64,000 bases of DNA, taken from Ignavibacteriota bacterium (GTDB taxonomy: Bacteria; Bacteroidota; Ignavibacteria; Ignavibacteriales; Ignavibacteriaceae). Shown here one piece after another: positions 1-64,000 of this stretch; the stretch's first letter is position 1, and every line of letters begins with the position of its first letter. The stretch covers positions 310,001-374,000 of the forward strand of contig CP053446.1 in assembly GCA_013285405.1 (NCBI GenBank). The letters are read 5' to 3'. The position numbers and the translations under genes were made by a program. The notes under the pieces were generated by a model, which saw only the letters and a list, made by a program, of their open reading frames with translations, had not been told where the DNA came from and did not search any database.

Positions 1-2
1 GT

Positions 3-83
3 GCAAGAAGTGTAGGAGCAAAGATCTGGACTCAGGATTATGATTTCAAAGGATTAGATAATGTAATGTTCTTCAAAAAATAA
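3..83 (+). CDS. PIN-domain (VapC-like) protein, C-terminal fragment
   Basis: The window opens inside a plus-strand gene. Frame 3 reads 26 residues without a stop to a TAA at 81-83, including GAKIWTQDYDFKGLDNV. The pattern of a small hydrophobic strand, T-x-D-x-D-F and G-L-x-x-V is how many PIN-domain ribonucleases end; there the last acidic residues complete the metal site. Only the C-terminus is visible, so whether it belongs to a VapBC toxin-antitoxin pair cannot be told. It converges on the aminopeptidase gene with 13 bp between stops. Confidence 0.55.
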   Translation, partial: ARSVGAKIWTQDYDFKGLDNVMFFKK

Positions 84-96
84 GAACTTACTTTAG

Positions 97-1062
97 TCAA
101 GCTAAAAGCTTTCCATCTTTCATCAGCATTTTTCCATCCATCCAGACAGTCGGCTTCTTCACAACGCCGTCGAGATGAATCGGAACATTTACACTTCCGC
201 CCATCGAAACATTATTGCCAAGTGCAATGTGAATTGTTCCCATAACTTTTTCGTCTTCAAGCAGAACACCGCTCAACCTGGCAGAATCATTTGTTCCAAT
301 ACCAAACTCAGCGATATTTCTTGCTTCTTTACCCACAGAATCTAATTGCTGTTTTAATTTTTTTGCCAGAGTTCCACCGGAAATTTTTGTTGCGTAGCCA
401 TTCACGACTTCAATTTTGATATTAACATTTTTTATTAGTCCTAATCCTGCGAATGAACCATCAGTAACAAAAACTCCATTAGCTGTTCCTTCAACGGGAG
501 CTAAAAATGCTTCGCCTGTAGGAAGGTTACCACTTTCACCTTTTGCATGAAATAATCCTTTACTTGCATAAGCTTTTCTTCCTTTAATACTGAATGAAAT
601 GTCCGTTCCAGCCGGAGCCGTGACTTTAATTTCACTTCCGGTTTCCAGAAGCTCGGTTAGCCTGATTGTTCTTTTTGAAATTGATTTATAATCAGCATTC
701 ATTCCGCGAATCATCACATCTTTTGTGATTCCGGGAAATGTTGCAATGCGTACTCCTTTTGCTGATGCTGCTCTTCTTGCATTTGTATGAGTTAAAGATT
801 TTGCAGTCGGACAAAACACGACATCAAATTTTTGCATTAATTCAGTTACTTCAGGAGATGGTTCTTCTCCATTTATCTTACCTGATTTCATTTCGACAAG
901 AAGCGAAGTATAACCAAGCCTTATTGCATTTTCGTAAAGTGATAGCCCAATTTCTCTTTTTACTTCATCCGTTATTACAAGAATTTTTTCATCTTTCTTC
1001 GCACCCATACAATCGCGTATTGCTATCTGAGATGCAGTATCAAGTTTTGTTATTTTTTTCAT
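97..1062 (-). CDS. M29-type (leucyl) aminopeptidase family protein
   Basis: A 321-residue protein without signal peptide or membrane segment, so cytoplasmic. The second half has features expected of M29 metallo-aminopeptidases: GEAFLAPVEGTANG near residues 192-205 with a candidate metal-binding Glu, NIAEFGIGTN near 247-256, GTIHIALGNN near 276-285, and HLDGVV followed by TVWMDG near the end. M29 enzymes remove N-terminal amino acids and use a pair of divalent metals. It is shorter than the classical enzymes (about 400 residues), mainly in the N-terminal part, and it could instead be a relative acting on another substrate, as the ring-cleaving NicX branch does. ATG start. It lies 20 bp after the barrel gene at 1083-1868, probably in one transcript, next to other peptide-use genes. 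Confidence 0.7.
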   Translation of the reverse strand: MKKITKLDTASQIAIRDCMGAKKDEKILVITDEVKREIGLSLYENAIRLGYTSLLVEMKSGKINGEEPSPEVTELMQKFDVVFCPTAKSLTHTNARRAASAKGVRIATFPGITKDVMIRGMNADYKSISKRTIRLTELLETGSEIKVTAPAGTDISFSIKGRKAYASKGLFHAKGESGNLPTGEAFLAPVEGTANGVFVTDGSFAGLGLIKNVNIKIEVVNGYATKISGGTLAKKLKQQLDSVGKEARNIAEFGIGTNDSARLSGVLLEDEKVMGTIHIALGNNVSMGGSVNVPIHLDGVVKKPTVWMDGKMLMKDGKLLA

Positions 1063-1082
1063 AATTACCCCGATTAAATTTT

Positions 1083-1868
1083 TTAAAGAAGTGGAAAACC
1101 AACGTTAAGTTGAAGTACGGCAGTAAAGCCACCTGATTCAATGAATTTACTTTCAGTCCATATAGCTTGTTCAGGAATTTGCACCGGATTGAGGAACGGT
1201 GTCCCGTTCGCATCATAGACATTATCAACTACCAGAAATGAATAACCGGCTAACCCCTCAAAGCTTACATAATCTTTTATGATCGCTACAATAACTCCCG
1301 TACCGATTGAATATCCTATTACTCCGGAATCACTTTTATATTTGCTTACATCTGATTCGCCAGGTAAGTCAGTAGTTTGTGTGAGAGTTACATTGTTAAA
1401 ATTCAGTGAACCATCAAGAATTTTCCAGCTAATTACTTTTGTAAATTCCCAACCAACATCAAGACCGACTGACCAGCTTTTTAGTGTTAAATCCATTGTG
1501 TGATTGTCAGTATTTGAACTACCGCCGACTGTAGCTTTATCATTTTCATTAAGATATTGGTAAAATCCTTTTGCAGTAATCATAATATTATTCTCAAAGG
1601 TTGCACGAAAAAAATTCAATCCTACTCTGTAGCCATCAGCAGAAGAAAATTCATTCAAAGGCGAATGAACGTATTCGAGTGAATTCCAGAATCTGATATA
1701 TTCATTTAAACCTGCAGGATTGTATTTCTGATAAGAATATCCCCCATAACCGCCAACAAATCCAAGACAACCGAAACCAAATGTCTGGCAATGACAGGGA
1801 ATTGTAAAGGTAATCACAAAAAATATTATTGTTAAAAAATATCCGCTTTTATTCACATCTCTATTCAC
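1083..1868 (-). CDS. Outer-membrane beta-barrel protein, paralogue of the next gene upstream
   Basis: Unrecognised secreted protein of about 261 residues. The start is GTG; a second GTG four codons later is equally possible and neither has a clear SD. A hydrophobic signal segment (residues 10-27) ends near CHCQ. The rest alternates polar and hydrophobic residues and ends in a hydrophobic strand (LQLNVGFPLL), as outer-membrane barrels do. It is related to the protein at 1898-2635: both have GGYG followed by a GLN motif, a W-x-x-GL block near the middle, LDG/LDA followed by FN-x-V-x-LT, and a GGF segment before the last strand. Function unknown. Confidence 0.6.
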   Translation of the reverse strand: MNRDVNKSGYFLTIIFFVITFTIPCHCQTFGFGCLGFVGGYGGYSYQKYNPAGLNEYIRFWNSLEYVHSPLNEFSSADGYRVGLNFFRATFENNIMITAKGFYQYLNENDKATVGGSSNTDNHTMDLTLKSWSVGLDVGWEFTKVISWKILDGSLNFNNVTLTQTTDLPGESDVSKYKSDSGVIGYSIGTGVIVAIIKDYVSFEGLAGYSFLVVDNVYDANGTPFLNPVQIPEQAIWTESKFIESGGFTAVLQLNVGFPLL

Positions 1869-1897
1869 TGATATTATAATAAAAGCTATTTAAAAAA

Positions 1898-2635
1898 TTA
1901 ATTAAATGGAATTCCAATTGTTAGAACTGCAGCGGCAAAAAATCCTCCGCCATCAATGAAGTCACCATTTGTTTGAAGATCAACAAAGTCTTCTTTGTCT
2001 CTCATGGTTTCAATTGAAAAAAATGAATAACCGCCAAGCGCTTCAATAGCTATGTAAGGCGGAAATGGATAATAAACCATGCCAGCATCAAATGAGAAAC
2101 CAAGATTAGACTCAGTTGATTCAAACTCTTGTTTTGAATCGCCATTGGAAACAGAATGAATATCATTAGTCAGGTTAACGGAATTAAATGTCATCAGTGC
2201 ATCGAGCAATCTGATATCAAAATTATTACTAATTACATAAGAAAGTCCAAGACCTAATGCCCAGGTATTCATTTGCAGTTCGAGTTTCTGAGTCTCATCA
2301 CCTGAACCAGCTTCCTGAATTTCCTTAACCGATTGGTAGTAAACTTTAAAAGTGGCAAGAAGATCATCTTGTCTTAATCCAATAATATTAGCACCAGCTC
2401 GCCATCCATGAGCAAAACCAAAATCTTCAAAATTTTCGTTGAGAATAGGGTTAGCTTCAATCAAACCATTTAAACCTTCAGCACTGTATTGCTGGAAACC
2501 ATAGCCGCCAAAAATTCCGCTGCTCAGAAGTGAGGAGAAGATTGAACCCATTCCACAGCAGTCATCTTGTGCATTGGATCTATTTGCATTTATCAAGATC
2601 AATATACCGGTTAAGAAAATGTAAATTTTTTTCAT
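1898..2635 (-). CDS. Outer-membrane beta-barrel protein, paralogue of 1083-1868
   Basis: A 245-residue secreted protein with a clear signal peptide (MKKIYIFLTGILILI, cleavage after NAQ). The mature N-terminus carries DDCCGMG and then a Gly/Ser-rich stretch. The remainder looks like an 8- to 10-stranded barrel ending in LTIGIPFN. ATG start with a strong SD (AAAGGAG, about 6 bases upstream). It is the first gene of a likely three-gene run with the paralogue 29 bp downstream and the aminopeptidase after that. No family name is recognised; tandem duplication followed by divergence explains the pair. Confidence 0.62.
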   Translation of the reverse strand: MKKIYIFLTGILILINANRSNAQDDCCGMGSIFSSLLSSGIFGGYGFQQYSAEGLNGLIEANPILNENFEDFGFAHGWRAGANIIGLRQDDLLATFKVYYQSVKEIQEAGSGDETQKLELQMNTWALGLGLSYVISNNFDIRLLDALMTFNSVNLTNDIHSVSNGDSKQEFESTESNLGFSFDAGMVYYPFPPYIAIEALGGYSFFSIETMRDKEDFVDLQTNGDFIDGGGFFAAAVLTIGIPFN

Positions 2636-2692
2636 TAAGGCTCCTTTATTAGCTGATGAAATTATGTTGGGAAAAAATAATAATATTAATAA

Positions 2693-4204
2693 TCATGATT
2701 TTTTTTGTTTCATTCCAAGCTCAAGTCCATGACCTTTGGGTCCGGTTTCGGATTTACGCAGTAGATAAGCGAACAACAAACCAAGAAAACCAAGAATAGA
2801 AAATATCCACATACCGAGATTATAACCAGCAGGATTTTCTGCACTTGCACCGGAAAAGTCATTAGCAAATCCAATCAGTAAATTAAAACTAAAAAGCCCG
2901 ATGTTTTGAATCATTGTCATTAAACCGTAAGCAGTCCCGAGTTTTGACTGATCTACAATAATTGCAACCGACGGCCACATAACTGCTGGAACAAGTGAAA
3001 AAGCAATTCCCATCATTGCCATTGGTAAAATAAGATAAATAGGAATCGCAGCATCTATATCAAAAAATGAAATTGTAATATTCACAAAATCACTTTCATG
3101 CATTACATCAGGTTTTCCAAATTGATAAGCCATCATTAAATAAACCGGGATTATTAACAGTGAGCCGAACATCATTAGTAAAGATCTTTTCCCGATTTTA
3201 TCTGCAAGCAAACCAAATAGCGGAGTGAAAATCATAGCAGCAAGAGTAAGTATGCTCGAAAGATTTCCACCAACTTCTCTGCTTGTTCCGTGAGCTTCCT
3301 GAAAAAATTTAATTGCAAATGTCTGGAATGGAAACATTGCCGAATAAAATGTTACGCACAATGCGGTTATGTACCAGAACGATGTTGAAAATGATTTTAC
3401 TTTTAGAAAGAGGATTAACATCCCAACAATTAATACTATAAGATAAATAGACCAGTTATCTGATGAAATAATAGTTAATATAATTGCCAGAGCAGCAATT
3501 CCGGAAAAGATAAGCCATCGCTGTTTTTCTTTTACTCTTAAAATATCTGAAAGCAATATTGCATCCTGCTCGCCTTCTTTTGGTAAATTAAAATTCTTGC
3601 TTGCATACAGATCAAGAAAGAAATACAATGCAATACATACTAAAGCAAAAACTCCGCCAGCAACCGTTATCCAGAGTGGTGATTGCCAATATTCATATAA
3701 ACTTTTTCCCCAGCTTGGAGAATTAAGCGCAAGAAATGAACCTAATCTTGCTACTGTCAGATTTAATCCGAATGCAAATGATAATTCTTTACCTTTAAAC
3801 CAACGTGCAATAATTGTTGTGATTGCAACTATCATCGATTCTGCACCAAGCCCAAAAATTAATCTTCCGGCAGACATCATCCATATATTGCCTGTCACTG
3901 CTGTTACTATCGAACCGAGGGTAATGAGTACGGTAAAAATCAGAACGGAGGTTTTAGTTCCGATTCTATCTATCACCAATCCACCTACAAGCACCATAAT
4001 AATATTCGGGAATGAATAAATAGCATTCAGCAGCCCGATGTTTGAATCAGAAAATCCAAGCTGTGCTTTTAATAGATCTGCCAGCGGACTAATGCTGTCA
4101 TAGATATAATAATTGCCCATCATTGCTAAACTTATCAACAGCAATGCAGTCCATCTTAAAAATGATGTAGGCTGAGGTTTCAAAGAAAGTTCAGTTGTAT
4201 TCAT
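2693..4204 (-). CDS. Major facilitator superfamily transporter, MFSD1-like
   Basis: A 503-residue polytopic protein with about 12 membrane segments in two halves split by a charged loop near residues 205-220. GGLVIDRIGTK between segments 2 and 3 and GLLADKIGKR in the second half are the MFS signature loops. RWFKGKELSFAFGLN and the following ARLGS resemble, from memory, the loop of animal MFSD1, a lysosomal dipeptide carrier. With the dipeptidase and OPT transporter upstream, small-peptide transport is a reasonable inference; the substrate is not shown by the sequence. ATG start, no evident SD. It is separated from pepD by 218 bp holding a terminator and palindromic repeats, so it probably has its own promoter. 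Confidence 0.8.
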   Translation of the reverse strand: MNTTELSLKPQPTSFLRWTALLLISLAMMGNYYIYDSISPLADLLKAQLGFSDSNIGLLNAIYSFPNIIMVLVGGLVIDRIGTKTSVLIFTVLITLGSIVTAVTGNIWMMSAGRLIFGLGAESMIVAITTIIARWFKGKELSFAFGLNLTVARLGSFLALNSPSWGKSLYEYWQSPLWITVAGGVFALVCIALYFFLDLYASKNFNLPKEGEQDAILLSDILRVKEKQRWLIFSGIAALAIILTIISSDNWSIYLIVLIVGMLILFLKVKSFSTSFWYITALCVTFYSAMFPFQTFAIKFFQEAHGTSREVGGNLSSILTLAAMIFTPLFGLLADKIGKRSLLMMFGSLLIIPVYLMMAYQFGKPDVMHESDFVNITISFFDIDAAIPIYLILPMAMMGIAFSLVPAVMWPSVAIIVDQSKLGTAYGLMTMIQNIGLFSFNLLIGFANDFSGASAENPAGYNLGMWIFSILGFLGLLFAYLLRKSETGPKGHGLELGMKQKKS

Positions 4205-4219
4205 AATATTTTTGATTTT

Positions 4220-4269
4220 GTCAGTCTGAGCCCTTCGATAAACTCAGAGCAAGCACTGTCGAAGACTGA
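4220..4269. repeat. Intergenic palindromic repeat (TCAGTCT...AGACTGA)
   Basis: TCAGTCT at 4221-4227 pairs with AGACTGA at 4263-4269, and CTGAG (4226-4230) can alternatively pair with CTCAG (4243-4247). The wording, with GTCAGTCTGAG at one end and CTGTCGAAGACTGA at the other, resembles a short dispersed repeat found between genes in many Bacteroidota-type genomes. It sits just upstream of the MFS gene start. Confidence 0.5.
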
Positions 4270-4284
4270 ATTAATTTTTTTTAA

Positions 4285-4332
4285 GTCACATATCGACCTG
4301 CCTGACAGGCAAGCTTGCAAGCTCATTGTGAC
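4285..4332. repeat. 48-bp palindromic element bounded by GTCACA/TGTGAC
   Basis: The outer ends GTCACA (4285-4290) and TGTGAC (4327-4332) are inverted. Inside are GCCTGACAGGC (4300-4310) and the perfect palindrome AGCTTGCAAGCT (4312-4323). The core CCTGCCTGACAGGC is close to the palindrome inserted in the gene at 8917-9711. This looks like a small non-coding repeat unit; the other copies needed to prove that lie outside the window. Confidence 0.5.
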
Positions 4333-4363
4333 AGATTGAATAATTTAATTATCAACAACAATA

Positions 4364-4397
4364 AAATAAAAAGCAGATACCTGATAAAAGTATCTGC
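4364..4397 (-). terminator. Rho-independent terminator of the OPT-pqqD-pepD operon
   Basis: On the minus strand, 26 bases after the pepD stop, GCAGATAC pairs with GTATCTGC (8 bp, 9-base loop, 4373-4397), followed by TTTTTATTTTATT. Confidence 0.75.
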
Positions 4398-4422
4398 CTT
4401 TAATGTTACACACATCGATAAA

Positions 4423-5883
4423 TTATTTTACCGGAATATTTTTTAAAACATTCACAAGCTGGCGATAAAATTCCGGTACTGTTGAGATCTGTAATTTCTC
4501 ATCAGGCGAGTGAACGCCAAACATTGTCGGTCCGAATGAAATCATATCCATATCCGGATATTTTTCTTTTATTATTCCGCACTCCAACCCTGCGTGGATT
4601 GCAGTTACGTGTGGTTCTTTTCCGTACAACTGATTGAATGTTGATTTGAAAACTTTCAGAATGTCAGAACTAATATCCGGTTTCCATCCGGGGTATCCAT
4701 CACCATACGATATTTCCGCACCAGCAAGCTGTAAAACCGAAGTAACCATATTTGTAATATCAACATTTTCTGATGCCACTGAACTTCGTTGACTGGTTAC
4801 AATGTTTATATTCTTTCCAACCGTTTCTACCACAGCCAGATTGTTTGAAGTTTCAACTAATCCGGGAATATCATTCGACATTTTTATAACACCGTGCGGA
4901 ATTGAATACAAAGCATTTATTAATCGTTTTTGAGTTTTTTCATCAATAAATTTTTCAGGCATATCATGTTTCTCTAATGAGACTGAAAGATCAGGCTCAA
5001 CAGCAACAAATTCTGCCTTTACTTTATCATTGTATTTTGAAACAAACTTTTTCAATGTCTTTTCATCTTTTTTCGGAACGGCAACAACAGCAAAAGCCTC
5101 ACGAGGAATTGCGTTATGTTTATTACCACCATTTATTGATGAAAGTTTAATTAACTCATCTTTCGAATATTCAAAAATTAATCTATTAAGTATTTTGACT
5201 GCGTTCCCTCGTCCAACGTGAATTTCAAGTCCTGAATGTCCACCTTTTAATCCTGCAACTTTTATCTCAAATGATGAATAATTCTTTGGTGCTTTTTCCA
5301 ATTTAGCTTTGAACTTAGCTGCGGTATTTTTTCCACCAGAACAGCCAATGAATATTGTTCCGAGTTCTTCAGAATCCATATTGATTAGTATGTCAGCTTT
5401 CAACCAACCTTTCTTCAAACTTGAAGCGCCTGTCAATCCTGTTTCTTCATCAAGTGTGAAAAGACATTCAAGTGGTCCGTGTTCTGCATCTTTAGATTCT
5501 AAAACTGCAAGAGCAGTGGCAAATCCAATTCCATTATCAGCACCAAGAGTTGTTCCTTTTGCTTTAACCCAATCACCGTCAATGTATGGTTGAATTGGGT
5601 CGTTATCAAAATCGTGTTTGATACCTCTGTTTGATTCGCAAACCATATCAATATGTCCTTGAAGAACAACCGTCTTTAAATTTTCTTTTCCGGGTGTTGC
5701 CGGTTTACGAATTAAAATATTTCCGAATTTATCTCTTTCAGTTTGAAGACCAAGTCTTTTACCCACTGAAATTACATACGCAGCAATCTTCTCTTCTTTT
5801 TTTGAAGGGCGTGGATATTTACAAATCTCTTCGAAGTGATGCCAGACTAATTTTGGTTCTAAGTGACCTAATACGTTTCCCAT
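4423..5883 (-). CDS. pepD: Aminoacyl-histidine dipeptidase (Xaa-His dipeptidase), M20C
   Basis: A 486-residue cytoplasmic zinc peptidase that splits dipeptides such as carnosine-type Xaa-His and many others. The M20 metal-site signatures are all present: GHIDM (about residue 76) with the first His, GADNG (about 114) with the bridging Asp, DEETGLTG (about 145) with the catalytic Glu pair, NMDSEE (about 170), HAGLECG (about 430) and GVHSPDE near the C-terminus with the last His. Length matches the PepD family. ATG start, only 9 bp after the PqqD-like gene and in the same operon as the OPT transporter, so peptides brought in by OPT could be cut here. A terminator follows. Confidence 0.93.
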   Translation of the reverse strand: MGNVLGHLEPKLVWHHFEEICKYPRPSKKEEKIAAYVISVGKRLGLQTERDKFGNILIRKPATPGKENLKTVVLQGHIDMVCESNRGIKHDFDNDPIQPYIDGDWVKAKGTTLGADNGIGFATALAVLESKDAEHGPLECLFTLDEETGLTGASSLKKGWLKADILINMDSEELGTIFIGCSGGKNTAAKFKAKLEKAPKNYSSFEIKVAGLKGGHSGLEIHVGRGNAVKILNRLIFEYSKDELIKLSSINGGNKHNAIPREAFAVVAVPKKDEKTLKKFVSKYNDKVKAEFVAVEPDLSVSLEKHDMPEKFIDEKTQKRLINALYSIPHGVIKMSNDIPGLVETSNNLAVVETVGKNINIVTSQRSSVASENVDITNMVTSVLQLAGAEISYGDGYPGWKPDISSDILKVFKSTFNQLYGKEPHVTAIHAGLECGIIKEKYPDMDMISFGPTMFGVHSPDEKLQISTVPEFYRQLVNVLKNIPVK

Positions 5884-5892
5884 GATTTTCTC

Positions 5893-6267
5893 CTATCTGT
5901 TTATTTCATTAAAGGATATTAATTTTTGTTCATACAGTTGAAAAATAAATTTTGTTATTCTTTCTTCTGCCTGATCAAGATTATTACCAAATTTTTCCGT
6001 AACGACATTTATTATTTCCTGGACATTGTTATTACCATCAATATTTATCCAGACCGCTGAACCGAACTTTTCCAGATTAATTCTGAAGTCAGCAGATTTA
6101 AGCTTTGGTACGATGAATTTTTTGGCAAGCTCGTTTTTAAATTTTGGAACAATAACGGTTACCAGTAACTCTTTATCTACCTCTTCTGAAAAAAGTTTGA
6201 ATGGAGTAAGATCAAGAGTGTTGCTGTTTTTTAATATTTTCTTTCGTTCTTTTAAGGTTAACTGCAT
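5893..6267 (-). CDS. Stand-alone PqqD-like (RRE-type) protein
   Basis: A 124-residue soluble protein. Residues about 65-120 read as a PqqD/RiPP-recognition-element fold: KFGSAVWINIDG, then VQEIINVVTEKFG, then ERITKFIFQLYEQKLISF. PqqD proteins bind peptide substrates for modifying enzymes. The N-terminal 60 residues are charged and not recognised. No radical-SAM enzyme, precursor peptide or PQQ gene is nearby. Instead the gene sits between an OPT peptide transporter (51 bp upstream) and a dipeptidase (9 bp downstream). A peptide-binding role linked to transport is inference; the fold call rests on the pattern only. Confidence 0.65.
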   Translation of the reverse strand: MQLTLKERKKILKNSNTLDLTPFKLFSEEVDKELLVTVIVPKFKNELAKKFIVPKLKSADFRINLEKFGSAVWINIDGNNNVQEIINVVTEKFGNNLDQAEERITKFIFQLYEQKLISFNEINR

Positions 6268-6280
6268 ATTAAAAATACAA

Positions 6281-6303
6281 GGAGCGTTTTTAGGAAACGC
6301 TCC
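6281..6303 (-). terminator. Hairpin between the OPT gene and the PqqD-like gene, possible attenuator
   Basis: GGAGCGTTT (6281-6289) and AAACGCTCC (6295-6303) form a perfect 9-bp stem with a 5-base loop. On the minus strand it is followed by TTGTATTTTTAAT, a weak T-tract, and lies in the 51-bp gap between two genes of one operon. It may lower expression of the two downstream genes or protect the upstream mRNA end. Confidence 0.6.
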
Positions 6304-6318
6304 GTATAAATAAAATTA

Positions 6319-8271
6319 TTACATAGAAACATGCGGAGGCGGCGGATCGTCAGGCTTGCCTGCATTCTTCAGTGGAATGTTAACGAGCAGCCAGCCAATA
6401 AATGAAAATACAATCAAGCTGATAATGAATGACGGTTCTGCGAAAAATGCAAAGAGAGAAACTTCCCAGAACGCAAATGCCGCGAATAACAATCCGATCA
6501 AAGCTTCTCCGGCAATTAAACCCGCAGCAATCAATATCCCGGTGTTCTCTACACGCGATTTCTGTGCATCGTTGAATTGTTTCTTATCATTATATTTTTC
6601 CACAATACCTTTAATTAATCCGCCAACAAAAATTGCAAAAGTAGTACCTAATGGAAGATACATTCCAACGCTTACAAGCATCGGACTTTTTACATTCATC
6701 AGAATAAAACCAACACCCATAAGCATTCCAACGAAAATCAAAATCCAATCCATCTGACCTGCAACAATTCCCTTAGAAAGAATTGCCATCAAACTTGCCT
6801 GAGGAGCTGGCAGAGCATCTCCACCAAATCCTGTTCCTCCTGATTTAATATCTCCTTCGTGAAGGATTAATAACGGAATGAACATAACTGCCGCAGATAC
6901 TACAACACCTATAACATCACCAACCTGCATTTTCCAGGGAGTTCCTCCAAGGATATGACCTGCTTTTAAATCCTGAAGCATTTCACCTGCAACTGCTGCT
7001 GCAACACAGACAACAGCAGCAACACCAAGAACGGCAGCAACACCTGCTTCGCCTTTCATTCCTAATGCAACCATTAAAATTGCAGCAACAACGAGAGTTG
7101 ATAATGTTAATCCGCTAATTGGATTATTACTAGAACCGATTATTCCAACAAGATAACCTGAAACTGCTGCGAAGAAAAATCCAGCAACAATCATAACAAT
7201 TGTGGCTACTAAAGCCGCAAAAATATCCTGAGAGAAGTAGTTGTAAATAAAGAATGTTGCGACAGCTGTACCGAGTATTCCTATCATCACCCATTTAAAA
7301 CTAATATCTTTTTCAGTCCTGATTTCAACAAATTCACCTGTAGCAGCTTTCTTTACATCACTGATTGAGCGTGCAATACCTGTCATAAGGCTTTTTCGCA
7401 TTCTCCATAATGTAAATCCGGCACCAACTAACATTCCACCAATAGCAATTGGTCTCACATAATCTTTCCAGACCTGAACCATAGTAGTAGCCCAATCAAA
7501 ATCTGCAGGAGTTTCTGTACTGAAATATTTAAAGAAAGCGATTGTTGGCGCAAGTAATCCCCAAGCTAGTACTCCACCACTAAAGTTAAGAGATGCGAGT
7601 CTTGGACCGATAATATATCCAACACCGATATATGCTGGACTAACGTCAGGTGAGCGGAAGAAAATATGTCCTTTACCAACATTTATCATTGAAGTCCAGG
7701 AAGTAGCAAACAATTTAAATTGACCAAGTGCCTGAATTAAAGCACCGATTCCCATTGCACTGAAGAGAAATTTAGAACCACCGGTGCCGTGTCTGCCAGC
7801 TTTATGAATTTCCGCAGCAGCAACTGACTCAGGAAAAGGTAATTCAACATCTTCAACCATTACTCTTCTAAGTAAAGCAACGAACATAATTCCAAGAATA
7901 CCACCTGCGATCATTATCGCAACTGATATTAAAAAATTTTCAGTTGTAAAGAATGGTACCCAGATTCCACCAATGAAGAATGCAGGTAATGTAAAGATTG
8001 CACCTGCAGCTATTGATTCACCAATTGAACCAACAGTACGGGTAAAGTTTTCTTCAAGAATAGAACCTTTCATAATTTTTATCAAAGCCATCCCGATAAC
8101 TGCTGCAGGATATGTAGCAGCAATTGTCATTCCTGCTTTTAATCCCAGGTAAGCATTTGCAGCACCAAGAACTACAGCTAATATTAAACCGATGATTAAT
8201 GCACGAATGGTAAACTCAGCCATTGAGGTTTCAGGAGAGACGAAGGGAACAAATCGTTTAGTCTCGGCCAT
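6319..8271 (-). CDS. OPT-family oligopeptide transporter
   Basis: A 650-residue inner-membrane protein with about 16 hydrophobic segments. The start (PFVSPETSMAEFTIRALIIG), the ANAYLGLKAGMT motif near residue 45, the SIGESIAAGAIFT and PFPESVAAAEIHKAG segments, and the late GEMLQDLKAGHILGGTPW block are hallmarks of bacterial OPT transporters, which import di- to oligopeptides or metal-chelate compounds with protons. Length fits the prokaryotic subgroup. ATG start with an AAGGAG site about 8 bases upstream. It heads the operon with the PqqD-like protein and PepD and is preceded by a good TTG-N20-TAnnTTTG promoter candidate. The neighbours favour peptides over metal chelates as substrate. Confidence 0.9.
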   Translation of the reverse strand: MAETKRFVPFVSPETSMAEFTIRALIIGLILAVVLGAANAYLGLKAGMTIAATYPAAVIGMALIKIMKGSILEENFTRTVGSIGESIAAGAIFTLPAFFIGGIWVPFFTTENFLISVAIMIAGGILGIMFVALLRRVMVEDVELPFPESVAAAEIHKAGRHGTGGSKFLFSAMGIGALIQALGQFKLFATSWTSMINVGKGHIFFRSPDVSPAYIGVGYIIGPRLASLNFSGGVLAWGLLAPTIAFFKYFSTETPADFDWATTMVQVWKDYVRPIAIGGMLVGAGFTLWRMRKSLMTGIARSISDVKKAATGEFVEIRTEKDISFKWVMIGILGTAVATFFIYNYFSQDIFAALVATIVMIVAGFFFAAVSGYLVGIIGSSNNPISGLTLSTLVVAAILMVALGMKGEAGVAAVLGVAAVVCVAAAVAGEMLQDLKAGHILGGTPWKMQVGDVIGVVVSAAVMFIPLLILHEGDIKSGGTGFGGDALPAPQASLMAILSKGIVAGQMDWILIFVGMLMGVGFILMNVKSPMLVSVGMYLPLGTTFAIFVGGLIKGIVEKYNDKKQFNDAQKSRVENTGILIAAGLIAGEALIGLLFAAFAFWEVSLFAFFAEPSFIISLIVFSFIGWLLVNIPLKNAGKPDDPPPPHVSM

Positions 8272-8344
8272 AAGATACTCCTTAACTACGTGGAAGAAAT
8301 AGTTGTTTTTCCGTAAAACGGATTTGAGTTCAAAAATTAACGAA

Positions 8345-8375
8345 CAAATATAAACAGCTTTTAATAGCTCATCAA
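8345..8375 (-). promoter_or_regulatory. Bacteroidota-type promoter of the OPT operon
   Basis: On the minus strand TTG (8375-8373), exactly 20 bases, then TATATTTG (8352-8345). This matches the -33 TTG / -7 TAnnTTTG form used by the Bacteroidota primary sigma factor. It lies 74 bp upstream of the ATG. Confidence 0.55.
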
Positions 8376-8441
8376 CAAGTTAAACGAGTATTTTTTTACA
8401 TTATTTAAGATTTCTTATTAAACGAAGATATAATAGTTTGC

Positions 8442-8482
8442 GATTTCAGATTTCAGATTTCGGATTTCGGATTTCGGATTTA
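8442..8482. repeat. Heptad tandem repeat GATTTCR
   Basis: Five consecutive 7-base units (GATTTCA twice, GATTTCG three times) and a partial sixth run from 8442 to 8482, just beyond the 3' end of the four-helix-bundle pseudogene. Related words in the opposite orientation lie on the other side of that gene. Confidence 0.7.
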
Positions 8483-8493
8483 CGAACTAAAAT

Positions 8494-8847
8494 TTATCTT
8501 TTTGATTTAGCTGTTTTATTTGTTGATACAAATATTGCAGTAAGTTCATCGGCTTCTTTCAATAAAGATTCAATCTTAGTTTTAGGCAACAATCCGCTTT
8601 CAATTATTAGTTCTAACCAAAATGCAGATTCATCAACTTCTTCTTAAACAATATTGATTTTATAAATGAAGTCAGATTTGGATTTTGCCCTGCAAGCAGC
8701 CCTGTAATTTGCACCTAAAGATGTTCCTGATCTAAGCAATTGATTCCCAATAACCCGACCAGCTGAATTATTTGGTAGTGCATTGACAAGTTTGATTATT
8801 CGAAGTGCAAACTCTTTTGTTCTCTTTTTCAGTTCATCTCGATTCAT
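8494..8847 (-). pseudogene. Four-helix-bundle (S23 / 23S-rRNA-intervening-type) protein, broken by an in-frame TAA
   Basis: The minus strand from ATG 8847 reads MNRDELKKRTKEFALRII, then GRVIGNQLLRSGTSLGANYRAA and KSDFIYKINIV, the expected first two helices and loop of the family. A TAA at 8646-8644 then stops it. Reading on in the same frame gives EEVDESAFWLELI, GLLPKTKIESLLKEADEL and FVSTNKTAKSKR to a TAA at 8496-8494, the normal rest of the family. The full length would be 117 codons plus stop, about the usual size. A single G-to-T change (GAA to TAA) explains the break. The family is often encoded in 23S rRNA intervening sequences or as free genes of unknown role. A truncated 67-residue product is possible but unlikely to fold. 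Confidence 0.8.
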
Positions 8848-8886
8848 TCTTTTACCTTTCTAAATGATAATTTTATTTGATGATTA

Positions 8887-8917
8887 AATCCGAAATCGAA
8901 AATCTGCCATCCGAAAT
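8887..8917. repeat. Inverted heptad-like flank (AATCCGAAATC...ATCCGAAATT)
   Basis: The words AATCCGAAATC and CATCCGAAATT repeat the reverse complement of the heptad at 8442-8482, so the broken four-helix-bundle gene is bracketed by related words in opposite orientation. The flank runs up to the TAA of the TIGR02757 gene. Confidence 0.5.
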
Positions 8918-9711
8918 TAGAAGACTTGCTTTCTCATTCCGATATGGCATAACGCAAAATCATATTTTACAGGATCATTTGGATCAAACTTTTTTAGATT
9001 GTTGGTAATTTCCTCTGCCATTTTCCAGCTTACATTTTTCTTTTTCGTCAATTTGAGCTGCTTACAGATTCTGGCAATGTGAGTATCAACAGGAATAATA
9101 AGTTTTGAAGTTGGAATTTCATCCTGCCTGCCGGACAGGCAGGTCCATAAACCAAAATCGAGTTCATCTTTTCGAACCATCCAGCGAAGAAAAAGATTCA
9201 TTCGTTTGCAGGCACTTCCCTTTTCAGGTAATGGGAACATAAAAGCTATTCCTCTGCTTAATGTCCTGAATTTTTCATTTGCTTTTTCAAGAAAATATTT
9301 ATTGAAAAATGTGATAGAGTTTTTAAGATTTTCTTCCCCAGCATTGTTTCCGACAAGAAATAAATTGTTAAGTGAACCAAACTCGTCATAAGCGATTTTT
9401 AACAACTGAAAAAAGTTGAATATATCTTCCGAAGAATAAAATCTATGCGTAAATGATTTGTGTGAATTTGATATTTGCAAAGAACTTTTTTTGATAAATT
9501 CGTAAGGTTTATTATTACAAATAAGTAAAAATTTATTAAGCGAGCTTATTATTTGCTTCATATTTCCAAAAGCAAAAACCGAAGCTATGAATGCCATTAC
9601 TTCAATATCATTTTCATCGTTAAATCGATGCGGGAATTGAAGTGGGTCTGGTTCAATTTTTGTTTTATCGAAGGCTTTGTAATGATATTCAAGTTTATCG
9701 TGAAGCGTCAT
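8917..9711 (-). CDS. TIGR02757/DUF2400 family protein with an in-frame palindrome insertion
   Basis: A 264-residue soluble protein matching the TIGR02757 pattern: FIASVFAFGNMKQI near residue 42, CKRMNLFLRWMVRKD near 170, LIIPVDTHIARI near 203, and a C-terminus with SWKMAEEIT, DPVKYDFALCHIGM. The VDTH segment and helix pattern recall HhH-GPD DNA-repair glycosylases, but no activity is established to my knowledge. Between GLW and EIPTSKL, where relatives run straight through, there are about 8 extra residues (TCLSGRQD) encoded by the palindrome at 9123-9143; frame is kept. ATG start. It is divergent from the ankyrin gene. Confidence 0.82.
   Translation of the reverse strand: MTLHDKLEYHYKAFDKTKIEPDPLQFPHRFNDENDIEVMAFIASVFAFGNMKQIISSLNKFLLICNNKPYEFIKKSSLQISNSHKSFTHRFYSSEDIFNFFQLLKIAYDEFGSLNNLFLVGNNAGEENLKNSITFFNKYFLEKANEKFRTLSRGIAFMFPLPEKGSACKRMNLFLRWMVRKDELDFGLWTCLSGRQDEIPTSKLIIPVDTHIARICKQLKLTKKKNVSWKMAEEITNNLKKFDPNDPVKYDFALCHIGMRKQVF
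9123..9143. repeat. Palindromic repeat inserted in a coding sequence
   Basis: CCTGCCTG (9123-9130), CCGGA, CAGGCAGG (9136-9143): a perfect 8-bp inverted repeat inside the TIGR02757 gene, GC-rich in an AT-rich gene. A near relative of the core is at 4297-4310. Confidence 0.65.
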
Positions 9712-9817
9712 GAATTTGAAGTATTATAGGTTTATAAGATTATCTTATTGTTAAATGATTTTTAAAATATAAGTCTTAAGTTTTAATTAATTCTTGAAAT
9801 TCAAATCAAATAAAATT

Positions 9818-10489
9818 ATGAAAACTCAGCAACTAATTTTAGTTTTATTCTTCTTTGGAATAAATTCAATTTTCCCCCAACAATTTCATCAACTTGCAGA
9901 TGCCGTCATCGAAAAAGATACTGCGAAAATAAATCAACTGCTTCAATCAGGAGTTGATATAAACATTCAGGATGAAACTTCGGGCACAACTGTTTTAATG
10001 ATTGCAAGCAGCTATTATTACTATGAAGATATTGTTGAGTTCTTAATAAGTAATGGTGCCGATGTAAATCTCAAAGACAAAGAAGGAAAAACTGCACTTC
10101 TCTGGGCTGCGAGTAATTCACTGCCAAATGCAAAAATACTAATCGAAAATCATACAAATGTCAACAGTGCTGCTAATGATGGAATGACTGCTTTCCTTCA
10201 GGCATCACTCGGTGTGTCATCTGGTAAAGTAACAATTGAAATGTGTGATCTTCTGAGAAAAAAAGGTGCAAATATTAATGCTGCTTTAACAAAAAAAAGT
10301 GCGATGGGGTGGACGGCTATTCATTATGCTGCTATAAATGGTGATGCTGCGCTTGTTAAATATTTAATTAAACATGGCGCAAATATAAATAAGGCAACAG
10401 GAGAAGGATCATCTCCACTTTATTTAGCTAAACTGGGTAATCACGAAGAAGTCATAAGCATACTGAAAAAAGCCGGTGCAAAAGAATGA
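9818..10489 (+). CDS. Secreted ankyrin-repeat protein
   Basis: A 223-residue protein from the ATG at 9818. The frame is open upstream to a TTG at 9794, but the ATG begins a proper signal peptide (MKTQQLILVLFFFGI..., cleavage near FPQQ). The mature part holds about five ankyrin repeats. Clear units are INQLLQSGVDINIQD, IVEFLISNGADVNLKD..GKTALLWAA, ILIENHTNVNSAANDGMTAFLQA, WTAIHYAAINGDAALVKYL and SPLYLAKLGNHEEVISIL. Ankyrin arrays bind proteins; a periplasmic or surface partner is expected but unknown. No SD is visible. It is divergent from the TIGR02757 gene with about 100 bp between the starts. Confidence 0.85.
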   Translation: MKTQQLILVLFFFGINSIFPQQFHQLADAVIEKDTAKINQLLQSGVDINIQDETSGTTVLMIASSYYYYEDIVEFLISNGADVNLKDKEGKTALLWAASNSLPNAKILIENHTNVNSAANDGMTAFLQASLGVSSGKVTIEMCDLLRKKGANINAALTKKSAMGWTAIHYAAINGDAALVKYLIKHGANINKATGEGSSPLYLAKLGNHEEVISILKKAGAKE

Positions 10490-10559
10490 TTATTCACTTA
10501 TTCTGAAAAATTTCTATGTATATATTTACAACAAATTAATAATCAAGTCTGAGGATTAA

Positions 10560-11015
10560 GTGAATAAAATTAAAATATTAGCAATGATTTTTATCCTGTT
10601 AAATGTGCCCACGATAAAAGCTCAAAGTAGTGGTATCGGTTTAGGTGTAATTGTTGGAGAACCAACCGGTGTCAGTTTTAAATATTGGACAGGAAGTACT
10701 ACAGCTTTTGATGCAGCACTTGCATGGTCATTCGTTGATGAAGGTGCTTTTCATATTCATGGTGATTATTTATTTCATAATATGAGATTGATAACTATTC
10801 CAGATGGTTTGCTGCCATTCTATTATGGAATAGGTGCAAGAATTAAAACTGCTCACGATACAAAACTTGGAGTTCGTGTTCCGTTTGGATTAGCATATCT
10901 GTTTCATAATGCACCTGTAGATATTTTTCTTGAGATTGTTCCAATCCTTGATCTGACTCCAAAAACTGATTTCGGAATAAATGCTGCACTTGGAGCCCGA
11001 TACTTCTTTAAATAA
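10560..11015 (+). CDS. Small outer-membrane barrel protein (DUF3996-like)
   Basis: A 151-residue secreted protein. GTG start preceded by GAGG at a good distance. The signal peptide ends at IKAQ. The mature part begins GIGLGVIVGEPTGVSFKYW and continues with short amphipathic strands (FHIHGDYLFH, FYYGIGARIK, LDIF/VDIFLEIVP) to a C-terminal aromatic end (GARYFF) typical of outer-membrane insertion signals. It resembles small barrel proteins annotated as DUF3996 in Spirochaetes and Bacteroidota. Function unknown; probably an 8-strand barrel. It lies 70 bp after the ankyrin gene and 42 bp before the DUF1579 gene. Confidence 0.65.
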   Translation: MNKIKILAMIFILLNVPTIKAQSSGIGLGVIVGEPTGVSFKYWTGSTTAFDAALAWSFVDEGAFHIHGDYLFHNMRLITIPDGLLPFYYGIGARIKTAHDTKLGVRVPFGLAYLFHNAPVDIFLEIVPILDLTPKTDFGINAALGARYFFK

Positions 11016-11057
11016 AATAATGATAACACATTAAAACTCATTAAAAACGGAGGCAAC

Positions 11058-11642
11058 ATGAAAATTCATAAAATGACATTTCTTTTTTTATCAATACTTT
11101 TCTGTTCGGTTAACATCATTAATGGTCAGCAAGAAAATCCTCAGGCAGAAGAAATGAAAGCCTGGACAGAATACATGACACCAGGACCGATGCATGAAAT
11201 GCTGGCAACGAGTGTTGGAGATTGGAAAACTATTTCAAGATTTTGGATGGACGCATCAGGCGAACCAATGGAAACAGAAGGAACAAGAAAAACTGAAATG
11301 ATACTTGGTGGTAGATATCAAAAATCAACGCACAACTCCACTATGATGGGAATGTTGACAGAAGGATTATTTCTCATAGGTTTTGATAATGCAACTCAGG
11401 AATTTACTGCAGTTTGGATTGATAATATCGGAACAGGTACAGCAATCGCAAATGGAAGTTATGACGAAAGCACGAAATCAATTAATTTGAAAGGCACTAT
11501 GGTTGATCCGATGAGTAAATCGAATGTTAATTTCAGAGAAGTCTATAAATATTTAGATAACGATCACCACTTGCTTGAAATGTATATTGTCGTTGATGGA
11601 GAAGAATCTAAGTTAATGGAAATAGAATTTTTCAGACAATAA
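11058..11642 (+). CDS. Secreted DUF1579 family protein
   Basis: A 194-residue protein with signal peptide (cleavage after NGQ), an ATG start and a strong GGAGG 6 bases upstream. The DUF1579 pattern is clear: PGPMHEMLATSVGDWK near residue 42, TRKTEMILGGRYQKS near 80, GMLTEGLFLIGFDNATQEF, and WIDNIGTGTAIANGSYD. The family has a lipocalin-like beta-barrel look and no established function. It sits in a plus-strand group of small secreted proteins. Confidence 0.82.
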   Translation: MKIHKMTFLFLSILFCSVNIINGQQENPQAEEMKAWTEYMTPGPMHEMLATSVGDWKTISRFWMDASGEPMETEGTRKTEMILGGRYQKSTHNSTMMGMLTEGLFLIGFDNATQEFTAVWIDNIGTGTAIANGSYDESTKSINLKGTMVDPMSKSNVNFREVYKYLDNDHHLLEMYIVVDGEESKLMEIEFFRQ

Positions 11643-11746
11643 ATTAACATCATATTCATCATTTAGGTGAAGAATAACTTCCTGACTTTTTTAGTATATG
11701 AGGGTTATGTTTAAATTTGTTATCGTGATATGAAAAATACTGGCGA

Positions 11747-12337
11747 ATGAATAAAGACTTGAAAATAAAACTCAAATCAAAATTCAAATTTTATCCCGTC
11801 ACAAAAATTAACTGGAAAGATTTCGAAAACTTGTTTGGCGAAAAAGGTGCGTGTGCTGGTTGCTGGTGTATGTATTGGCGAATGCGCAGAAAAGATTATG
11901 ATTTGCAGCGTGGTTCTGGTACAAAAAAGATAATGAAAAATCTCGTTAATAATGGAACCGTTCCGGGAATAATCGCTTATGACAATAATAAACCCGTTGG
12001 ATGGTGTTCAGTTGCGCCGCGAGAAGATTTTCCGGTGCTAGAAAATTCAAGAGTGCTTAAAAGAATTGATGAAAAACCAGTCTGGTCAATCGTATGTTTT
12101 TTTATTCAGAAAGAATTTCGTAAAAAAGGTTTGAGCCTGGAATTACTGAATGCAGCAATAACATTTGTAAAAATGAATAAAGGAAAAATTATTGAAGGTT
12201 ATCCGGTCGAACCAAAATCCGGAAAAACTGCTGATGTATTTGCCTGGACAGGTTTAGCATCAGCATTCAGAAAAGCAGGATTTAAAGAACTTGAAAGAAG
12301 GTCTGAAACCAGACCTATAATGAGATATATTATATAA
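11747..12337 (+). CDS. GNAT family N-acetyltransferase
   Basis: A 196-residue cytoplasmic protein. The N-terminal block GEKGACAGCWCMYWRMRR (about residues 32-49) marks a GNAT subgroup with a conserved CxxCWCMxWR motif. The acetyl-CoA motif A is IVCFFIQKEFRKKGLSLELL (about 120-140). GYPVEPKSGK and the final SAFRKAGFKELERRS complete the fold. The substrate is unknown. ATG start without SD. A TAAATTTG box at 11712-11719 could be a -7 element, but no convincing -33 element precedes it. UDP-glucose dehydrogenase follows 20 bp downstream. Confidence 0.82.
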   Translation: MNKDLKIKLKSKFKFYPVTKINWKDFENLFGEKGACAGCWCMYWRMRRKDYDLQRGSGTKKIMKNLVNNGTVPGIIAYDNNKPVGWCSVAPREDFPVLENSRVLKRIDEKPVWSIVCFFIQKEFRKKGLSLELLNAAITFVKMNKGKIIEGYPVEPKSGKTADVFAWTGLASAFRKAGFKELERRSETRPIMRYII

Positions 12338-12357
12338 ATCAATTAGATAGGATCGTA

Positions 12358-13752
12358 ATGACAGATAAAAAATTCGAGAAAAATTTATTGTGTATTGGCG
12401 CAGGTTATGTTGGTGGTCCAACAATGGCAATGATTGCTCATAAATGTCCTCAGTATAAAATAACAGTAGTTGACGTTATGCCTGAAAAGATTGCTGCCTG
12501 GCAAACAGATGACTTACCAATTTATGAGCCTGGTTTACTTGAATTAGTAAAATCCTGCCGAGGAAAGAATCTTTTTTTCTCCACAGACGTTGAGAAAGGT
12601 ATCAAAGAATCGGATATCATTTTTATTTCAGTAAATACACCAACTAAAACTTTTGGTGAAGGCGCCGGGAAAAGTGCTGACTTGCAATATTGGGAAAAAA
12701 CTGCCAGAGATATTTTAAGAATTGCTGATTCAGATAAGATTATTGTCGAAAGATCCACATTACCTGTAAAAACAGCCATTGCAATGGAAAGAATATTGAG
12801 TCTTAATGACAAAGGATTAAAATTTGAAGTAGTATCCAATCCTGAATTTCTCGCCGAAGGAACTGCGATCAGAGATCTGGAAAATCCCGATAGAGTATTA
12901 ATTGGCTCAAAGGAAACTGAAAGTGGATTGAAAGCAAGAAATGAAATCGTTGAGATTTATGCTAATTGGATTCCAAGAAGCCATCTTGTTACAAGCAATC
13001 AGATGAGTTCAGAATTGTCGAAACTCGTGGCAAACTCTTTTCTTGCACAAAAAATATCCTCAATAAATTCCATTTCAGCATTGTGTGAAAAAGTAGATGC
13101 TGATGTGCGCGAGGTTTCCAAAGCTATTGGAATGGATACAAGGATCGGTGATAAATTCTTAAACGCAAGTGTTGGTTTTGGTGGTTCATGCTTTAAGAAA
13201 GATATTTTGAATCTCGTTTATTTATGTGAAACTTTTGGATTGAATGAGGTTGCCACATATTGGGAAAACATTGTTAAGATGAATGACTATCAAATGAACC
13301 GGTTTGTTCAAACCATTATGAAAGCAATGTTCAACACTATCACTAATAAGAGAATCGCGCTATTCGGTTTTGCATTTAAAGCCAATACAAGCGATACAAG
13401 AGAAACAGCAGCATTATATGTTACAAGAAAATTGATGACTGAAAAAGCGAAGGTTGTAATCTCAGATCCCAAAGCAATTAAAAATGCAAAAAATGATTTG
13501 AAGGAATACGGAAATGATATAGAATATCAGGAAGATCCTTACAAAGCTGCAAAAGGTGCACACGCAATAGCTGTTATTACTGAATGGGATTTATACAAGA
13601 AGTTAGATTACGAAAAAATTTATGCGGATATGGAAAAGCCTGCATTCATTTTTGATGGGAGAAATATTCTTGACCACGAGAAGTTATTTAAAATTGGTTT
13701 TGAAGTTCATCTTATTGGTAAACCACCTTTGATTCACTTTAAAGAAGATTAA
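12358..13752 (+). CDS. ugd: UDP-glucose 6-dehydrogenase, animal/plant-like branch
   Basis: A 464-residue cytoplasmic enzyme that oxidises UDP-glucose twice with NAD+ to UDP-glucuronate, used for surface polysaccharides. CIGAGYVGGPTMAMIAHKCP is the NAD-binding loop. SVNTPTKTFGEGAGK, SNPEFLAEGTAI, SSELSKLVANSFLAQKISS and GFGGSCFKKDILNL with the catalytic Cys follow, then GFAFKANTSDTRE and PAFIFDGRNIL. This wording is much closer to eukaryotic UGDH than to E. coli-type Ugd, which is shorter (about 390 residues). ATG start with AGGA. It is probably co-transcribed with the GNAT gene; no other sugar gene is adjacent. Confidence 0.93.
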   Translation: MTDKKFEKNLLCIGAGYVGGPTMAMIAHKCPQYKITVVDVMPEKIAAWQTDDLPIYEPGLLELVKSCRGKNLFFSTDVEKGIKESDIIFISVNTPTKTFGEGAGKSADLQYWEKTARDILRIADSDKIIVERSTLPVKTAIAMERILSLNDKGLKFEVVSNPEFLAEGTAIRDLENPDRVLIGSKETESGLKARNEIVEIYANWIPRSHLVTSNQMSSELSKLVANSFLAQKISSINSISALCEKVDADVREVSKAIGMDTRIGDKFLNASVGFGGSCFKKDILNLVYLCETFGLNEVATYWENIVKMNDYQMNRFVQTIMKAMFNTITNKRIALFGFAFKANTSDTRETAALYVTRKLMTEKAKVVISDPKAIKNAKNDLKEYGNDIEYQEDPYKAAKGAHAIAVITEWDLYKKLDYEKIYADMEKPAFIFDGRNILDHEKLFKIGFEVHLIGKPPLIHFKED

Positions 13753-13759
13753 TATTTTT

Positions 13760-13793
13760 GGCTCATCGATTGATTATTTATGATTGATGAGCC
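13760..13793. terminator. Hairpin between convergent ugd and pdxJ
   Basis: GGCTCATC (13760-13767) pairs with GATGAGCC (13786-13793), with weaker pairing inside the loop. It overlaps the last codons of pdxJ and follows the ugd stop by 7 bases. The T-tract on the plus strand is poor (TTATCATTTCTTT), so termination is plausible but not certain. Confidence 0.45.
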
Positions 13794-14490
13794 TTATCAT
13801 TTCTTTCACAGCTTCTTCAATTCCCACATAGACTGCTCGTGCAATTATTGAGTGACCAATACTTACTTCGTCAATGTCATCAAGCTCTCTGAAAATTTTG
13901 ATATTCTGGTAATTCAGACCATGACCAGCATTAACTCCGAGACCAAGTTTCTTTGCATGCTTTGCAGCACCTCTGATTCTCTCGAGTTCATCAAACTGTT
14001 CTTCTTCAGTTAATGCATTTGCGAACACTCCTGTGTGAATCTCAATAAAGTCAGCACCTAATTCTGCTGATGCATCAATTTGAAGTATATCCGGCTCGGT
14101 AAATATTGAAACATCGATATCTGAGGTATGGAGTTCCTCAATAGTTGCCTTTATTAAAGAGGAATTGTCGATAACATTTAATCCTCCTTCTGTTGTTAGT
14201 TCTTGTCTTTTTTCAGGAACGAGTGTTGCTAATTCTGGTCCAACATCACAGGCAATCTTGATAATTTCAGGAACCGCTGCCATTTCGAAATCAAGCTTTG
14301 TTGTGACAAGCTCACGAAGCAGTCTCACATCCCTTTCATTGATATGTCTTCGATCTTCTCTTAGATGAAAAACAATTCCATCAACTCCAGCCTGCTCTGC
14401 AATCAGCGCTGCAGTTATCGGGTCTGGTTGGTTTTCACCTCTTGCATTTCTTAAAGTTGCTACATGATCAATATTTAAAGTAAATCTCAT
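13774..14490 (-). CDS. pdxJ: Pyridoxine 5'-phosphate synthase
   Basis: A 238-residue TIM-barrel enzyme that condenses 1-deoxyxylulose 5-phosphate with 3-amino-2-oxopropyl phosphate in the DXP-dependent route to vitamin B6. LNIDHVATLRNARG at the N-terminus, HLREDRRHI (about residue 42), LDFEMA, VPEKRQELTTEGGL (about 93), IEIHTG (about 149), LGVNAGHGLNYQN (about 185) and the late SIGHSIIARAV are the family signatures. Length is normal. ATG start with GGGAG. It lies 9 bp after the CPBP protease gene and is likely co-transcribed with it. Confidence 0.96.
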   Translation of the reverse strand: MRFTLNIDHVATLRNARGENQPDPITAALIAEQAGVDGIVFHLREDRRHINERDVRLLRELVTTKLDFEMAAVPEIIKIACDVGPELATLVPEKRQELTTEGGLNVIDNSSLIKATIEELHTSDIDVSIFTEPDILQIDASAELGADFIEIHTGVFANALTEEEQFDELERIRGAAKHAKKLGLGVNAGHGLNYQNIKIFRELDDIDEVSIGHSIIARAVYVGIEEAVKEMIRLINHK

Positions 14491-14499
14491 AAAAGCTCC

Positions 14500-15303
14500 C
14501 TAAAAGATTTTAGTAATGATATTAAATAATGATTCTACTCCGAAACCATAATCATTAGCACGATATCTCAATGTTGAAATTAAATCTATTGAATACATTA
14601 CACCGATATGAGTAATAATACAATAATAAATAGAATTTGTCCGGAACGCCAGTATCCCCAATGCAATACCGCCGGCAATTGCACCAAATGTTTCAGGAAT
14701 CGGTTTTCCATTATGTAAAATTACAAAAGGAATCATTTGAATCAGCACAGAGTAATAACCAAATTTTTCTTTTAATCCGAAAAGCATAAAACCACGCCAG
14801 ATAAATTCCCAACTAATCATATACAATAGCATTCCGGCTTCATAAATATAAAATTCTTTCCAACTATTTTTTGTCGATTGAAGATGTGGATATTTATCTG
14901 CAAAATCCGGAGCTGCTGAAATGAACCAAATAATCATAATCATAACGACAAGAAATATCGCTGAAAACTGTAATCCTGCTTTGTAATCACCAATCCGCAA
15001 ACCATACTCTTGAATTTCTTCTTTAAGAACAAATTTTATAATCAGAATTGAAAGAAGAAACAACGTTATAAAATCAGATACAAACCAGTAAAGATATTCG
15101 TACAGATAAACATTTGGATCATTTTGATAGAGCGGGAAAAAATTAAATCTGAAAAAATTTCTTGAAGCATAGTACCATGAGATAGTTTGTATGAAAGCAA
15201 CTGATAGAAAAATTACAATAACTTTTCTATCCATCTTACGAATGATTTCGACAAGCTGGTTGATTTCACTTTTAAAGTCAGAAACTCTCAATTCTATATC
15301 CAA
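14500..15303 (-). CDS. CPBP (Abi/CAAX-type) intramembrane metalloprotease
   Basis: About 267 residues with roughly seven membrane segments. The C-terminal half carries the family motifs: WEFIWRGFMLFG (EFIWR replaces the usual EExxR), FVILHNGKPIPET with a His, and IITHIG with the last His. These proteins are glutamic-type intramembrane proteases; substrates are rarely known. The longest frame starts at a TTG and has no SD; an ATG at 15234, just before the first membrane segment, is an alternative. It precedes pdxJ by 9 bp and is divergent from groES. Confidence 0.75.
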   Translation of the reverse strand: MDIELRVSDFKSEINQLVEIIRKMDRKVIVIFLSVAFIQTISWYYASRNFFRFNFFPLYQNDPNVYLYEYLYWFVSDFITLFLLSILIIKFVLKEEIQEYGLRIGDYKAGLQFSAIFLVVMIMIIWFISAAPDFADKYPHLQSTKNSWKEFYIYEAGMLLYMISWEFIWRGFMLFGLKEKFGYYSVLIQMIPFVILHNGKPIPETFGAIAGGIALGILAFRTNSIYYCIITHIGVMYSIDLISTLRYRANDYGFGVESLFNIITKIF

Positions 15304-15396
15304 TTAGAATAAAATGTGCTGGAGGTAAATATAAGTCTCATTTGTTATAAATCACATAAAAGTTATCAGTATTGCAGAAATCTAAACTTTTACACC

Positions 15397-15425
15397 TTGA
15401 CAAAAATTGATCAGAACGTTATTTT
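15397..15425 (+). promoter_or_regulatory. Sigma70-like promoter of groESL
   Basis: TTGACA (15397-15402), 17 bases, TATTTT (15420-15425). The -10 element runs into the CIRCE operator, so a bound repressor would block RNA polymerase. It lies about 57 bp upstream of the groES ATG. Confidence 0.7.
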
Positions 15426-15450
15426 AGCACTCTCTTTTTCAGAGTGCTAA
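15424..15450. promoter_or_regulatory. CIRCE operator (HrcA-binding site)
   Basis: TTAGCACTC (15424-15432), 9-base spacer, GAGTGCTAA (15442-15450): a perfect match to the CIRCE inverted repeat, the operator of the heat-shock repressor HrcA. It predicts HrcA-controlled groESL here; hrcA itself is not in the window. Confidence 0.95.
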
Positions 15451-15481
15451 TAAATTTAAAATAATAAATAAGGAGTAAAAA

Positions 15482-15778
15482 ATGAGTAAACTAAAACTCA
15501 ATCCACTTGCTGACAGAGTTGTTGTTAAACCAGCCGAAGCAGAAGAAAAAACCAGAGGAGGTATAATCCTTCCTGATACAGCCAAAGAAAAACCAGTTGA
15601 AGGAACTGTTGTTGCATCAGGTCCGGGGAAAGTTGCAGATAGTGGTGAGCTGGTTAAAATGTCAGTCAAAGTTGGAGATAAAGTTCTTTATGGAAAGTAC
15701 AGTGGAACTGAAGTTACGATAGATGGCGAGGAATATCTCATCATGCGTGAGAGTGATATCTTCGCAATAGTTCCTTAA
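15482..15778 (+). CDS. groES: Co-chaperonin GroES
   Basis: A 98-residue protein that forms the heptameric lid of Gro[21 protein letters not shown] at the start, the mobile loop with [18 protein letters not shown] (about residues 25-42), [15 protein letters not shown] and a C-terminus ending in [10 protein letters not shown] are diagnostic. ATG start with AGGAG 6 bases upstream. It is first in the groES-groEL operon, 38 bp before groEL, under the CIRCE-regulated promoter. Confidence 0.98.
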
Positions 15779-15810
15779 TTAATAAGAAATTTGAAAACAA
15801 AAAAGGATAA

Positions 15811-17448
<1,638 letters not shown>

Positions 17449-17474
17449 TCCACGGATTCAATAATAAGTCCAAC

Positions 17475-17508
17475 AAAGGCGGAAATTTTCCGCCTTTTGT
17501 TTTTTTTT
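17475..17508 (+). terminator. Rho-independent terminator of groESL
   Basis: AAAGGCGG (17475-17482), loop AAATTTT, CCGCCTTT (17490-17497), followed after one G by a run of nine T. Confidence 0.93.
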
Positions 17509-17548
17509 AACATTTCTTGGTCTGAGTTTTGTTGAAATCCAATGCGTT

Positions 17549-17578
17549 TTGACAAGAATTTACAATAAATCATAAAAA
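17549..17578 (+). promoter_or_regulatory. Candidate sigma70-like promoter of the ABC exporter genes
   Basis: TTGACA (17549-17554), 18 bases, TAAAAA (17573-17578), about 21 bp before the ATG of the ATPase gene. The -35 box is perfect; the -10 box has two mismatches. Confidence 0.4.
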
Positions 17579-17598
17579 TAAAGACGATTTCTCATTAA

Positions 17599-18318
17599 AT
17601 GCTCAGATTATCAAACCTCACTAAAAAATTTGGAAATTTTACTGCGGTAAATAATATCAACCTTGAAATTAATGCAGGTGACTTTTTCGGATTTTTAGGG
17701 CAAAATGGCGCCGGAAAAACTACAACTATTAAAATAATCACAGGTTTATATTCACCTACAAATGGAACGGTAAACATTGGTGGTTATGATATTCAGAAAA
17801 ATCATCTTGAAGCAAAAAGATTGATTGGCTATATCCCAGATCAGCCTTTTCTTTATGAGAAATTGACCGGCAAGGAATATCTGTATTTCTGCGGCGGTCT
17901 TTATGATATTGACAAGATTAAGTTACGGATTAAAGTCGATGAGACAATTGATCTGTTGAAAATTGACGATTGGATTGACAAACGTACCGAGGAATATTCA
18001 CAAGGTATGAAGCAAAGAATTGCAATTGCGTCTGCTCTGCTCAGTGACCCGCGATTACTTTTAGTTGATGAACCAATGATCGGTTTGGATCCTCAAAGTG
18101 CATTTATTGTAAAGAATGTATTGAAAGAAAAAGCAGCGGAGGGAGTAGCAGTCTTTATGTCCACTCACAGTTTGAATGTTGCAGAAGAGATCTGTTCAAG
18201 AATTGGAATTATTAAAGCTGGAAAAATGATTTTTGAAGATGAAAAGGATGAGGTTGAAAAAATTAAGGGCACAGATCATCAAAACCTCGAATCATTGTTT
18301 TTACATATGACAAAATAG
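17599..18318 (+). CDS. ABC transporter ATP-binding protein
   Basis: A 239-residue ATPase of the ABC-2 exporter type. Walker A GQNGAGKTT (about residues 35-43), signature YSQGMKQR (about 134-141), Walker B LLLVDEPMIGLDP (about 155-167) and the switch His in STHS (about 189) are all present. It powers the membrane partner encoded immediately downstream. ATG start with no SD; a promoter candidate lies just upstream, after the groEL terminator. The substrate is unknown. Confidence 0.93.
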   Translation: MLRLSNLTKKFGNFTAVNNINLEINAGDFFGFLGQNGAGKTTTIKIITGLYSPTNGTVNIGGYDIQKNHLEAKRLIGYIPDQPFLYEKLTGKEYLYFCGGLYDIDKIKLRIKVDETIDLLKIDDWIDKRTEEYSQGMKQRIAIASALLSDPRLLLVDEPMIGLDPQSAFIVKNVLKEKAAEGVAVFMSTHSLNVAEEICSRIGIIKAGKMIFEDEKDEVEKIKGTDHQNLESLFLHMTK

Positions 18319-20013
18319 ATGCTCGCAGTGATTCACATAATCAAATTCAAGCTACGCGGTTTTCTGAATCAACAAAGTAAACTCAGCATCAATTCAATCT
18401 TTAAAAGTTTACTTGCTTCCGTTGTATATGTTGTGTTTGCCATCGGTACATTTTTCTTTACACAAAACATCATTGAATACTTAATGGAAGATGTAAAAAT
18501 CGGGATGTATTTACTTCATCGGTTCATCTTCATCGTGCTTTTCATTTTTTTTATGACTGTTAACGTAGGAAATATTGTGGTTTCATATTCCACATTTTTC
18601 AAAAACAGAGAGGTTGCTTTTCTGTTAACAAAACCTGTTTCATTTGTAAAGATATTTCTGGTGAAATTTCTTGATAATTTCTTTTATAGCTCTTCTACTC
18701 TTTTGTTAATGGTCACCTCTGCATTGGCAGGTTATACATATTACTTCAAGCTCCCCTGGTATTTTATTCCGTTTTCTGTTATTGTGTTGATATTACCTTT
18801 TATGTTTTTAGCCGGAACTCTTGGTGCAATTTCACTTTTAATTATTATGCGTTTATCCGGAAAGTTTGGTGTCAGAAAAGTCCTGATAACTATTTCGGCT
18901 GTTTACGTTTCAGTGACAATTCTTTTTTATTTATTCAGCAGCCCGGTTCAACTTGTCACACAAATCTTCGAATATTTCCCGAACATTAATAACAATTTTG
19001 GGTTTCTTGAAAGCCCGGTTATAAAGTTTTTGCCAAATCATTGGGTCGCAGATGCACTTTACTGGATTTCATCCGGTAAGTATTTAGCAGCAGGTTGGTC
19101 AATATACTTACTGATTGTCTTTTCAATTTTGCTTTTCCTCTTTGCTCTATTTCTTTCTGGAAAATGGTTTTATAAGGCGTGGATGACATTCCTGAATTTT
19201 TCCAATCAACATTCAATTAAAAAAAAGAATCAGCACAATTCCTCGTTCTCTCTTGAAAAGAATTCCACACTGAAGCCAAAACATGAAGCGTTAATAAAAA
19301 GAGAAATACTTTTGTTCATAAGAGATCCGAGTCAATGGACGCATTTTCTAGTTATGACATTTCTAATTACGATTTTTATATTATCAATTTCGAACATTGA
19401 TATATTGATATTGAATTCTTACAACGTATATCTAAAAACACTTATATATCTAATAATTTATCTGTTCGTTGTATTTCTAATCGCTTCATTGTCACTCAGG
19501 TTCATTTTTCCTCTGGTAAGCCTTGAAGGTGAAGCAGTCTGGAAAATAAGAAGCGCACCGTTGAATTATAAAAAACTTATGATGATAAGACTTACAATTT
19601 ATTTTTCGGTTATTTTTATAATCGGACAAGTACTAAACTTTGTATCGAACTATCAATTTTCGATTGTTCTGGCAATTATCTCACAATTGAATACTGCATT
19701 TATCACGCTGACATTAGTCTCTTTTAATTTTGGGATGGGTGCGGCTTATGCAAACTATAAAGAAAAGAATCCCATACGGGTAGCTTCATCGCAGGGCGCT
19801 TCATTCACATTCTTATTCACATTGGTGTACCTGGTATTTTTAATCATAATATTATTTGCGCCGTTGACAAATTATTTTAATGCGTTGGATAAGCGAAGCT
19901 TTGCATCAGTTTCACAATTACTTTACACAACAGTCTTACTCGGAACAATTGCGTTCATAGTAACATATATCAGCATTGACAGAGGAATAAAAAATTTTAC
20001 TTGTGATGTCTGA
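18319..20013 (+). CDS. ABC transporter permease
   Basis: A 564-residue inner-membrane protein with about 12 hydrophobic segments and a soluble loop near residues 295-330. It begins at the base after the stop of the ATPase gene (TAG-ATG), so the two are translationally coupled and form one exporter. SYSTFFKNREVAFLLTKPVSF near residue 95 and RDPSQWTHFLVM near 335 resemble large two-half ABC-2 permeases. No substrate clue is present. It converges with the phosphoesterase gene at 20 bp. Confidence 0.82.
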   Translation: MLAVIHIIKFKLRGFLNQQSKLSINSIFKSLLASVVYVVFAIGTFFFTQNIIEYLMEDVKIGMYLLHRFIFIVLFIFFMTVNVGNIVVSYSTFFKNREVAFLLTKPVSFVKIFLVKFLDNFFYSSSTLLLMVTSALAGYTYYFKLPWYFIPFSVIVLILPFMFLAGTLGAISLLIIMRLSGKFGVRKVLITISAVYVSVTILFYLFSSPVQLVTQIFEYFPNINNNFGFLESPVIKFLPNHWVADALYWISSGKYLAAGWSIYLLIVFSILLFLFALFLSGKWFYKAWMTFLNFSNQHSIKKKNQHNSSFSLEKNSTLKPKHEALIKREILLFIRDPSQWTHFLVMTFLITIFILSISNIDILILNSYNVYLKTLIYLIIYLFVVFLIASLSLRFIFPLVSLEGEAVWKIRSAPLNYKKLMMIRLTIYFSVIFIIGQVLNFVSNYQFSIVLAIISQLNTAFITLTLVSFNFGMGAAYANYKEKNPIRVASSQGASFTFLFTLVYLVFLIIILFAPLTNYFNALDKRSFASVSQLLYTTVLLGTIAFIVTYISIDRGIKNFTCDV

Positions 20014-20032
20014 TGGAGTAAGATTGAAAATT

Positions 20033-20722
20033 TTAAGTGATATCTATTTTATCAGTGGGTACAGATAATTTATCAACAATGCTGCTTTCATTAATAATCA
20101 CGGCTCCGAGCTTATTTCCCGAGCAAGCAGCAGTATCAATATAAACTGTATCACTACCTTCATCATAAGTTATATCCTGAAAACGAGTATGACCTACGAC
20201 CTGAAGTTTCCCAAGGTTTAACAACTTATCTCGTGTCCAAAGAATTCCGCGGTCTGTATTCAAGTCCTTTTCTATGATACTTATAAGTTTTTGTTTATCT
20301 GCGAGCGGATGTTTACCGAGTTTCCTCGTATAATAACTTGAGATACCGGCGTGACAAATGAAACAATCACTCAAATCAAGAATCAATGGTGCTTTAATAA
20401 TGAAGTTAAGATGCTTGTTCATTTCCACAAATCGATTGCTATATGAATCGAGTGTGGTTTCAGAACCGTTAAATACCCAGGATCTTCCGAGCATACTTGA
20501 TGGATGCTTTATGAAATAGTAAAACATGTAGTCGTGGTTGCCGGCTGTAAAAGTTATTTTATTTTTTTTAATAAATTCAACAACTTCATAGCTGAACTTT
20601 CCCCTATCAACAAGATCTCCAACAGCGCAAACAGGAATGTCAGGATATTTTGTTAATATCAAATCATACAATTTTCTTAATGTATGAAAACAACCGTGGA
20701 TGTCCCCAATTACTGCTACCAT
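20033..20722 (-). CDS. PPP-family metallophosphoesterase (Ser/Thr phosphatase-like)
   Basis: A 229-residue cytoplasmic protein with the three PPP metal motifs: GDIHG (residues 6-10), GDLVDRG (about 36-42) and GNHD (about 61-64), plus FICHAG (about 118) and VVGHT (about 176) giving the remaining His ligands. Bacterial members are PrpA/PrpB-like protein phosphatases or ApaH-like diadenosine tetraphosphatases; the short length fits the former. ATG start 2 bp after the CoA-transferase stop, so it is the last gene of a long minus-strand run. Confidence 0.9.
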   Translation of the reverse strand: MVAVIGDIHGCFHTLRKLYDLILTKYPDIPVCAVGDLVDRGKFSYEVVEFIKKNKITFTAGNHDYMFYYFIKHPSSMLGRSWVFNGSETTLDSYSNRFVEMNKHLNFIIKAPLILDLSDCFICHAGISSYYTRKLGKHPLADKQKLISIIEKDLNTDRGILWTRDKLLNLGKLQVVGHTRFQDITYDEGSDTVYIDTAACSGNKLGAVIINESSIVDKLSVPTDKIDIT

Positions 20723-20724
20723 AC

Positions 20725-22077
20725 TTAGATATGTCTTGTTTCTCTTGCATAGTTTGTTAATTCATCGCGGAACTTCGGATGTGCTATCTTGATAAGTTCT
20801 CTTGCTCTTTCCTTTAAAGTTTTTCCAAACAGATGAGCAATTCCATATTCGGTTATTACATAATGAACATCGCCGCGTGATGTTACGACACCAGCACCAG
20901 GATTTAATTGCGGAACTATTCTGGAAACTTTTCCATCTTTTGTAATTGATGGTAATGCAATAACAGGTTTACCACCTTCAGAATGTGCGGCTCCTCTAAT
21001 GAAATCAACCTGACCGCCGATACCGCTGAAAATTTTTGTACCGATTGAATCAGAACAAACCTGACCGGTTATATCTATTTCAATGGCTGAATTTATAGCC
21101 ACCATTTTTTTATTCTGTGCGATGACAAACGGATCGTTTACATATTCCTGCGGATGAAATTCAATTATTGGGTTATTATTAATAAAATTGAAAACTTTTT
21201 TTGTTCCCAATACAAATCCTGCAATTATTTTACCCGGGTGAATACTCTTTGCTTCACCATTAATAATCCCTTCTTCAACAAGCCGAATAATTCCATCCGA
21301 AAACATTTCAGTATGGATACCAAGATTTTTCCTGGTATGCAAATATTTCATTACTGAATCAGGAATTGCACCAATGCCCATCTGTAAAGTTGAGCCATCC
21401 TCAATTAATTCGGCTGTGTTTTTTCCGATTGCATCGTATATCTGAAGCATCTCTTCAGTTGTATTTGGATCAACCTGAGGTAATTCCTGTATTGGTTCTG
21501 AATGTTCAACGATATGATGAATTTTATTGATATGTATGAAGCTATCACCAAGTGAACGAGGCATTTCAGGATTGATTTGAGCAATAACAATTTTAGCTCT
21601 TTCCGCAGCAGATTTAATCGTTCCAACATCTACTCCATAACTGCAGAATCCATGTTCATCCGGCGGTGAAACATTAAGCAATGCTATTTCAACAGGAATA
21701 ATATTTCTTTTGAAAAGAAGGGGTACTTCTGATAAGAATATCGGTATAAATTCAGATCTACCTTCCTGAACAGATTTGCGAACGTTGGCTCCAACAAAAA
21801 ATGCTTTGTGTTTAAAGTGCTTCTCCATTCCAGGATTAACGTACGGAAGTTCACCAACAATCAGAATATGATATATAGTAACATTTTCGAGTTCATCTTT
21901 CCGTCTTACCATCGCTCGAATAAGTTCTAACGGAACTGCGCATCCGGGCTGAACTACAATATTATCACCCGATTTAATTTTCTTTACTGCTTCATCTGAC
22001 GAAGTTACTTTCCTACTATAAATATTGTAAAGATTAGCAGGTAAATTCTTTTTTCTTATTTCTTCAACTGTCAACAT
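20725..22077 (-). CDS. Acetyl-CoA hydrolase / CoA-transferase (4-hydroxybutyrate CoA-transferase-like)
   Basis: A family I CoA-transferase of about 450 residues. GDNIVVQPGCAVP near the start binds CoA. HTEMFSDG (about residue 257) carries the catalytic Glu that forms the acyl-glutamyl-CoA intermediate. The C-terminal IGGQVDFIRGA, LNPGAGVVTSRGDVHYVITEYGIAHL and HPKFRDEL are characteristic of the Cat/acetyl-CoA hydrolase group. It exchanges CoA between acetate-like acids, as in acetate formation or 4-hydroxybutyrate/butyrate metabolism. I chose the ATG at 22077; a GTG at 22098 adds 7 residues and neither has an SD. It follows the alanine dehydrogenase-like gene by about 50 bp. Confidence 0.9.
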   Translation of the reverse strand: MLTVEEIRKKNLPANLYNIYSRKVTSSDEAVKKIKSGDNIVVQPGCAVPLELIRAMVRRKDELENVTIYHILIVGELPYVNPGMEKHFKHKAFFVGANVRKSVQEGRSEFIPIFLSEVPLLFKRNIIPVEIALLNVSPPDEHGFCSYGVDVGTIKSAAERAKIVIAQINPEMPRSLGDSFIHINKIHHIVEHSEPIQELPQVDPNTTEEMLQIYDAIGKNTAELIEDGSTLQMGIGAIPDSVMKYLHTRKNLGIHTEMFSDGIIRLVEEGIINGEAKSIHPGKIIAGFVLGTKKVFNFINNNPIIEFHPQEYVNDPFVIAQNKKMVAINSAIEIDITGQVCSDSIGTKIFSGIGGQVDFIRGAAHSEGGKPVIALPSITKDGKVSRIVPQLNPGAGVVTSRGDVHYVITEYGIAHLFGKTLKERARELIKIAHPKFRDELTNYARETRHI

Positions 22078-22128
22078 TGTTTCTAATTTCTTTCTCACCC
22101 TGATTAAATATAAACCGGGAATTCTCTC

Positions 22129-23250
22129 TTAGTTAGTTGAAAATATATGGAGTTTCTTATAAACCACTTCAAATGATTCAGCAATTGATTCATTTGTGCA
22201 ATAACCATTATACGTACATACTCCTTTTGCCAAGCCATCATCACCCATTAAAGCATTTGTGAGACCATTATCCGCAATATCATGAACATAATCTAGAACA
22301 GAATTGTTAAGTCCATAACTAGCTGTTCTTGCAACCAGTGATGGCATATTCGGGACACAATAATGAATTACATTATGCAAAGTATAAACCGGATCTGAAA
22401 TCGCCGTTATCCTGCTTGTTTCCACGCAACCACCTTGATCAATAGATACATCAACTATTACGGCACCTTTTTTCATTTCTTTGACCATTTGTTCAGTAAC
22501 CAGATTTGGTGCTTTTTCTCCCTTAATCAGAACTGCACCAATTAGTACATCGGCAAATTTCACACCACGGGAAATGGTATAAGGATTTGCCATTACAGTA
22601 GTGATACCGCGATGAAACTCAGCTTCCATTTGTCTCAAACGTGACAAATCTTTGTCAATTACAATAACTTGCGCACCTCGCCCAAGTGCAGCTTTTGCGG
22701 CACTAAATCCTACAACTCCTGCACCCAAAATTACGACGGCAGCTGGAGCAACACCAGTAATTCCACCTAACAAAATTCCACGACCGCTTTTAGTAAAACT
22801 CTCAAGATAGCGTTCAGCAACTTGTATGGATAATGGACCTGCGATCTCGCTCATTGAATGAAGAATCGGCAATCGAGCATCTTTTTCTATAAGCTCAAAT
22901 CCGATTGCAGTTATTTTTTTTGTGAGCAGTCTTTCTATATAATTTTTCTTCCCCATTGTAAGGAGCAGAAATGAAAATAAAATCTGATTATCAACCATTA
23001 ATTCAGATTCTTCATCTGTAATTGGTGCAACTTTTAGCAGCATTTCAGATCGACCAAAAACTTCTTCTCTGTTATAAACTATTGTAGCTCCAACATCGCG
23101 ATACTCCTGATCAGTAAAATGACTTGCGTCTCCAGCACCGCTCTGGATATATATTGTATGACCTGTTCTTTTAAGTGAATCAACTCCGGCTGGGGTAAGT
23201 GGAATTCGTTTTTCTTCCCAGCGAGTTTCGGTTGGTATCCCAATTCTCAT
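22129..23250 (-). CDS. Alanine dehydrogenase-like protein lacking the catalytic His
   Basis: A 373-residue member of the alanine dehydrogenase/PntA family. GIPTETRWEEKRIPLTP with Arg15, LLKVAP with Lys73, VVILGAGVVGFSAAKAALG (NAD-binding, about residue 172) and VDVSIDQGG (about 270) fit alanine dehydrogenase. In Ald the segment after ILF is TFLHLA with the catalytic His96; here it is SFLLLT, so Leu stands at that site. The protein may use another substrate or act differently. ATG start. It sits between a 2-hydroxyacid dehydrogenase gene and a CoA-transferase gene in one run. The family is certain, the activity is not. Confidence 0.82.
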   Translation of the reverse strand: MRIGIPTETRWEEKRIPLTPAGVDSLKRTGHTIYIQSGAGDASHFTDQEYRDVGATIVYNREEVFGRSEMLLKVAPITDEESELMVDNQILFSFLLLTMGKKNYIERLLTKKITAIGFELIEKDARLPILHSMSEIAGPLSIQVAERYLESFTKSGRGILLGGITGVAPAAVVILGAGVVGFSAAKAALGRGAQVIVIDKDLSRLRQMEAEFHRGITTVMANPYTISRGVKFADVLIGAVLIKGEKAPNLVTEQMVKEMKKGAVIVDVSIDQGGCVETSRITAISDPVYTLHNVIHYCVPNMPSLVARTASYGLNNSVLDYVHDIADNGLTNALMGDDGLAKGVCTYNGYCTNESIAESFEVVYKKLHIFSTN

Positions 23251-23303
23251 TTGTTTATTTTTTTATTTCAAAGGTACCCATTCCAAAAAATACATGCAAC
23301 CAA

Positions 23304-24272
23304 TTACACTAATTTATAATTGAAAACAGGCGTAATCGGTGGTTTTCCCTTTATAACATTTATAATATTTTGTGCTGCAAGTTCCGAAATTCCATTCCTT
23401 GCTTCGTGTGTAGCACTGCCAAGATGCGGAATTATCAGGACATTGGAAAATTTGAGCAATTCAGGATTTATTTCAGGTTCATTTTCAAAAACATCAAGCC
23501 CGACGGCAAATAACTTATTCCGTTTTAACAATTTGATAAGTGCGCTTTCGTCAATTATTTCTCCACGTGTAGTATTGATTATTATTGATTTTTGTTTAAG
23601 CTGATTTAATTTAGCCTGATTTAAGAAATGAAAGGTTTTTTCGTTTAATGGCAAATGTAATGAGAGTATATCAGAATTCTTTAACAAAAATTTTAATTGA
23701 ACCTTTTTAGCTCCCGTTTCTTTCTCAAGTATTAAATTTCTGTTATTATCAACATATATAATTTTAGTTCCGAAGGATTTAGCTCGTCTTGCAACCGCAC
23801 TGCCAATTCGTCCTGCACCGATAATTCCAAATATTTTATCTTTTAATTCCATTCCGAGAAGCAACTCAGGTTTCCATCCTTTGTAATTACCTGACATTAA
23901 CATCTTTTCACCTTCACTTAATCTTCTGGCACACGCAAGAATTAACGCCATTGTAAGATCAGCAGTTGAATCAGTAAGTACATCAGGAGTATTTGTAACG
24001 ATAATTTTTTTCTTCTTTGCATAATCAATATCAATATTATTATACCCGACAGCATAGTTAGCAATTATCCTGCACTCAGGCATACTGTCAATAACTTCTT
24101 TATCAATTTTTTCGGTGAGAAGTGAAATCACACCTTCACAGTTTTTTACTTTTCTGAGAAGCAGCTCTCTGGGAATGGGTTCGTCACTTTTGTAATAATC
24201 AAACGGTATTTTATTTCGCTTTAAAAGTTTAAAAGCAATTTCAGGGATTTTCCGTGTGATGAATACTTTCAT
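23304..24272 (-). CDS. D-isomer-specific 2-hydroxyacid dehydrogenase (glyoxylate/hydroxypyruvate reductase-like)
   Basis: A 322-residue NAD(P)-dependent enzyme. NYAVGYNNIDI (about residue 73) and the NAD loop GIIGAGRIGSAVARRAKSFG (about 149-168) are typical. The catalytic triad is intact: Arg in NTTRGEI (about 234), Glu in DVFENEP (about 263) and His in IPHLGSATHEAR (about 283). The SATHEAR ending of the His motif is common in glyoxylate/hydroxypyruvate reductases. ATG start, 18 bp after the SpmAB fusion gene. The exact 2-oxoacid is unknown. Confidence 0.9.
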   Translation of the reverse strand: MKVFITRKIPEIAFKLLKRNKIPFDYYKSDEPIPRELLLRKVKNCEGVISLLTEKIDKEVIDSMPECRIIANYAVGYNNIDIDYAKKKKIIVTNTPDVLTDSTADLTMALILACARRLSEGEKMLMSGNYKGWKPELLLGMELKDKIFGIIGAGRIGSAVARRAKSFGTKIIYVDNNRNLILEKETGAKKVQLKFLLKNSDILSLHLPLNEKTFHFLNQAKLNQLKQKSIIINTTRGEIIDESALIKLLKRNKLFAVGLDVFENEPEINPELLKFSNVLIIPHLGSATHEARNGISELAAQNIINVIKGKPPITPVFNYKLV

Positions 24273-24290
24273 TAAATACTAAAGGGGTTA

Positions 24291-25922
24291 TTATCCAAAA
24301 AGTAATTTGACAATAAATAAAGCTCCAAGAATTCCTGCCACATCCGCTATTAAGCCAACGGGCACGGCATGTCTTGTGGCTTTTATATTTACTGCACCAA
24401 AGTACAACGCCAAAACGTAGAAAGTAGTTTCAGTACTTCCATAAAAGGTTGATACTAAAATTCCGATGAATGAATCGGGGCCATAAACTGCGAGATTCTC
24501 AGACATAATTCCCAATGAACCACTTCCTGAAAGTGGTCGCATTAAAGCCATAGGTAATGCTTCAGCCGGCATACCAATTAAATTTGTCAACGGTGTAAGT
24601 ATCGTTATCAAAACGTTCATAGCACCACCAGCACGAAAGATTCCAATTGCGATCAACATCGCAACCAGGTAAGGAATTATTTTCACAGCAATATTAAATC
24701 CTTCTTTTGCTCCTTCGACAAAACTTTCATATACTTTTACTTTTCTTATAAAACCATATAAGACAAAAGTTACAATGATCACAGGGATTGCAAGGTTTGA
24801 GATCAGTTGAATAATATTTTTGAATGAATCAGCCGAAATGAATGAAAATAACTTTCCTGCTTCATACAGTATTCCGGTCATTGATAAAATGATTACTGCA
24901 ACAATAAATATCAAAACTGAAAATAAAAATTTCAGATTCTTCTTCATCCATAATCCAAAATTCCAGGACTTCAGATAAAATTTCTCAAATATTTTTGCTG
25001 CGGTCACTCCTGCAATTGTTGCACATAGTGCGCCGAATATTGTCGTGCCTATAATAATTGCGGGATTAGAACTTCCTGAAGCAGCACGTACAGCTATTGC
25101 AGTTGCCGGAATCAGAGTAAAGCCTGCTGTATTGATAGCAAGAAAAGTTACCATTGAGTTTGATGCCGTACCTTTATTTGGATTAATGCTTTCCATTTCT
25201 TCCATTGCCTTCAATCCAAATGGAGTAGCAGCATTTCCAAGACCCAGCATATTTGCAGAAATATTCATTATCATTGAACTCATCGCCGGATGTTCAGATG
25301 GAATTTCAGGAAATAATTTTTTTGTTATTGGTCTCATTGTATTGGCAATAATTTTAATTAAGCCCGCATCATCTGCAATCTTCATAATTCCAAGCCAGAG
25401 CGCCATAATTCCAATTAAACCAAGAGCGATGGTAACTGCTGTGCCTGCATAACTAATAACTGAGTTTGTAATTTCTTTCATCTTTATAAAAGAAATTGAT
25501 TCAAAGACTATCTCAGCATTAAATAAATTTGGTGTGATTTGTTTTTTGATTATGACTGTTCCCGTGAGATCTTCCTTGTCACCAATTGATGCTGCCATTT
25601 CCTTCCATAACGCTGGAGACGATTCATTAATCTTTAATGAGATAAATCCCGAATTCGATTCCTTGCTAAAATTTATTTCTGCTGGAATATCTATATCAGA
25701 ATTAATTTTTTCATTATAAAACTGATTGAAGTATGCTCTATCAACTTGAATCCGAACTGAATACTTCCCTGCTTTGATAGCATCAACTTCTTCAGAAAAA
25801 TTTATGGTTGTTTTGAACGGTATTGAATTTCTAAATTTATCTGCGCTGCTATCAGAGATATCCGTGAAAATTGCTGTAACAAAACCCAGAAAAATTAAAG
25901 CAATCCAGATATAATTTAACAC
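24291..25922 (-). CDS. SpmA-SpmB fusion membrane protein with an extracytoplasmic N-terminal domain
   Basis: A 543-residue protein from a GTG start backed by GGAG 7 bases upstream. After a first membrane helix (3-20) there is a soluble, probably external region of about 125 residues with no recognised domain. Then comes an SpmA-type half (LGLGNAATPFGLKAMEEM near 225, AINTAGFTLIPATAIAVRAA near 265) and an SpmB-type half (AIGIFRAGGAMNVLITILTP near 430, MRPLSGSGSLGIMSE near 460, FYGSTETTFYVLALYFGAV near 490). Both halves are Gate/nucleoside-recognition permease domains. In Bacillus, spmA and spmB are separate genes affecting spore-core dehydration; this organism shows no sign of sporulation, so the role is probably transport. 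The substrate is unknown. Confidence 0.85.
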   Translation of the reverse strand: MLNYIWIALIFLGFVTAIFTDISDSSADKFRNSIPFKTTINFSEEVDAIKAGKYSVRIQVDRAYFNQFYNEKINSDIDIPAEINFSKESNSGFISLKINESSPALWKEMAASIGDKEDLTGTVIIKKQITPNLFNAEIVFESISFIKMKEITNSVISYAGTAVTIALGLIGIMALWLGIMKIADDAGLIKIIANTMRPITKKLFPEIPSEHPAMSSMIMNISANMLGLGNAATPFGLKAMEEMESINPNKGTASNSMVTFLAINTAGFTLIPATAIAVRAASGSSNPAIIIGTTIFGALCATIAGVTAAKIFEKFYLKSWNFGLWMKKNLKFLFSVLIFIVAVIILSMTGILYEAGKLFSFISADSFKNIIQLISNLAIPVIIVTFVLYGFIRKVKVYESFVEGAKEGFNIAVKIIPYLVAMLIAIGIFRAGGAMNVLITILTPLTNLIGMPAEALPMALMRPLSGSGSLGIMSENLAVYGPDSFIGILVSTFYGSTETTFYVLALYFGAVNIKATRHAVPVGLIADVAGILGALFIVKLLFG

Positions 25923-25988
25923 AAAGTTTCTCCGAAGGTTCTGATATTTTGGATAGTTTCAGATTTCGATATAAAAACAGACATTAAA

Positions 25989-26453
25989 TCAAAATCCAAT
26001 TTCGTCAAACGCAAGTAATTCCTCTGAATCAACGAGAAGTAATTTGCCTTTTGTTTGAGATTCTTTATCGGAGAGTAAAAGCTTACCAGAATATTTCTCT
26101 ATAAAACTCTGCGATATACTTTTGATTGTTTTTTGTCCTTCCGCTTCACGTATCACACCGGTTACAACAATTGAAAACAATCTGTAAAGTGGGTCTTTTT
26201 TTTCAATCAAATCTTTACTTACGTTTTTGTCCTTTAAGATGGTAAACTTTGCTAAAGAATCGAATTTGATCGTGCGAAGAAGTTCTTCATTATCCAGATA
26301 GAAAAAAATATTTTTATTCTGATAGACAAAATTGGTTGCAAACTGCGCAAAATTTTCTTTCTGTAATGATACTGCAACAACTCCACCCTGAGAAGCACTG
26401 AGTTCCTTCTCAACTAAGGATAAGTCTCTTATAACTTTTATTTTTTTATTCAT
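25989..26453 (-). CDS. Putative PPOX-like (split-barrel flavin-binding) protein
   Basis: A 154-residue soluble protein. GGVVAVSLQKENFAQFATNFVYQ, then NIFFYLDNEELLRTIKFDSLAKFTIL, has the pattern of pyridoxamine-phosphate-oxidase-like split barrels, where an initial strand pair is followed by a short helix and 'as-if-denied' strand. The later IVVTGVIREAEG fits the third strand. The match is weak and it could be another small beta fold. ATG start 6 bp after the helicase gene, so the two are co-transcribed. Confidence 0.45.
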   Translation of the reverse strand: MNKKIKVIRDLSLVEKELSASQGGVVAVSLQKENFAQFATNFVYQNKNIFFYLDNEELLRTIKFDSLAKFTILKDKNVSKDLIEKKDPLYRLFSIVVTGVIREAEGQKTIKSISQSFIEKYSGKLLLSDKESQTKGKLLLVDSEELLAFDEIGF

Positions 26454-26459
26454 AATTTT

Positions 26460-29400
26460 TTACTGATCTGTGCTGAATAAATTAAACTTTGGATTCTTCT
26501 TTATACAATTTGAATGATTATCTGAAAAGATACAGTATGAACATTCATCCAAATTCGCAGTATATTCATTCATCCTGATTGATCGAATCATTTTTGTGAT
26601 ACCAGATTTCATTTCGTCATCAGATTGATTATCATATTCAAATTTGAACGGCTGTTCCGGATGTTTTGTGAAGATTACTCTGCATTCGATATTCTTTTTT
26701 TTATTAAAAAGCCTTGAAATAATATACGCATAAAATTTTAGTTGAGGTAAATACTTTTTAGCTTTCGATTGAATTTCGTCTGCATCGATGCTGTCAGTTT
26801 TAAAATCAACGATTAAGATTTTTTCATCATCAATTATTAGTTTATCAAGGATTCCAAACAGATAATAGTCTTCCTGCTTTAGATAAACTTCATATTCGTT
26901 ATGAATATTCGGGAAGGAGTTTAGGAATTTATACTGAGATGATAAATAAAAATCTCTCAATTCAGTTTGTATATTCTTTACTAACGGTTCAGTAATTTCC
27001 TGATTAAAAATATTCCTGAACTTTTGATCAACAAAATAATCAAGCTGATCAATATTTATATTTTTTCTTAGAACGTAATGAATGAATTGACCTTTGACTC
27101 TTGAAAATTCTTCTCTTACAGTTTCATCATCAAATAGATATGAGTTTAATTCGCTTCTATTATAATCATCTGATTCTTTTGTGCCGAAAAAATTCTTCTG
27201 TATTGAGGAATGCCGGAACAACTCACCAAGTTTATAATTATAAATAAAATTGTACTTCAATGGACATTGTGAAAATGTTGAAAACCTTGTTGCTGATATA
27301 ACTTCACCTTTTGAATTATCTGCAATTTTTGTGAGAATGATTTTTTTATCATCTGAATGATTTGAATTTGATTCGGATGCGTCTTCATAATTTTCAAGTG
27401 TTCTTGTTATTGGTATTTCAATTTTAATTGCTTCAGCTTTTGTAGAAAAACTTCCGTTATCTTTTTTAAGATAAGATAGTTCTCCTTCTAAGGTTATGAA
27501 ATCCTGATTAAAATCCTGCCGTAAACCCTGGTTTATCAATGCTGCAAATGTTTGTTTACGAGTTGATTTTTCTTCATTCATCATTGAAATAAATAGAAAA
27601 TCTTCTGCTCTGGTAAGAGCAACATAAAGCAGACGTTTTAGCTCTGCAATTTCTTTTTTAGATTCTATAAGATTATAAATTCCAGCTACAGGTGCCGATT
27701 GATACTCTCCGAAGAAATTATCACCGATGGGAACTTTTGTAAGTAATCCTAAATCTTTATCTGCAACAAATGATCTGGCTTTAACTTTATTCATCAATGA
27801 TGATTCACTACAATTGAACAAGAACACTGCTTTAAATTCCAGCCCTTTAGCCTGATGGATGGTTAGAATATTCACACCATTGCTTCCAGCTTTCAACTGA
27901 GCCTGAGCTTCATCAATTATCCCTGAAATCGCTTCATTGAGAAATGTCACATAATCATAAAGAGTATTGAATTCGCTCGTAAAAAAATCGCTGGTTAATG
28001 AAATTAGCTTATTCAGGTTGGATAATTCCTGCTGACCATCAATACGGGATGAGAGAATCGATATAAAATCCGATTCACTTAAAATTTTACGAAGCAATAA
28101 TGGGATACTCATTCTTTTTGCAAGTGATTTGTAGTTGCTAAGCAAATTATAAATTTTTAACCAGCTGCTATCACCAGAATTCGCAGTTGCTTCCAGCTTT
28201 TCCCAGTATGAACTGCCTTCAGCCAATGACAATTTAAATATTTCAGAATCAGAAACCATGAAAAACGGAGATCTTAAAATTCCCACTAATGCTGAATCAT
28301 TTTTATCATTCATCAGGAATGAGAAATAATTATAAATATCACTTATACTCTGCTTTTGATAGAAGCCAGTACCGCCAATTACATTGAATGGGATTTGAAA
28401 CTTAATGAACGACTTCTGCAATTCAACAAATGAGGAACGCTTACGAACCAACACAGCAATTTTGTTCCAGCTATTTAATCTATCACTATTCTCTCTTCTA
28501 AGTTTTAAAATTCGTTTGGCTACAAGTTCTGCTTCACTTTCATTTTCTTCATCGGAGATGATGAATTCAACAGTTCCCGGATATTTTTCATTACGTGCTG
28601 AGACAAGAGCAGATGCAGAGACTTCATTAAAAAATAAATTCGGATTCTTAAATAATTCACTGAATAGATAATTAATAAAAAAACACAAGTTAGGAGCCAT
28701 CCTGAAACTGTCAGGAAGAGTTAAAGCGGATTCATCACCATCGACTTTTTGAATATCAGCTTTTGTTCTGGAAAATACCTGCAATTCAGCATCCCTGAAT
28801 CTATAAATGCTTTGCTTTTCATCTCCAACAATAAAAAGATTGCCACTCTTTAGATCATCAACTACCGGTAAAAATATTTCATACTGAATTTCATTTGTGT
28901 CCTGATATTCATCTACTAACAAGTATTTATATTTTTTTGAAATTGATTGTCGTACAGACACATCATCAAATAATTTTTTAGTTTTCAACAGAATATCTTC
29001 AAAATCAAGATATCCGGATTCATTCTTCTTTCTTTCATATTCAGTATTAACATTCTGAAAAGTTCTTACAAGAGCGTAACTATAACGAGCGAGCACTTTA
29101 TTTATTTCCTGATAATTATCAGATAATGCAATTTCATCCAGATCGTTGAAGAAATTTTCAATATCGTTTAATTCTTCTGTCAATTCATCTTTGATTTTTG
29201 CAGAAAGATAACCTTGTACACGAACTGTGCCTCCGGATGTTAAAACAATATCCTGAATCCGTTTTAAAGTTTTAATATTTTCTGCGGTGCTGTCATTTAA
29301 CTTATACTCTCGCAGAATATTACTAACATCTGACGCCCGTTCATTATTTTTTTTGTTCTCAAGAACTAAACTATTTATATGAGCGATCTGATTTAAAATG

Positions 29401-30059
29401 ACGGGGATTTTATCATTGAATAATATTTTAAAATTAGATCCAAATAATTCAGATAAACGATTTACTGTTTCAACTTCAGATACCGAATAAAAACTTTCCG
29501 TTAGAAACAATACTTTTTTTCGTTTTTTGATAAGCTCAGCAAGTTCAGCGACCAGTTTAGATCTTGAACCTAAAAGTCGGATAAGTTCTTTCGCATCGGA
29601 TATGGGATTGTCATCTCTCAACAAATCATTAAGTGTATGTTCAATTGAGAGATCGATCAGTTCAGAAGCTTTCTGTTCATTGATCGGGATAAAGTTTGCA
29701 TCAATTGATGCTTCTACCGGATATTCTCTTAATAAATCCGTACAAAATGAATGTATCGTAGAGATTTTAGCCGATACAATTTGTTTTCTTAATCTGTCAA
29801 TCTTTTCAGCTTGTGATTTATCACTGATTACCAAAGAAGCTTTATACAGTTCATCTGAAATTCTTTTAAAAAGTTCACCGGCAGCTTTTTCAGTAAAAGT
29901 AATTGCAGCGATCTGGTTAAGTTGTGTATCTGTTGCAAGGAGGATTTCTATAAAACGCTGAGAGAGGACAAAAGTTTTCCCGGATCCGGCATTTGCAGTC
30001 AGAGATACTGAACGATCAATATTAAGTGCTTTACTCTGATGTGGAGTTAAATTGTTCAT
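26460..30059 (-). CDS. AddA/RecB-like UvrD-family helicase-nuclease
   Basis: A 1199-residue DNA-end-processing enzyme. The helicase part has Walker A TANAGSGKT (about 21-29), motif II LLVDEYQDTNEIQ (about 380), motif V ILTIHQAKGLEFK (about 733) and motif VI RLLYVALTRAED (about 815). The C-terminal PD-(D/E)XK nuclease has GILDKLI, IVDFKTDS (about 1086) and QLKFYAY (about 1107). FSQCPLKYNF (about 931) together with CSYC and a third Cys eight residues on near the end (about 1174-1186) form a likely iron-sulfur staple around the nuclease, as in AddB-type enzymes. It would act in double-strand-break repair; no AddB partner is adjacent. ATG start, 15 bp after the histidine kinase gene. Confidence 0.88.
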   Translation of the reverse strand: MNNLTPHQSKALNIDRSVSLTANAGSGKTFVLSQRFIEILLATDTQLNQIAAITFTEKAAGELFKRISDELYKASLVISDKSQAEKIDRLRKQIVSAKISTIHSFCTDLLREYPVEASIDANFIPINEQKASELIDLSIEHTLNDLLRDDNPISDAKELIRLLGSRSKLVAELAELIKKRKKVLFLTESFYSVSEVETVNRLSELFGSNFKILFNDKIPVILNQIAHINSLVLENKKNNERASDVSNILREYKLNDSTAENIKTLKRIQDIVLTSGGTVRVQGYLSAKIKDELTEELNDIENFFNDLDEIALSDNYQEINKVLARYSYALVRTFQNVNTEYERKKNESGYLDFEDILLKTKKLFDDVSVRQSISKKYKYLLVDEYQDTNEIQYEIFLPVVDDLKSGNLFIVGDEKQSIYRFRDAELQVFSRTKADIQKVDGDESALTLPDSFRMAPNLCFFINYLFSELFKNPNLFFNEVSASALVSARNEKYPGTVEFIISDEENESEAELVAKRILKLRRENSDRLNSWNKIAVLVRKRSSFVELQKSFIKFQIPFNVIGGTGFYQKQSISDIYNYFSFLMNDKNDSALVGILRSPFFMVSDSEIFKLSLAEGSSYWEKLEATANSGDSSWLKIYNLLSNYKSLAKRMSIPLLLRKILSESDFISILSSRIDGQQELSNLNKLISLTSDFFTSEFNTLYDYVTFLNEAISGIIDEAQAQLKAGSNGVNILTIHQAKGLEFKAVFLFNCSESSLMNKVKARSFVADKDLGLLTKVPIGDNFFGEYQSAPVAGIYNLIESKKEIAELKRLLYVALTRAEDFLFISMMNEEKSTRKQTFAALINQGLRQDFNQDFITLEGELSYLKKDNGSFSTKAEAIKIEIPITRTLENYEDASESNSNHSDDKKIILTKIADNSKGEVISATRFSTFSQCPLKYNFIYNYKLGELFRHSSIQKNFFGTKESDDYNRSELNSYLFDDETVREEFSRVKGQFIHYVLRKNINIDQLDYFVDQKFRNIFNQEITEPLVKNIQTELRDFYLSSQYKFLNSFPNIHNEYEVYLKQEDYYLFGILDKLIIDDEKILIVDFKTDSIDADEIQSKAKKYLPQLKFYAYIISRLFNKKKNIECRVIFTKHPEQPFKFEYDNQSDDEMKSGITKMIRSIRMNEYTANLDECSYCIFSDNHSNCIKKNPKFNLFSTDQ

Positions 30060-30074
30060 TTCAAGATGCTTAAA

Positions 30075-33000
30075 TTAAGTTTTAATCGGTACTTTAATTC
30101 TGAATTCTGTTCCTGAAGAAGAAGATGATAATAATTTTATTTCCCCGTTTGTATTGTCCATAAATCGTTTGATAAGTTTTAAACCAAGTCCAAGCCCTTT
30201 TTCCTTTGTCGTAAAATTTGCATCAAAAATTTTATTCTGATTCTCAGGTGCAACACCTTTGCCGTTATCTAAAACATCAATATTCGCAAAACCATTCTCG
30301 CAAATAACTCTGATTGTAATTGAACTTGCTTTAGCCTGAATGGAGTTTCGAATAAGATTTATGAACATTCGCCGCATCTGCGAAATATCCGACTCAACAA
30401 TTACTTTCTCACTATCAGTTACAAAATTTATATCTGCATCATCGTCCCCGAATAAATGTACCGTATCACTGATTACAGAGACTATATCGAATACTTCAAA
30501 TTTAAGACTTGGCATTTTAGCAAAGGATGAAAATTCTGAAGCTATCAAACTTAAATTGTCAATTTGATTCAGAATTGCCTGAGAAAGTTTACTAAGAATT
30601 TCATTGAATTCTGATTTCTTGTCATTATATGCAGCAACAATCTGTTGAACTGATAACTTCATTGGTGTAAGTGGATTTTTAATTTCATGAGCAACTTGTT
30701 TAGCCATTTCTTTCCATGCATTTTCTCTTTCAAGTTCAGCAATTTCATACTGATTTTTCTGCAGCTCATTTGTCATTGAATTAAAACCATCGAGTAATTC
30801 TTTCAACTCACCTTTTTCCTTATTTGCTAATTGAACGCTTAAATCTCCCTGAGCTACAGCATTGGTTGCACGAGTAAGCTGTCTGATAGGTGAAGATATT
30901 TGATTTGCAAAAAGTGTACTCAATAGAGTAATTATTATCACAGCGAATGAATATACACCAAATAGAAATACATCAGCATCTACAGGTGAATAAAAGAGCG
31001 TGATTTTATTAAATGCATCATTGACTCCAAGAATGAAAGCCTGACCGGCGAAATCAATTTTTTTGTAGTATGCATCATAGACGTAATTATTAATTGATTC
31101 TTTAGTAAGAGTTTCGCGATAGCTGAGATAATTCAGATTGTAGTAAACATCAGAATTTAATTTCCCGGGTATTAGCTGATTTTTGTAATACTCACTTCTT
31201 GAACTAAAAATTATTTCTGAATTTTGATAAATAGTAAATACAATTCCTAATTCTTTTCCTGCATTCTCAAAAGCTGTTTGAAAATCGCGGTCAGGATGTT
31301 TTTGAATTTGCGCCCGTATATGATTTTCAAGATACTCAGATCTTTTGCTGAGCTCGCTGAAAATTGCAGATTTGGTTCTTTCGCGGACTACTTCACGGTT
31401 ATAAACTGCCAATGCAATAATCGGGATAATTGATATAAGTAAGAATGCAGCCAGAAGTTTTGTTCTAAAAGAATATTTTAATTTAATGACTCTGAAAAAA
31501 ATAAAGAAGATAACGAGAATAAGAATAAAGATTGAGTGAACGATAAATATTTTAAAAAAGTTGTAAAGGCTCCAGGCAACTTCCATTTCTTTTATCGAAA
31601 CAACTATTGTCCTGACTGTATGATCTTTGTTTGTTTTAAGGACATAAGTTATATAATCCTCACCGTTAAATGAGAGGCTTGTCCAGCCGTCCCCATCAGG
31701 CGATAATTTAGTCTGCATTAGTTTTTCACGTTGTTCTTTTGATGGAAATACATTCCCTTTTACACTTAGCAATTTTCCGTCTGAATACTCAAATATTTTT
31801 ATCAGATCCAAATCTACAACTGATCCAATCGCTGCTTTGTTTGACTCCAGAAAATCGGGAAAATCAGAAGCACCGAGATTCTCAATGCTAAACTTTGCTG
31901 CAACACCCAGATAACCATCTACAATATTATTATGTACTATCGGCACAATACCTGCATAACCAATACCATAATTTAACTTCGATTCAATTTCGCTTATATG
32001 AATCTCTGAATCACTTGTGTTATTCAATAGCTTTTTATAGTCAACTGTTACATCAAAACCAACATTAAACTCACCATTTGGTTTAAGATTTCTATCAAAT
32101 ATCACAAGTTCCGAACTGAGTGACTCTCTTTGAAGAGGACTTTTACTCCACGCTATAAAAGCTTCAGAATCAAAGTTTGAATTCAATTTATATAGAGATG
32201 AAATTAACTTTTCGTTTTGTTCGGAATTCCTCAGAGTTTCTTCAACGAGATAAGAAAGTAATTCTTCATTTGCTCTATTCACTTCATTCGCAATTACTTT
32301 CAGTGATCTTCTCTCAAGCTCGAGGTTAAAATAATTTAACATTGAGATAACAATAACCGAAGCAGCAAGAGAAGAATATATAACATTTATTGAAGTTCTT
32401 TTTTCTCTGAATATTAAGTTAGCAACTACTAATAATACAAGAGATAAAAATGCAAGCCACATTAATGGAGTAACAAGCGGTTCAGGTTGTCTTAGAAAGA
32501 AGATATAGCAGGAAATCTGTATTAGAATAATCAGAATAATAAATTTGGGAAATGAAGTTTCTTTTTTAAGAAGTTTTATAAATTTACCTGTCACAAGAAT
32601 AAAAGAAATAACCACAAATACAACTGCCAACCCAAGTAAAAGTATATTTAAATTCATAAACAATGCTGGTAAGCTTGGTATCAGATCTGGCTCTTTAAAG
32701 TATCTGATGGTCGAGTCGAATACAACACTCTTTACTGATGCAGCAAGTCCTCGTAACGAGTAAAATGTCAGAATAACAATTACTGGTGATAATATAAATT
32801 TGAATATAGTAAACCGATTGCTGTTACTTTCAGAATAATATTCTGATATATACTTAAAAAGCTTAAAGCCAATAATCAGTAAAAAAATATTTGTTACAAA
32901 GAACTCAATAGGTGTTTTGACTATTCCCCATGCAAACATTGAGGAGAAGTAGGATGGATCTACAAGTGCACCGTTAAGAAATTTTGATGGGAAACCTGAC

Positions 33001-33902
33001 CAGTAGAGAATTAATCTGATAGCTGCTAAGTAAATTATTAATGCAATAAGTCTTACCGATTTCCATTTTATACTTTGAAAATCAGCTTTTATACCAAGTG
33101 TGAGAAAAATTAATCCAATGACTAATAAAAAAATCTGGATCCGTGTTGCGATCTCCTGAATTTCTGTAATTTCAAAATTAAGCGATGGTTTGAAAAAACT
33201 AACGAGTCCAATTTTACTTTTTTGTGAATTAAGCAGAATTACTGAATGCTTTCTTCCATCTTTTGGTGGTTGAGAAAAAGGATCATAATATACACTAAAC
33301 TGTGTGTTATACCTTTCAGATAATTCCTCGCTAAAACTTATTTGCTTATAAAATTTATTTTGTAATGAATATAAATTTTCAATCGGTTTACTCAGTAAAA
33401 GGTAGAATCTGTCGCTGTGTATAATCAGCGTATCTATCAAAGTCAGATAGGTAACGAGTGGTGAGTTGAAAAAGTAAACTTCATTTACAGGATATACAAA
33501 TGGAAAAACTTCTTCCTGCCTGATTGCACTAATGTTGTTCCAGGCAATAATTTTACCATTCGGAGCAACAATCTCAATTGAGTAAGATTTAAACTCAGAT
33601 TTATTTATCAAAGAAATTAATTTGCCGTATTCGTACTTTTCTGCAAATAATGTCTGATAGAGTTCATCTTTCAATAACTTTTTAGTTGAAAATAAATCTG
33701 ATTCTTTTTCAGCGAATAATTCGTTGATACCCTTTTCTATGTGAGAAACTTTCTCAACTAACTGAGTATCCCAATAAGATTTTTCATCATTGATAAGTAT
33801 TGGTGTAATGATTCCTGTGCCAATTATCAAAACAAAAACAAAAAAGACGATAGTAAAATATTTTCTATCGCCTTTGAAATAGGATAATATTTGTTTCTTC
33901 AT
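30075..33902 (-). CDS. Giant NtrY-like sensor histidine kinase
   Basis: A 1275-residue membrane kinase. The N-terminus has a membrane helix (17-37), an external region (about 38-250), roughly eight further helices (about 255-530), a second external region (about 540-790), two helices, a third external region (about 855-980) and a last helix (about 985-1010). HAMP follows (ISSPIRQLTRATNAVAQGDL), then the phospho-acceptor motif VAHEIKNPLTPMKLSVQQI with His near 1072, the wording typical of NtrY. The ATPase domain has NLIRNSIQAKA, DNGKGVAPEN and KGLGLGLKLI. The three separate external regions are unusual. No response regulator is nearby. Its ATG overlaps the stop of the DUF4783 gene by one base. 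Confidence 0.9.
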   Translation of the reverse strand: MKKQILSYFKGDRKYFTIVFFVFVLIIGTGIITPILINDEKSYWDTQLVEKVSHIEKGINELFAEKESDLFSTKKLLKDELYQTLFAEKYEYGKLISLINKSEFKSYSIEIVAPNGKIIAWNNISAIRQEEVFPFVYPVNEVYFFNSPLVTYLTLIDTLIIHSDRFYLLLSKPIENLYSLQNKFYKQISFSEELSERYNTQFSVYYDPFSQPPKDGRKHSVILLNSQKSKIGLVSFFKPSLNFEITEIQEIATRIQIFLLVIGLIFLTLGIKADFQSIKWKSVRLIALIIYLAAIRLILYWSGFPSKFLNGALVDPSYFSSMFAWGIVKTPIEFFVTNIFLLIIGFKLFKYISEYYSESNSNRFTIFKFILSPVIVILTFYSLRGLAASVKSVVFDSTIRYFKEPDLIPSLPALFMNLNILLLGLAVVFVVISFILVTGKFIKLLKKETSFPKFIILIILIQISCYIFFLRQPEPLVTPLMWLAFLSLVLLVVANLIFREKRTSINVIYSSLAASVIVISMLNYFNLELERRSLKVIANEVNRANEELLSYLVEETLRNSEQNEKLISSLYKLNSNFDSEAFIAWSKSPLQRESLSSELVIFDRNLKPNGEFNVGFDVTVDYKKLLNNTSDSEIHISEIESKLNYGIGYAGIVPIVHNNIVDGYLGVAAKFSIENLGASDFPDFLESNKAAIGSVVDLDLIKIFEYSDGKLLSVKGNVFPSKEQREKLMQTKLSPDGDGWTSLSFNGEDYITYVLKTNKDHTVRTIVVSIKEMEVAWSLYNFFKIFIVHSIFILILVIFFIFFRVIKLKYSFRTKLLAAFLLISIIPIIALAVYNREVVRERTKSAIFSELSKRSEYLENHIRAQIQKHPDRDFQTAFENAGKELGIVFTIYQNSEIIFSSRSEYYKNQLIPGKLNSDVYYNLNYLSYRETLTKESINNYVYDAYYKKIDFAGQAFILGVNDAFNKITLFYSPVDADVFLFGVYSFAVIIITLLSTLFANQISSPIRQLTRATNAVAQGDLSVQLANKEKGELKELLDGFNSMTNELQKNQYEIAELERENAWKEMAKQVAHEIKNPLTPMKLSVQQIVAAYNDKKSEFNEILSKLSQAILNQIDNLSLIASEFSSFAKMPSLKFEVFDIVSVISDTVHLFGDDDADINFVTDSEKVIVESDISQMRRMFINLIRNSIQAKASSITIRVICENGFANIDVLDNGKGVAPENQNKIFDANFTTKEKGLGLGLKLIKRFMDNTNGEIKLLSSSSSGTEFRIKVPIKT

Positions 33903-34354
33903 TAGTTAATTGATAGTTGCGTTATATACCACCTGCTGCCCGATTTATTAAGAGTAATATATAAATGTGCTGATTCTCGTCTTCCTTTTTTCTCATACTG
34001 GTAGTCACCTTTTCCAAATGAAACTGTGCCTTCAGTTTTACTTTCTTCCAGTTTAAAAGATACTACACGATATTCATTGAAGAATTTTTCCAGAATATAA
34101 AAAGCCTGATTTGAAGAATAGTATCCATTTACTCCATTGATTAAACTAATATATGGCTGAGGTGAAAAATACTGAGAGAATTTTTTCACATCACTATTTA
34201 AAATTCCGGATTCAATTTCGCTAAATATTTTGGATTGAATTTTAATTTTATCTCCGGTTGATAAATTCTGCTTGAAGATTTCATCCTGTGCGGCTGAATA
34301 GTTGAAAGTCAGTAGAACGATTGAGGTTAGTATATTAAAAAATAAAGTCTTCAT
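33902..34354 (-). CDS. Secreted DUF4783 family protein
   Basis: A 150-residue protein with signal peptide (cleavage after AAQ). The mature part has a short helix (FSEIESGILNSDVKKFSQYF), then ISLINGVNGYYSSNQAFYILEKFF, FKLEESK and GDYQYEKKGRRESAHLYITL, ending in WYITQLSIN. This is the DUF4783 pattern, an NTF2-like small alpha+beta fold common in Bacteroidota and of unknown function. It overlaps the kinase gene by one base (TAATG), so it may be a periplasmic partner of that kinase; this is inference from position only. Confidence 0.75.
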   Translation of the reverse strand: MKTLFFNILTSIVLLTFNYSAAQDEIFKQNLSTGDKIKIQSKIFSEIESGILNSDVKKFSQYFSPQPYISLINGVNGYYSSNQAFYILEKFFNEYRVVSFKLEESKTEGTVSFGKGDYQYEKKGRRESAHLYITLNKSGSRWYITQLSIN

Positions 34355-34391
34355 TTATCCGAAATTTAATTAATTCATGTTCATAAATCTA

Positions 34392-34418
34392 TAAAACAAA
34401 ATGGGGCCGAAGCCCCAT
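34392..34418 (-). terminator. Rho-independent terminator of the lipoprotein gene
   Basis: On the minus strand ATGGGGC, loop TTCG, GCCCCAT (34418-34401), then TTTGTTTTAT, starting 8 bases after the stop. The stable TTCG tetraloop and T-rich tail make it convincing. Confidence 0.85.
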
Positions 34419-34425
34419 AATTAAT

Positions 34426-35229
34426 CTATCTGCTTCTTTTAGTTTCGAGTGGCTTTCGCTGACCAAAAGCAGGTTTTAACTGTCTTTCGCCTTCAGCTAA
34501 TTGATACGCCCAATCAAATACAACTCTGTCGTTTGTGATATTTGATATCCGGATCTTTGCATAATGATTATCCCAAGTCCAGAATACATAAGTATGACCA
34601 ACTATTGCAACAGCATCTTTAGTAGCTGACCAGCCAGAGGTTGGTGCAAAAGGAATATCATATATATCGTTCGTCGGACCCATATCCTGAATATCAGTAT
34701 CATCCCAAACATCTAAGTAGAATGTGCCCTGATAATTCTCAAAGAAAAAATCAACATCAAGACTATCATAAGCTACGACGGATTCAAGAGTAAATGAATA
34801 GCCAGAGTTATTCGGAAATCTGCGAAAGTCAAATATAGCCTGGTTAAATCCTTCAGGTCTTGCTGTTGCGTAAATTACATCCTTACTTAAATCACTTTCA
34901 TTGCCGTTGTAGTCATAAGCTGTTACGGCATAATAGTATTTAACACCATTAACAGCTTCGTCATCAATAAAAAAATTATATGCTGATGAACCAATAATGT
35001 AGTATTTACCATTGTAAGAGTCACTATAATATACATTATATCCGGCAAGATCCGGCTCTCTGTTTTCGAACCACGTCAGGTCTATTCTGTTATTACCTAT
35101 AAATACATTAATTCCCGTTGGTGGTGTTGGTGGAAGATTATCCACAATGTATTCGGGTTCATTTACCTCACATCCTGTTAAATAAACCAGTAATAATAAT
35201 GCTGCGAAAAGTTTAATCGTATTTTTCAT
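34426..35229 (-). CDS. Lipoprotein with a fibronectin type III domain
   Basis: A 267-residue protein from the ATG at 35229, which has AGAGGTGA 5 bases upstream; the frame is open 24 codons further but without an SD. The signal is of lipoprotein type, with the lipobox YLTGC and Cys at about residue 20. Residues about 35-125 are an FN3 domain (PPTPPTGINVFIGNNRIDLTW, YNVYYS, GVKYYYAVTAYDYNGNES). The remaining 130 residues are unrecognised, with many aromatic residues and strands. It is probably anchored to a membrane and involved in binding. It stands alone between the pyrC gene and its own terminator. Confidence 0.8.
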   Translation of the reverse strand: MKNTIKLFAALLLLVYLTGCEVNEPEYIVDNLPPTPPTGINVFIGNNRIDLTWFENREPDLAGYNVYYSDSYNGKYYIIGSSAYNFFIDDEAVNGVKYYYAVTAYDYNGNESDLSKDVIYATARPEGFNQAIFDFRRFPNNSGYSFTLESVVAYDSLDVDFFFENYQGTFYLDVWDDTDIQDMGPTNDIYDIPFAPTSGWSATKDAVAIVGHTYVFWTWDNHYAKIRISNITNDRVVFDWAYQLAEGERQLKPAFGQRKPLETKRSR

Positions 35230-35369
35230 TTGGTCACCTCTTTTGTTTTGAATATTGAGGAATCCAATTGAAATGCCACTTAAAAACAGATTAAAATACA
35301 ATAAATGAGATTAAATTGAACTTATCTTGTACAGAATTGTGGACAACAGCTTAAAGAATAATATGCAGC

Positions 35370-36662
35370 CTAAAGTTGGATCACTTGATTTTCAAAAAAC
35401 ATTTTCTTCTTATTAATAGCTGCGACTGCTTTTCCTGTTAATAGTTTTTTATCGAATGGAGAGTTTTTAGATTTACTTTTGAATTTCATTATATCAACCG
35501 TCCACACAAAATTCGGATCAATAATGGTGAAGTTCGCTATTTCACCTGTTTGAAATTTTGGTAATGGCAGATTTAAAATTTTTCGCGGATTAATGGCGAG
35601 TTTTTTTATCAAGTCATCAATGCTTAGTTTGTTTTTATGGACCAGTTCAGAAAGAGCAAGACCAACAGTTGTTTCAAAACCGACTATTCCGTTTGGTGCA
35701 AATTGAAATTCAGATTCTTTTTCTTCAAGTGAATGTGGTGCATGATCAGAAGCAATACAATCGATTGTCCCGTCCTTTAGTCCCTTAATAATCGCATCAA
35801 GATCATCCCGGGTTCTTAACGGAGGATTCATTTTAAAATTAGTATCATACGTTTTCAATGCATCATCAGTTAGAGTAAAGTGATGCGGTGTAACTTCCGC
35901 GGTTACCTTTATCCCTCTCTTTTTTGCTTCACGAACGAGATTGACAGAATTTTTTGTACTTATATGTGCTATGTGTATTCTTCCGCCTGTGTATTCAGCC
36001 ATCAGAATATCACGGCTTACAATTATATCTTCAGCAACAGATGGTATAGCAGGCAACCCAAGCAAAGTCGAATTAATTCCTTCATTCATTGAGCCATCTG
36101 CGAGTGATTCGTCTTCACAATGTTCAATTATTGGTGCATCATACATACTGGCATATTCAAAAGCTCTCCTCAATACAGAGGAAGTTTTAATTGCAATGCC
36201 ATCATCCGAAAAAGCAACAGCACCTGCTTCAACTAGTTCTGCCATCGGTGAAATTATTTCGCCTTTACGACCAATGCTTGCGGCAGCAACGGGATACACT
36301 TCAACCAGATGGTCAAAAGCTTTTTCTTTAATAAATTTTACTACTTCCGCAGTATCAATCGCAGGTTCGGTGTTAGGCATACAGGCAACTCCTGTAAATC
36401 CTCCTGCTGCTGCACTATTACATCCGGTAACAACTGTTTCTTCATCTTCTCGACCGGGTTCTCTCAGATGTACGTGCATATCAAAAAATCCAGGGACAAG
36501 AATTTTTTCGGAAAAATTAAACTCCTTTGCACCAGATTTTTCTTCATTACTTAACTGACCGATCTTCGAAATAATTCCTGAGTCAAGTAAAACCGAAACC
36601 CCTTTTAAATTTAGATTTTCTTCGGGATGGATTATATCAACATTTGTTAAAATAATTTTCAT
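35370..36662 (-). CDS. pyrC: Dihydroorotase
   Basis: A 430-residue zinc amidohydrolase that closes carbamoyl-aspartate to dihydroorotate, third step of pyrimidine synthesis. It is the long type I form: FFDMHVHLREPGREDEET with the H-x-H pair (about residues 61-63), NTEPAIDT, EHCEDESL, HIAHIST (zinc His), and ASDHAPHSLEEKE with the catalytic Asp (about 304). The C-terminal GEIANFTIIDPN is usual. ATG start, 9 bp after pyrB; last gene of pyrRBC. Confidence 0.96.
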   Translation of the reverse strand: MKIILTNVDIIHPEENLNLKGVSVLLDSGIISKIGQLSNEEKSGAKEFNFSEKILVPGFFDMHVHLREPGREDEETVVTGCNSAAAGGFTGVACMPNTEPAIDTAEVVKFIKEKAFDHLVEVYPVAAASIGRKGEIISPMAELVEAGAVAFSDDGIAIKTSSVLRRAFEYASMYDAPIIEHCEDESLADGSMNEGINSTLLGLPAIPSVAEDIIVSRDILMAEYTGGRIHIAHISTKNSVNLVREAKKRGIKVTAEVTPHHFTLTDDALKTYDTNFKMNPPLRTRDDLDAIIKGLKDGTIDCIASDHAPHSLEEKESEFQFAPNGIVGFETTVGLALSELVHKNKLSIDDLIKKLAINPRKILNLPLPKFQTGEIANFTIIDPNFVWTVDIMKFKSKSKNSPFDKKLLTGKAVAAINKKKMFFENQVIQL

Positions 36663-36671
36663 ATATTTTTT

Positions 36672-37592
36672 TTAGTTTAGAGTTCCAAGTAAATATAATA
36701 CTGCCATCCTGATAGCAACACCATTTGTGACCTGATAGAGAATTATCTGGTTCGATCCATCAGCAACTTCAGAAGAAAGTTCAACACCTCTGTTAATAGG
36801 TCCGGGATGTAGTATCAGAATTTCTTTTCCATTTTTATCCAATCTTTCCTGAGTTATACCAAAATATTTAGCGTATTCCCTGATTGATGGAAAATATTCT
36901 CTGGCTTTTCTCTCCAATTGAATTCTGAGAACATTGAGCACATCATTTTCCTGAATTGCCTCATCAATATTATGAATAACTTCAACTCCAAGTTCCTCAA
37001 TATTTCTTGGGATCATTGTTGATGGACCGCAAACAGAAACTTTAGCACCCATAGTTTTCAATCCATGAATATTAGAAAGTGCGACACGACTATGTGAAAT
37101 ATCTCCCACAATACATATCTTCAGACCATCTAAACGACCGAGCTTTTGTCTAATTGAATACATATCAAGAAGTGCCTGTGTCGGATGTTCATGGGTTCCA
37201 TCTCCGGCATTGATAATATTTGAACTCGAGATTTTTGTAAGATAAAGTGGAGTGCCCGCAGCCGCGTGTCTGACAACGACCATATCTACTTTCATTGCTT
37301 CAATATTCTTTATTGTATCTTTGAAAGTTTCACCTTTGCTTACGCTGCTTCCTGAAACTGAAAAGTTTATTGCGTCAGCAGATAATCTTTTCTCAGCAAG
37401 TTCAAATGAGATTCTTGTTCTTGTAGAACTCTCATAGAATAAATTAACAATAGTTTTTCCCTGAAGAGTCGGAACTTTCTTAATTGGTCTTTCAAGAATT
37501 TCTCTGAATGTATGTGCTGTATCAAGAATAGTTTGAATATCTTCTTTTGGAACTCCCTGCAATCCAAGTAAATGTTTGCTTGATAAAGGCAT
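36672..37592 (-). CDS. pyrB: Aspartate carbamoyltransferase catalytic subunit
   Basis: A 306-residue enzyme joining carbamoyl phosphate and aspartate. Carbamoyl-phosphate loop ESSTRTRISFELAEKRL (about 49-65), HEHPTQALLDMYSI (about 130) and HPGPINRGVELSS (about 262) are the family signatures. The frame is open to a TTG at 37598, but the ATG at 37592 is preferred; GGAAGG within the end of pyrR can serve as SD. The start lies 2 bp after the pyrR stop. No pyrI regulatory subunit is present, so feedback control is probably weak or through PyrR. Confidence 0.96.
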   Translation of the reverse strand: MPLSSKHLLGLQGVPKEDIQTILDTAHTFREILERPIKKVPTLQGKTIVNLFYESSTRTRISFELAEKRLSADAINFSVSGSSVSKGETFKDTIKNIEAMKVDMVVVRHAAAGTPLYLTKISSSNIINAGDGTHEHPTQALLDMYSIRQKLGRLDGLKICIVGDISHSRVALSNIHGLKTMGAKVSVCGPSTMIPRNIEELGVEVIHNIDEAIQENDVLNVLRIQLERKAREYFPSIREYAKYFGITQERLDKNGKEILILHPGPINRGVELSSEVADGSNQIILYQVTNGVAIRMAVLYLLGTLN

Positions 37593-37594
37593 AA

Positions 37595-38146
37595 TCAATC
37601 ATCCTTCCTGTCAACTTCAATGAGGTAGATAGCATCTTCTTCATCAACCTCCGTCATTCGTACTTTTATTTCTTCATTCATCGAAGTAGGAATATTTTTA
37701 CCAACATAATCTGCTCTAATCGGAAGTTCACGATGTCCTCTGTCAACAAGTATGCAAAGTTGAATTGATGCAGGTCGCCCAAGATCCATAATTGCATTCA
37801 TAGCTGAGCGAACTGTTCTGCCTGTGTAGAGTACATCGTCAACAAGAATAATATGCTTTTCATTTATGTCGAATGTAATATCCGAAACTGAAACTTCCGG
37901 TTGTTTAATTCTCATGCGGAAATCATCCCGGTAAAGTGTTACATCGAGGACTCCAAGTGGAAGATCAGCGTTATCAATCTCTTTTAACTTTTTGTGAATT
38001 CTCCTAGCAATAAACTCACCGCGAGTACGCATACCCATTAAGACAAGATCATGAGAACCTTTATTTTTTTCTAGTATTTCGTGAGTGATTCGGGTAAGAA
38101 TTCGATCCAGACCATCGCTGTCAGCAACTTTGGTTTTGATTTTCAT
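37595..38146 (-). CDS. pyrR: PyrR bifunctional regulator / uracil phosphoribosyltransferase
   Basis: A 183-residue PRTase-fold protein that in other bacteria binds pyr mRNA when UMP is high and also makes UMP from uracil. DLVLMGMRTRGEFIARRI (about 36-53), LDVTLYRDDF (about 70) and the PRPP loop IILVDDVLYTGRTVRSAM (about 98-115) are diagnostic. The C-terminus lies in the usual range. ATG start with GGAGG 9 bases upstream. That GGAGG is the 3' arm of a hairpin, and the start overlaps the stop of a 19-codon leader reading frame (ATGA), so pyrR expression is probably set by leader folding. It heads pyrRBC. Confidence 0.95.
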   Translation of the reverse strand: MKIKTKVADSDGLDRILTRITHEILEKNKGSHDLVLMGMRTRGEFIARRIHKKLKEIDNADLPLGVLDVTLYRDDFRMRIKQPEVSVSDITFDINEKHIILVDDVLYTGRTVRSAMNAIMDLGRPASIQLCILVDRGHRELPIRADYVGKNIPTSMNEEIKVRMTEVDEEDAIYLIEVDRKDD

Positions 38147-38202
38147 ATAAAAAAACCTCCTGCGTTTCTTCTCGTGGAGGTAGTATAAGTTTCTTGTTTC
38201 AT
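38143..38202 (-). CDS. Putative pyrR leader peptide (19 codons)
   Basis: ATG at 38202, preceded by GGAG 6 bases upstream, reads MKQETYTTSTRRNAGGFFI and stops at a TGA that shares ATGA with the pyrR start. The reading frame contains both arms of the hairpin that hides the pyrR SD (38155-38181). Ribosomes translating it would open that hairpin, so translation of leader and pyrR should be coupled. No run of codons for one amino acid stands out. Whether it is made as a peptide is unproven. Confidence 0.55.
   Translation of the reverse strand: MKQETYTTSTRRNAGGFFI
38155..38181 (-). promoter_or_regulatory. SD-sequestering hairpin in the pyrRBC leader
   Basis: On the minus strand ACCTCC (38181-38176), a 15-base loop and GGAGGT (38160-38155) form a 6-bp stem that contains the whole pyrR SD. 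Six more T follow the stem, so it could also act as a weak intrinsic terminator. I do not find the CNGNGA loop typical of Bacillus PyrR-binding sites. Confidence 0.6.
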
Positions 38203-38318
38203 TTCCTTCTCCATCTCTCGGATAGAATTAAAGGTTAGTAAATAATTTTTTCGGAACAAAATTACAAAAAATTGGAAGGATAAAAAATACTTTGTTGTTA
38301 AATGTTTTATCAAAAAGA

Positions 38319-38346
38319 AAAAGGGATCATATTTCAGATCCCTTTT
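38319..38346 (-). terminator. Terminator of the OmpA-family gene
   Basis: AAAAGGGATC (38319-38328) and GATCCCTTTT (38337-38346) form a 10-bp stem with an 8-base loop, A-rich on one side and T-rich on the other. On the minus strand it ends GATCCCTTTTTCTTTTTG, about 30 bases after the stop. Confidence 0.85.
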
Positions 38347-38374
38347 CCAATTCGTGGATTCTGTAAATCCTAAA

Positions 38375-39565
38375 TTATTTAACGTGGAATTCCACTCTTC
38401 TGTTGTAGAATCTGCTTTCAGGATCTGATTCTTTAAATAACAATTGGCTCTTTCCTTTACCTGAAGTAGTTAATCTGCTAGCATCAACGCCTTTAGCTAT
38501 GAGATATTTCTTAACAGCATCAGCTCTCCTCAGAGAAAGTTCGTCGTTATACTTATCAGAGCCGATCTGATCTGTATGTCCCTGAATTTCAACGCTAACA
38601 TCCGGATGCGAGAGTAGAATAGAGGCAGCATTATCAAGAATTGCATAAGATTCTGGTCTTAATGTTGCTTTGTTGAAATCGAAGTTCACACCAACCAGCA
38701 CCCATTTGTCTTCCATTTTAGCAGGACCCATACATCTCTTAATAATTTCGCATATACGGTCATAATCAACTTCGGTTGGAGTTGTTTGATATCTTCTAAC
38801 AATATCTTCAATTTTATTATAATCAACTTCGCCCAAACCAGAGTAAATCTGGCAGTACTTTGAAGGTTCACCCTTGCTGAAGTAATACAGTAATCCAAGG
38901 TCAGCATGAATCCAACTGTCGTTTGAATTACCACCGAAGAAGCTACCACCAAAGAAACCGTCAGAACTGCCATCTCTGGTATCTCTTCCATCGATTTTAC
39001 TATTACCCATTGTATGGTAAGTACCTTCACCGCGTAATCTCCAATCTTCACCAAGTCTTATTTCAATACCAGCACCCAAATTAAATTGTGCTCCGGTGTT
39101 GGATTCTTCGTCTAATTCGCTTGTAACAAATCCACCTTCACCGTCAGCCCATCTTGCATTTTCAGGTTTGTTATAATTTACACCGATACCTGTAACCAAA
39201 AACAATGACCATGGTTCACAAGGATTAAAGTAATATAATAAATCAAGATCGCCTGAGATCATGTTGTTAGTTACATATTCGCCATTATTTGCAGCATAGT
39301 TTTCATAATACTGAGCTGCAACATGGTTATAAGAAGCTTTTAATCTTGAGGCAACATGTTCTGACCAGTTTCTTTGGATCAGAATATGACCTCCATAAAA
39401 TTCGCTTGTATTCAGAGATGCACCGTTAATTCCCACATACATCGGATAAGTAAATCCAAATCCGAATGCCCATGCATCTGATGCAACATATCTGTCCTGT
39501 GCATATGAATTACCCATTAAGAGCAAAACTGCAAAAACAGAAAGAATTCTGAATAATTTTTTCAT
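38375..39565 (-). CDS. OmpA-family outer-membrane protein
   Basis: A 396-residue protein with signal peptide (cleavage after SYAQ). Residues about 25-225 look like an outer-membrane barrel (WAFGFGFTYPMYVGIN, HILIQRNWSEH, WSLFLVTGIGVNYN, LGLLYYFSKGE). After a linker with two DYN/DYD-type repeats (EVDYNKIEDIVRRY, EVDYDRICEIIKR) comes the peptidoglycan-binding OmpA domain: VNFDFNKATLRPES, GHTDQIGSDKYNDELSLRRADAVKKYL and RRVEFHVK at the end. It anchors the outer membrane to the cell wall. ATG start with GAGGG 8 bases upstream, its own promoter candidate and its own terminator, so it is monocistronic. Confidence 0.92.
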   Translation of the reverse strand: MKKLFRILSVFAVLLLMGNSYAQDRYVASDAWAFGFGFTYPMYVGINGASLNTSEFYGGHILIQRNWSEHVASRLKASYNHVAAQYYENYAANNGEYVTNNMISGDLDLLYYFNPCEPWSLFLVTGIGVNYNKPENARWADGEGGFVTSELDEESNTGAQFNLGAGIEIRLGEDWRLRGEGTYHTMGNSKIDGRDTRDGSSDGFFGGSFFGGNSNDSWIHADLGLLYYFSKGEPSKYCQIYSGLGEVDYNKIEDIVRRYQTTPTEVDYDRICEIIKRCMGPAKMEDKWVLVGVNFDFNKATLRPESYAILDNAASILLSHPDVSVEIQGHTDQIGSDKYNDELSLRRADAVKKYLIAKGVDASRLTTSGKGKSQLLFKESDPESRFYNRRVEFHVK

Positions 39566-39638
39566 ATTGATACCCTCTTAGATTGTGATAGATGTTTTCT
39601 TATTATTTTCATATAAAAGTGCCATTAAATAACAGTTG

Positions 39639-39669
39639 CAAAAATATTATAAAAATCAAACAAAAACAA
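39639..39669 (-). promoter_or_regulatory. Bacteroidota-type promoter of the OmpA-family gene
   Basis: On the minus strand TTG (39669-39667), 20 bases, TATTTTTG (39646-39639), the same spacing and form as the OPT promoter. It lies 74 bp upstream of the ATG. Confidence 0.5.
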
Positions 39670-39809
39670 TAATCGTGCGATATAACTTATTTGTTATTAA
39701 ACAGTTAGCTTTACAAAAATCTTTCCAAGAAAAATGATTGAGTTTAGCGTATTAAATAAGAATAACTTATCTTTTCAGAGTAAAAATTGCAATGTTGTAA
39801 AATCTTTTT

Positions 39810-39887
39810 CGGGGTGTAGCGCAGCCCGGCTAGCGCGCTTCGTTCGGGACGAAGAGGTCGGGGGTTCGAATCCCCCCACCCCGACCA
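39810..39887 (+). tRNA. tRNA-Pro (anticodon CGG)
   Basis: A complete cloverleaf can be drawn. The acceptor stem is CGGGGTG (39810-39816) with CACCCCG (39877-39883). The D-stem is GCGC/GCGC. The anticodon stem CTTCG/CGAAG encloses loop TTCGGGA, with anticodon CGG at 39845-39847. The T-stem GGGGG/CCCCC has loop TTCGAAT, and the discriminator A is followed by an encoded CCA. It reads the proline codon CCG. Confidence 0.97.
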
Positions 39888-39909
39888 CTCGATAAATTCA
39901 AATCTATTA

Positions 39910-40506
39910 TTAAAATCCTACTCCCGCACCAAAACTTACAAAAGGATCACCTGAATCGTATGGTGAATTCTCATCGTTAATCACATCAAACAGAACTTCA
40001 ACAAAAAGCCAGACGTTGGGTCCAATATTCTGACTGTATCCACCACCAAGCAACAAATATGGCACCCAGAAACGTTCTGTATCATAACTATTATTTAGTA
40101 AATTGAAAGAACTGACGTTCTCGTAACTCCAGTAAGCAAATTCAGCATGTGCGTAAATCTGAGGAATGATGCGATATCTTGAAAATATGCTGCCACCATA
40201 ATTGCTTGTCGTAAGTGCCGGAGCTGGTTCATATCTATCATCACTTATATATGCATATCCTATCTTACCTCCGATTGACAGCTTGGGCGTCACTTTATAC
40301 GCAACTAACGGATAAACACCAAGATAGAAGTAATCATTCCAGAAATTAAAACCAATATTACCTCCGTAGTACCATCTGCTCTCAGATACTGGAGGTTGAA
40401 TAGCTTGACTGCAGCTTGCAGCCTCCTCTGCCAGTGTTTTGTCAATGGCAAGCAGTGAAGACAACATAAAACTTACTAAAACCAGAGAACCGATTAAAGT
40501 TTTCAT
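39910..40506 (-). CDS. Outer-membrane beta-barrel protein
   Basis: A 198-residue secreted protein. The signal peptide is MKTLIGSLVLVSFMLSSLLAI and is followed by a short acidic stretch. The mature part alternates strands and turns (WYYGGNIGFNFWNDYFYLGVYP, LSIGGKIGYAYI, GGSIFSRYRI, YLLLGGGYSQNIGPNVWLFVEVLFDV) and ends in SFGAGVGF with a terminal Phe, an outer-membrane insertion signal. It resembles small opacity-type barrels; no specific role is visible. ATG start with GGAGAGG upstream. It is divergent from argF with a 190-bp gap. Confidence 0.72.
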   Translation of the reverse strand: MKTLIGSLVLVSFMLSSLLAIDKTLAEEAASCSQAIQPPVSESRWYYGGNIGFNFWNDYFYLGVYPLVAYKVTPKLSIGGKIGYAYISDDRYEPAPALTTSNYGGSIFSRYRIIPQIYAHAEFAYWSYENVSSFNLLNNSYDTERFWVPYLLLGGGYSQNIGPNVWLFVEVLFDVINDENSPYDSGDPFVSFGAGVGF

Positions 40507-40600
40507 TACCTCTCCTTAATTAAATATTTAATTTCCAGGATTAAAATTAAACTATGCTGATTAAGAAACAATAGTTGACCTTATTGATTGAGTAGTATCA

Positions 40601-40654
40601 AATAAGCTCAACCTTTTAGTTTTCGGAGCTAAAAGATTAATTTTGAGCATTATT
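40601..40654. promoter_or_regulatory. Interrupted dyad upstream of argF, candidate operator over a promoter
   Basis: CTTTTAG (40613-40619) pairs with CTAAAAG (40629-40635). Outside it GCTCAA (40606-40611) pairs with TTGAGC (40643-40648), and AATAA with TTATT beyond that. TAATTTTG at 40638-40645 fits a -7 TAnnTTTG box, although only TTT stands at the -33 position. The dyad would cover such a promoter. It does not match the E. coli ARG box. Confidence 0.45.
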
Positions 40655-40696
40655 TAATTTTATTTATCAACTCTAAATCTAACCTGGAGAAAAATT

Positions 40697-41698
40697 ATGG
40701 GAATCAACTTAAAGAATAAAAGCTTTTTAAAATTACTCGACTTCAATCCGAAAGAAATTCGCTACCTTCTTGATCTTTCAAAAAAATTAAAAGCTGAGAA
40801 GCAAAAAGGTGTTGAAAAGAAAAAACTAAAGGGAAAAAATATCGCACTAATTTTTGAAAAAACTTCTACGAGAACACGTTGTGCATTCGAGGTCGCATCA
40901 TTTGATCAGGGTGCAAATGTAACTTACATCGGTCCAACCGGATCTCAAATAGGACACAAAGAAACGATGAAGGATACAGCGAGAGTGTTAGGAAGAATGT
41001 ACGACGGAATTGAGTATCGTGGATTTGGACAATCAATCGTAGAAGAACTTGCCGAGTTTTCAGAAGTTCCCGTGTGGAATGGATTAACTGATGAATTTCA
41101 CCCGACTCAGGTGCTCGCAGATTTATTAACAATGGAAGAACACTCAAAGAAAAAGTTAAATAAACTTTCTTTTTGCTTTCTGGGCGATGCTAGAAATAAT
41201 ATGGGTAACTCACTGATGGTCGGCGGAGTGAAAATGGGAATGGATGTACGGTTATGTGCACCAAAAGAAAACTGGCCTGAAGAAGAACTTGTTAAAAAAT
41301 GTAAAGCGATTGCAAAAGAGACTGGTGCAAAAATTACATTAACGGAAAAAGTTGAAGAAGGTGTAAATGGTGTAGATTTTCTTTATACAGATGTATGGCT
41401 TTCACTTGGCGAACCAGCAGAAAAATGGGAAGAAAGAATTAAACTTATGAAACCATACCAGGTGAACATGAACGTAATAAATCTAACGCATAATCCGAAA
41501 GTAAAATTCCTTCACTGCTTACCTGCGTTTCATAACAAGGATACGAAAGTTGGAAAAGAAATTTTTAATAAATATGAACTTGATGGAATGGAAGTTTCTG
41601 AAGAAGTTTTCGAGTCAAAGCACTCAATAGTTTTTGATCAGGCTGAGAACAGATTACATACTATCAAAGCGGTGATGGTTGCAACACTCGGCAAGTAA
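40697..41698 (+). CDS. argF: Ornithine carbamoyltransferase
   Basis: A 333-residue enzyme joining carbamoyl phosphate and ornithine to citrulline, in arginine synthesis or run backward in the deiminase pathway. [20 protein letters not shown] (about 55-74) is the carbamoyl-phosphate loop, [14 protein letters not shown] (about 134) and [13 protein letters not shown] (about 165) are family signatures, and HCLPAFHN (about 273) carries the ornithine-side Cys. Length fits the OTC group with the extended C-terminus. ATG start with GGAG 7 bases upstream. It stands alone without other arg genes and may be controlled by the dyad upstream. Confidence 0.96.
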
Positions 41699-41713
41699 GT
41701 TTTCTATTAAATT

Positions 41714-43783
41714 TTATGCTGGATTTACATTTTCAACAATTTCGATTTGAAAATCCAGCAATTTCTTTAAAGCATAAAACGGTGCCCGGGAACAGAGTTC
41801 ATAGAACTGGAATATGGCTTCCTGAAGAATATTTAATTCTTCCTGATTATAATTTTGTCCGTCAAAGTAAGACCATTCTTTTTCAAGATACTTGGTAAAT
41901 TTTTCTTTTTGTTCTAAAGTTAGAATTGACTGATAATTTGCGGCGTCAAGTAGTTTTTTCATCCTTTCACGAAAAATTCTTTCTTTGTGGTGCATATCTT
42001 CAAGCTTAATCCTAATTTGATTAAATGAATGAATTCGATAAATAAACTGCATCGAATTTATCAGGTCAAGGTATACTTGCAGGTTTGATTTATCTTCATT
42101 TACAAAATAAAAATATGTTTCATAATAGTTTACAAGCTCCGAATTCCTTCCGACCAGCTTACTAAGATTAAAGAAGAATTTAAAGATTTTAATGTCTAGC
42201 TCACTCACAAGTTTGTGTAAAGTTTCGTGCTGCTTTATTAGTTTATCGAGCAGTTGGCTGCTCTCTTTCGTGTTATATTTTATTCCGTCATATTCAAAAC
42301 TTTCGATCTTCCACTCACCTTTTGAAATACTCTCAATTGTCTTTAAATCATAATCGAGACCATTGAACTGATAAATAAGATTAACATTTGCGTCGGAGTA
42401 AACTTCGCTGAAATGATTAAAAATATCTGTATCCACTTTCTCAATTACTGATTCAATTTCGAAGCTTGATATACCCCGATTATCATAAAAATAATTGTAC
42501 ATCTTGTTAAATGAATGATTTTCCAGTTCACCAGAATATTTCAATATAAATTCTTCAATTGATAGGTTAGTTGGAGATTCAGAAAATTGCCAGTTTCTAA
42601 AAAGCTTATTAGTTACTTCTTTTTGGATATTTTCCTTATTGATAAAAAAGTTCCAGGCTGAATCATTACAAATTATTGAATCAACATTTAGCTCTTCAAG
42701 TTTTTTGACCCGGTCATTCACCGAAGGATGCGATGCCCATTGATTTTCTATTATCAATTTTGATCTGTTAAAGCGGGCAATTGTCTCCTTTCTAATTTGC
42801 GGTAATCCGTTTCTAAACTGAACACCATATCTCTCAGCAATCTGATTTATTACAAATGAGTGCTGCGGATAAAGATTATCTGCTTTAATATTTTCTGAAA
42901 TATGATTATAGTAAAACTGCCAGAGATAATTGAAGGAATCCCCGGCTAATCCTGTACGCAGCAAGGCTGACACTGCAGGAATGGAGCCAGAAACTTTTGC
43001 TGACACTTCGTCAGCGTGGAATTCCATCTCTCTTGAAAGCGACATATAGCTTTTGGACACAACTTCATAAGCCTTTCTCAAAATCCATCTGATTGCTCTG
43101 GAATAATAAATTACAATCCAATAGAAACGGCCTATCACTAAAAATTTATGTAAAAGAGTTTGATAAAATTCCTCATCAATAAGCATTTTGTAGATTATCT
43201 GGTTCTCGATATATACGTAACTGTAAACATTCAGACTTTTCTGTGTGAAATGTCCAAACTCGTGAGCAAGGATTGCTTTGAGCTCACTTTCATTCATAGA
43301 GTTCACAAGTCCCAACCCTATCATTAAATTTTCTTTACTTGGAAAAAATAAGTTTCGAAAGTTTGAATCGTAGAAGACCATTGCTTCAACACCCGAACCT
43401 AAATAAACTTTTTGTGGAAAATTAGTTTCTATTTCTTTTGAGATGGATTCAATAATCTCAAATAATTTGGGCTGTTCATCCTTAAATATCTCTACCCATC
43501 CTGATCTATCTACAGTAAACTTTCTGAAAAAGAACATCATGATGAATACTAAAAGAATAATCGCTACAAAAACTATTAAGAGGAATAAAATAATAATATA
43601 AATACTTGAACGATTATGTTCTACAAACTGTAACAGTAAAATGGACGAGTAAAAAATTGCGGCTACTAGTGTGAAAGAGAGAATAAGCGTGAACAGATAA
43701 ACGATAATAAAAAATATTATCGCAAATATTGTTCGTATAGCACGGCTTCTGTATTTAGTTGAAAATTCAAATTTATTCTGCAT
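41714..43783 (-). CDS. M48-family membrane metalloprotease
   Basis: A 689-residue protein. Two hydrophobic segments lie near the N-terminus (about 16-45 and 52-85), then the catalytic site LAHEFGHFTQKS (HExxH, about residue 174), another hydrophobic patch and SREMEFHADEVSAKV with the third zinc ligand Glu (about 253). The C-terminal 330 residues are mostly helical and not recognised. M48 proteases such as HtpX and BepA take part in membrane-protein or outer-membrane quality control; this one is longer than both. ATG start. It follows the AsmA/Omp85 pair on the same strand by 123 bp and converges with argF. Confidence 0.88.
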   Translation of the reverse strand: MQNKFEFSTKYRSRAIRTIFAIIFFIIVYLFTLILSFTLVAAIFYSSILLLQFVEHNRSSIYIIILFLLIVFVAIILLVFIMMFFFRKFTVDRSGWVEIFKDEQPKLFEIIESISKEIETNFPQKVYLGSGVEAMVFYDSNFRNLFFPSKENLMIGLGLVNSMNESELKAILAHEFGHFTQKSLNVYSYVYIENQIIYKMLIDEEFYQTLLHKFLVIGRFYWIVIYYSRAIRWILRKAYEVVSKSYMSLSREMEFHADEVSAKVSGSIPAVSALLRTGLAGDSFNYLWQFYYNHISENIKADNLYPQHSFVINQIAERYGVQFRNGLPQIRKETIARFNRSKLIIENQWASHPSVNDRVKKLEELNVDSIICNDSAWNFFINKENIQKEVTNKLFRNWQFSESPTNLSIEEFILKYSGELENHSFNKMYNYFYDNRGISSFEIESVIEKVDTDIFNHFSEVYSDANVNLIYQFNGLDYDLKTIESISKGEWKIESFEYDGIKYNTKESSQLLDKLIKQHETLHKLVSELDIKIFKFFFNLSKLVGRNSELVNYYETYFYFVNEDKSNLQVYLDLINSMQFIYRIHSFNQIRIKLEDMHHKERIFRERMKKLLDAANYQSILTLEQKEKFTKYLEKEWSYFDGQNYNQEELNILQEAIFQFYELCSRAPFYALKKLLDFQIEIVENVNPA

Positions 43784-43906
43784 TTAGTCAGACATAAATA
43801 TTGTTAAATAATTTGACCTGAAACTAATTCAATTTTGAGTCAAGCTTGTAAATAATTTGTAAAAAATATGTCATACAGTTTCTACTATTCTGAACCATAA
43901 GTAATA

Positions 43907-46900
43907 TCATTTGGGATGTTCAACTGAACCCTGATAAAACACCACGCAATCTTTTCCTGTAACATCATCGACCAGGTTTGTTACCGGGGCGAGTACTGTA
44001 CCGACTACTTTAACTTTACCGAGTTGAGGTGAGTCAAGGTTTCCGTACACATTCTGGCTGAAAATGCTGCATCCACTTTTATTTAATAGTGCTATTACCA
44101 GATCAAGTTTATTATCCGCAAACCCTATTGATCCTGTTAATGCTATACGATTTTTGGTTGTAGAAAATGCAGCATCAATAATTTTAAATGTTCCATTTTT
44201 AATAGTCCAATTGGAAACAAGTTTTTGAATCAAAGTATATTTCCCTGAATTGAATACAAAAATTCTGGCAAAATCTGTTCCTTTTGTTACTGCTATTCCA
44301 ACAGGTCCGGCAAGCAGAACAGCACCAAGATCAACAAGATTAAATGATTGACTGCGCTTGAATTTATCTATAATCTCTTCAGCATCAAGACCATTGAGAA
44401 TAATCTGCTCACCGGAGAGATTAATTGTTCCATCAATATTGTCAATTATTTTATTCCACTCAGTACCAGATGATGTAAGGTTCAACGATAGGTTTACTGG
44501 ACCTTTGAAAACTGAGTCCTCATTAAATACTGCCAGTAATTTTTCAGCTTTGAATCGTACATTATTTAAACTTAATTGATAAGCAGGTTTGATTGCAAAT
44601 GGAGTCATTTTCAATAATGAACTTCCTTGAGCATTTTCTCCGAAGAGACGAACGACATCTGATTTAATTTCATAACTTCCATTATTAACATTTATTGACA
44701 AATCTATATCATTAAAGTTGAAAGATTTTGATTGGATATGTTCAGTTTGTAATTCACCTGAAGCGAACATAGTTGCAAAAGGATTGGGATTTGTTCTCTC
44801 ATCGAAATAAATATTATTCAAATAGAAATTAAAATTCTTTGCTCTGATTGTATCCTTTGAGAATTTGTAAAGAAAATTTGAATTCTTAAACTTTAATTGC
44901 TTGAGAATCAATGAATCAGTTGGGAATTGGACTTCTGTAAAAAAAGATCCTGAAAGTTTTCCATCCAATGTTTCAGGAACAGAATCACCTTTCGTGTATA
45001 ATAATTCCGAAGGATAGATATCATTGCAATCAGCATTGGCTTTTATATAAAATGGTTGAAACTTTGAAGTGTTATATTCACCAGTAAAATTAAATTTACC
45101 GCTCAGAAAATTCGTCTTGAAATCACTGAACTTCAGATTAAAACCCAGGATATTTTCACTGATTTTAAATAACCCGGAATTGATTTTTATTCGTGGGAGG
45201 AAATCTTCTGCTGTTGCATCAATTTTTTTGATGTCAAATTCAATCTCGGGGAATGATTTAAACTTAGTAGCTTTTAATGTTGTGGTTTTTGCCACTATAT
45301 CAACTTCAGCATCAAGTATTCGGTGATTAAAATCTCTTTTAATTGATGGATCAAAAAACAGGAAGTTTGGCAAATCAAAGACTTTGGACTTGATGCGGAT
45401 GTCTGCAATAATTTCTTCTTCATTCTTAAATAATATTGCCATTGCATTTTTTATATGTCCCTTAATCAGGAAATCAGTGTCTTCCGAAATAACACTAAGA
45501 TCATCGAAGAAAATATCATCATTTTCTCTTCTTATAACTCCATCAACTTTATCAAACTTAATTTTGCCGGGAATTGTAATTGAAAAATCTGAGAAAGATA
45601 TTTTAGCTTTATTCATTTCACTCAAATATTTTTTTTCATCAACTAAATATTTTCCAATCAACCTATCTGTTATTTCTAATTTACCTTTCAAATCTGATAT
45701 CGTTCCCAGTTTAAAGACTTTCTCAAGTCCGGTAACATCAGCGGAAAGCAACACATTCACGTTTATTTGAGGTTGTGTGAAATTATTGATTGAGCCAGAT
45801 AATTTCACGAAGCCATCATATAAATCAGCGTATAAAGTGTCAATAAATAGTTCTGCATCAGACCAATCATCGCTTTCTCCTGATTTAAAATTTCCTGCAA
45901 GATTTAAATTCTTGATTGGTCTGCTTGTAAGTGGATTAGTTAAGTAAACTTTGTTCAATCCAAATGCAATCTCAATTGACGGAAATTCAACAAATGTTTT
46001 CCCTTTAATATTGGCATTCAAATACATTTCACCCGATTTTAAATTCTTCAATCCATCGTCATTGAGAAATAATGAGAACAAACTAAAATCTCTATCAGAA
46101 CCGATTACGGACAAATCTAAATAACCTTGATTTTTGGAATCAAAGAATCCACTAAATTGAAATTGAGTTTTGTCTATTATTAAAGTTCCATCACCAAGCC
46201 TGAAAAAAATTGAATCGGAATTGATTTGCAATTTTGAGTTAAGTTCAATTTGAGTATCGGTAATTAACGAAGTGCCATTTTTAATTATTGAATCAATTTC
46301 GCAATCAAGTTTAAAGGATGAGTTAATCACTTTGTTTTGATAAGTTAGGCTGGATTGCAGTTCGTTTACTTTAAGTTGTATTTTGTTTTTTTTGAATTGG
46401 TTTTCCGCTGTTATTAAAATATCTGTCAGTTCAAAATTATCAAATTGGAAAGCAAATTCTGTCTCTGTTTTAGTTTGAATCTTTTGGGTAACTGTATCAA
46501 CAGGTTCTCTTTTTTGTTGAACTATTTCCTTTTTTGATTCTTCACCTAATGCATTTTTAAGATTTATCTGACTATCAGGATAGACTATGATATTTATATT
46601 TCCATTTGACAAATCAATAGCTGATGCGTTTATTTTTGAAGAAAGCAGATCAATTATGTTTATTGAAATATAAACTTCACTTATTTCAAAAACGGGGAGT
46701 TTATCGGCATTCAGTGCAGAATCTTTACTTTCGATCAATGAAAAATTTTTTAGTATTAACGAAGCATTTGGGAAATACCTGAAGGGAGTAAACGCAATAT
46801 CATCAAAAGAAATCTTTCCGCTGATCTTCTGATTTACATTTAACAAAATTGTTTTACTTAAATCGTTTTTGTAGACCAGGAATAGAACAGAAAGCAGCAG

Positions 46901-47002
46901 AAAATAAAAAATTACAATTCCAGCAAGTGAAAAAAATGAAAATATGATTATTCTGAAGAGAGACTTTTGATTTTTTAATATCGGGTTTTTCAAATTGAAC
47001 AA
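43907..47002 (-). CDS. AsmA-family (TamB-like) membrane-anchored protein
   Basis: A 1031-residue protein with one N-terminal membrane helix (about 18-42) and a long periplasmic part made of repeating amphipathic beta-strands. LNVNQKISGKISFDDIAFTPFRYFP after the helix is the AsmA N-terminal pattern. The C-terminal region has LNGLDAEEIIDKFKRSQSFNLVDLGAV and FKIIDAAFSTTKNRIALTGSIGFADNKLDLVI, as in AsmA-like C-terminal domains. Such proteins form hydrophobic grooves bridging the two membranes, for lipid transfer or barrel assembly. The start is TTG with no nearby ATG and no SD. It follows the Omp85-type barrel gene by 55 bp. Confidence 0.85.
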   Translation of the reverse strand: MFNLKNPILKNQKSLFRIIIFSFFSLAGIVIFYFLLLSVLFLVYKNDLSKTILLNVNQKISGKISFDDIAFTPFRYFPNASLILKNFSLIESKDSALNADKLPVFEISEVYISINIIDLLSSKINASAIDLSNGNINIIVYPDSQINLKNALGEESKKEIVQQKREPVDTVTQKIQTKTETEFAFQFDNFELTDILITAENQFKKNKIQLKVNELQSSLTYQNKVINSSFKLDCEIDSIIKNGTSLITDTQIELNSKLQINSDSIFFRLGDGTLIIDKTQFQFSGFFDSKNQGYLDLSVIGSDRDFSLFSLFLNDDGLKNLKSGEMYLNANIKGKTFVEFPSIEIAFGLNKVYLTNPLTSRPIKNLNLAGNFKSGESDDWSDAELFIDTLYADLYDGFVKLSGSINNFTQPQINVNVLLSADVTGLEKVFKLGTISDLKGKLEITDRLIGKYLVDEKKYLSEMNKAKISFSDFSITIPGKIKFDKVDGVIRRENDDIFFDDLSVISEDTDFLIKGHIKNAMAILFKNEEEIIADIRIKSKVFDLPNFLFFDPSIKRDFNHRILDAEVDIVAKTTTLKATKFKSFPEIEFDIKKIDATAEDFLPRIKINSGLFKISENILGFNLKFSDFKTNFLSGKFNFTGEYNTSKFQPFYIKANADCNDIYPSELLYTKGDSVPETLDGKLSGSFFTEVQFPTDSLILKQLKFKNSNFLYKFSKDTIRAKNFNFYLNNIYFDERTNPNPFATMFASGELQTEHIQSKSFNFNDIDLSINVNNGSYEIKSDVVRLFGENAQGSSLLKMTPFAIKPAYQLSLNNVRFKAEKLLAVFNEDSVFKGPVNLSLNLTSSGTEWNKIIDNIDGTINLSGEQIILNGLDAEEIIDKFKRSQSFNLVDLGAVLLAGPVGIAVTKGTDFARIFVFNSGKYTLIQKLVSNWTIKNGTFKIIDAAFSTTKNRIALTGSIGFADNKLDLVIALLNKSGCSIFSQNVYGNLDSPQLGKVKVVGTVLAPVTNLVDDVTGKDCVVFYQGSVEHPK

Positions 47003-47057
47003 TAGTTATTGACTTCAGATTATTATTAGGAAAAATCAACTATAATTTTTTTTACAA

Positions 47058-48179
47058 TTAAAACGCCTGATTTATATCAAAATAAATTCCATTGCTTCCC
47101 TTGCCAAATCCAACATCCATTCTGATTTCAACTTTTTCCAGTTCATCAAACCTGAACCTGATTCCAAATCCGTATGTAGGTTTCACATTTGATATTGTAA
47201 TTCTCTTCAGTGAAGGCGCAACATCGCCAAAGCCGGCAAATAAAATTAATCCAAAACGCCAAACCAGCTCAGGCATTCGATATTCAGACTGAACTACGTA
47301 ATAAGTTTTATCCCGATATCTACCCATAATTGTTCCTCTCATCAGCCTGCTTCCGCCGAGTAACCCAAGATCGTAAAACGGTGGAGTGCCGCTTTCATTC
47401 AATAAATAAGCTTGTAATGCAACTACGTGACTGAATATTGGATTCCAGTAATGTCTCAGGTCAAGAACTGATTTGTTGTAATTAAAATCACTGCCAATAA
47501 ATTCAAAAAAATTAGAAGTGTAAGCTTCATAATAACCACCACGGGATGGGAAAAAATTATTATCTCTCGTATCCCAGGAAACAGCGAACCCCAAACCCGA
47601 AGTCAGTCCTCCTTCTTTTCCAATAATTGTTGAATCATTTTCCAGATACGGATTTCCTTTTGTATCAACTACGGACATATTCCTGATTTCATAATTAATT
47701 CCAATGTTCAGACGATCATCAAATAGTTTTGGCTGGAGCTTAATCTGAGCCTGGAAATTGTCCTGAAGATATTTATCATTCTCTATTTCCACACTCTGGT
47801 TTCCAATTCCATAATAACGATCGAAATAAGAAGAATAATTTAACTTAGACCAAATTTTTAATTTATCTTCAAAAAGAAATAGTTCAGGTATAATGGTGAC
47901 GTCATATTGTCCATTAACAGTGTAATAAAATGATGGCGTAATGCTGGATGATTTTGCTTTTGGGTTTTCATACAACTTAAAGTAAACAATTCCACCACCA
48001 CCGAATGCAAGACTGGTTTCAGGTGAATAGAATATGTAAGGATAAGCAAGCCAATCAACTCCACGAATAGCAATCGTATCTGGTTTGTGAGTTAAAGAGG
48101 AATCAGACTGAATTGATTGTGGAAAGGTTAGCTGTAAGCATACATAGATGAAAATTGCAATATGATTTATCTGCTTCAT
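47058..48179 (-). CDS. BamA/TamA-type (Omp85) outer-membrane barrel without POTRA domains
   Basis: A 373-residue protein with signal peptide (cleavage near PQS). Almost the whole length is the Omp85 barrel: SPETSLAFGGGGIVYF near the start, WDTRDNNFFPSRGGYYEAY in the middle, and LGLLGGSRLMRGTIMGRYRD with the conserved RG of the loop that inserts into the barrel. It ends VGFGKGSNGIYFDINQAF. BamA and TamA carry 3-5 POTRA domains before the barrel; here there is no room for any. Position just before an AsmA/TamB-like gene suggests the two work as a pair. ATG start. Confidence 0.88.
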   Translation of the reverse strand: MKQINHIAIFIYVCLQLTFPQSIQSDSSLTHKPDTIAIRGVDWLAYPYIFYSPETSLAFGGGGIVYFKLYENPKAKSSSITPSFYYTVNGQYDVTIIPELFLFEDKLKIWSKLNYSSYFDRYYGIGNQSVEIENDKYLQDNFQAQIKLQPKLFDDRLNIGINYEIRNMSVVDTKGNPYLENDSTIIGKEGGLTSGLGFAVSWDTRDNNFFPSRGGYYEAYTSNFFEFIGSDFNYNKSVLDLRHYWNPIFSHVVALQAYLLNESGTPPFYDLGLLGGSRLMRGTIMGRYRDKTYYVVQSEYRMPELVWRFGLILFAGFGDVAPSLKRITISNVKPTYGFGIRFRFDELEKVEIRMDVGFGKGSNGIYFDINQAF

Positions 48180-48246
48180 AATCCAATGTTATAAAAGAAG
48201 TATCCAGATTTATAAAAGATTTTATTCGGTTTGCCAAAACTAATTA

Positions 48247-48873
48247 CTAAAATTCAGCAGCTAATGCAAACATAAAAAAGTCGTCATCAGTAAACACGTT
48301 AAAAAAGTAACCAGTACATTCAAAGTTTTTATAAGAACCTCCTAACAGCACACCTCGTTCTATATCAAGTTTTGTTTGGTATAATCCTGTCCGTTGACCA
48401 CTTAATCCGAACCATAACCAATCTAAAGGTGAATATGTCAGGTCAGTCCAGTTATAAAAAAAATTATTTTCCTTTGACTCAAAGTCAAATAAATATTCCG
48501 ATTCACTGTAAAGCTCAAATCCGCTCAGACCAAAAGAAAATTCTAATCCGGGAGCAATTCCATTTGTTCTGCCAACAGCAGCCCCAATAATTGGTGTTAT
48601 AAAATATTCAAATTCATCTCTTCCAAAAAAGTTATATCCGACCCAACCGGAAAAAGTTTTTAGATCTTCATAATTATACCGTGCTTCAAGATGTAGATTT
48701 TCTTTATTTGCAATGAAGATTGGAAGAAAGTTAAAAGGATCGGTAAAGTAAAAATCTGCTTCGGCACTAAACTTCCACTCAGTTACCGCATTTGTATCTT
48801 CTTCCTGAGAATACACGAATGGAACGAAGAAAATGATCAGATATAAAGCAGGCAACTTAAAAATCATTTTCAT
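48247..48873 (-). CDS. Outer-membrane protein of the cation-transport cluster
   Basis: A 208-residue protein from the ATG at 48873, which shares ATGA with the stop of the VIT-like gene; the upstream extension of the frame lies inside that gene. Signal peptide MKMIFKLPALYLIIFFVPFVYS. The mature part has strands rich in Tyr/Phe/Trp (FSAEADFYFTD, LEARYNYEDLKTFSGWVGYNFF, FSFGLSGFELYSESEYLFD, LTYSPLDWLWFGLSGQR) and ends FMFALAAEF with a terminal Phe. It looks like a 10- to 12-stranded barrel. Coupling to VIT and Cax genes suggests a link to metal handling, not proven. Confidence 0.72.
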   Translation of the reverse strand: MKMIFKLPALYLIIFFVPFVYSQEEDTNAVTEWKFSAEADFYFTDPFNFLPIFIANKENLHLEARYNYEDLKTFSGWVGYNFFGRDEFEYFITPIIGAAVGRTNGIAPGLEFSFGLSGFELYSESEYLFDFESKENNFFYNWTDLTYSPLDWLWFGLSGQRTGLYQTKLDIERGVLLGGSYKNFECTGYFFNVFTDDDFFMFALAAEF

Positions 48874-49547
48874 CCACCAAGTGCAATTGTCAACCCGACT
48901 AAAATAACTCCGAGCAAAAGAATACCTATTCCGGACACAGCGGGTCGAAAGCCAGCATATTTGCCAACTGAAAATCCACAAGCAAACAGAATCAGCAAGG
49001 CGATTGCATTTGAAAGTCGAAGTGCTAAAGCAGTGTTTGAAATAAATATAAATGGAAGCGCAACAGGAAAAGTACAGGTAAATACTAACAGAAAAATCAG
49101 GAAAGCACTTCTTAAATCAGACCAATTAATTAGTTTAGTTTTTGGAATATCTTCAAGCGTCACTAATCTTTCCTGAAGCTGATCAACTTCCTCTGATTTT
49201 AATATTGCAGATATTACAGGTGGCAATTCATCGGTAAGCAGCTTTCTTCCTTCAGTTTTATCATTTGATGTTTTTAGTTTTTTTAAAATTGAATGAGCGT
49301 GTCCTTTTTCAAAGAGCCTGCTCATCAGATAAAATGCTGCATCAATAATACCCCAGGCCAGATTACATCCCAAAGCAGCCCAAAGCAAATCTTTAATTTG
49401 TGCTTTACCATCGGCAACAACACTAATTGAACCGGTGAATGACAGAACCATTATTAATCCAAAGAGAATTTCAGAAATCCTGCTGATCGGATCTAAAGCG
49501 CTTCCTGCTTCGCTTTGAATTTTCTGCCAAAGATTTTTTTCTGACAT
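48870..49547 (-). CDS. VIT1/CCC1-like transporter family protein
   Basis: A 225-residue inner-membrane protein with about five helices. DPISRISEILFGLIMVLSFTGSISV at the start, ALGCNLAWGIIDAAFYLM (about 58-75), then a cytoplasmic helical segment and three closing helices resemble the vacuolar-iron-transporter superfamily. That family moves Fe2+/Mn2+ out of the cytoplasm. The usual metal-binding Glu cluster of the cytoplasmic loop is not obvious, so the substrate may differ. ATG start 11 bp after the Cax gene; its stop overlaps the next ATG. Confidence 0.72.
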   Translation of the reverse strand: MSEKNLWQKIQSEAGSALDPISRISEILFGLIMVLSFTGSISVVADGKAQIKDLLWAALGCNLAWGIIDAAFYLMSRLFEKGHAHSILKKLKTSNDKTEGRKLLTDELPPVISAILKSEEVDQLQERLVTLEDIPKTKLINWSDLRSAFLIFLLVFTCTFPVALPFIFISNTALALRLSNAIALLILFACGFSVGKYAGFRPAVSGIGILLLGVILVGLTIALGG

Positions 49548-49558
49548 CTGAGTCTTTC

Positions 49559-50644
49559 TTATACAGAGTCAGGTATAAAGAAAAACATTAAAGCGATTAT
49601 TAAATAAATTGCAATTAACTGAACACCTTTAAACCAGTTGGCTCTGCCATCACCCGAAATCAGTGATCCAATAATTACCGCAAAAAATAAAGCTCCCATT
49701 TGAGTTTTTGGAAATGATAAATGCAACGGATAAGGTCCCAGCACAATGCTGAGCAACACAAGTACCGGTGCAATAAATAATGCGATTTGAATGCAGCTTC
49801 CCATCAGAATACCGACACTTAAATCCATTTTATTTTTCTGCGCTACAGTAATGGCTGATAAACTTTCGGCTGCACCACCGACGACTGCCAAAAATACAAT
49901 TCCTATAAAAGTTGCTGACATACCAAGTGCGTCACCTGTTCCCTCAGCAGCTCCGACAAGAATTTCACTCATAAATGCGGCTGCAACGGATGCAATTATC
50001 AGCGATATAATAGAGCGACTTTTTGACCAGCGATCTTCGTGGTGTTTGTCTTCTTCATCTTTTATGCTTTTAAAAAATTCCGGGTGTGTTTTTATCATGA
50101 AGAAAAGATAAAGTGCATAGCCCAATAAGAGGACGATTGCTAAACCAATATTGAGCATATTTCCCTGTCTTAAAACATCCTGAGAACCAAAAAGAGTATT
50201 GAATGAACTTGGAACTGTCAAGCTGATTACAGCCATGAACATCATTGATGCATAAACACGGGCACTCACCTGATTATATTCCTGGATATGGTATTTCGTT
50301 CCTCCGATAAAAAATGAGAGACCTAATGCAAGTAAAAGGTTTGCAAGGATAGCTCCAACAATAGAAGCTAATACCATGGTATAAAGACCGGCTTTCAAAG
50401 CTACAACCGCTATAATTAACTCAGGAAAATTACCAAATGTTGCATTCAGTAATCCACCAATTGCATCACCTGTATAAGTGGCTAATTGTTCAGTTGAGTG
50501 AACAATCAATTTTGCAATCGGAATTATGGATAATGCGGCAGAGAAAAAAATCATCGGAGCTGATGCTTCTGATTGCTCAAGAGCAATAGAGATTGGTATG
50601 AATATTAAGAGCCAGTTTGGACCGGGTTTAAAAAATTTTTTCAC
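49559..50644 (-). CDS. cax: Calcium/cation-proton antiporter (CaCA family, Cax-type)
   Basis: A 361-residue inner-membrane protein with about 11 helices in two related halves. The two alpha-repeat signatures are GGLLNATFGNFPELIIAVVAL (about 62-82) and AVVGGAAESLSAITVAQKNKMDLSVGILMGSCIQIALF (about 235-275), with the paired acidic residues used for Ca2+ and H+. An acidic/His-rich cytoplasmic loop (IKDEEDKHHEDRW) lies between the halves. It exports Ca2+ against protons. GTG start. It is first of the cax-VIT-barrel run. Confidence 0.93.
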   Translation of the reverse strand: MKKFFKPGPNWLLIFIPISIALEQSEASAPMIFFSAALSIIPIAKLIVHSTEQLATYTGDAIGGLLNATFGNFPELIIAVVALKAGLYTMVLASIVGAILANLLLALGLSFFIGGTKYHIQEYNQVSARVYASMMFMAVISLTVPSSFNTLFGSQDVLRQGNMLNIGLAIVLLLGYALYLFFMIKTHPEFFKSIKDEEDKHHEDRWSKSRSIISLIIASVAAAFMSEILVGAAEGTGDALGMSATFIGIVFLAVVGGAAESLSAITVAQKNKMDLSVGILMGSCIQIALFIAPVLVLLSIVLGPYPLHLSFPKTQMGALFFAVIIGSLISGDGRANWFKGVQLIAIYLIIALMFFFIPDSV

Positions 50645-50686
50645 TTGGTTTTACTCTTAGCTTAATTATAGAATATTTGAGTTTAA

Positions 50687-51589
50687 TTATTCCTGGTTAA
50701 GCAAATTTTTTGCTTCAGCCAGTTCGATTAATTTATTTTCGCCGACTTCGGGATATTCTAATTCCAGAGATGCAAGTGCATCAATTACTGCAGCCGCAAC
50801 TACTAAACGGGTAAACCACTTATTATCTGCTGGTACAACAAACCAAGGTGAATCTTTTGTGGATGTATTTCGAATCATATCTTCGTAAGCTTTCATGTAT
50901 TCGTCCCAATGTCCCCGCTCTTTAGCATCTGCTGAGGAGAATTTCCAGTTCTTTTCAGGATTATCAATTCGTTCGAGAAATCTTTTTTTCTGTTCTCCTC
51001 TGGAAACGTGAAGGAAAAACTTTCTGACAATCGTTCCATTCCTGGTTAAATATTTTTCGAAGTTACGGATATCCTGAAATCGTTCATCCCAAATGTGTTT
51101 GGTCACTAATTTTTCCGGTAGTTTCTGCTTTGCAAGGATTTCTTCATGAACTCTTACAACCAATGTTTCTTCATAATAGCTCCTGTTGAAAATTCCGATT
51201 CTGCCTCTTTCAGGCAAACATTTGATGCATCTCCATAAATAATCATGATCAAGATCTTCGCTGGTAGGTGCTTTGAAAGAATAAACCTGGCAGCCTTGTG
51301 GATTTATTCCTGACTTAACATGTTTTATTGCCCCATCTTTTCCAGCAGCATCCATTGCTTGAAAAATTAAAAGGACGGACCATTTATCCTGAGCATAAAG
51401 TTTGTCCTGAAGTTCGGCAAGTAATTCGATTCCATTTTTTAGAGCTTCCTGAGCTTTAGGTTTATCTTCAGATTTAAGTCCAAGTGTATCTTCCGGATCA
51501 ATATGTTTAAGACGAAAATCTTTCCCGTCAGTAATCCTAAAAGGTTTGGAAAATTTTTTCGTTCGTTTAATAAACTCTTTTTTCTTCAT
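50687..51589 (-). CDS. Polyphosphate kinase 2 family protein
   Basis: A 300-residue cytoplasmic kinase that transfers phosphate between polyphosphate and nucleotides. Walker A FQAMDAAGKDGAIKHV (about 75-90), VYSFKAPTSEDLDHDYLWR (about 102-120), the Walker B region GRIGIFNRSYYEETLVVRVH (about 130-149), and the lid DNPEKNWKFSSADAKER are the family signatures. ATG start. The next gene downstream is Cax (about 40 bp). Polyphosphate binds Ca2+, so proximity may be meaningful but could be chance. The subclass (AMP, ADP or general) cannot be fixed by eye. Confidence 0.92.
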   Translation of the reverse strand: MKKKEFIKRTKKFSKPFRITDGKDFRLKHIDPEDTLGLKSEDKPKAQEALKNGIELLAELQDKLYAQDKWSVLLIFQAMDAAGKDGAIKHVKSGINPQGCQVYSFKAPTSEDLDHDYLWRCIKCLPERGRIGIFNRSYYEETLVVRVHEEILAKQKLPEKLVTKHIWDERFQDIRNFEKYLTRNGTIVRKFFLHVSRGEQKKRFLERIDNPEKNWKFSSADAKERGHWDEYMKAYEDMIRNTSTKDSPWFVVPADNKWFTRLVVAAAVIDALASLELEYPEVGENKLIELAEAKNLLNQE

Positions 51590-51617
51590 TTGTCATCTCA
51601 TATTAAAATTGCAATCA

Positions 51618-51737
51618 GGCTAAAGCCAATTAATATCAGATAAAATTTATAACCCCGAACTAAAAGTCGGGGTTAATAGCCACATCATTTAAGATGTGGA
51701 CACTGATTTACAAAAAAATAAACCGGGTTTTAACCCG
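51618..51737. repeat. Four-hairpin intergenic element, copy A
   Basis: Between the end of the RND operon and ppk2. In order on the plus strand: GGC-TAAA-GCC (51618-51627); AACCCCG...CGGGGTT with inner ACT/AGT (51651-51674); TTAATAG and then CCACATC-ATTTAA-GATGTGG (51680-51699); CGGGTT-TT-AACCCG (51724-51737). The same four stems in the same order and orientation occur at 61720-61842. They may also help end the RND transcript. Confidence 0.75.
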
Positions 51738-51744
51738 ATTGAAG

Positions 51745-53220
51745 TTATTCATTGTCAGTTTCAGATGTTTGCTCATCTTCTGACTGTTCATAAACAGGGT
51801 TCATAGGTTGATAGGAATCATAAACTGTTTTGTCAAGCCAACCACCAGCAAGTGAACTGAAAATTCCTACAGCGCTTTTCATCAAAGTTGCTCTTGATTG
51901 TACATAACCAAGTTCCGAGTCAAATAAGTTTCTTTCAGCATCAAGAACTTCCAGATAGCTTGTTGCACCTTCATTATATTTCATCGTTGCCAGGTTATAA
52001 TAAGTTTGCAGGGCGTCAAGCCGTTTTCCATCTGAAGAATATATTTCTTCTGTTTTTTTCCTTTCGACTAATGCATTCTGAGCATCGCTAAATGCAGTCT
52101 GAACTGATTTGATATAATTAAAGAAAGCTTGTCTCTGTATTGCTTCTGCGGATTCAACCTGGCTTGAAATCTCACCGGCACGGAATAATGGTGCAAGCAA
52201 ACTTCCACCAGCATTCCACACAAATGAACTTGGTTCAAAAAGTTTTGCAACATCACTATTTGAAAATCCTAACAAACCAGTTAATGATAATGAAGGAAAG
52301 TAAAGCGATTTTACAACTCCGATTCTTGCATTGGCAGCGATCAACTGTTGTTCAGCTCCCAATACGTCCGGTCTTCTTTCAAGCAAAGTAGAAGGAAGAC
52401 TTTCGGGAATATCAGGAAGAATCAGATTGTTTATCAATTGTCCGCGTGGTATAGGACCGGGATTTCTTCCAAGCAAAACACAAATTGCATTTTCTAATTG
52501 AATAATATTTTTTTCAAGAAATGGAATCTGAGATTTTGCATACCAGTACTCTGACTCGAGCTGGCTAATTTCAAGCTGGGAGATATCGCCTTTATTCTTT
52601 CTCTGTTGAAAAAGGTCTAATGATTTTGCACGCGAATCAACTGTACGATTTGCAATTTCAAGCTGAGCATCGAGGGAAAGCAGATCGAAGTAATTATTAG
52701 CAATCAGCGAAGTAATAGATAAGATAACTCCTCTTCGAACTTCCTCAACACTTAGTAAATCAGCGAGAGCCGCTTCATTTGCTCTGCGGATTTTTCCCCA
52801 GATATCAATTTCCCAGAATGCTGATAGATCCAATGTATAACGTTCAGACCTGAATTTTACGCCATCAACATTATATTCTCCAACTCTACCGGAAGCACCA
52901 GCATCAAATTTTGGATAGTAATTGGATTTTTCAACTCCGTACAATCCCATATATTGATCTACTCTTGCTGCTGCAATTTTAATATCATTATTTTCCTGGA
53001 CGGCTGTCTTTATCAAATACGTTAAAACTGTATCTCCAAAAAGTTCCCACCATGTTGTGTCGGCAAGAGCAAGAGCAAGACTATCTTCAATCGTATAATC
53101 CTGCATCAGAATTGTGCTGTCCGGTATTTCAATATCCGGTCGGACATAGTCTGGTCCAACTGAACAACTTACAGCAAAAAGTAGAATCGAAACGGAAATC
53201 ACTAAAAATATTTTTTTCAT
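51745..53220 (-). CDS. RND efflux outer-membrane channel lipoprotein (NodT/OprM type)
   Basis: A 491-residue TolC-like trimeric channel subunit. The signal ends in the lipobox FAVSC, and CSVGPDYVRPDIEIP is the usual mature start. Two repeated halves rich in coiled-coil and beta-strand follow. RRPDVLGAEQQLIAANARIGVVKSLYFPSLSLTG in the middle is the most conserved block of the family, and TSYLEVLDAERNLFDSEL near the end marks the second coiled coil. ATG start overlapping the stop of the RND pump gene by one base. It completes the tripartite pump with the two genes upstream. Confidence 0.94.
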   Translation of the reverse strand: MKKIFLVISVSILLFAVSCSVGPDYVRPDIEIPDSTILMQDYTIEDSLALALADTTWWELFGDTVLTYLIKTAVQENNDIKIAAARVDQYMGLYGVEKSNYYPKFDAGASGRVGEYNVDGVKFRSERYTLDLSAFWEIDIWGKIRRANEAALADLLSVEEVRRGVILSITSLIANNYFDLLSLDAQLEIANRTVDSRAKSLDLFQQRKNKGDISQLEISQLESEYWYAKSQIPFLEKNIIQLENAICVLLGRNPGPIPRGQLINNLILPDIPESLPSTLLERRPDVLGAEQQLIAANARIGVVKSLYFPSLSLTGLLGFSNSDVAKLFEPSSFVWNAGGSLLAPLFRAGEISSQVESAEAIQRQAFFNYIKSVQTAFSDAQNALVERKKTEEIYSSDGKRLDALQTYYNLATMKYNEGATSYLEVLDAERNLFDSELGYVQSRATLMKSAVGIFSSLAGGWLDKTVYDSYQPMNPVYEQSEDEQTSETDNE

Positions 53221-56200
53221 CAGTGTCCTCCTTTCTCCTCTGAACCTGAATCAGATGTTTCCGGAGGAGAAGGTTCTTTAGTTTTTTTATCACGAACAAA
53301 ATATTTTTCAACCATAACAAAAAGTGATGGGATAGTAAAGATTGCAAGAACAGTTGCTATCAATAATCCGGAGAATACGGCAAGTCCCATTACTTTTCTG
53401 GATTCAGCACCTGCACCTGCTGCACGAACGAGTGGAAGAACGCCAAGTATGAACGCAAAAGATGTCATCAATATCGGGCGAAGACGAAGCTTGGCAGCAT
53501 CGAGAGCCGCAGCAGCTACATCCATTCCTTCTTCTTTTTTCATCTTAGCAAATTCGACAATCAATATTGCATTTTTTGCAGCGAGTCCAATCAGAGTTAC
53601 AAATCCTATCTGAGCAAACACGTTGTTGACATAACTATCACTAAAAAATCTGCCAATCCATAAACCAGCCATCGCTCCAAAAACAGCAAACGGAATTCCA
53701 AGCAGAACACTCATTGGTAAAGACCAGCTTTCGTACTGAGCAGATAGAATTAGAAAAACAAACAACAGTGCAAAAATGAAAACAGTCGCTCCGCTTCCCG
53801 CGGCTTCAACTTCCTGATAAGACATATTTGCCCAGTCATATCCCCAGCCTTGCGGCAAATATTGTGCTGCAACTTCCTGAAGTGCTGCTATTGCATCTGT
53901 AGATGTATATCCCGGAGCCGGAATACCAGTCAATTCAGCAGAACGAAATAGATTAAATCTGTTCGTGAATTCAGGACCATTTGTTGGACTCATAGATACA
54001 ATTGAATTTAGAGGGACCATTCCACCCTGATTATTGCGGACATAGAATTGACCGAGATCCCAGGTTTCATTTCTATATTCTCCTTCTGCTGAAAGGTAAA
54101 CTTTATACACTCTTCCAAATCTGTTGAAGTCGTTAATGTAGTTTGCACCAAGGAGTGAGCCGAGAGTTGTATTGACATCTGAAATTGTAACTCCTTGTTT
54201 CAGAACTTTATCTCTGCTGACTTCAGCAAATATCTGCGGAACATCGGGGCGGAAAAGTGTTGCTATTCTTCCAATCTCAGGACGTTTTTTTGCTTCGTTA
54301 ATAAAATTCACAACCTGCTTACCAAGTTCAATCGGGGTATTTCCACTTTTATCCTGCAACATAAAAGTAAATCCAGCACCGGTTCCCAAACCCTGAATAG
54401 CAGGTGGTCCGAAAACATAAACAAACGCTTCGGGAACTGCATCAGACAAAGTTTTATTCAAAGCTTCGATAACTTCGAATGATCTTTCAGAAGTTTCAGT
54501 TCGCTCACTCCATTCTTTTAACGAAACAAAGAAAGTTGCAATGTTTGAACTTGCAACGCCGGTAATCAGACTATATCCTGAAATAGTAGTATAGTTATCA
54601 ATGCTTTTTTCATTGGCAAGAATTTGTTCTATTTTTTTGCAGGCGAGATCAGTTCTTTGGAGCGAGCTTGCATCAGGAAGCTGCACGTTTATAAGAAAGT
54701 AGCCGTTATCTTCTTCAGGTACAAATCCACCAGGAACTCCCTTGAAGAGCAGAAGAGTAAGCACGACAATAATTCCAACGAAAATTATACTTCGTGAAAC
54801 TTTGCGAACCAGAATTCCTGTAAATGAAAGATATTTTCCTGTAAATTTATCAAAGTATTTATTGAACCATGTATAAAATTTATCTAAGGGAGATTTCTTT
54901 CCTCCTTTTGGTTTTAATAATATTGCGGCTAAAGCAGGGCTTAGTGTAAGTGCGTTGAATGCGGAAAATAAAACTGAGATTGCAATTGTGATAGCAAATT
55001 GCTGATACAATCTTCCGGTAATTCCTCCCATAAATGCTACAGGTACGAACACTGCTGCAAGAATAAGAGCGATTGCTATAACGGGTCCCGATACTTCTTT
55101 CATAGCCTGAAATGTTGCATCTCTTGGTGTCATTCCATGTTCGATGTGATGCATCACCGCTTCAACAACCACTATTGCATCATCAACCACAATTCCGATT
55201 GCCAGCACCATACCGAGCAGTGAAAGTGTATTGATTGAAAATCCCAGCATTGGAAAAACAATGAATGTAGAAATCAGCGAAACCGGAACAGTTAAAAGAG
55301 GAATTAATGTCGCACGCCAGTTCTGCAAGAAAATAAAAACAACCAGTATTACAAGGAGAACGGCTTCAAATAATGTATGAACAATTTCATTAATTCCTTC
55401 TTCAATAGGAAGCGTTGTATCAAGAGTAACTTCATACTCCATCCCTGGCGGGAAACTAATTGCTAATTCATCCATCAGCTTTTTTAAATCTTCGGCAACA
55501 GCAATTGCATTTGATCCGGGCAACTGGAATACAGCAATAGTAGCCGCCGGTTTGCCATTGTTACGTCCAATCTGATTGTAGAGAAGTGTACCAAGTTCAA
55601 TTCTTGCCACATCTTTTAATCTTAATTGGGAACCATCGGGATTTGTGCGAATTATAATTTGACCAAACTCTTCTTCATTCAGCAGCCTGCCTTGAGTTTT
55701 TACTGTATATGTAAAATCAGTTCCGGGAGGTGCAGGCGGCGCACCAATTTGACCTGCAGGACTAATCACGTTCTGATCCTGAACAGCTTTTACAATTTCA
55801 GGAACTGTTATACCCATTTTACCAATAGCGTCCGGTTTAACCCATATTCTCATTGCATAATCACTACCACCAAAAAGTTTTACATCACCAACACCCTTGG
55901 TTCTGCTGATTCGATCATTAATATTTATTGAAGCGTAATTGCTGAGGAAGTTATTGTCATATTGCCCACCCGGAGATTTCAATGTAATCAGCAGTAATGG
56001 AAAGACGAGAGATTTTTTTACTGTAACTCCATAATTTTTAACTGAAGCAGGAAGGAAAGCATCTGCCTGACTGACTCTGTTCTGAGTCAGTACATTGGAC
56101 ATATCAAGATCAGAACCAACATCAAAAGAAACCTGAAGTGTTAATGTTCCGTCATTACCATTAATTGATTTCATATAGATCATATTCTCAACACCATTTA

Positions 56201-56405
56201 TCTGCTGTTCAAGCGGTGTTGCAACAGATTGTTCAACATCAATAGCAGAAGCACCAACATAAGTTGTTGTTACATTAATCATAGGTGGTACAATGTCAGG
56301 GAATTGAGCAATCGGAAGCCCACGCATAACTATTATTCCGACAAGCACCATCACAATGGATATAACCATAGCAACAATCGGACGACGAATAAAAAAATTA
56401 GCCAT
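53220..56405 (-). CDS. RND multidrug efflux permease (HAE-1, AcrB-like)
   Basis: A 1061-residue inner-membrane proton-driven pump. FFIRRPIVAMVISIVMVLVG at the start, GVENMIYMKS, LGMVLAIGIVVDDAIVVVEAV in helix 4 with the paired Asp (about 403-404) for proton transfer, and LSAQYESWSLPMSVLLGIPFAVFG and LIGLAAKNAILIVEFA in the second half are HAE-1 hallmarks. Twelve membrane segments and two large periplasmic loops are visible. Length is typical. ATG start, 3 bp after the adaptor gene. HAE-1 pumps expel drugs, detergents or bile-like compounds; the substrate here is unknown. Confidence 0.97.
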   Translation of the reverse strand: MANFFIRRPIVAMVISIVMVLVGIIVMRGLPIAQFPDIVPPMINVTTTYVGASAIDVEQSVATPLEQQINGVENMIYMKSINGNDGTLTLQVSFDVGSDLDMSNVLTQNRVSQADAFLPASVKNYGVTVKKSLVFPLLLITLKSPGGQYDNNFLSNYASININDRISRTKGVGDVKLFGGSDYAMRIWVKPDAIGKMGITVPEIVKAVQDQNVISPAGQIGAPPAPPGTDFTYTVKTQGRLLNEEEFGQIIIRTNPDGSQLRLKDVARIELGTLLYNQIGRNNGKPAATIAVFQLPGSNAIAVAEDLKKLMDELAISFPPGMEYEVTLDTTLPIEEGINEIVHTLFEAVLLVILVVFIFLQNWRATLIPLLTVPVSLISTFIVFPMLGFSINTLSLLGMVLAIGIVVDDAIVVVEAVMHHIEHGMTPRDATFQAMKEVSGPVIAIALILAAVFVPVAFMGGITGRLYQQFAITIAISVLFSAFNALTLSPALAAILLKPKGGKKSPLDKFYTWFNKYFDKFTGKYLSFTGILVRKVSRSIIFVGIIVVLTLLLFKGVPGGFVPEEDNGYFLINVQLPDASSLQRTDLACKKIEQILANEKSIDNYTTISGYSLITGVASSNIATFFVSLKEWSERTETSERSFEVIEALNKTLSDAVPEAFVYVFGPPAIQGLGTGAGFTFMLQDKSGNTPIELGKQVVNFINEAKKRPEIGRIATLFRPDVPQIFAEVSRDKVLKQGVTISDVNTTLGSLLGANYINDFNRFGRVYKVYLSAEGEYRNETWDLGQFYVRNNQGGMVPLNSIVSMSPTNGPEFTNRFNLFRSAELTGIPAPGYTSTDAIAALQEVAAQYLPQGWGYDWANMSYQEVEAAGSGATVFIFALLFVFLILSAQYESWSLPMSVLLGIPFAVFGAMAGLWIGRFFSDSYVNNVFAQIGFVTLIGLAAKNAILIVEFAKMKKEEGMDVAAAALDAAKLRLRPILMTSFAFILGVLPLVRAAGAGAESRKVMGLAVFSGLLIATVLAIFTIPSLFVMVEKYFVRDKKTKEPSPPETSDSGSEEKGGH

Positions 56406-56408
56406 AAA

Positions 56409-57584
56409 TTAATTCTCCTTCGAGGGTTTTTCCTGACTATCAGGTATTTTGGCTTCAATAGGAGAAACGACCATATCAGGTCTGACTTTTAACAAACCTT
56501 CATAGATGACATTCTCACCCGGATTAACGCCGGATTCAATGACGATATAATTATTGTATTCAGGACCTGTTGTTACGACTCTCATTACAACTTTTTTATT
56601 TTCATCAACAATGTAAACAGATTTTTGTCCCTGAATTTCAAAAATAGATCTGGAAGGTACAACCGTTGCATCTTTTCGTTCATCAATTACTATCCGGATT
56701 TTTGCAAATTGTCCGGGTCGTAAAGTTCTTTTTGGATTTGGGAATGAAGCTTCAAACTGTAAAGTACCAGTAGCCGGATCAATTTGTCTTTGAGCAAAAC
56801 TGATTACACCTAAATAGGGATAAACTGTCTCATCAGCGAGCACCATCTGGATTTCTTTGGCTTTAACTTTTGTTCTACCTTCATTTTGTTCAATCCGTCT
56901 TATAAGATCTAAATACTCTTGTTCGGATATAGAAAATCTAACATGAACTGAATCCACTCTTGAGATAGTATTAAGAATAAGAACGTTTGGCGGACGACCA
57001 ACGAAATCTCCAACACGCGCTACGGAAATACCAATTAATCCTGTTATGGGTGCATAAATTGTGGCGTAACTCAGATTAGTTTTTGCAATATTCAATGCGG
57101 CTAAAGCTGCATCTAATTCACCTTGCTGTGCTTCGTATTTTGATACAGCAATTTCAAGATCTCGCTGGCTGACTGCACCAGCTTTTGCAAGCGGAGTGTA
57201 ACGTTTAACATCATCTTCAGCCTGAATTAATAAAGTTCTTACGGCAGCTACTTTACCTTCAGCTTCAGCTACAGCTTCCTGCAGTTCGGTTGCATCAATT
57301 GTGTAAAGCAATGCACCCTGACGAACTTCACTTCCTTCTTTAAAATAAATTCCTGTCAGCCAACCTTCAACTCTTGCTCTGATTTCAATGTCAACTGCTC
57401 CAAGTGTTTGACCAACCCACTCACCTGTTACCGGAACATTCATCTTCAGAGCTTTGGTTATCTGAACTTCCGGAGGTGGTCCTGTTTGCTGCTCTTCTTC
57501 ACCGCAGGCAAAAACGAGAAAAATCAATAATAGACTAAGAAGCAACAAACAAAAAGCGCTCAGACTTCTTTTGGGATTTAACAT
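56409..57584 (-). CDS. RND efflux periplasmic adaptor (membrane fusion protein)
   Basis: A 391-residue adaptor from the ATG at 57584, which has AAGGAG 8 bases upstream; a GTG at 57593 lies too close to that SD. Lipoprotein signal with ...FLVFAC as lipobox. The mature part has the barrel-sandwich lipoyl halves (VEGWLTGIYFKEGSEVRQGALLYTID and ATIYAPITGLIGISVARVGDFV), a coiled-coil hairpin between them (about 110-170), and the beta-barrel with QIDPATGTLQFEASFPNPKRTLRPGQF. It links the pump to the OprM-like channel. First gene of the three-gene efflux operon. Confidence 0.95.
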   Translation of the reverse strand: MLNPKRSLSAFCLLLLSLLLIFLVFACGEEEQQTGPPPEVQITKALKMNVPVTGEWVGQTLGAVDIEIRARVEGWLTGIYFKEGSEVRQGALLYTIDATELQEAVAEAEGKVAAVRTLLIQAEDDVKRYTPLAKAGAVSQRDLEIAVSKYEAQQGELDAALAALNIAKTNLSYATIYAPITGLIGISVARVGDFVGRPPNVLILNTISRVDSVHVRFSISEQEYLDLIRRIEQNEGRTKVKAKEIQMVLADETVYPYLGVISFAQRQIDPATGTLQFEASFPNPKRTLRPGQFAKIRIVIDERKDATVVPSRSIFEIQGQKSVYIVDENKKVVMRVVTTGPEYNNYIVIESGVNPGENVIYEGLLKVRPDMVVSPIEAKIPDSQEKPSKEN

Positions 57585-57684
57585 TTTAATCACTCCTTCA
57601 TTATAAAAGTACTTTAAGATTGAAATGGAATTTATTATTTAACTCATATAAAATTTAATTATAATAATTCTGAAATTTATATTT

Positions 57685-58773
57685 TCAAGAATTGCCGATT
57701 GCTTTGCTCACCGGTTCGCTTTTGACTTCATTTATCCAGGCTTTTAGCAAAGTATAAGTTACTGCAAGAATAACAGGTCCAATAAACAGTCCGACGATTC
57801 CAAAAGCAATTAATCCACCAATTACACCAGCGAAGATTAATAAAATCGGAAGATCAGCTCCTCGTTTTATTAAAAACGGGCGAATGAAATTATCGGAAGT
57901 TCCAACAAATATAGAAAGTATCAGCAAAACGGTTCCCCAAACAGGATCACCAGAAGCATATTTCCATATTACTGCAGGTAGTAATACAGGAAGTCCGCCA
58001 ATTTGCGAGAGACCAAGAACGAACATAATAGCAGCCAGTAATCCTGCTTTCGGAACTCCACAAATCGCTAAAGAGACTCCGCCAAGAATCGATTGAATAA
58101 GTGCAGTGATTACAACTCCCATTGTAACTGCTTTTACAGCCTGACCAGCCAAAGTTACGATTTCATCACCTTTGTTTCCGGCAAGACGAACTGCAAAATT
58201 TCTGATACCTTTAACGGCAACATCACCTTTGGAATATAAAATTCCACAAATGATAACTGTGATTAGAAAATGTAAAAGAAATAATCCGACTCCTCCGGCT
58301 TTTGAAACAAACCATTTTACCACGTCATCAAGAAAAGGAACGATTTTTTTAATTATTTCTTCATTATGCATTGAAGTAATCTGGTTCCACCCATCTGCTA
58401 ACTGAGAGCCAACTAAAGGAATCCCACTCATCCATTCCGGAGCAGATTGGAATCTTAAATCTGACAGAGCATTAAACCATCCGGAAAGTTCTGATACGTT
58501 TGTTGCGATTGTTCCTACTACTATTGCAATCGGTACAAGAATAACTGCAAGAATTAATAAAAGCATTACAGTAACTGCTAATCCTTTTTTGTTCCAGAGA
58601 ATCTTCTGCAGTTTAAGCATAAAATTGTATGTGGAGACTACAATGATTGTAGCCCAAATCAGTGCAGCTACAAATGGTGCAAAAACCCAGATACTACCAA
58701 CGGTCAATAGTAAAATTATTATAACACTCAGTGTAATCTGAGTTAAATCTTTTTTAGAAAGATCGTTATCCAT
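57685..58773 (-). CDS. AI-2E family transporter (UPF0118)
   Basis: A 362-residue inner-membrane protein. The ATG at 58773 has GAGG 6 bases upstream and is preferred to the GTG at 58785. About eight hydrophobic segments surround a central soluble segment (about 120-165). LLAAIMFVLGLSQIGGLPVLLPAVIWKYASGD, then SDNFIRPFLIKRGADLPILLIFAGVIGGL and GLFIGPVILAVTY are the family signatures. Members include TqsA and Na+/H+ antiporters, so the name does not imply autoinducer export. It lies 53 bp from the end of the aspartase gene on the same strand. Confidence 0.9.
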   Translation of the reverse strand: MDNDLSKKDLTQITLSVIIILLLTVGSIWVFAPFVAALIWATIIVVSTYNFMLKLQKILWNKKGLAVTVMLLLILAVILVPIAIVVGTIATNVSELSGWFNALSDLRFQSAPEWMSGIPLVGSQLADGWNQITSMHNEEIIKKIVPFLDDVVKWFVSKAGGVGLFLLHFLITVIICGILYSKGDVAVKGIRNFAVRLAGNKGDEIVTLAGQAVKAVTMGVVITALIQSILGGVSLAICGVPKAGLLAAIMFVLGLSQIGGLPVLLPAVIWKYASGDPVWGTVLLILSIFVGTSDNFIRPFLIKRGADLPILLIFAGVIGGLIAFGIVGLFIGPVILAVTYTLLKAWINEVKSEPVSKAIGNS

Positions 58774-58838
58774 TAACTGCCTCACTTTTTTTATTTAATA
58801 AATATTCAGATTAAACTCATTGAAAATTTAATTAATTA

Positions 58839-60305
58839 TCATTGTCCTGTCATTTTCTTTGGATCAAGTAATTCTTTTATCTGCTCTTCAGTTAATAATT
58901 TTTTCTCACGGATGAGTTCCAGAATTCCTTTTCCTGTTTCGAGAGCTTCTTTAGCAAGCTCGGTCGTCTTTTCATAACCCAGCACAGGATTAAGTGCCGT
59001 TACGATCCCAACACTCTGATTGATATATTTTGTCATCACATCTTGATTTGCCGTAATTCCATCGATACAACTTGTGCGGAATGCTTTCATTGTATTCGTG
59101 AGGAGCTTCTGCGATTCAAGAATTGCAGAGATTGCTAAAGGTTCATAAGCATTTAACTGAAGCTGCCCGGTTTTTGCTGCGATTGTTACAGCCACATTAT
59201 TTCCCATTACTTTGAATGTAACGAGATTCATAAGTTCCGGCATTACCGGATTAACTTTTCCCGGCATTATGGAAGAACCTGGTTGTAAAGCAGGAAGATT
59301 AATTTCAAATAATCCTGTCCGAGGTCCTGAAGCTAACAAAATTAAATCACTTGCAATTTTTGATAATCTGACAGCGAGTGTATTTAATGCATTCGAGTAT
59401 TCAACAAATGAAGAAAGATCGGATGTAGCCGCAATTAAATCTGTTGCGGGAACAATTTTCTTTCCTGTCAATTCTGCAAGATGCTTAGCACAATTCTGTA
59501 CGAAACCTTTTTGAGCAGTCAATTTAGTTCCGATTGCAGTTCCACCCATATTAATAACATATAAATTTTCTTCTGCTCTTTTTAGTTCACTTATTGATCC
59601 TTTGAGCTGTGATGCAAATGCGTTAAACTCTTGCCCTAATGTCATCGGAACTGCATCTTGCAATTCAGTTCTGCCCATCTTCAAGATATTTTCAAATTCT
59701 TTTCCTTTCTTTTCGAAAGATGCGATCAATGAGTTTAGTTCGGGAATCATTTTATCGTTCATCAGAATTATAGCAACATGAAGTGATGTCGGATAGGAAT
59801 CATTTGTTGATTGAGACATATTGAGATGATCGTGCGGTTCAATGTAAGCGTAATCACCTTTTTGCTTTCCGCTAAGTTCCAATGCTATGTTGGCAAGAAC
59901 TTCATTGACGTTCATATTTGCGGAAGTACCAGCGCCACCTTGATAAAGATCAACTAAAAACTGATCGTGATATTTTCCAGCCAGAACTTCCTTGCATGCC
60001 TTTTCCACTGCATCAAGAACATATTTTGGCAAAGCTCCCGAATCATAATTCGCTTTTGCAGCAGCAAGCTTTACTAATACAAAAGCATTTACAAGTTCAG
60101 GATAATCTTTTGTTGTCTGACCGCTGATTTGAAAATTTTCTAAGGCGCGCATAGTCTGGACACCGTAATATGCATCATTTGGTATTTGCTTATCACCAAG
60201 CAAATCGTGCTCTATTCTGAATCCGCTGTCCTGTGCGAACAGGATTGCTGGTAAAAACATCAATCCAACGATGACTGATAAAAATATTTTTTTTATTGAT
60301 AACAT
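58839..60305 (-). CDS. aspA: Aspartate ammonia-lyase with an N-terminal signal peptide
   Basis: A 488-residue enzyme that splits L-aspartate to fumarate and ammonia. The ATG at 60305 has GGAG 6 bases upstream. Residues 1-25 (MLSIKKIFLSVIVGLMFLP..., cleavage after FAQ) are a classical signal peptide, absent from usual cytoplasmic AspA. The enzyme body then starts normally with FRIEHDLLGDKQIPNDAYYGVQTMRA. GGAGTSANMNVNEV (about 105), HLNMSQSTNDSYPT (about 142), and the catalytic-loop signature GSSIMPGKVNPVMPE (about 320) are intact, so activity is expected. Position between DcuA/DcuB (18 bp upstream) and an AI-2E permease, with a secreted asparaginase beyond, points to fumarate formation in the periplasm. 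Confidence 0.93.
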   Translation of the reverse strand: MLSIKKIFLSVIVGLMFLPAILFAQDSGFRIEHDLLGDKQIPNDAYYGVQTMRALENFQISGQTTKDYPELVNAFVLVKLAAAKANYDSGALPKYVLDAVEKACKEVLAGKYHDQFLVDLYQGGAGTSANMNVNEVLANIALELSGKQKGDYAYIEPHDHLNMSQSTNDSYPTSLHVAIILMNDKMIPELNSLIASFEKKGKEFENILKMGRTELQDAVPMTLGQEFNAFASQLKGSISELKRAEENLYVINMGGTAIGTKLTAQKGFVQNCAKHLAELTGKKIVPATDLIAATSDLSSFVEYSNALNTLAVRLSKIASDLILLASGPRTGLFEINLPALQPGSSIMPGKVNPVMPELMNLVTFKVMGNNVAVTIAAKTGQLQLNAYEPLAISAILESQKLLTNTMKAFRTSCIDGITANQDVMTKYINQSVGIVTALNPVLGYEKTTELAKEALETGKGILELIREKKLLTEEQIKELLDPKKMTGQ

Positions 60306-60323
60306 GATTGACTCCAATAAAAT

Positions 60324-61655
60324 TTATAAAACAAATGAACTAATTATAAACGCAAAGATTGTTGTAGCTACAAGACACACAATTCCCGGAAGCATAAAAC
60401 TATGATTGAGAAGATATTTTCCTATCTTCGTTGTGCCCGTACGATCAAATGAAACTGCTGCCAATACAGTTCCATAAGTCGGTAAAAAGAAAAATCCGTT
60501 TACAGCAGGATAAACTGCAATTAAAATCCACAACGGCATACCAAGTGCAACCGCAACGGGCATGAGTGTTACAACAGTTGCTGCCTGACTAAATAGTAAC
60601 ATCGAAAGTACGAACAGTCCAATTACAAGCACCCATGGTGATTGTTGAATTATATCAGAAATTCCACTAACAATTTCAACTCTATTTCCCTCAAAGAAAG
60701 ATGAACCCATCCATGAAACTCCGAGAATAGAAATTATTGCAACAACACCGCCGTTCATGATACTCCCTTTCACTGCTTCTGCAGGTTTTGCTTTAAAGAA
60801 GATCATCATCAATCCTCCTGCTGCAAGCATAATAATCATTATTGCATCACCCATTTCCAGATGTTTGGTGATTGACTCACCTGCTGAAAATATTTCATAA
60901 TCCGGACGGAGCTGCGGAAAGATGCCAATCATTACAACAACTACAATTGCACATAAAAATACAAATAGTGAATTTCTCGCATTACTAATTTTTTCTTTAG
61001 CTATTTCTACAGAGGCAGTCGTCTCTTGAATTTTACCAGTCTTTAATCTTTCCTGATATTCAGGATCGTCTTTAAGTTCTTTACCTTTCCAAGCAACAGA
61101 TAAAATTCCCACAATTAATCCGAGTAATGAAGCTGGAATAATTACCATCATAATTTGAAGAAGATTTACATCATAAGAAACAAGTGCTGCTAATAAAGCA
61201 ACAGTAGCAGCACTTATGGGAGAAGAAATTAATCCGTACATAGAAGCTGTCACACTTATTGATAAAGGTCTTTCAGGACGAACACCCGCTTTAGTCGATA
61301 CTTCTGCAATGACCGGAAGCAACGCATATATGACATGCTGAGTTCCGCTTGCAGCAATTAAAACATAAGTAACAAATGGTGCAACGAATGTGATGTATTG
61401 AGGTTTTTTGCGCAATACTTTATTTGCGAACGATATCAAATAATCGAGCCCGCCAGCAGATTGCATAGAAGCTAATGCTGTTATTACGGCGATTATCATT
61501 CCAAGTACGATTCCAGGAGGTGAACCTGGCGGAAGTCCAAAGACAAATACCAGAACCACAAGCCCGATCCCACCCATTGTACCTAATCCGATTCCTCCGA
61601 GCCTTGCACCTATCACTATGCAAGTAAAGAGTATCAGGAGTTCAATCCACATCAT
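60324..61655 (-). CDS. Anaerobic C4-dicarboxylate transporter (DcuA/DcuB family)
   Basis: A 443-residue inner-membrane protein with about 10-12 helices. IGARLGGIGLGTMGGIGLVVLVF at the N-terminus, GGLDYLISFANKVLRKKP, FVAPFVTYVLIAASGTQHVIYALLPVIAEV and ISVTASMYGLISSPISAATVALL are characteristic of DcuA/DcuB. These exchange fumarate, aspartate or malate for succinate in anaerobic respiration. ATG start (a second ATG follows directly) with AGGTG upstream. It lies 18 bp before aspA, an order seen reversed as aspA-dcuA in enterobacteria. Confidence 0.92.
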   Translation of the reverse strand: MMWIELLILFTCIVIGARLGGIGLGTMGGIGLVVLVFVFGLPPGSPPGIVLGMIIAVITALASMQSAGGLDYLISFANKVLRKKPQYITFVAPFVTYVLIAASGTQHVIYALLPVIAEVSTKAGVRPERPLSISVTASMYGLISSPISAATVALLAALVSYDVNLLQIMMVIIPASLLGLIVGILSVAWKGKELKDDPEYQERLKTGKIQETTASVEIAKEKISNARNSLFVFLCAIVVVVMIGIFPQLRPDYEIFSAGESITKHLEMGDAIMIIMLAAGGLMMIFFKAKPAEAVKGSIMNGGVVAIISILGVSWMGSSFFEGNRVEIVSGISDIIQQSPWVLVIGLFVLSMLLFSQAATVVTLMPVAVALGMPLWILIAVYPAVNGFFFLPTYGTVLAAVSFDRTGTTKIGKYLLNHSFMLPGIVCLVATTIFAFIISSFVL

Positions 61656-61719
61656 GGTTGCACCTAAATTGAATTTTAAATAGTTAAATGATCACAAAGC
61701 TGATCGCTAAAAACTAATT

Positions 61720-61842
61720 GGGCTAAAGCCCTATTTTGTTTAGCGGGCTCATTAATTTCCCCGACCTGAAGGTCGGGGCTAATAGCCACGCACTTCAGTG
61801 CGTGGTTAATTAACCCGCCCAAGTTAAAATGGGTTTCAACCC
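61720..61842. repeat. Four-hairpin intergenic element, copy B
   Basis: Between the asparaginase and Dcu genes. In order on the plus strand: GGGC-TAAA-GCCC (61720-61731); CCCCGACC-TGAA-GGTCGGGG (61759-61778); CTAATAG and then CCACGCAC-TTCA-GTGCGTGG (61786-61805); GGGTT-TC-AACCC (61831-61842). GCGGG (61743-61747) and CCCGC (61814-61818) can close the two central hairpins. It is the GC-richer relative of copy A. Confidence 0.78.
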
Positions 61843-61889
61843 GTAATAATATTAAATAAATGATTTTATTCATTGAATTGATCTCGGGA

Positions 61890-62939
61890 TTAATACATAT
61901 CAAAATATTCCTGAATTTTTACAGGATCATTGGTTGTTAATAATGCAAGTCTTAAAAGAACTCGTGCTTTGGATGGAATAAGTTCATACGAAGCATCGAA
62001 TCCAAGTGCATCATCATCCAGTTCAATATTTCGTCCAACAAAACCTGTAAGTACACGAGCAGCTCGAACAACTACTACATCCTTACTCACTGCATACTCA
62101 CAAGCTTCAACACAGGCTTTTGGCATATTGCCATTACCTAATCCACTTGTAACAATTCCTTTAGATCCAAAATCAACCGAAGCTTTAATCAAATCTCCGG
62201 GTGCATTTTCGTAGATAGCAATAATATCAACTCTTGGTAAGCTTGTTAATCCATCAACGCTGAACGGTGTTTGATAAGTAAATTTTTTATCAGGATAATC
62301 GAAAAAATTAATATCTCCATAATTTACAGTTCCCAACGGTCCAACACCGGGAGATATAAATGTTTCAACAGCAGTAGTGTTACTTTTAACAACAGCGCGA
62401 GCAGAATGAATTAAATCATTTGCAACAACCATAACTCCGCGATCCCAGGAATCTTTGCTTCCGGCAACTGCAACTGCATTGTAAATATTTAGCGGACCAT
62501 CCGCACTCAATGCTGTTGAAGGTCGCATAGAACATGTAAGCACAACAGGTTTTTTAGATTTCAGAACAAGATTCAGGAAGTAAGCAGTTTCTTCCATTGT
62601 ATCTGTTCCGTGTGTGATTACTATTCCATCAACATCATCCTGTTTTAATAATTCATTGCAGTGTTTTGCAAGTTTTAGCCATACTTCATCACTCATATCC
62701 TGACTACCGATATTTGAAATTTGTTCACCACTTACAATTGCGATTTCCTTAAGCTGTGGTACAGCATTAATTAATATTTCTACACCAACTTGCCCGGATT
62801 GATAACCTGATTGAACTTCAGTTGGTGCAGCCCCGGCAATTGTACCTCCTGTAGCAAGAATAACTACGTGAGGAAGATCTTGTGCAAAGAGATTAAATGA
62901 AAGTGCTACGACTATTAAGAAACCAAAATGTTTTTTCAT
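61890..62939 (-). CDS. ansB: Type II (secreted) L-asparaginase
   Basis: A 349-residue enzyme hydrolysing asparagine to aspartate and ammonia. Signal peptide with cleavage after FAQ, so periplasmic. Catalytic residues are visible: Thr in ILATGGTIAG (about 31), Tyr in SGYQSGQVG, Ser in SGEQISNIGSQDM, the Thr-Asp pair in ITHGTDTMEET (about 110), and the MRPST-ALSADGPLN segment following the catalytic Lys region. Length is typical of the type II group. ATG start with AAGGAG 8 bases upstream. Together with the secreted aspartase downstream it would turn asparagine into fumarate outside the inner membrane. Confidence 0.94.
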   Translation of the reverse strand: MKKHFGFLIVVALSFNLFAQDLPHVVILATGGTIAGAAPTEVQSGYQSGQVGVEILINAVPQLKEIAIVSGEQISNIGSQDMSDEVWLKLAKHCNELLKQDDVDGIVITHGTDTMEETAYFLNLVLKSKKPVVLTCSMRPSTALSADGPLNIYNAVAVAGSKDSWDRGVMVVANDLIHSARAVVKSNTTAVETFISPGVGPLGTVNYGDINFFDYPDKKFTYQTPFSVDGLTSLPRVDIIAIYENAPGDLIKASVDFGSKGIVTSGLGNGNMPKACVEACEYAVSKDVVVVRAARVLTGFVGRNIELDDDALGFDASYELIPSKARVLLRLALLTTNDPVKIQEYFDMY

Positions 62940-63016
62940 GACATTACTCCTTATGTTTTTGAAAATATTTGATATTCAATAATTTTAAATCAATCGAAGT
63001 TTTGTAAAACAATTGA

Positions 63017-63499
63017 CTATTTCTTTTCTGAACCAGTCTCTGATTTTTTCACCAATGGCAAATTCGCAGCAATACTCAGATCCACAACTAATTGCATCTG
63101 ATTTTGTAACTGCATAAATTTTGCTGCGACGGTCGGTGATAAAGCTTCTGAGAATTTAGTAAAATACTCTTCATTCAGAGACACTCGATCACTCTGGAAA
63201 TCAAACGCTTCTTTAATAAGTTCAGTAGCTTTTTCATCATTCATATTGTCATAATTTGCAGCAAAGTCTTTGATATTTGCTATTCTTTCACTGTTTAATT
63301 CATCAAGCTCTTTCTCCATTTCCCCATATATTGGCCAGAAAAGAGAAGACTGTTGATCTGTGAATTCCATAGTCTGAGTTATAATGGTTTTCTTATTTGT
63401 TTTTAATTCAGATTTTAGAATTTCGATGTAGCTGTCTGCATCCTGTGCATATAAAAAATTTACAGACATAAATACTACAATCATTAATAAATACTTCAT
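63017..63499 (-). CDS. Spy/CpxP-like periplasmic protein
   Basis: A 160-residue helical protein with signal peptide (cleavage after LYAQ). FTDQQSSLFWPIYGEMEKELDEL resembles the LTxxQ motif of Spy/CpxP periplasmic chaperones, and the rest is amphipathic helices with many Glu, Lys and Gln. The C-terminus is charged. A chaperone or stress-sensor role is possible; the similarity is weak. ATG start with AAAGGA. It lies 38 bp after the malic enzyme gene and 77 bp before the asparaginase gene. Confidence 0.5.
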   Translation of the reverse strand: MKYLLMIVVFMSVNFLYAQDADSYIEILKSELKTNKKTIITQTMEFTDQQSSLFWPIYGEMEKELDELNSERIANIKDFAANYDNMNDEKATELIKEAFDFQSDRVSLNEEYFTKFSEALSPTVAAKFMQLQNQMQLVVDLSIAANLPLVKKSETGSEKK

Positions 63500-63537
63500 G
63501 ACATTATTCCTTTTATTTGATTTTTGATATTTGATTA

Positions 63538-64000
63538 TTATTTATACAGAGGTTCATACATTTTACTTCTAATAAACTTTTCTAAATTCTTAGGTTTTTT
63601 AACACGGGCTAATCCGCTTCTGAAAATTTCTTCAGCAACTTTTATTGCAACATTTTTTGAAACTTCTCTTATATTTTTTATCGGTGGATAGATCAAACCT
63701 TTTTCAAAATCTTCATTTTTAATCTGATCAGCAACTGCTTCTGATGCAACCAAAAGCATTTCATCAGTAACTCGTTTTGCTTCAGTTGCAAAGATCGCCA
63801 TTCCAAGTGCAGGAAAAATGAAGACATTATTTCCCTGTCCCGGTGTGTATGTTTTTCCATTGTATGTCACAGGTGCAAACGGACTTCCGCTTGCAAATAT
63901 TGCTTTACCTTTGCTCCATTGGTATGCCTGCTCAGCAGTACATTCCGAATGAGAAGTCGGATTTGAATAAGGAAATATTATCGGTCGTTCATTTATCGAG
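63538..64000 (-). CDS. Malic enzyme (oxaloacetate-decarboxylating malate dehydrogenase), C-terminal part
   Basis: The gene runs off the right edge; about 153 C-terminal residues are visible. RPIIFPYSNPTSHSECTAEQAY, GKAIFASGSPFAPV, PGQGNNVFIFPALGMAIF and LIYPPIKNIREVSKNVAIKV are characteristic of the long NAD(P)-malic enzyme branch. It makes pyruvate and CO2 from malate. The visible frame is continuous to the window end, so an internal ATG at 63870 is not the start. As probable first gene of the run with ansB, dcu and aspA it would use the malate derived from imported fumarate. Confidence 0.93.
   Translation of the reverse strand, partial: SINERPIIFPYSNPTSHSECTAEQAYQWSKGKAIFASGSPFAPVTYNGKTYTPGQGNNVFIFPALGMAIFATEAKRVTDEMLLVASEAVADQIKNEDFEKGLIYPPIKNIREVSKNVAIKVAEEIFRSGLARVKKPKNLEKFIRSKMYEPLYK

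Follow-up and report, generated by a model that had tools for sequence, protein, structure and literature searches.

Relic four-hairpin elements of an Ignavibacteriota genome and their probable origin from the double-hairpin ends of an IS200-like transposon

Two four-hairpin elements, copies A and B, lie in the window that we analyzed (64,000 nt of Ignavibacteriota bacterium contig CP053446.1). They are probably relic non-autonomous REPIN-like elements descended from the double hairpins that form the ends of a TnpA-Y1 "subclass 1.2" transposon. Each is made of two inverted double-hairpin halves that have (T/C)TAATAG in common, and across the family the stem sequence drifts while the pairing, the loop and the foot are held.

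Copies A and B and the half-unit family

Copy A occupies positions 51618-51737 of the window and copy B positions 61720-61842. Read on the plus strand, both consist of an outer hairpin, an inner hairpin, a 7-nt core, an inner hairpin and an outer hairpin, with hairpins 3 and 4 forming an inverted version of hairpins 1 and 2. The left loops are TAAA or TGAA and the right loops are their inverse, of the TTTA/TTCA type. The coordinates, order, stems and spacer words that an earlier note had given for the two copies were all borne out, and the features are as follows.

51618..51627, plus strand: copy A outer hairpin 1, GGCTAAAGCC, loop TAAA (from sequence; half-unit 51615-51679(+), 53.3 bits)
51653..51672, plus strand: copy A inner hairpin 2, CCCCGAACTAAAAGTCGGGG, with one bulged A (from sequence and fold)
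51673..51679, no strand: copy A core TTAATAG, the 7-nt overlap of both halves
51680..51699, minus strand: copy A inner hairpin 3, CCACATCATTTAAGATGTGG (from sequence; half-unit 51673-51738(-), 67.2 bits)
51724..51737, minus strand: copy A outer hairpin 4, CGGGTTTTAACCCG (from sequence)
61696..61709, plus strand: copy B, possible degenerate left terminal inverted repeat, AAAGCTGATCGCTA (compare CAAGTTGACCGCTT of the G015 and G073 copies)
61720..61731, plus strand: copy B outer hairpin 1, GGGCTAAAGCCC (half-unit 61718-61785(+), 68.4 bits)
61759..61778, plus strand: copy B inner hairpin 2, CCCCGACCTGAAGGTCGGGG (from sequence and fold)
61779..61785, no strand: copy B core CTAATAG, common to both halves
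61786..61805, minus strand: copy B inner hairpin 3, CCACGCACTTCAGTGCGTGG (half-unit 61779-61844(-), 64.8 bits)
61831..61842, minus strand: copy B outer hairpin 4, GGGTTTCAACCC (from sequence)

Folding of both copies on both strands gave z values of -6.1 to -6.9 relative to dinucleotide shuffles, none of 200 shuffles being as stable. An Rfam search of the window returned no match above the gathering score except a tRNA. We built a covariance model of the half-unit, R1, from 22 halves (outer hairpin, inner hairpin and CTA foot), and it matched all four half-units of copies A and B with E values of 9e-9 to 5e-12. Since the 22 training sequences include copies A and B, independent support rests on the further copies.

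The half-unit spans about 62 nt. Its parts are an outer hairpin (GGCTAAAGCC type), a spacer of 20 to 30 nt, an inner hairpin of the form CCnCGnnn-TRAA-nnnCGnGG and the foot C(T/A)ATT. Searching the genome with R1 yielded 19 halves, 18 of them paired and one solo. Three pairs stand foot to foot and overlap by 7 nt (type II: A, B and C1:2079434-2079587), and five stand back to back with 4 to 14 nt between the halves (type I: 924k, 1105k, 1238k, 1970k and 3306k), in the layout AATAG, inner, outer, outer and inner hairpin, CTATT. One further pair, at 2835k, brackets a transposase gene. All nine paired elements are intergenic by an ORF-based check. In the third type II copy (L154, C1:2079434-2079527), about 28 nt have been inserted into one of the inner-hairpin loops; the matching copy in the sister species G002 lacks them. 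Six genomes together held 10 foot-to-foot pairs, seven with an overlap of exactly 7 nt, and 24 short back-to-back pairs; type I is the commoner miniature form and type II, to which A and B belong, the rarer one.

Because the stems vary, BLAST with copy B alone found few copies and returned pieces of other elements. Among the 79 relatives, 61 have at least one R1 match, with at most 58 half-units in one genome among the 66 candidates scored per genome; some of the sequences counted had served in model training. The covariance-model scan that the earlier note proposed recovered further copies, in this genome and in relatives, and their pairing is preserved.

Conservation of pairing, loop and foot

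The stems covary strongly: across 110 halves, the covariation score was 0.515, compared with 0.149 for shuffled alignments and at most 0.086 when the structure was slid. In this alignment, which was fitted to the structure, 94.8% of cells are paired and 12 of 13 pairs show two-sided changes; the original MAFFT alignment gave the same picture. The feet of the 110 halves are CTATT in 47 cases, CAATT in 25 and CTAAT in 10. On the opposite strand they read A(A/T)T(A/T)G, which is not a GTAG-type tetranucleotide. When 137 inner hairpins were oriented by their foot, the loop was TRAA in 134 and the inverted loop TTYA in none, at loci gathered with the model and with patterns that favor agreement between TRAA and the foot. 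Held pairing, loop and foot are what an HUH enzyme recognizing a folded single strand would produce, and they are also compatible with a template-switch repair that keeps the loop.

Comparison with G002 bears on how the pairing is kept. Copies A and B are absent at the matching intergenic sites of that species. The intergenic sequence there is too diverged for exact ends to be read, and no clean-ended pair of an empty and an occupied site was recovered. The elements at 924k, 1105k and 2079k, in contrast, are common to both genomes. Pairing by hand of 11 hairpins at these common sites gave eight compensated, six one-sided and three broken pair changes, and eight compensated changes would rarely be expected from independent changes. 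In the inner stems at 1105k, several adjacent pairs changed together; the spacers differ too, and a new insertion may have replaced the old one there. Pairing kept after insertion is the observation least explained by mobility alone, if the transposase gene is dead.

The earlier note had offered arm-to-arm correction of palindromes as one explanation. On this account, the covariation would be mainly mutational, as quasipalindrome correction, through template switches at replication, perfects imperfect palindromes without selection. Such switching has been described as able to change stems and keep the loop through hairpin priming (PMC8794818), and the jointly changed neighboring pairs at 1105k fit it. 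It would, however, sometimes invert the loop when it crosses it, and the polarity of loop and foot is inverted in 0 of 137 hairpins; arm-to-arm correction is possible but insufficient alone, and the joint changes at a shared site may instead reflect a new insertion that replaced the old one. We consider it unlikely that this process is the main source of the covariation.

Selection on a transcript would be a second source of compensated changes, if the host kept the elements as RNA structures for 3' end protection, attenuation or termination. The eight compensated against six one-sided changes at the three G002-common sites and the very stable folds of copies A and B are consistent with such a role, as is the transcribed strand, on which G-U outnumbers A-C by 7 to 2, although these counts are few. 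Also in its favor, two sites on the gene strand of copy A are terminator-like; outer hairpin 4 of that copy is terminator-like on the minus strand, with a stem at 51740-51721 followed by TATTTTTTTG. Copy B has no such site, and for this reason we rejected plain intrinsic terminators as an account of the elements in general. G-T is about as frequent as A-C over all halves when these are read in half-unit orientation, wobble pairs being rare, and the genes around half-units are mixed in placement (40 co-directional, 20 convergent and 12 divergent). Together with the absence of A and B from G002, these results speak against the suggestion that the copies are RNA elements ending or stabilizing transcripts, and we give a host RNA role a low probability.

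The transposase gene and the origin of type II

The half-units at 2835k bracket C1:2835374-2835802, which encodes a 143-aa Y1/HUH protein related to IS608 TnpA. It scores 92 bits with PF01797, above the cut-off, and 65.6 bits with the IS200/IS605 model NF033573 (cut-off 55), but only 31.3 bits with the RAYT model NF047646 (cut-off 80), and hence the partner is not a RAYT. Its motifs, DHIH, WQ and x-I-x-N-Q-E-E-H-H, fit TnpA-Y1 subclass 1.2, an assignment made by motifs and length; homologues in relatives have the motif Y-x-x-x-Q-x-x-H-H. The position of the IS608 nucleophile, the catalytic tyrosine of the IS200/IS605 family, is Tyr in 37 of 37 relatives and His113 in this genome. The sole tnpA copy here is therefore predicted to be inactive as read, an assembly or sequencing error being possible, and the elements of this genome are probably immobile fossils.

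Half-units with their feet outward surround most of the 38 tnpA homologues that we collected, which include named Aequorivita viscosa and Bacteroidetes or KSB1 metagenome-assembled genomes: 22 have them on both sides, 13 on one side and three on neither. All 25 genomes with a close tnpA homologue contain at least four half-units, compared with 19 of the 54 without one (Fisher p 9e-9, uncorrected for kinship). At least one half-unit is present in 36 of these 54 genomes and none in 18; units in genomes that lack a close tnpA require gene loss or other helpers. The earlier proposal of a non-autonomous mobile family is well supported: copies are many, they are present or absent between sister species, and the transposase gene is bordered by the same hairpins.

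Other Y1 genes were seen alongside this one. A second gene of this genome, C1:2547697-2548017 (L013 1346-2003), is a RAYT by NF047646 (83.7 bits, cut-off 80) and has on its flanks GTAG-tagged hairpins whose loops are again TRAA/TTYA and whose stems are CCTCAACC; it is a REP system alongside the IS200-like one. On either side of two further RAYT-like genes (L012 1428-2085 and L014 1107-2095) stand long palindromes, ACTAACCCAATTTC... and GTGAGACTCACC..., which look like the genes' own repeat ends.

We infer from these arrangements that TnpA recognized, cut and mobilized the elements and that they are immobile here; the origin of type II is likewise inferred. The transposon would carry one half per end with the inner hairpin outermost, in the order AATAG-inner-outer-tnpA-outer-inner-CTATT, and loss of the gene would leave the type I miniature; type II would consist of two halves abutted foot to foot over the 7-nt core. 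TnpA would recognize each half as a folded single strand, through its shape, TRAA loop and foot, would cut at the foot and would join the ends in the manner of IS608 and REP transposases. The stem sequence would then be free provided that it pairs, and compensated stem changes would follow. Type II has the halves of the transposon turned inside out. It might represent chromosomal copies of a circle junction, at which the right and left ends of the transposon's single-stranded circle are joined, with the 7-nt core as the sealed junction and integration via the outer hairpins, a reading that we regard as unlikely; if it were true, an IS200-like enzyme would leave inside-out junction elements behind.

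The main rival for the movement of A and B is a DDE-type MITE. According to this reading, which is possible but improbable on balance, type II elements including A and B would be relics of a MITE with terminal inverted repeats ACTCAAGTTGACCG...CGGTCAACTTGAGT and a nested-palindrome body, and the hairpins would be cargo or structural filler not moved by TnpA. The type II copies of G015 and G073 do lie inside such a MITE, with 171 and 170 bp between near-perfect CAAGTTGACCG repeats that extend to ACTCAAG, and type II may therefore owe its movement to another transposase. Other three-hairpin MITEs, in G003, G007, G012 and G041, end in the same terminal repeat, two of them with duplication-like flanks of 5 to 7 bp, and the type II copies of G003 and G033 have one or two weak repeats. 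Left of copy B, one of 18 flanks tested, the repeat is matched weakly (AAAGCTGATCGCTA, 10 of 14 positions; about 1% of shuffles do as well), and the right side has no partner. Against this, the repeat is missing at copy A, at the 2079k copy and its G002 counterpart, and at two G018 copies; the ACTCAAGTTGACCG repeat family is absent from this genome; and the hairpins, loops and feet of type II are those of the tnpA ends. No autonomous partner of the ACTCAAGTTGACCG repeat was found in complete or near-complete genomes.

The ACTCAAGTTGACCG repeats delimit a multi-copy MITE family of 138 to 199 bp (L185, L193, L209, L214, L216-L218, L220, L222, L223 and L225), with three internal hairpins, AACCGTTGAAACGGTT-type outer ones and a long central palindrome. 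Near-identical type I elements in G082 (L160-L163) lie within a repeat bounded by GGAGTTACGCAA and TTGCGTAACTCC, and another repeat, GAGGCTGTGTGAAAATT, occurs at L125 (G018) and to the left of the 1238k element in this genome. Near-identical G082 and G007 copies were rejected as a guide to element ends, because in these the repeated sequence continues past the hairpins and reaches other terminal repeats, in G082 GGAGTTACGCAA.

Relation to known systems

The family is ordinary in kind and new in its ends and arrangement. Like IS200/IS605 elements such as IS608 and ISDra2, it has an HUH/Y1 TnpA and subterminal hairpins at both ends. Each end here carries two hairpins and is an inverted copy of the other, whereas IS608-type ends are not known to form inverted repeats. 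BIME-type REP arrays share the alternating orientation and the head-to-head pairs seen in type II but lack its precise shared core of 7 to 9 nt. Dense, BIME-like half-unit arrays of alternating orientation surround a tnpA gene at G043 C1:182600-187400 (L116) and at L042.

The resemblance to REPINs and RAYTs (Bertels and Rainey 2011, PMC3116915) lies in short, extragenic, inverted hairpin doublets, in a type I tag placed outward beside the hairpin foot and in a Y1 transposase gene with the same ends. The differences are that the partner here is an IS200-class TnpA, that the tag is A(A/T)T(A/T)G and not GTAG, that each half has two hairpins and that the copies counted, among 66 candidates scored per genome in relatives, number tens and not hundreds. 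Subclass 1.2 as surveyed by Quentin et al. (2018, PMC6006769) agrees in protein length (143 aa here, median 148 aa), in the DHIH, WQ and Y-x-x-x-Q-x-x-H-H motifs (the last in relatives), in Bacteroidetes-type hosts and in low gene copy number. That survey lists the subclass without REP or terminal structures and without IS properties, whereas the genes here are bracketed by double-hairpin ends and accompanied by dispersed gene-less copies. We found no published link between a REPIN-like family and this IS200-class subclass in the open-licence literature, and an earlier description may exist.

A little-studied branch of HUH enzymes, TnpA-Y1 subclass 1.2, thereby gains concrete double-hairpin ends and dispersed non-autonomous copies, in a system intermediate between IS200/IS605 insertion sequences and REP/REPIN systems. 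Such defined ends make binding and cleavage directly testable, and the orthologous copies with compensated stem changes are suited to testing selection on pairing against palindrome correction.
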